From contig JANJUA010000188.1 in assembly GCA_024710825.1 (NCBI GenBank), forward strand, positions 1-14,408: 14,408 nucleotides of DNA, given 5' to 3'. A program made the translations under genes and the position numbers. Positions 1 to 14,408 of the stretch are shown piece by piece. Positions within the stretch are counted from its first letter, which is position 1, and each line of letters starts with the position of its first letter. This DNA is from Solirubrobacteraceae bacterium. GTDB lineage: Bacteria > Actinomycetota > Thermoleophilia > Solirubrobacterales > Solirubrobacteraceae. Under the pieces are notes generated by a model. It did no database searches. It was given only the letters and a program-made list of their open reading frames with translations, and was not told the origin of the DNA.

Positions 1-416
1 GGGTGCGGACGCTCCCCGACGGCGAGATCCTCGTCGAGGGCCCCACGGTGGGGGGCGGCGGCTCGCTGCGCACCGGCGACCTCGGCCGTCTCGACGAGCA
101 CGGTCGCCTGCACGTGACGGGGCGCAAGGCGGACACGATCGTCACCGGAGGCGAGAACGTCGCGCCGACCGAGGTCGAGGCGGTGCTGGCGGAGCACCCG
201 CGCGTGGCGGAGGCGGCCGTCCACGGGCGCCCCGACCCGGAGTGGGGGGAGGCGGTGGTCGCGACCGTCGTCACGCGCGACGGGGAAGTCGGCGAGGCGG
301 AGCTGCGCGAGTGGGTCGCCGCGCGGCTGGCGCCCTACAAGGTGCCCAAGTCGATCGCGTTCGCCGACGCGCTGCCGCGCACCCGCTCGGGCAAGCTCCT
401 GCGCCGCGCGCTGTGA
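1..416 (+). CDS. Acyl-CoA synthetase / AMP-dependent ligase, C-terminal part (5' end outside window)
   Basis: This is the C-terminal portion of an ANL-superfamily adenylating enzyme, which activates a carboxylic acid as acyl-AMP and transfers it to CoA. The frame is open to the window edge, so the N-terminal AMP-binding core lies upstream. Visible motifs are LRTGDLGRLDEHG (ATP-ribose-binding Asp of motif A7), then the hinge and A8 motif GRKADTIVTGGENVAPTEVE. PRTRSGKLLRRAL at the extreme C terminus carries the A10 catalytic Lys six residues before the end. The first in-frame GTG, at base 3, is not the true start. The wording GRKADTIVTGGENVAPTEVE and HGRPDPEWGEAVVA is reminiscent of o-succinylbenzoate-CoA ligase (MenE) of actinobacteria. 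A fatty-acid or other acyl-CoA ligase is possible, because specificity lies in the missing part. The stop codon falls inside the first copy of a 25-bp repeat. Confidence 0.85.
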   Translation, partial: VRTLPDGEILVEGPTVGGGGSLRTGDLGRLDEHGRLHVTGRKADTIVTGGENVAPTEVEAVLAEHPRVAEAAVHGRPDPEWGEAVVATVVTRDGEVGEAELREWVAARLAPYKVPKSIAFADALPRTRSGKLLRRAL

Positions 417-437
417 GGCGGGCCCCCGTGGGCTCTA
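413..437 (+). repeat. 25-bp direct repeat, copy 1
   Basis: A 25-base sequence beginning GTGAGGCGGG and ending GTGGGCTCTA. It is identical to bases 496-520, with starts 83 bp apart. This copy begins in the last codon and stop codon of the ligase gene. The flanks diverge immediately: GGGG follows here and CAGT follows copy 2. Confidence 0.9.
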
Positions 438-495
438 GGGGTGCCGATCGCGGCGGGCGGGAGCCGACCGTAGAACCGAGCGACGTCGCTGCCGC

Positions 496-520
496 GTGAG
501 GCGGGCCCCCGTGGGCTCTA
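496..520 (+). repeat. 25-bp direct repeat, copy 2 (runs into methyltransferase promoter)
   Basis: Second perfect copy of the repeat at 413-437. Its last two bases, TA, are the first two bases of the -10 hexamer TACAGT (519-524) proposed for the methyltransferase. Copy 1 is followed by GGGG and so lacks a good TAnnnT box. A small duplication may have delivered the upstream promoter sequence. The two copies may equally belong to a local repeat family; this window cannot decide. Confidence 0.88.
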
Positions 521-524
521 CAGT
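519..524 (+). promoter_or_regulatory. -10 box of methyltransferase gene (leaderless)
   Basis: TACAGT fits the TAnnnT -10 consensus of actinobacteria and ends 7 nt before the GTG at 532, so transcription would begin at or next to the start codon. No Shine-Dalgarno sequence is visible. No convincing -35 box is visible either. Confidence 0.5.
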
Positions 525-531
525 CACCCGT

Positions 532-1386
532 GTGATCGAAGACGCCCAGGATTTCCGTGCTCGCAGCCGTGACCGCTGGGAGCGCGCCGCCGAGGGCTGG
601 GCGCTGCATCGCGGCTGGTGGGACCGCACCACCCGGCCCGTCAGCGAGTGGCTGATCGAGGCGCTGGCGCCGCAGCCCGGTCAGCACGTGCTCGAGCTCG
701 CCGCGGGCCCCGGCGACGTGGGCCTGCTCGTCGCCGAGCTGGTGCGCCCCGGCGGCCGTGTGACGTTGACCGACGGCGCCGAGGCCATGACGGACGTGGC
801 CCGTCAGCGGGCCGAGGAGCGCGGCCTCTCAGACACCGTCGAGGTCAAGGCCATGGAGGCGGAGTGGATCGACCTGCCCGCCGCCTCGGTCGACGGCGCC
901 GTCGCCCGCTGGGGCTACATGCTGCTCGCCGACCCCGGCGCGGCGCTGAGCGAGACCCGCCGCGTCCTGCGCCCGGGCGGCGCGGTCGCGCTCGCCGCCT
1001 GGGACGGTCCCGAGGCCAATCCCTGGTCGGCGGCCGCGAACGCCGCGCTCGTCGAGCACGGGCTGGTGGCGCCGCCCCCGCCGGGCGACCCCGGCCAGTT
1101 CGCGTGGCGCGAGCGCGAGGCGATCGGCGAGGCGCTGCGCGACGCCGGCTTCGCGGAGGTGGTGCTCGACACGGTCGACTTCACCATGCGACTGCCCGAC
1201 CTCGACGCCTGGTGGGACACGCAGATCGACTTCTCGATGACGCTGCGCGACGCGCTGTCGGCGGCCGACCCGGCGACCCGCGACGCCGTGATGGAGGACG
1301 CCCAGGAGCGCCTGCGCGAGTACGTCGCCGCCGACGGGACGGTGGCGATCCCGGCGGCGACGCACGTCGCCCGTGCGGAGGCATGA
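532..1386 (+). CDS. Class I SAM-dependent methyltransferase (UbiE/Methyltransf_11 type)
   Basis: Predicted 284-residue cytoplasmic methyltransferase that transfers a methyl group from S-adenosylmethionine to an unidentified small molecule. Motif I is VLELAAGPGDVG near residues 53-64. An acidic residue follows in VTLTDGAEAM (motif II, ribose binding), and the post-motif region contains RRVLRPGGAVALAAWDG, the usual motif III pattern. The C-terminal third (from about residue 165) is less conserved and probably holds the substrate cap. I chose GTG 532 because the -10 box TACAGT lies 7 nt upstream. A longer in-frame GTG at 496 would start inside the 25-bp repeat and put the promoter inside the gene. 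The upstream neighbour is a MenE-like ligase, which hints at quinone metabolism. However, the protein is longer than MenG/UbiE (about 230-250 residues) and lacks clear identity, so I give no symbol. Confidence 0.85.
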   Translation: MIEDAQDFRARSRDRWERAAEGWALHRGWWDRTTRPVSEWLIEALAPQPGQHVLELAAGPGDVGLLVAELVRPGGRVTLTDGAEAMTDVARQRAEERGLSDTVEVKAMEAEWIDLPAASVDGAVARWGYMLLADPGAALSETRRVLRPGGAVALAAWDGPEANPWSAAANAALVEHGLVAPPPPGDPGQFAWREREAIGEALRDAGFAEVVLDTVDFTMRLPDLDAWWDTQIDFSMTLRDALSAADPATRDAVMEDAQERLREYVAADGTVAIPAATHVARAEA

Positions 1387-1397
1387 GCGACGTCGGC

Positions 1398-1403
1398 TAG
1401 CCT
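1398..1403 (+). promoter_or_regulatory. -10 box of ilvC (leaderless)
   Basis: TAGCCT (TAnnnT) ends 10 nt before the ilvC ATG at 1414, immediately after the methyltransferase stop. There is no Shine-Dalgarno sequence in the gap, which fits a leaderless ilvC mRNA. It also leaves no room for a leader-peptide attenuator. Confidence 0.5.
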
Positions 1404-1413
1404 CTCGCGTCCT

Positions 1414-3691
<2,278 letters not shown>

Positions 3692-3692
<1 letters not shown>

Positions 3693-5251
3693 TGCGCGTC
3701 CTGGTCGCGGAGAGGATCGGGGCGTCGGGCGTCGACCTGCTCAGGGAGCACTTCGAGGTCGACGAGGGCGCCGAGCACCTCGAGCACATCGCCGACTACG
3801 ACGGGCTCGTCATCCGCTCGGCCACGCAGGTCACGGCCGAGGTGCTCGCCAAGGCCACGAGGCTGAAGGCGATCGGCCGGGCCGGCGTCGGCGTCGACAA
3901 CGTCGACGTGCCCGCCGCCACCAAGCGCGGCGTGATCGTCGCCAACGCGCCGCAGAGCAACGTCGTCACCGCCGCCGAGCACACTCTCGCGCTGCTGCTC
4001 GCGCTGGCGCGCAACGTCCCGCAGGCGCACGCGAGCCTGACCGAGGGTCGCTGGGAGCGCTCGAGGTACTCGGGCGTCGAGCTGCTCGACAAGACGCTCG
4101 GGGTGATCGGCTTCGGGCGCATCGGCCAGCTCGTCGCGCAGCGCGCGCAGGGCTTCGGCATGCGCGTCGTCGCCTACGACCCGTTCGTGGGCGAGGAGCG
4201 CTACCGCGAGCTCGGCGTCGAGAAGGCGGCGAGCTCCGACGACGTCTACGCCCAGGCGGACTTCATCACCGTCCACCTGCCCAAGACGCCCGACACGGAG
4301 AACTGGCTCGACGCGGAGGCGTTCGCGAAGATGCGCGACGGCGTGCGCATCCTGAACGTCGCTCGCGGGCCGCTGATCGACGATGCGGCGCTCCAGGCAG
4401 CGCTGGACTCCGGCAAGGTCGCGGGCGCCGCGCTGGACGTCTTTCGCAGCGAGCCGATCACCGAGCACCCGCTGTTCTCCTACCCGAACGTCGTCGTCAC
4501 CCCGCACCTCGGCGCGTCCACCGCGGAGGCGACCGACCGCGCCGGCTACCAGGCCGCCGAGCAGGTCATCGCCGCGCTGACCGGCGGCAGCGTCACCACC
4601 GCCGTCAACGTGCCGGCCGTGGCCGCCGAGGACCTCGAGGTCCTCGGGCCGTTCCTCCCGCTGTGCCGGGCGCTCGGCCGCATCGGCGTCGGGATCGCCG
4701 GGGGACTCGGGACGATCGAGGTCGAGCTGCTCGGCCGCATCGCGGAGCGCGACACGCGCCCGCTCGTGCTCGAGGTGCTGCTCGGCGCGCTCCAGGACCA
4801 CATCGAGGACGAGGTCAACGCGGTCAACGCGCCCGGCATCGCCGAGGAGCGGGGCATCGAGGTCATCGAGTCCAAGCGCACGAGCGCCCGCGACTTCTCC
4901 GATCTCGTGCGCGTCACCGTGGACGGCCAGCGCGTCGTCGGCACGGTCGTCGGTCGCCGTCACCGCCCGCATCTGCTGGAGGCGTGGGGGCAGCGCTTCA
5001 ACCTCCAGCTCTCCGACCACGTCGAGTTCTTCCGCTATCGCGACCAGCCCGGGATGATCGGGCGCGTCGGCACCTGCTTCGGCGAGCACGGCGTCAACAT
5101 CGTCGCCGCGGCGGTGGGCTACGACCCGGACGCGGACCACGACGAGGCGGTCATGGTCGTCACCACCGACGGCCCCGTGCCGCAGGCGATCATCGACGAG
5201 ATCGCCACGACCGACGGCTTCGTCGGCGGGGTCGCCGTGACGCTCGCGTGA
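3692..5251 (+). CDS. serA: D-3-phosphoglycerate dehydrogenase, long form with ASB and ACT domains
   Basis: First and committed step of serine synthesis: NAD-dependent oxidation of 3-phosphoglycerate. At 519 residues it is the long form found in Mycobacterium and Bacillus. The split substrate domain is residues 1-98 and about 284-308. The NAD domain has VIGFGRIGQLVAQ (G140-x-G142-xx-G145) and an aspartate in AYDPF. The catalytic triad is R225 (NVARGPLID), E254 (FRSEPI) and H272 (TPHLGAST). An allosteric substrate-binding (ASB) segment follows (about 310-440). A C-terminal ACT domain (about 445-519, beginning near VEFFRYRDQPGMIGRVG) is where serine inhibits the mycobacterial enzyme. The ATG overlaps the serC stop, so expression is coupled and under the ZTP riboswitch. 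Feedback by serine plus riboswitch induction would give both fast and slow control. Confidence 0.97.
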
Positions 5252-5281
5252 GGTTCTCCTCCGAGAACGCGGCGAAATCGC

Positions 5282-5287
5282 TACGGT
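5282..5287 (+). promoter_or_regulatory. Candidate -10 box of cold-shock gene
   Basis: TACGGT (TAnnnT) 30 bp after the serA stop. A start near 5294 would give a leader of about 84 nt before the csp ATG, in line with the long leaders of cold-shock genes. No clear -35 box is seen. Confidence 0.35.
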
Positions 5288-5299
5288 TCCGGGCGAAAG

Positions 5300-5327
5300 G
5301 CCGGGAAGAGCCCGGCACCGTCGTGCC
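5300..5327 (+). promoter_or_regulatory. Overlapping hairpins in csp leader / serA 3' region
   Basis: Two perfect stems share bases. The first is GCCGGG-AAGAG-CCCGGC (5300-5316, 6 bp) and the second is GGCAC-CGTC-GTGCC (5314-5327, 5 bp). They cannot both form fully because 5314-5316 belong to both. No U-tract follows, so a standard intrinsic terminator is unlikely. A switchable, temperature-sensitive leader or a Rho-dependent serA end is possible. Confidence 0.45.
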
Positions 5328-5368
5328 AGCGCCCGCAGAGCTTCTCCGCGATCGCAGCACATGACCGT

Positions 5369-5374
5369 GGAGGA
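5369..5374 (+). promoter_or_regulatory. csp ribosome binding site
   Basis: GGAGGA is a near-perfect Shine-Dalgarno core, one of the strongest in the window, only 3 nt before the ATG at 5378. The spacing is tight but the site fixes the start of the cold-shock protein. Confidence 0.75.
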
Positions 5375-5377
5375 TCC

Positions 5378-5581
5378 ATGGCAACCGGAACCGTGAAGTG
5401 GTTCAACGACGACAAGGGCTTCGGCTTCATCTCTCCCGATGAGCCGGGCAAGGATCTGTTCGTGCACCACACGGGGATCGTGTCCGACGGCTTCCGCACC
5501 CTCGCCGAGGGCGCCCGAGTCTCCTACGACTCGGAAGCGGGCCCCAAGGGCCCGAAGGCCATCAACGTTCAGCCGCTTTGA
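5378..5581 (+). CDS. Cold-shock domain protein (CspA family)
   Basis: 67-residue single cold-shock domain, the normal size for a bacterial Csp. It binds single-stranded RNA or DNA and melts structures that impede translation in the cold. RNP1 is K13GFGFI18 and RNP2 is L27FVHHT32; the opening TGTVKWFNDDKGFGFI is diagnostic. A strong SD precedes it, and a leader of up to about 84 nt with alternative hairpins lies upstream. The stop codon overlaps the TTG start of the desaturase, making a csp-desaturase coupled pair. Csps occur in multiple paralogues and some are constitutive, so cold induction here is an inference from the neighbour and the leader. Confidence 0.97.
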   Translation: MATGTVKWFNDDKGFGFISPDEPGKDLFVHHTGIVSDGFRTLAEGARVSYDSEAGPKGPKAINVQPL

Positions 5582-6516
5582 CGGACGCCGGTTCGGCGTC
5601 GCCCGGCCCGGGCGACGTCGAGCCGGTCGCGAACGAGACCGCTGATCGGATCGCGACCGGCGTGGTGACCGTGCTTCCCGTGCTGTCGCTCGGGGTCGTG
5701 GTCTGGCAGGCCTGGGGCGGCTGGCTGCACTGGCGCGACGTGGCGATCTTCGCGCTGATGTACGTCCTCACGGGGCTCGGCGTCACCGTCGGGTTCCACC
5801 GCCTCTTCACCCATCGCAGCTTCAAGGCGAAGCCCGCCGTGCGCGGGACGCTGGCGATCCTCGGCTCGGCCGCCATCGAGGGGCCGATCGTCGCCTGGGT
5901 CGCCGACCACCGCAAGCATCACGCCTTCTCCGACCAGCCGGGCGATCCGCACAGCCCTCACGTCGACCATGGCCACGGCTTCAAGGGCGCCCTGCGCGGG
6001 CTCTTCCACGCGCACATGGGCTGGCTGTTCATCCACACGGATCGCGGCAACAAGGCGCGCTACGCACCGGACCTCCAGAAGGACCCGGTCGTCTCCTGGG
6101 TCGACCGCACGTTCCTGCTGTGGGCGACGGCCGGCCTGCTCTTCCCGGCGCTGCTCGGATTCCTCCTGGGCGGGACGATCGAGGCGGCGCTGACCGGCCT
6201 GCTGTGGGGCGGCCTCGTGCGGATGCTCGTCGTGCACCACGTCACGTACTCGATCAACTCGCTGTGCCACTTCTTCGGCCGGCGCGACTACGTGACCGGC
6301 GACGAGTCGCGCAACCTCGCTTGGCTGGCGCCCTTCTCGTTCGGCGAGGCGTGGCACAACAACCACCACGCCTTCCCGACCGCGGCCGAGCACGGCTTCA
6401 GCCGCCGCCAGTTCGATCCCTCCGCCTACGTCATCCGCGCGCTCGAGCGGACCGGCCTGGCGTGGGACGTCGTGCGGCCCAGCGCCGAGCGGCGCGCCTC
6501 CAAGCTCGCCGCCTGA
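5578..6516 (+). CDS. Membrane acyl-CoA (delta-9 type) fatty-acid desaturase
   Basis: Integral-membrane diiron desaturase that introduces a cis double bond into saturated acyl chains. It would act at the cytoplasmic face with an electron-transfer partner not encoded here. At 312 residues it has the stearoyl-CoA desaturase/OLE1 family arrangement: H74RLFTH79, H111RKHH115 and H260NNHH264. The extra Asn/His ligand pair of this family is also present as N227SLCH231. Hydrophobic segments lie at about 28-48, 55-72, 88-107, 177-198 and 203-222. The start is taken as TTG 5578, which overlaps the csp stop by four bases and implies coupled translation. The first 25 residues are low-complexity (Gly, Pro, Ser, acidic) and poorly conserved, so a later GTG near 5662 is possible. 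Pairing with a cold-shock gene fits a membrane-fluidity role. Confidence 0.95.
   Translation: MTDAGSASPGPGDVEPVANETADRIATGVVTVLPVLSLGVVVWQAWGGWLHWRDVAIFALMYVLTGLGVTVGFHRLFTHRSFKAKPAVRGTLAILGSAAIEGPIVAWVADHRKHHAFSDQPGDPHSPHVDHGHGFKGALRGLFHAHMGWLFIHTDRGNKARYAPDLQKDPVVSWVDRTFLLWATAGLLFPALLGFLLGGTIEAALTGLLWGGLVRMLVVHHVTYSINSLCHFFGRRDYVTGDESRNLAWLAPFSFGEAWHNNHHAFPTAAEHGFSRRQFDPSAYVIRALERTGLAWDVVRPSAERRASKLAA
5584..5613 (+). promoter_or_regulatory. Two adjacent perfect hairpins just after the csp stop
   Basis: GACGCCG-GTT-CGGCGTC (5584-5600, 7-bp stem) is followed directly by GCCCG-GCC-CGGGC (5601-5613, 5-bp stem). They lie in the first codons of the desaturase if TTG 5578 is used, or between the genes if a later start is used. 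No T-run follows. They might attenuate read-through or protect the csp mRNA end. Confidence 0.45.
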
Positions 6517-6533
6517 GCCGGTCGCGCGGCCGG

Positions 6534-6569
6534 TGTGCCGCATGTGCCGTTTGTGCCACGTGTGACGGG
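6534..6569 (+). repeat. Four tandem 9-bp repeats upstream of the ABC operon
   Basis: Units with exact 9-bp spacing: TGTGCCGCA (6534), TGTGCCGTT (6543), TGTGCCACG (6552), TGTGACGGG (6561). The TGTG(C/A)C core is kept while the last three bases vary. They end three bases before a -10-like TACGGC (6572-6577) and so cover the -35 region of the operon. They are the best candidate operator for the sugar regulon. They are also in frame with the lipoprotein, but its signal peptide begins further downstream. Confidence 0.7.
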
Positions 6570-6585
6570 GGTACGGCACCGTGCG

Positions 6586-7836
6586 ATGAGGAGTCGGCTG
6601 GGGTCAGCGGTGGGAGCGGTCGTCGCCACGGCGGCGGTGCTCGCCGGCTGCGGTGGAGGCGACGACGGCGGTCGCGTGACGCTGAACTTCTGGGCCTACA
6701 ACGAGCCCAGCGGCTCCTTCCGCGCCGCCGCAGACCGCTGCACGGAGCAGTCCGACGGGCGCTACCGGATCGCCTTCAACCCGCTGGGCAACGACCCCGA
6801 CACGCAGCGCCAGTCGCTCGTGCGGCGCCTCGCCGCCAAGGACTCGTCCATCGACATCATGAGCATGGACGTCATCTGGACCGCGGAGTTCGCCGAGGCG
6901 GAGTGGATCAAGCCGTGGCCGGAGCAGTTCGCCTCCAAGGTCCGGGAGGGGACCCTCGAAGGCCCGTTGCAGACCGCGACGTACGAGGACGAGCTCTACG
7001 CCGCGCCCGCGAACTCCAACACCCAGCTGCTGTGGTACCGCAAGGACCTCGTCGACGGCGAGCCGCCGCGGACCTGGGACAAGCTGATCGACACCGCGTC
7101 GGAGATGGAGGAGGGTGGGCAGATCGAGATCCAGGGCGCCCAGTACGAGGGGACGACGGTGCTGTTCAACTCGCTGATCCAGTCGGCCGGCGGGGAGATC
7201 CTCGACGGTCCCGACAAGGTCGGCCTCGAGCAGGAGCCGACGCAGAAGGCCGTGGACGTCATGGCCAAGTTCGGCCGCTCGCCGGCCGCCAACCCGTCGC
7301 TGGAGAACCAGAAGGAGGACCAGGGCCGGCTCGCGTTCGAGCAGGGCCAAGCCGCCTTCCAGGTCAACTACCCGTTCATCTACCCGAGCGCCAAGGACGG
7401 GGCCCCCGAGATCTTCAAGAACCTGGGCTGGGCGGAGTACCCGTCCGTCGAGGAGGGCGGGCCGTCGAAGGCGCCGATCGGCGGCTTCAACTGGGGCGTC
7501 GGCAACTACACGGAGCATCCGGAGCTGGCCTTCGAGGCCGCCACGTGCCTGCGCAGCGACGAGAACCAGCGCTCCTTCGCCCTCGACGGCGGCCTGCCGC
7601 CCACGCTCGAGGCGATCTACGACGACCCGAAGTTCGAGGAGCAGTACCCGTTCGGCGATCTCATCCGCCGCCAGCTCGATGACCCGGGAGTGCGGCCGGC
7701 CTCGCCGCTGTACGCGGACGTGTCGCTCGCGATCTACAAGACGCTCTCGCCGTTCTCCGACATCGACACCGACACGGTGGTCGACGCGCTCCGCGAACGC
7801 GTGTCGAACGCGTTGAAGTCCCAGGGGCTGCTGTGA
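6586..7836 (+). CDS. lpqY: ABC transporter sugar-binding lipoprotein, LpqY-like (trehalose)
   Basis: Extracytoplasmic substrate-binding lipoprotein of a CUT1-type importer, 416 residues. The N terminus is a lipoprotein signal: basic MRSR, hydrophobic [10 protein letters not shown], lipobox LAGC with Cys22, then a flexible GGGDDGG. From memory of mycobacterial LpqY, the match is close in several blocks: [47 protein letters not shown] and [21 protein letters not shown]. LpqY delivers trehalose to SugABC, so trehalose is the likely ligand; a related disaccharide cannot be excluded. ATG 6586 is chosen because it starts a proper signal peptide; an upstream in-frame GTG (6535) would read through the 9-bp repeats. 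There is no Shine-Dalgarno sequence, and a -10-like TACGGC lies 8 nt upstream. The stop overlaps the permease start. Confidence 0.92.
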
Positions 7837-8753
7837 GCACGACGACCGCCGCCCCCAGGAAGGCCCGGCGCTCGCAGCGCACCCGCGACGAGCGACGTCT
7901 CGGCCTGATGCTCTGCGCCCCGGCGATCATCGTGATGATCGCGGTGACCGCGTATCCGATCGGCTACTCGGTCTACCTGTCGCTGCTGCGCGCCGACCTG
8001 CGCTTCCCCAACGACAACGAGTTCGTGGGCCTCGACAACTACGTCACGGTCCTGTCGTCGTCGCTGTGGTGGAACGACGTCTTCCACACCGTCGTCATCA
8101 TGGTCGTCTCGGTCGCGCTGGAGCTCGTCCTGGGCATGCTGCTCGCCCTGGTCATGCACCGCGCGCTCTTCGGCCGCGGCCTGGTGCGCACGAGCGCGCT
8201 GATCCCGTACGGCATCGTCACGGTCGTCGCCGCGTTCGCCTGGCGGCTGGCCTGGTCGGGAACCGAGGGCGGCTTCCTCGCCGGGATAGGGCCCATCCCG
8301 GACGACCCGCTGACCGACACGTTCTGGACCTACGTCGTCGTGATCGGCACCGAGGTGTGGAAGACCACGCCGTTCATGGCGCTGCTGCTGCTCGCCGGCC
8401 TGGCGCTCGTCTCCGACGAGCTCCACGAGGCGGCCCGCGTCGATGGCGCCAACGCGTGGCAGCGCTTCTGGAGCATCACGGTGCCGCTGATGAGGCCGGC
8501 GATCCTCGTCGCGCTGCTGTTCCGGACGCTCGACGCCTTCCGGATCTTCGACTCGGCGTACATCATCGGGCTCAACGGGACCAACCCGAAGATCGAGACG
8601 GTGTCGATCCTCGGCTACAACCAGCTGCTCAACCGGCTCAACCTCGGGCTCGGCTCGGCCGTCTCGGTCCTGATCTTCCTCATGGTCATGCTGATCGCCC
8701 TCGTGTTCATCAAGGGCCTCGGCACCAGCTCGCCGGGAGCGCAGTCACGATGA
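7833..8753 (+). CDS. sugA: ABC sugar transporter permease, SugA/MalF-like
   Basis: 306-residue inner-membrane permease of the CUT1 family, one half of the heterodimeric channel. It has a basic cytoplasmic N terminus ([13 protein letters not shown]), then about six hydrophobic segments, the first at about 24-50 ([20 protein letters not shown]), others near 84-108, 119-141, 166-193, 222-236 and 278-296. The cytoplasmic EAA coupling loop is E199[19 protein letters not shown], which docks on the ATPase. GTG 7833 overlaps the binding-protein stop (GTGA) and the gene's own stop overlaps the next ATG (ATGA), giving tight translational coupling. The assignment to SugA rather than another CUT1 permease rests on the LpqY-like partner. 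Confidence 0.93.
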
Positions 8754-9574
8754 CCGGTCGGCGCATCCTCGGATGGGGCGTGGCGGACGGCCTGGTGCTG
8801 ATCCTCGCGCTGGTGCCGGTGCTGTGGATCATCTCGCTGTCGCTGAAGACGCCGGCGACGATCAGCGACGGCAACGTGTTCCCGCAGGAGATCTCGTTCG
8901 AGAACTACGAGGGGATCTTCGAGCAGAGCGTGTTCACGGACGCCCTGCGCAACTCGATCGGCATCGCGCTCATCGCGACGCTCATCGCCGTCGTCCTGGC
9001 CTCGATGGCGGCCTACGCGATCGCCCGCCTGAACTTCCCGGGCAAGGCGATCATGCTCGGCGCCGCGCTGATGATCGCCATGTTCCCGCCGATCTCGATC
9101 GTCGGGCCGCTCTTCAACATGTGGCGCACCTTCGGTCTGTTCGACACCTGGCCCGGTCTCATCATCCCGTACCTGACGTTCGCGCTGCCGCTGGCGATCT
9201 ACACGCTCTCGGCCTTCTTCCGGGAGATCCCGTGGGAGCTCGAGCAGGCGGCCCAGATCGACGGGGCCACGCCGTTCCAGGCGTTCCGCAAGGTGATCGT
9301 CCCGCTGGCCGCTCCGGGCGTGTTCACGACCGCCATCCTCGTCTTCATCTTCTGCTGGAACGACTTCGTCTTCGCGGTCTCGCTGACCTCCACGTCCGCC
9401 GCGCAGACCGTCCCGGCGGCCATCTCGCAGTTCCCGGGGGCATCGCAGTTCACCCAGCCCACCGGCTCGATCGCCGCCGCCGCGGTGGTCGTCACCATCC
9501 CGATCATCATCATGGTCCTGATCTTCCAGCGCCGGATCGTGGCGGGGCTCACCGCCGGCGCCGTCAAGGGCTGA
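8750..9574 (+). CDS. sugB: ABC sugar transporter permease, SugB/MalG-like
   Basis: 274-residue second permease of the importer. Hydrophobic segments lie at about 10-30, 68-92, 99-120, 135-155, 190-212 and 240-262. The EAA loop is E165[20 protein letters not shown], in the MalG position. ATG 8750 overlaps the sugA stop (ATGA). An in-frame open region continues upstream across sugA but is only the shadow frame; [19 protein letters not shown] is the natural N terminus of this family. Paired with SugA it forms the membrane pore energised by the ATPase encoded 15 bp downstream. Confidence 0.95.
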
Positions 9575-9577
9575 AAC

Positions 9578-9583
9578 GGAGGA
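9578..9583 (+). promoter_or_regulatory. Ribosome binding site of the ATPase gene
   Basis: GGAGGA, 6 nt before GTG 9590. It is a consensus Shine-Dalgarno sequence, unlike the operon's other junctions, which rely on overlapping stop and start codons. Confidence 0.75.
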
Positions 9584-9589
9584 CGAACA

Positions 9590-10771
9590 GTGGCCGAGAT
9601 CGTGCTCGACGGCATCACCAAGCGCTATCCCGACGGGACGGAGGCCGTGAAGTCGATGGACCTCCAGATCGCCGACGGCGAGTTCATCATCCTCGTCGGC
9701 CCGTCCGGCTGCGGCAAGTCGACGGCGCTGCGGATGATCGCGGGCCTGGAGGACATCACGGAGGGCGAGCTGCGCATCGACGGCGAGGTCGTCAACGACA
9801 AGGCGCCGAAGGACCGCGACATCGCCATGGTGTTCCAGAACTACGCGCTCTACCCGCACATGACGGTCGGGGAGAACATGGGCTTCGCGCTCAAGCTGGC
9901 CGGCACCGACAAGGCCGAGATCCAGCGCAAGGTGCGGGAGGCGGCGAAGATCCTCGACCTCGAGGGGCAGCTGGACCGCAAGCCCGCGAACCTCTCCGGC
10001 GGCCAGCGCCAGCGCGTCGCGATGGGGCGCGCGATCGTCCGCTCGCCGAAGGCGTTCCTCATGGACGAGCCGCTGTCGAACCTCGACGCGAAGCTGCGCG
10101 TGCAGATGCGCACCGAGGTGTCGCGGATCCAGTCCCGGCTGGAGGTCACCACCGTCTACGTCACCCATGACCAGACCGAGGCGATGACGCTCGGCGACCG
10201 GGTCGCGGTGATGCGCCTGGGCGAGCTCCAGCAGGTCGACTCGCCCAAGGAGCTCTACGACCATCCCGTCAACCTGTTCGTCGCGGGGTTCATCGGCTCG
10301 CCGGCCATGAACTTCTTCTCGGCGACGGTCGACGGCAACACCGTGCACCTGCCGATCGGCGACGTCCCGCTGCCCGACGAGCTGCGCCGCGGGCTCGAGT
10401 CGCGCGGCGGCGCCTCGCGCGAGGTCATCGCCGGTCTGCGGCCCGAGGACTTCGAGGACGCGTCGCTCGTCGACCGCGGCCGCCAGGACGGCGGGATCGA
10501 GTTCGCCGCGAAGATCGATCTCGTCGAGTCGATGGGCTCGGAGATCTACGCCTACTTCGGCCACGAGGGGGAGGCCGCGAGCTCCGAGCAGATCGCGGAG
10601 GCCGCCGAGGGCGCCGAGGGCGGCCAGGTGGTGGCCCGCCTCAACCCGGACTCCCAGGTCGCGCGCGGCCAGGAGGCGCGCCTGTGGCTCGACAGCGCCA
10701 AGCTGCACCTCTTCGACCCGCAGAGCGGGGAGAACCTGACGCGCGCCCCTAGCGCCGCCGCGACCGCTTGA
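9590..10771 (+). CDS. sugC: ABC sugar transporter ATPase, SugC/MalK/UgpC-like
   Basis: 393-residue ATPase that drives the LpqY-SugAB importer. Walker A is G37PSGCGKST45, Q-loop Gln83 lies in MVFQNYALYP, the signature is LSGGQ at 135-139, Walker B is FLMDE at 156-160, the D-loop is SNLDAKLR, and the switch His is H193 (YVTHDQTEA). A C-terminal regulatory OB/TOBE region (about 235-393) follows, as in MalK, UgpC and MsmX-type ATPases. It contains an acidic, alanine- and glutamate-rich insertion around HEGEAASSEQIAEAAEGAEGG (near 325-345) that is probably a surface loop. MsmX-like ATPases can serve several importers, so it need not be dedicated to this one. The last 23 bp overlap the 3' end of the convergent ParB-like gene, so no terminator separates them. 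Confidence 0.96.
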   Translation: MAEIVLDGITKRYPDGTEAVKSMDLQIADGEFIILVGPSGCGKSTALRMIAGLEDITEGELRIDGEVVNDKAPKDRDIAMVFQNYALYPHMTVGENMGFALKLAGTDKAEIQRKVREAAKILDLEGQLDRKPANLSGGQRQRVAMGRAIVRSPKAFLMDEPLSNLDAKLRVQMRTEVSRIQSRLEVTTVYVTHDQTEAMTLGDRVAVMRLGELQQVDSPKELYDHPVNLFVAGFIGSPAMNFFSATVDGNTVHLPIGDVPLPDELRRGLESRGGASREVIAGLRPEDFEDASLVDRGRQDGGIEFAAKIDLVESMGSEIYAYFGHEGEAASSEQIAEAAEGAEGGQVVARLNPDSQVARGQEARLWLDSAKLHLFDPQSGENLTRAPSAAATA

Positions 10772-11603
10772 GCTCGGCCAGGATCTCGTCGCTCCAGGCG
10801 TGCGAGCGCGTGAGCTCGTAGCGCTCGCCCGCCACCTGCTCGTAGGCGTCGGCGTCGGTGTCGCGCTCACCGGCGAGGCCGGCCTCGCGCAGCATCGCCA
10901 CCACCGGCACGAACTCGTGCTCGAACCAGCCGCGCGCGACCTCGGCGCGGGTGAGGAACTCGCCGCGCTCCTGCATGTGCCGGAAGCCCCATGCCTCGAC
11001 GCCCTCCGCGAACGAGGCGTAGCGGCCGGGATCGGACAGCACGACCCGCCGCGCCTGGTCGGGCGGGAGCGGAACGCGCTCGCGGAACAGCCGCTCGTGG
11101 CTCTTGAGCGGCAGGTCGCTGAGCCGGAGCCGGCGGTCCGCGCCGACCTTCGTGAGGATCTCCGTGACGTAGGCGTCGATGTCGTGCCAGCCGAGCGCGC
11201 GCGCGGCCGACACCCGATGGTGCCCGTCGCGGACGAAGTGCGCCTCGCCGATCCGGTACACGGAGATCGGCGGCAGCGGCTCGCCGCGGTGCATGGCCGC
11301 CGCGATGCGCTCCCAACGGGCGCGGACCTTCGAGCTCGTCGGTCGGAACTGACGGTCGAAGCCGGTGAGGCGGTCGGTCGTGCCGACGATCGTGTCGAGC
11401 TCGACGACCTGCAGCCCCAGGTCGCGCTCGCCGGTGCGGCCGAGCGCGGCGACGACCTCGTCGAACGGGAGGATGAGGTCCACGTCGCCGCGCTCGCGGG
11501 CCAGGACGCGCCCGACGCGGGCGAGCGTGCGGCGGCGACGGACGCGGAGGAAGTCGTCCTGGGCGTCGTTGCCGGAGAGGCCGGTGCGGAGCGGCGGAGC
11601 CAT
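10749..11603 (-). CDS. ParB-like nuclease-fold protein (ParB/Srx superfamily)
   Basis: 284 residues on the minus strand. The central region (about 65-150) has a ParB N-terminal-domain layout: VVELDTIVGT, then GFDRQFRPTS, PLPPISVYRIGEAHFVRDGHHRVSAARALGWHDIDAYVTEIL. The box DGHHRVSAARALG (126-138) stands where plasmid and chromosomal ParB have GERRxRAxxxxG, so nucleotide handling may differ. No HTH or C-terminal dimerisation domain of true ParB is evident, and there is no parA or parS-like context. The N terminus is very basic (VRRRRTLARVGRVLARERG) and the C terminus ends KRSRRR. I recall similar single-domain actinobacterial proteins labelled ParB, of unknown function. It faces the sugar operon tail-to-tail (23-bp overlap) and shares a 23-bp promoter gap with the divergent oxidoreductase. 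Confidence 0.85.
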   Translation of the reverse strand: MAPPLRTGLSGNDAQDDFLRVRRRRTLARVGRVLARERGDVDLILPFDEVVAALGRTGERDLGLQVVELDTIVGTTDRLTGFDRQFRPTSSKVRARWERIAAAMHRGEPLPPISVYRIGEAHFVRDGHHRVSAARALGWHDIDAYVTEILTKVGADRRLRLSDLPLKSHERLFRERVPLPPDQARRVVLSDPGRYASFAEGVEAWGFRHMQERGEFLTRAEVARGWFEHEFVPVVAMLREAGLAGERDTDADAYEQVAGERYELTRSHAWSDEILAELKRSRRR

Positions 11604-11608
11604 GCGGT

Positions 11609-11614
11609 GCCATA
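11609..11614 (-). promoter_or_regulatory. Possible -10 box of the ParB-like gene
   Basis: On the minus strand TATGGC ends 5 nt before the ATG at 11603. It overlaps by two bases (TA, 11613-11614) the plus-strand -10 of the oxidoreductase. It is an imperfect match to TAnnnT, so weak evidence. Confidence 0.25.
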
Positions 11615-11618
11615 GGGT
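11613..11618 (+). promoter_or_regulatory. -10 box of oxidoreductase gene (leaderless)
   Basis: TAGGGT fits TAnnnT and ends 8 nt before ATG 11627. The whole divergent gap is 23 bp and has no Shine-Dalgarno sequence, so the mRNA is probably leaderless. Confidence 0.5.
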
Positions 11619-11626
11619 CGCACCGA

Positions 11627-12613
11627 ATGCGCGTCGTCGCCATCACCCGTCACGGCGAGCCCGACGTCCTGGCGGTGCGGCAGCGGCCCGATCCGGTGGC
11701 CGGGCCGGGTCAGGTGGTCGTCGAGGTGCGGGCCGCGGGCGTCAACTTCGCGGACCTCATGGCGCGCGTCGGGCTCTACGACCCGGCGCCGAAGCCGCCG
11801 GCGGTGGTGGGCTACGAGGTGGCCGGGACCATCGCCGCGGTGGGGGAGGGCGTCGCGCCGGAGCGCCTGGGCGAGCGGGTGATGGCGGGCACGCGCTTCG
11901 GCGGCTACGCGGAGCGCGTCGCCGTGCCCGCGTCCGACGCCCTCGCGCTGCCCGAGCGGCTGAGCTTCGCGCAGGGCGCGGCCATCCCGGTCAACTACGC
12001 TACCGCCTGGGCCGCGCTCGAGACCCTGAGGCCGGGCGAGCGGGTGCTGCTCCACGCGGCGGCGGGCGGCGTCGGCATCGCCGCGACGCAGCTCGCCCGC
12101 GCCCGCGGGGCGATCGTGCTCGGCTCGGCGTCGCCGGCCAAGCTCGCCGGCCTCGACCTCGACGAGCCGATCGACCGCACGCGGCGGGGCTGGTGGCGGT
12201 CCGTCGCACCGGTCGACGTCGTCCTCGACGCGATCGGCGGCCGCTCCTTCGCGCGCTCCTACCGCCTGCTGCGCCCCGGCGGCCGGCTGGTCGCGTTCGG
12301 CGCGAGCGCCGTCTACACCGGCGAGCGCCGCTCGCTGCTGCGCGCCGCCCCGCAGGCGCTGCCGATGCTGCGCGGCTTCGACCTCATCCGCCAGATGGAG
12401 GAGTCCAAGACCGTCGTCGGGCTCAACATGCTCGCCCTGTGGGACGACCGCGGGACGCTGGAGCCGTGGATCACGCCGCTGCGCGATCTGCTCGACGACG
12501 GCACGATCGCGCCCGTCGTCGCGGCCGAGGTCCCGTTCGCGCAGGCGCCGGACGCCCACCGCATGCTGGGCGAGCGGCGCAACGTCGGCAAGGTCGTACT
12601 GGTCCCGGGCTGA
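11627..12613 (+). CDS. Zinc-free medium-chain NADPH:quinone oxidoreductase, VAT1-like
   Basis: 328-residue medium-chain dehydrogenase/reductase. The N-terminal GroES-like domain has VRAAGVNFADLMARVGLY, GYEVAGTIAAVGEGV and ERVMAGTRFGGYAERVAVP. The nucleotide site is LLHAAAGGVGIAATQLARARG (141-161). The catalytic-zinc cysteines of alcohol dehydrogenases are missing, as in quinone oxidoreductases. The C-terminal half (LLRPGGRLVAFGAS, then FDLIRQMEESKTVVGLNMLALWDD, and RRNVGKVVLVPG at the end) recalls the VAT1 branch. The stretch between the Rossmann motif and VDVVLDAIGG (about 165-196) is short: it reads SASPAKLAGLDLDEPIDRTR and lacks roughly ten residues usually present there (the GAD-x-VINY region). 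The likely activity is NADPH-dependent reduction of quinones or enones; the substrate is unknown. A leuA leader promoter begins right at its stop. Confidence 0.92.
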   Translation: MRVVAITRHGEPDVLAVRQRPDPVAGPGQVVVEVRAAGVNFADLMARVGLYDPAPKPPAVVGYEVAGTIAAVGEGVAPERLGERVMAGTRFGGYAERVAVPASDALALPERLSFAQGAAIPVNYATAWAALETLRPGERVLLHAAAGGVGIAATQLARARGAIVLGSASPAKLAGLDLDEPIDRTRRGWWRSVAPVDVVLDAIGGRSFARSYRLLRPGGRLVAFGASAVYTGERRSLLRAAPQALPMLRGFDLIRQMEESKTVVGLNMLALWDDRGTLEPWITPLRDLLDDGTIAPVVAAEVPFAQAPDAHRMLGERRNVGKVVLVPG

Positions 12614-12619
12614 TATCGT
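12614..12619 (+). promoter_or_regulatory. -10 box of the leuA leader transcript
   Basis: TATCGT (TAnnnT) directly after the oxidoreductase stop codon and 10 nt before the leader-peptide ATG (12630). The transcript would start at or very near that ATG. Confidence 0.5.
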
Positions 12620-12629
12620 GGGTGGTCGG

Positions 12630-12677
12630 ATGCGGTCTCTCTCGGCCCTTTCGCTGCTTCTTCTCCTCCCCCGCTAG
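12630..12677 (+). CDS. Leucine-rich leader peptide of leuA (attenuator peptide)
   Basis: A 15-codon open frame, MRSLSALSLLLLLPR, ending TAG at 12675-12677. Seven of its 15 residues are leucine and five are consecutive (CTG CTT CTT CTC CTC, 12654-12668). It sits 77 nt upstream of leuA, the committed step of leucine synthesis. A run of the end-product amino acid before its biosynthetic gene is the classical mark of ribosome-mediated attenuation: shortage of charged tRNA-Leu stalls the ribosome and changes the downstream RNA fold. The start is supported by a TAnnnT box 10 nt upstream and the absence of a Shine-Dalgarno sequence, so it is probably read from a leaderless RNA. The stop codon lies in the hairpin at 12666-12683. 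Leucine attenuators have been proposed for actinobacterial leuA genes by comparative genomics. Confidence 0.88.
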   Translation: MRSLSALSLLLLLPR

Positions 12678-12683
12678 GGGGAG
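12666..12683 (+). promoter_or_regulatory. Hairpin overlapping the leader-peptide stop
   Basis: CTCCCCC (12666-12672), GCTA loop, GGGGGAG (12677-12683): a perfect 7-bp, GC-rich stem. It covers the last leucine codon, the Pro-Arg codons and the stop of the leader peptide. A ribosome paused on the leucine run or at the stop would block it. No U-tract follows, so it is not a simple intrinsic terminator. Confidence 0.7.
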
Positions 12684-12692
12684 CGATGCGTG

Positions 12693-12708
12693 GCGCCCGC
12701 ACTGGCGC
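12693..12708 (+). promoter_or_regulatory. Second leader hairpin before leuA
   Basis: GCGCC (12693-12697) pairs with GGCGC (12704-12708) around a 6-nt loop. It competes with an alternative TGCG/CGCA pairing (12687-12690 with 12698-12701). Such mutually exclusive folds are expected in an attenuator, but short GC-rich stems also arise by chance at this base composition. Confidence 0.35.
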
Positions 12709-12742
12709 GAACTCAACCGGAAGCAGACACCAGCCGAGAACC

Positions 12743-12748
12743 AAGGAG
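12743..12748 (+). promoter_or_regulatory. leuA ribosome binding site
   Basis: AAGGAG, 6 nt before ATG 12755; it decides the start of leuA. The hexamer AGGAGA (12744-12749) is the exact complement of TCTCCT (12662-12667) inside the leucine codon run of the leader peptide, so the two could pair and hide the site. Confidence 0.8.
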
Positions 12749-12754
12749 AGCCCG

Positions 12755-14306
<1,552 letters not shown>

Positions 14307-14323
<17 letters not shown>

Positions 14324-14408
14324 CGGCGAGGCCCTGGCGGTAGCCGGCGGCGAGCGCGTCGCCGGCCCGCCGGTCGTCCATGAGGTCGTCGCCGATCGCC
14401 GCCGCGGC
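14307..14408 (-). CDS. C-terminal fragment of a minus-strand gene (cut by window end)
   Basis: Reading the minus strand in from the window edge gives an open frame of 33 codons ending AAGYRQGLAATASA and TGA (14307-14309 on the plus strand). The piece is alanine-, glycine- and aspartate-rich with no recognisable motif. Its end overlaps leuA by 17 bp tail-to-tail, the same arrangement as the sugC/ParB-like pair. The region after leuA has no other candidate. The call depends on open frame and spacing only, so it is tentative. Confidence 0.4.

Follow-up and report, generated by a model that had tools for sequence, protein, structure and literature searches.

The stretch of DNA analysed here, 14,408 nt from a Solirubrobacteraceae bacterium (contig JANJUA010000188.1) and hereafter called the window, carries a 141-nt gap between the end of a quinone-reductase-like gene (12613) and the start of leuA (12755), whose nearest named relatives belong to Solirubrobacterales, Solirubrobacter and Conexibacter and place the window in the class Thermoleophilia. 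The gap holds a 15-codon ORF with seven Leu codons, five of them consecutive (codons 9–13), which an earlier note had put forward as the leader peptide of a leucine attenuator. The features of this region are listed below with the evidence for each.

12614..12619, plus strand: −10 box TATCGT, 10 nt before the leader ATG (read in the sequence)
12630..12677, plus strand: leader ORF MRSLSALSLLLLLPR, stop codon TAG at 12675–12677 (read in the sequence; conserved leaders in relatives)
12630..12638, plus strand: 5′ strand of predicted helix P-1, AUGCGGUCU, first codons of the leader (folding, permutation tests, register scan)
12640..12646, plus strand: 5′ strand of a predicted extra helix (folding; relatives by eye)
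12654..12661, plus strand: 5′ strand of predicted helix P0, CUGCUUCU, within the Leu codons (folding, permutation tests)
12666..12683, plus strand: P1 hairpin CUCCCCC-GCUA-GGGGGAG over the stop codon (98.5% of cells paired, 55 sequences)
12693..12708, plus strand: P2 hairpin, 12693–12697 with 12704–12708 (94.5% of cells paired)
12719..12726, plus strand: purine segment segA, GGAAGCAG, predicted 3′ strand of P0 (folding, permutation tests)
12733..12739, plus strand: 3′ strand of the predicted extra helix (folding)
12743..12748, plus strand: leuA Shine-Dalgarno (SD) sequence AAGGAG (read in the sequence)
12755..14323, plus strand: leuA, 2-isopropylmalate synthase (homology)
12757..12765, plus strand: predicted 3′ strand of P-1, GGACCGCGU, from the last base of the leuA start codon to codon 4 (folding, permutation, register scan)

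Reading 12630–12677 and its surroundings bore out the local layout that the earlier note had described, namely the Leu content of the ORF, the 77 nt between its stop and the leuA ATG, the −10 box 10 nt before its own ATG and a 7-bp GC hairpin across its stop (12666–12672 with 12677–12683, loop GCTA). The note had also remarked on the absence of a U-tract terminator, and a scan of 12560–12860 found no intrinsic terminator with a U-tract, the trait of a classical transcription attenuator; a terminator/antiterminator switch was rejected for this reason. The attenuator of the enterobacterial leu operon combines a Leu-rich leader peptide with a terminator and its U-tract; the window has the Leu-rich leader peptide in common with it and lacks the terminator and U-tract. 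The suggestion that the leader is translated from a leaderless RNA fits the promoter spacing in relatives: a TANNNT motif lies 7–11 nt before the start in 46 of 54 leaders, compared with 0–7 of 54 in ten control windows, a count somewhat inflated because the leader start was picked partly by the presence of such a box. From this spacing we infer a transcript whose 5′ end coincides with the leader ATG or adjoins it. An in-frame ATG at 12686 was rejected as the start of leuA because the corresponding extension contains a stop codon in the congeneric locus L007, which places the start at 12755. The quinone-reductase-like gene (11627–12613, plus strand) seems to keep its place in several relatives, where its ERRNVGKVVL-like end is visible ahead of the leader. 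Rfam 15 gave no matches at E up to 1 within 12600–12850; elsewhere in the window, a ZMP/ZTP riboswitch (RF01750, 63.4 bits) lies at 2442–2526 (plus strand), upstream of two genes, the first phosphoserine-aminotransferase-like and the second serA-like.

leuA-like matches were present in all 61 genomes searched. From these we drew 57 loci of the same order (30 including the window, and 27 fetched), leaving out G012, G020, G021 and G051 for their weak best leuA match. At 55 of the 57 loci a run of Leu codons lies directly 5′ of the C/G hairpin P1, followed in most of them by P2; the check proposed in the earlier note, which looks upstream of leuA in relatives for a conserved short Leu-rich ORF and covarying stems, was positive. 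This comparison supports the reading of the region as a leucine attenuator and indicates that the leader element is not a chance feature. The element is absent at L057, though the congeneric locus L058 carries it, and at L060 (genome G015), where the leuA-like gene is 59% identical. By eye, an apparent tRNA gene precedes the leuA-like gene of L060. With L054 truncated where its contig ends, the leader set comprises 54 sequences, with the pattern M...LDLRLLLLLP[L/P]RGE or ...LLLLLPR. Three consecutive Leu residues occur in 52 of them (the exceptions are L053 and L056), Leu occupies codon 10 in 51, codon 11 in 50 and codon 12 in 51, and in 31 the peptide closes with RG followed by no more than two further residues. 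At L029 only, a unit of about 37 nt (ggagacagatgcgg...gaatgat) stands in tandem twice between P2 and leuA.

RNAalifold predicted P1 only; P2 was added by hand and then counted. P2 has undergone a G-C to C-G swap in the genus of the window, and the covariation score of P1 and P2 lies above those of all 500 shuffles; of five covariation measures, two fail to surpass the shuffles. The leader stop falls inside P1 in 16 of 54 leaders, and because the hairpin persists in both types of leader end, P1 is retained as RNA. Outside the stems, the alignment strongly conserves an unpaired GCGU between P1 and P2 and an RAAC just after P2.

Folding of the window RNA by pseudoknot-free methods, which were used throughout, gave −66.1 kcal/mol compared with −56.5 kcal/mol for shuffled sequences (3 of 200 shuffles as good), and the predicted structure contained both P0 and P-1. 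The extra helix (12640–12646 with 12733–12739) is perfect in the window and, by eye, in L007, and is partial or lost in L005 and L006. Long-range pairing was evaluated by swapping partners among leaders, a permutation that ignores kinship and so overstates independence; one-per-genus, held-out and strict subsets were used to lessen this effect. Across the 54 leaders, P-1 reached z −7.8 and P0 z −7.5 (each 0/10000 permutations), and pairing of the Leu run with the SD (Leu x SD) z −2.9 (17/10000). Controls placed 20, 27 and 40 nt upstream gave z −1.6, −0.3 and +0.7, and one shifted by 2 nt, which covers nearly the same region, gave −8.0. With one sequence per genus (n = 39), the values for P-1, P0 and Leu x SD were −5.5 (0/10000), −6.8 and −3.1. 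The held-out set started from 18 loci, some sharing a genus with the first set; L064 was dropped as it has no leader start, and one locus was present twice (L067 = L151). Here the same three pairings gave −4.1, −2.9 and −0.8 (n = 17), −4.0 (3/10000), −2.9 and −0.5 after removal of the duplicate (n = 16), and −3.2 (15/10000), −1.7 (500/10000, marginal) and +0.3 in the strict subset (n = 9). Among actinomycetes, 30 leaders (from 31 loci) gave no significant P-1, 629/5000 permutations being as strong; because Leu x SD also fell short in these leaders (546/5000), the test may lack power in this set.

The pairing of P-1 keeps a fixed register. In 50 sequences outside the genus of the window, leader base i faces leuA position 3−i with 69% of cells paired, compared with 17–47% in alternative registers; leader bases 4–9 are 59% paired against 47% in shuffles (0/5000), base 4 with five pair types. 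Four congeners from the genus of the window have the register shifted by 9, with all cells paired. The preferred partner of the Leu run differs between families: it is segA in 32 sequences of family f1 (−18.5 versus −12.4 kcal/mol for the SD) and the SD in nine of family f3 (−17.9 versus −9.4 kcal/mol for segA). Overall the SD is preferred in 16 of 54 leaders, and P-1 is weaker in those 16 (−7.6 versus −12.0 kcal/mol, P 4e-4). With the caveat of shared ancestry, this pattern can be read as one of interchangeable locks. Masking of the SD by the Leu run found no support in the window, in which the run pairs with segA and its pairing probability with the SD is 0.0.

Leu codon choice in the leaders is unusual. 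CTT accounts for 115 of the 314 Leu codons that lie within 24 nt upstream of the hairpin and for 38 of 1213 in 30 leuA coding regions, being about twelve times commoner in the former; CTG, at 31 of 314 versus 588 of 1213, is five times rarer. The sequences counted are related, so that a P value on these counts is no independent evidence. When the Leu codons were redrawn from leuA usage, pairing with the SD weakened slightly (a median of 35% of draws were as strong; fewer than 5% at 13 of 55 loci, and 50% in the window), and thus SD pairing alone does not explain the bias, which could be explained by pairing or by slow decoding.

We then modelled the cost of opening the leuA start with ribosomes at different positions on the leader, with assumed ribosome footprint sizes. 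The mean cost for the 54 sequences was 9.95 kcal/mol for free RNA and 10.04 with a ribosome at the leader stop (below free in 31/54, P 0.36), 7.61 with a ribosome stalled at codon 11 (below free in 43/54), 6.88 when a second ribosome was added at the start (45/54) and 7.35 with an initiating ribosome alone (46/54). The window gave 11.6 free, 12.4 at the stop, 9.8 stalled, 6.9 stalled with a second ribosome and 5.5 with the initiating ribosome only; with codon 10 in the A-site the cost was 11.5, no drop from the free 11.6. For a single ribosome, the leuA start was on average open up to about codon 8–12 and closed towards the stop. In this model a stalled or queued ribosome would thus lower the opening cost and a ribosome at the stop would not. 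An initiating ribosome alone opens the start too, so the model does not single out stalling; what weighs most is the state of the leader AUG region, and the queue reading given below therefore stresses the second ribosome. Shuffling the first 12 nt of the leader reduced the cost to 8.3 kcal/mol (37/54). Shuffling the Leu run left it unlowered (9.7 versus 9.9, free higher in only 20/54), so that P0 does not act as the lock in this model. With a stalled ribosome the SD became more accessible in 39 of 55 sequences; in the window its accessibility was 0.52, no higher than the 0.71 of the free RNA.

A covariance model of the element matched 104 of 199 genomes of the class Thermoleophilia, an upper figure because the low-scoring matches include false ones: below about 32 bits they are mixed, the five inspected (L214, L215, L223, L225 and L227) not lying before leuA, and true matches occur as low as 24.8 bits (L181). 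Sixty matches, one per genome, reach E 1e-6 when counted by eye. In the phylum 15 of 198 genomes gave a candidate match, 12 of them inside the class and 3 outside. Within the order 49 genomes have a match, and among those listed at least four genomes of the family have none (G021, G015, G143 and G194), of which G021 has a distant leuA match only and G015 is the L060 case. Outside the order, 14 loci of the class carry the element before leuA, L220 not counted. In genome G020 (L164/L216, minus strand) it stands before leuS instead of leuA, with the leader VTPLLALALLLLPPRGE. A 15-codon ORF lies between this copy and leuS, its stop overlapping the leuS ATG, and the first leader codons pair best with the ATG of the short ORF (−15.6 kcal/mol; −11.1 at the leuS ATG). 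The search of leuS in other genomes, covering the 24 loci out of 27 whose position could be established (28 of 30 loci scanned, including that of G020), found the element in none. One leuS locus, L251, has a TTG ORF, LPVSLLLLRS, without a −10 box or P1. About 100–160 nt upstream of Rubrobacter-type leuA genes (L074, L076 and L077), a different conserved peptide is visible by eye, ...ILRL.RV..GRI.RPG(L/R) followed by the stop.

These results suggest that the element is probably a leucine-responsive leader of the translational type, and the RNA points to control of the leuA translation start rather than of transcription. The reading that we favour, with some reserve, is that of a translational attenuator which responds to leucine and is carried by a leaderless mRNA. 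Transcription would begin at or next to the leader ATG, judging by the −10 spacing, and ribosomes would initiate there. Once a ribosome has finished the Leu codons and left, P1 and P2 would fold, closed by P0 between the Leu codons and segA; the 5′ end of the leader would then pair with the leuA start region in P-1, and leuA would be poorly translated. When leucyl-tRNA is short, the ribosome would presumably stall on the Leu codons and disrupt P0 as well as P1; a second one, loaded upstream of it at the leader ATG, would keep P-1 open, allowing translation of leuA. Comparison among relatives supports the leader, P1, P2, P0 and P-1, and we put the chance that P-1 is the lock on the leuA start at about even. 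More tentatively, and with some doubt, the element may sense a queue: the initiation region of the leader would be an antisense counterpart of that of leuA, the two start codons pairing in one constant register (displaced by 9 nt in the genus of the window), and a stall at Leu 10–12 would let a second leaderless ribosome occupy the leader ATG and hold the antisense strand, so that traffic on the leader unlocks leuA. If true, the element would represent a type of translational attenuation that senses queues, seen to date in Thermoleophilia.

The plain logic reported for the LEU element of other Actinobacteria (PMC1262725), by which the Leu run (CUUCUCC) masks the leuA SD, stalling frees it and P-1 is secondary, agrees with the f3-family preference for the SD and with the Leu x SD signal among the 54 leaders. 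However, the run pairs with segA in the window and prefers it in the f1 family, and the Leu x SD signal is not significant in the held-out loci; we consider this logic unlikely to apply. Rho-dependent transcription attenuation, with leader translation governing the access of Rho to the leader–leuA RNA, would suit a leader without an intrinsic terminator, and Rho has been raised for cysteine leaders (PMC1262725), but P-1 targets the gene start, which Rho control does not need, and we judge this improbable.

The conserved GCGU and RAAC are unexplained by pairing and would be accounted for by a protein-binding RNA element in which the leader peptide is secondary, as proposed for the LEU element (PMC1262725); both the run of Leu codons and a start codon downstream of a −10 box nevertheless persist, and we give this explanation a low probability. 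We hardly believe, finally, that the conserved leader ORF and fold do not sense leucine at all, acting for example as a constitutive damper of leuA. Our search of the literature on this clade found no earlier report and no functional data, including none on leucine changing leuA expression, which is compatible with such a damper, but Leu runs occur in 52 of 54 leaders and the one relocated copy found precedes leuS. The leucine-responsive translational attenuator remains our preferred reading. What looks new in it is the start-to-start helix P-1, supported by comparison and in silico folding, and the clade offers a version with individually testable helices, in which this helix predicts the behaviour of paired mutants. 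It would also extend the leaderless amino-acid leaders to a class of bacteria that has received little study; the ORFs of such leaders are very short, and annotation readily overlooks them.

The general kind, a Leu leader before leuA, is already known from PMC1262725 and, in leaderless form, from the available text of PMC8079986. The working of actinobacterial leuA leaders has lacked a clear explanation ever since leuA mutants of Streptomyces proved at odds with classical attenuation, for which reason protein binding was preferred for the LEU element (PMC1262725); the behaviour of these mutants also tells against the reading favoured here. That element (Seliverstov et al. 2005) comprises a Leu leader before actinobacterial leuA, a stem between the Leu codons and the SD, and a pseudoknot (PMC1262725). 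In Streptomyces lividans, the available text of PMC8079986 gives leuL1, MRFGLLLLSCRGEGL, as the leader of leuA, leaderless and with no terminator. The Thermoleophilia leaders resemble leuL1, as described there, in being Leu leaders that are probably leaderless and in lacking an intrinsic terminator; they differ from it in their hairpins and in a stop that lies inside P1 in 16 of 54. Thermoleophilia and actinomycete leaders both often end in R-G-E. A Corynebacterium leuA leader has four Leu codons, according to the accessible part of PMC4046766. The scheme proposed here has a parallel in the mycobacterial polycysteine ORFs (Canestrari et al. 2020), which the available portions of PMC9031893 and PMC13236596 describe as short and leaderless, with an amino-acid-dependent ribosome speed that controls a downstream gene; they differ in concerning cysteine and other genes, and those portions mention no start-to-start helix. 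The window shares with the LEU element the association with leuA, a short leader with a Leu run, the lack of a terminator and long-range base pairing between the Leu run and RNA close to where leuA begins (PMC1262725). It departs from it in that the Leu run pairs with a separate segment and not, as a base stem, with the SD, that the stop is spanned by a local hairpin, P1, and that P-1 joins the leader start to the gene start. Since it is of the shared kind and lacks the Leu:SD stem, we class it as a variant working like the LEU element rather than a strict member, on a comparison of that stem and not of the pseudoknot; in Thermoleophilia it corresponds to the LEU element, and its RNA is built differently.
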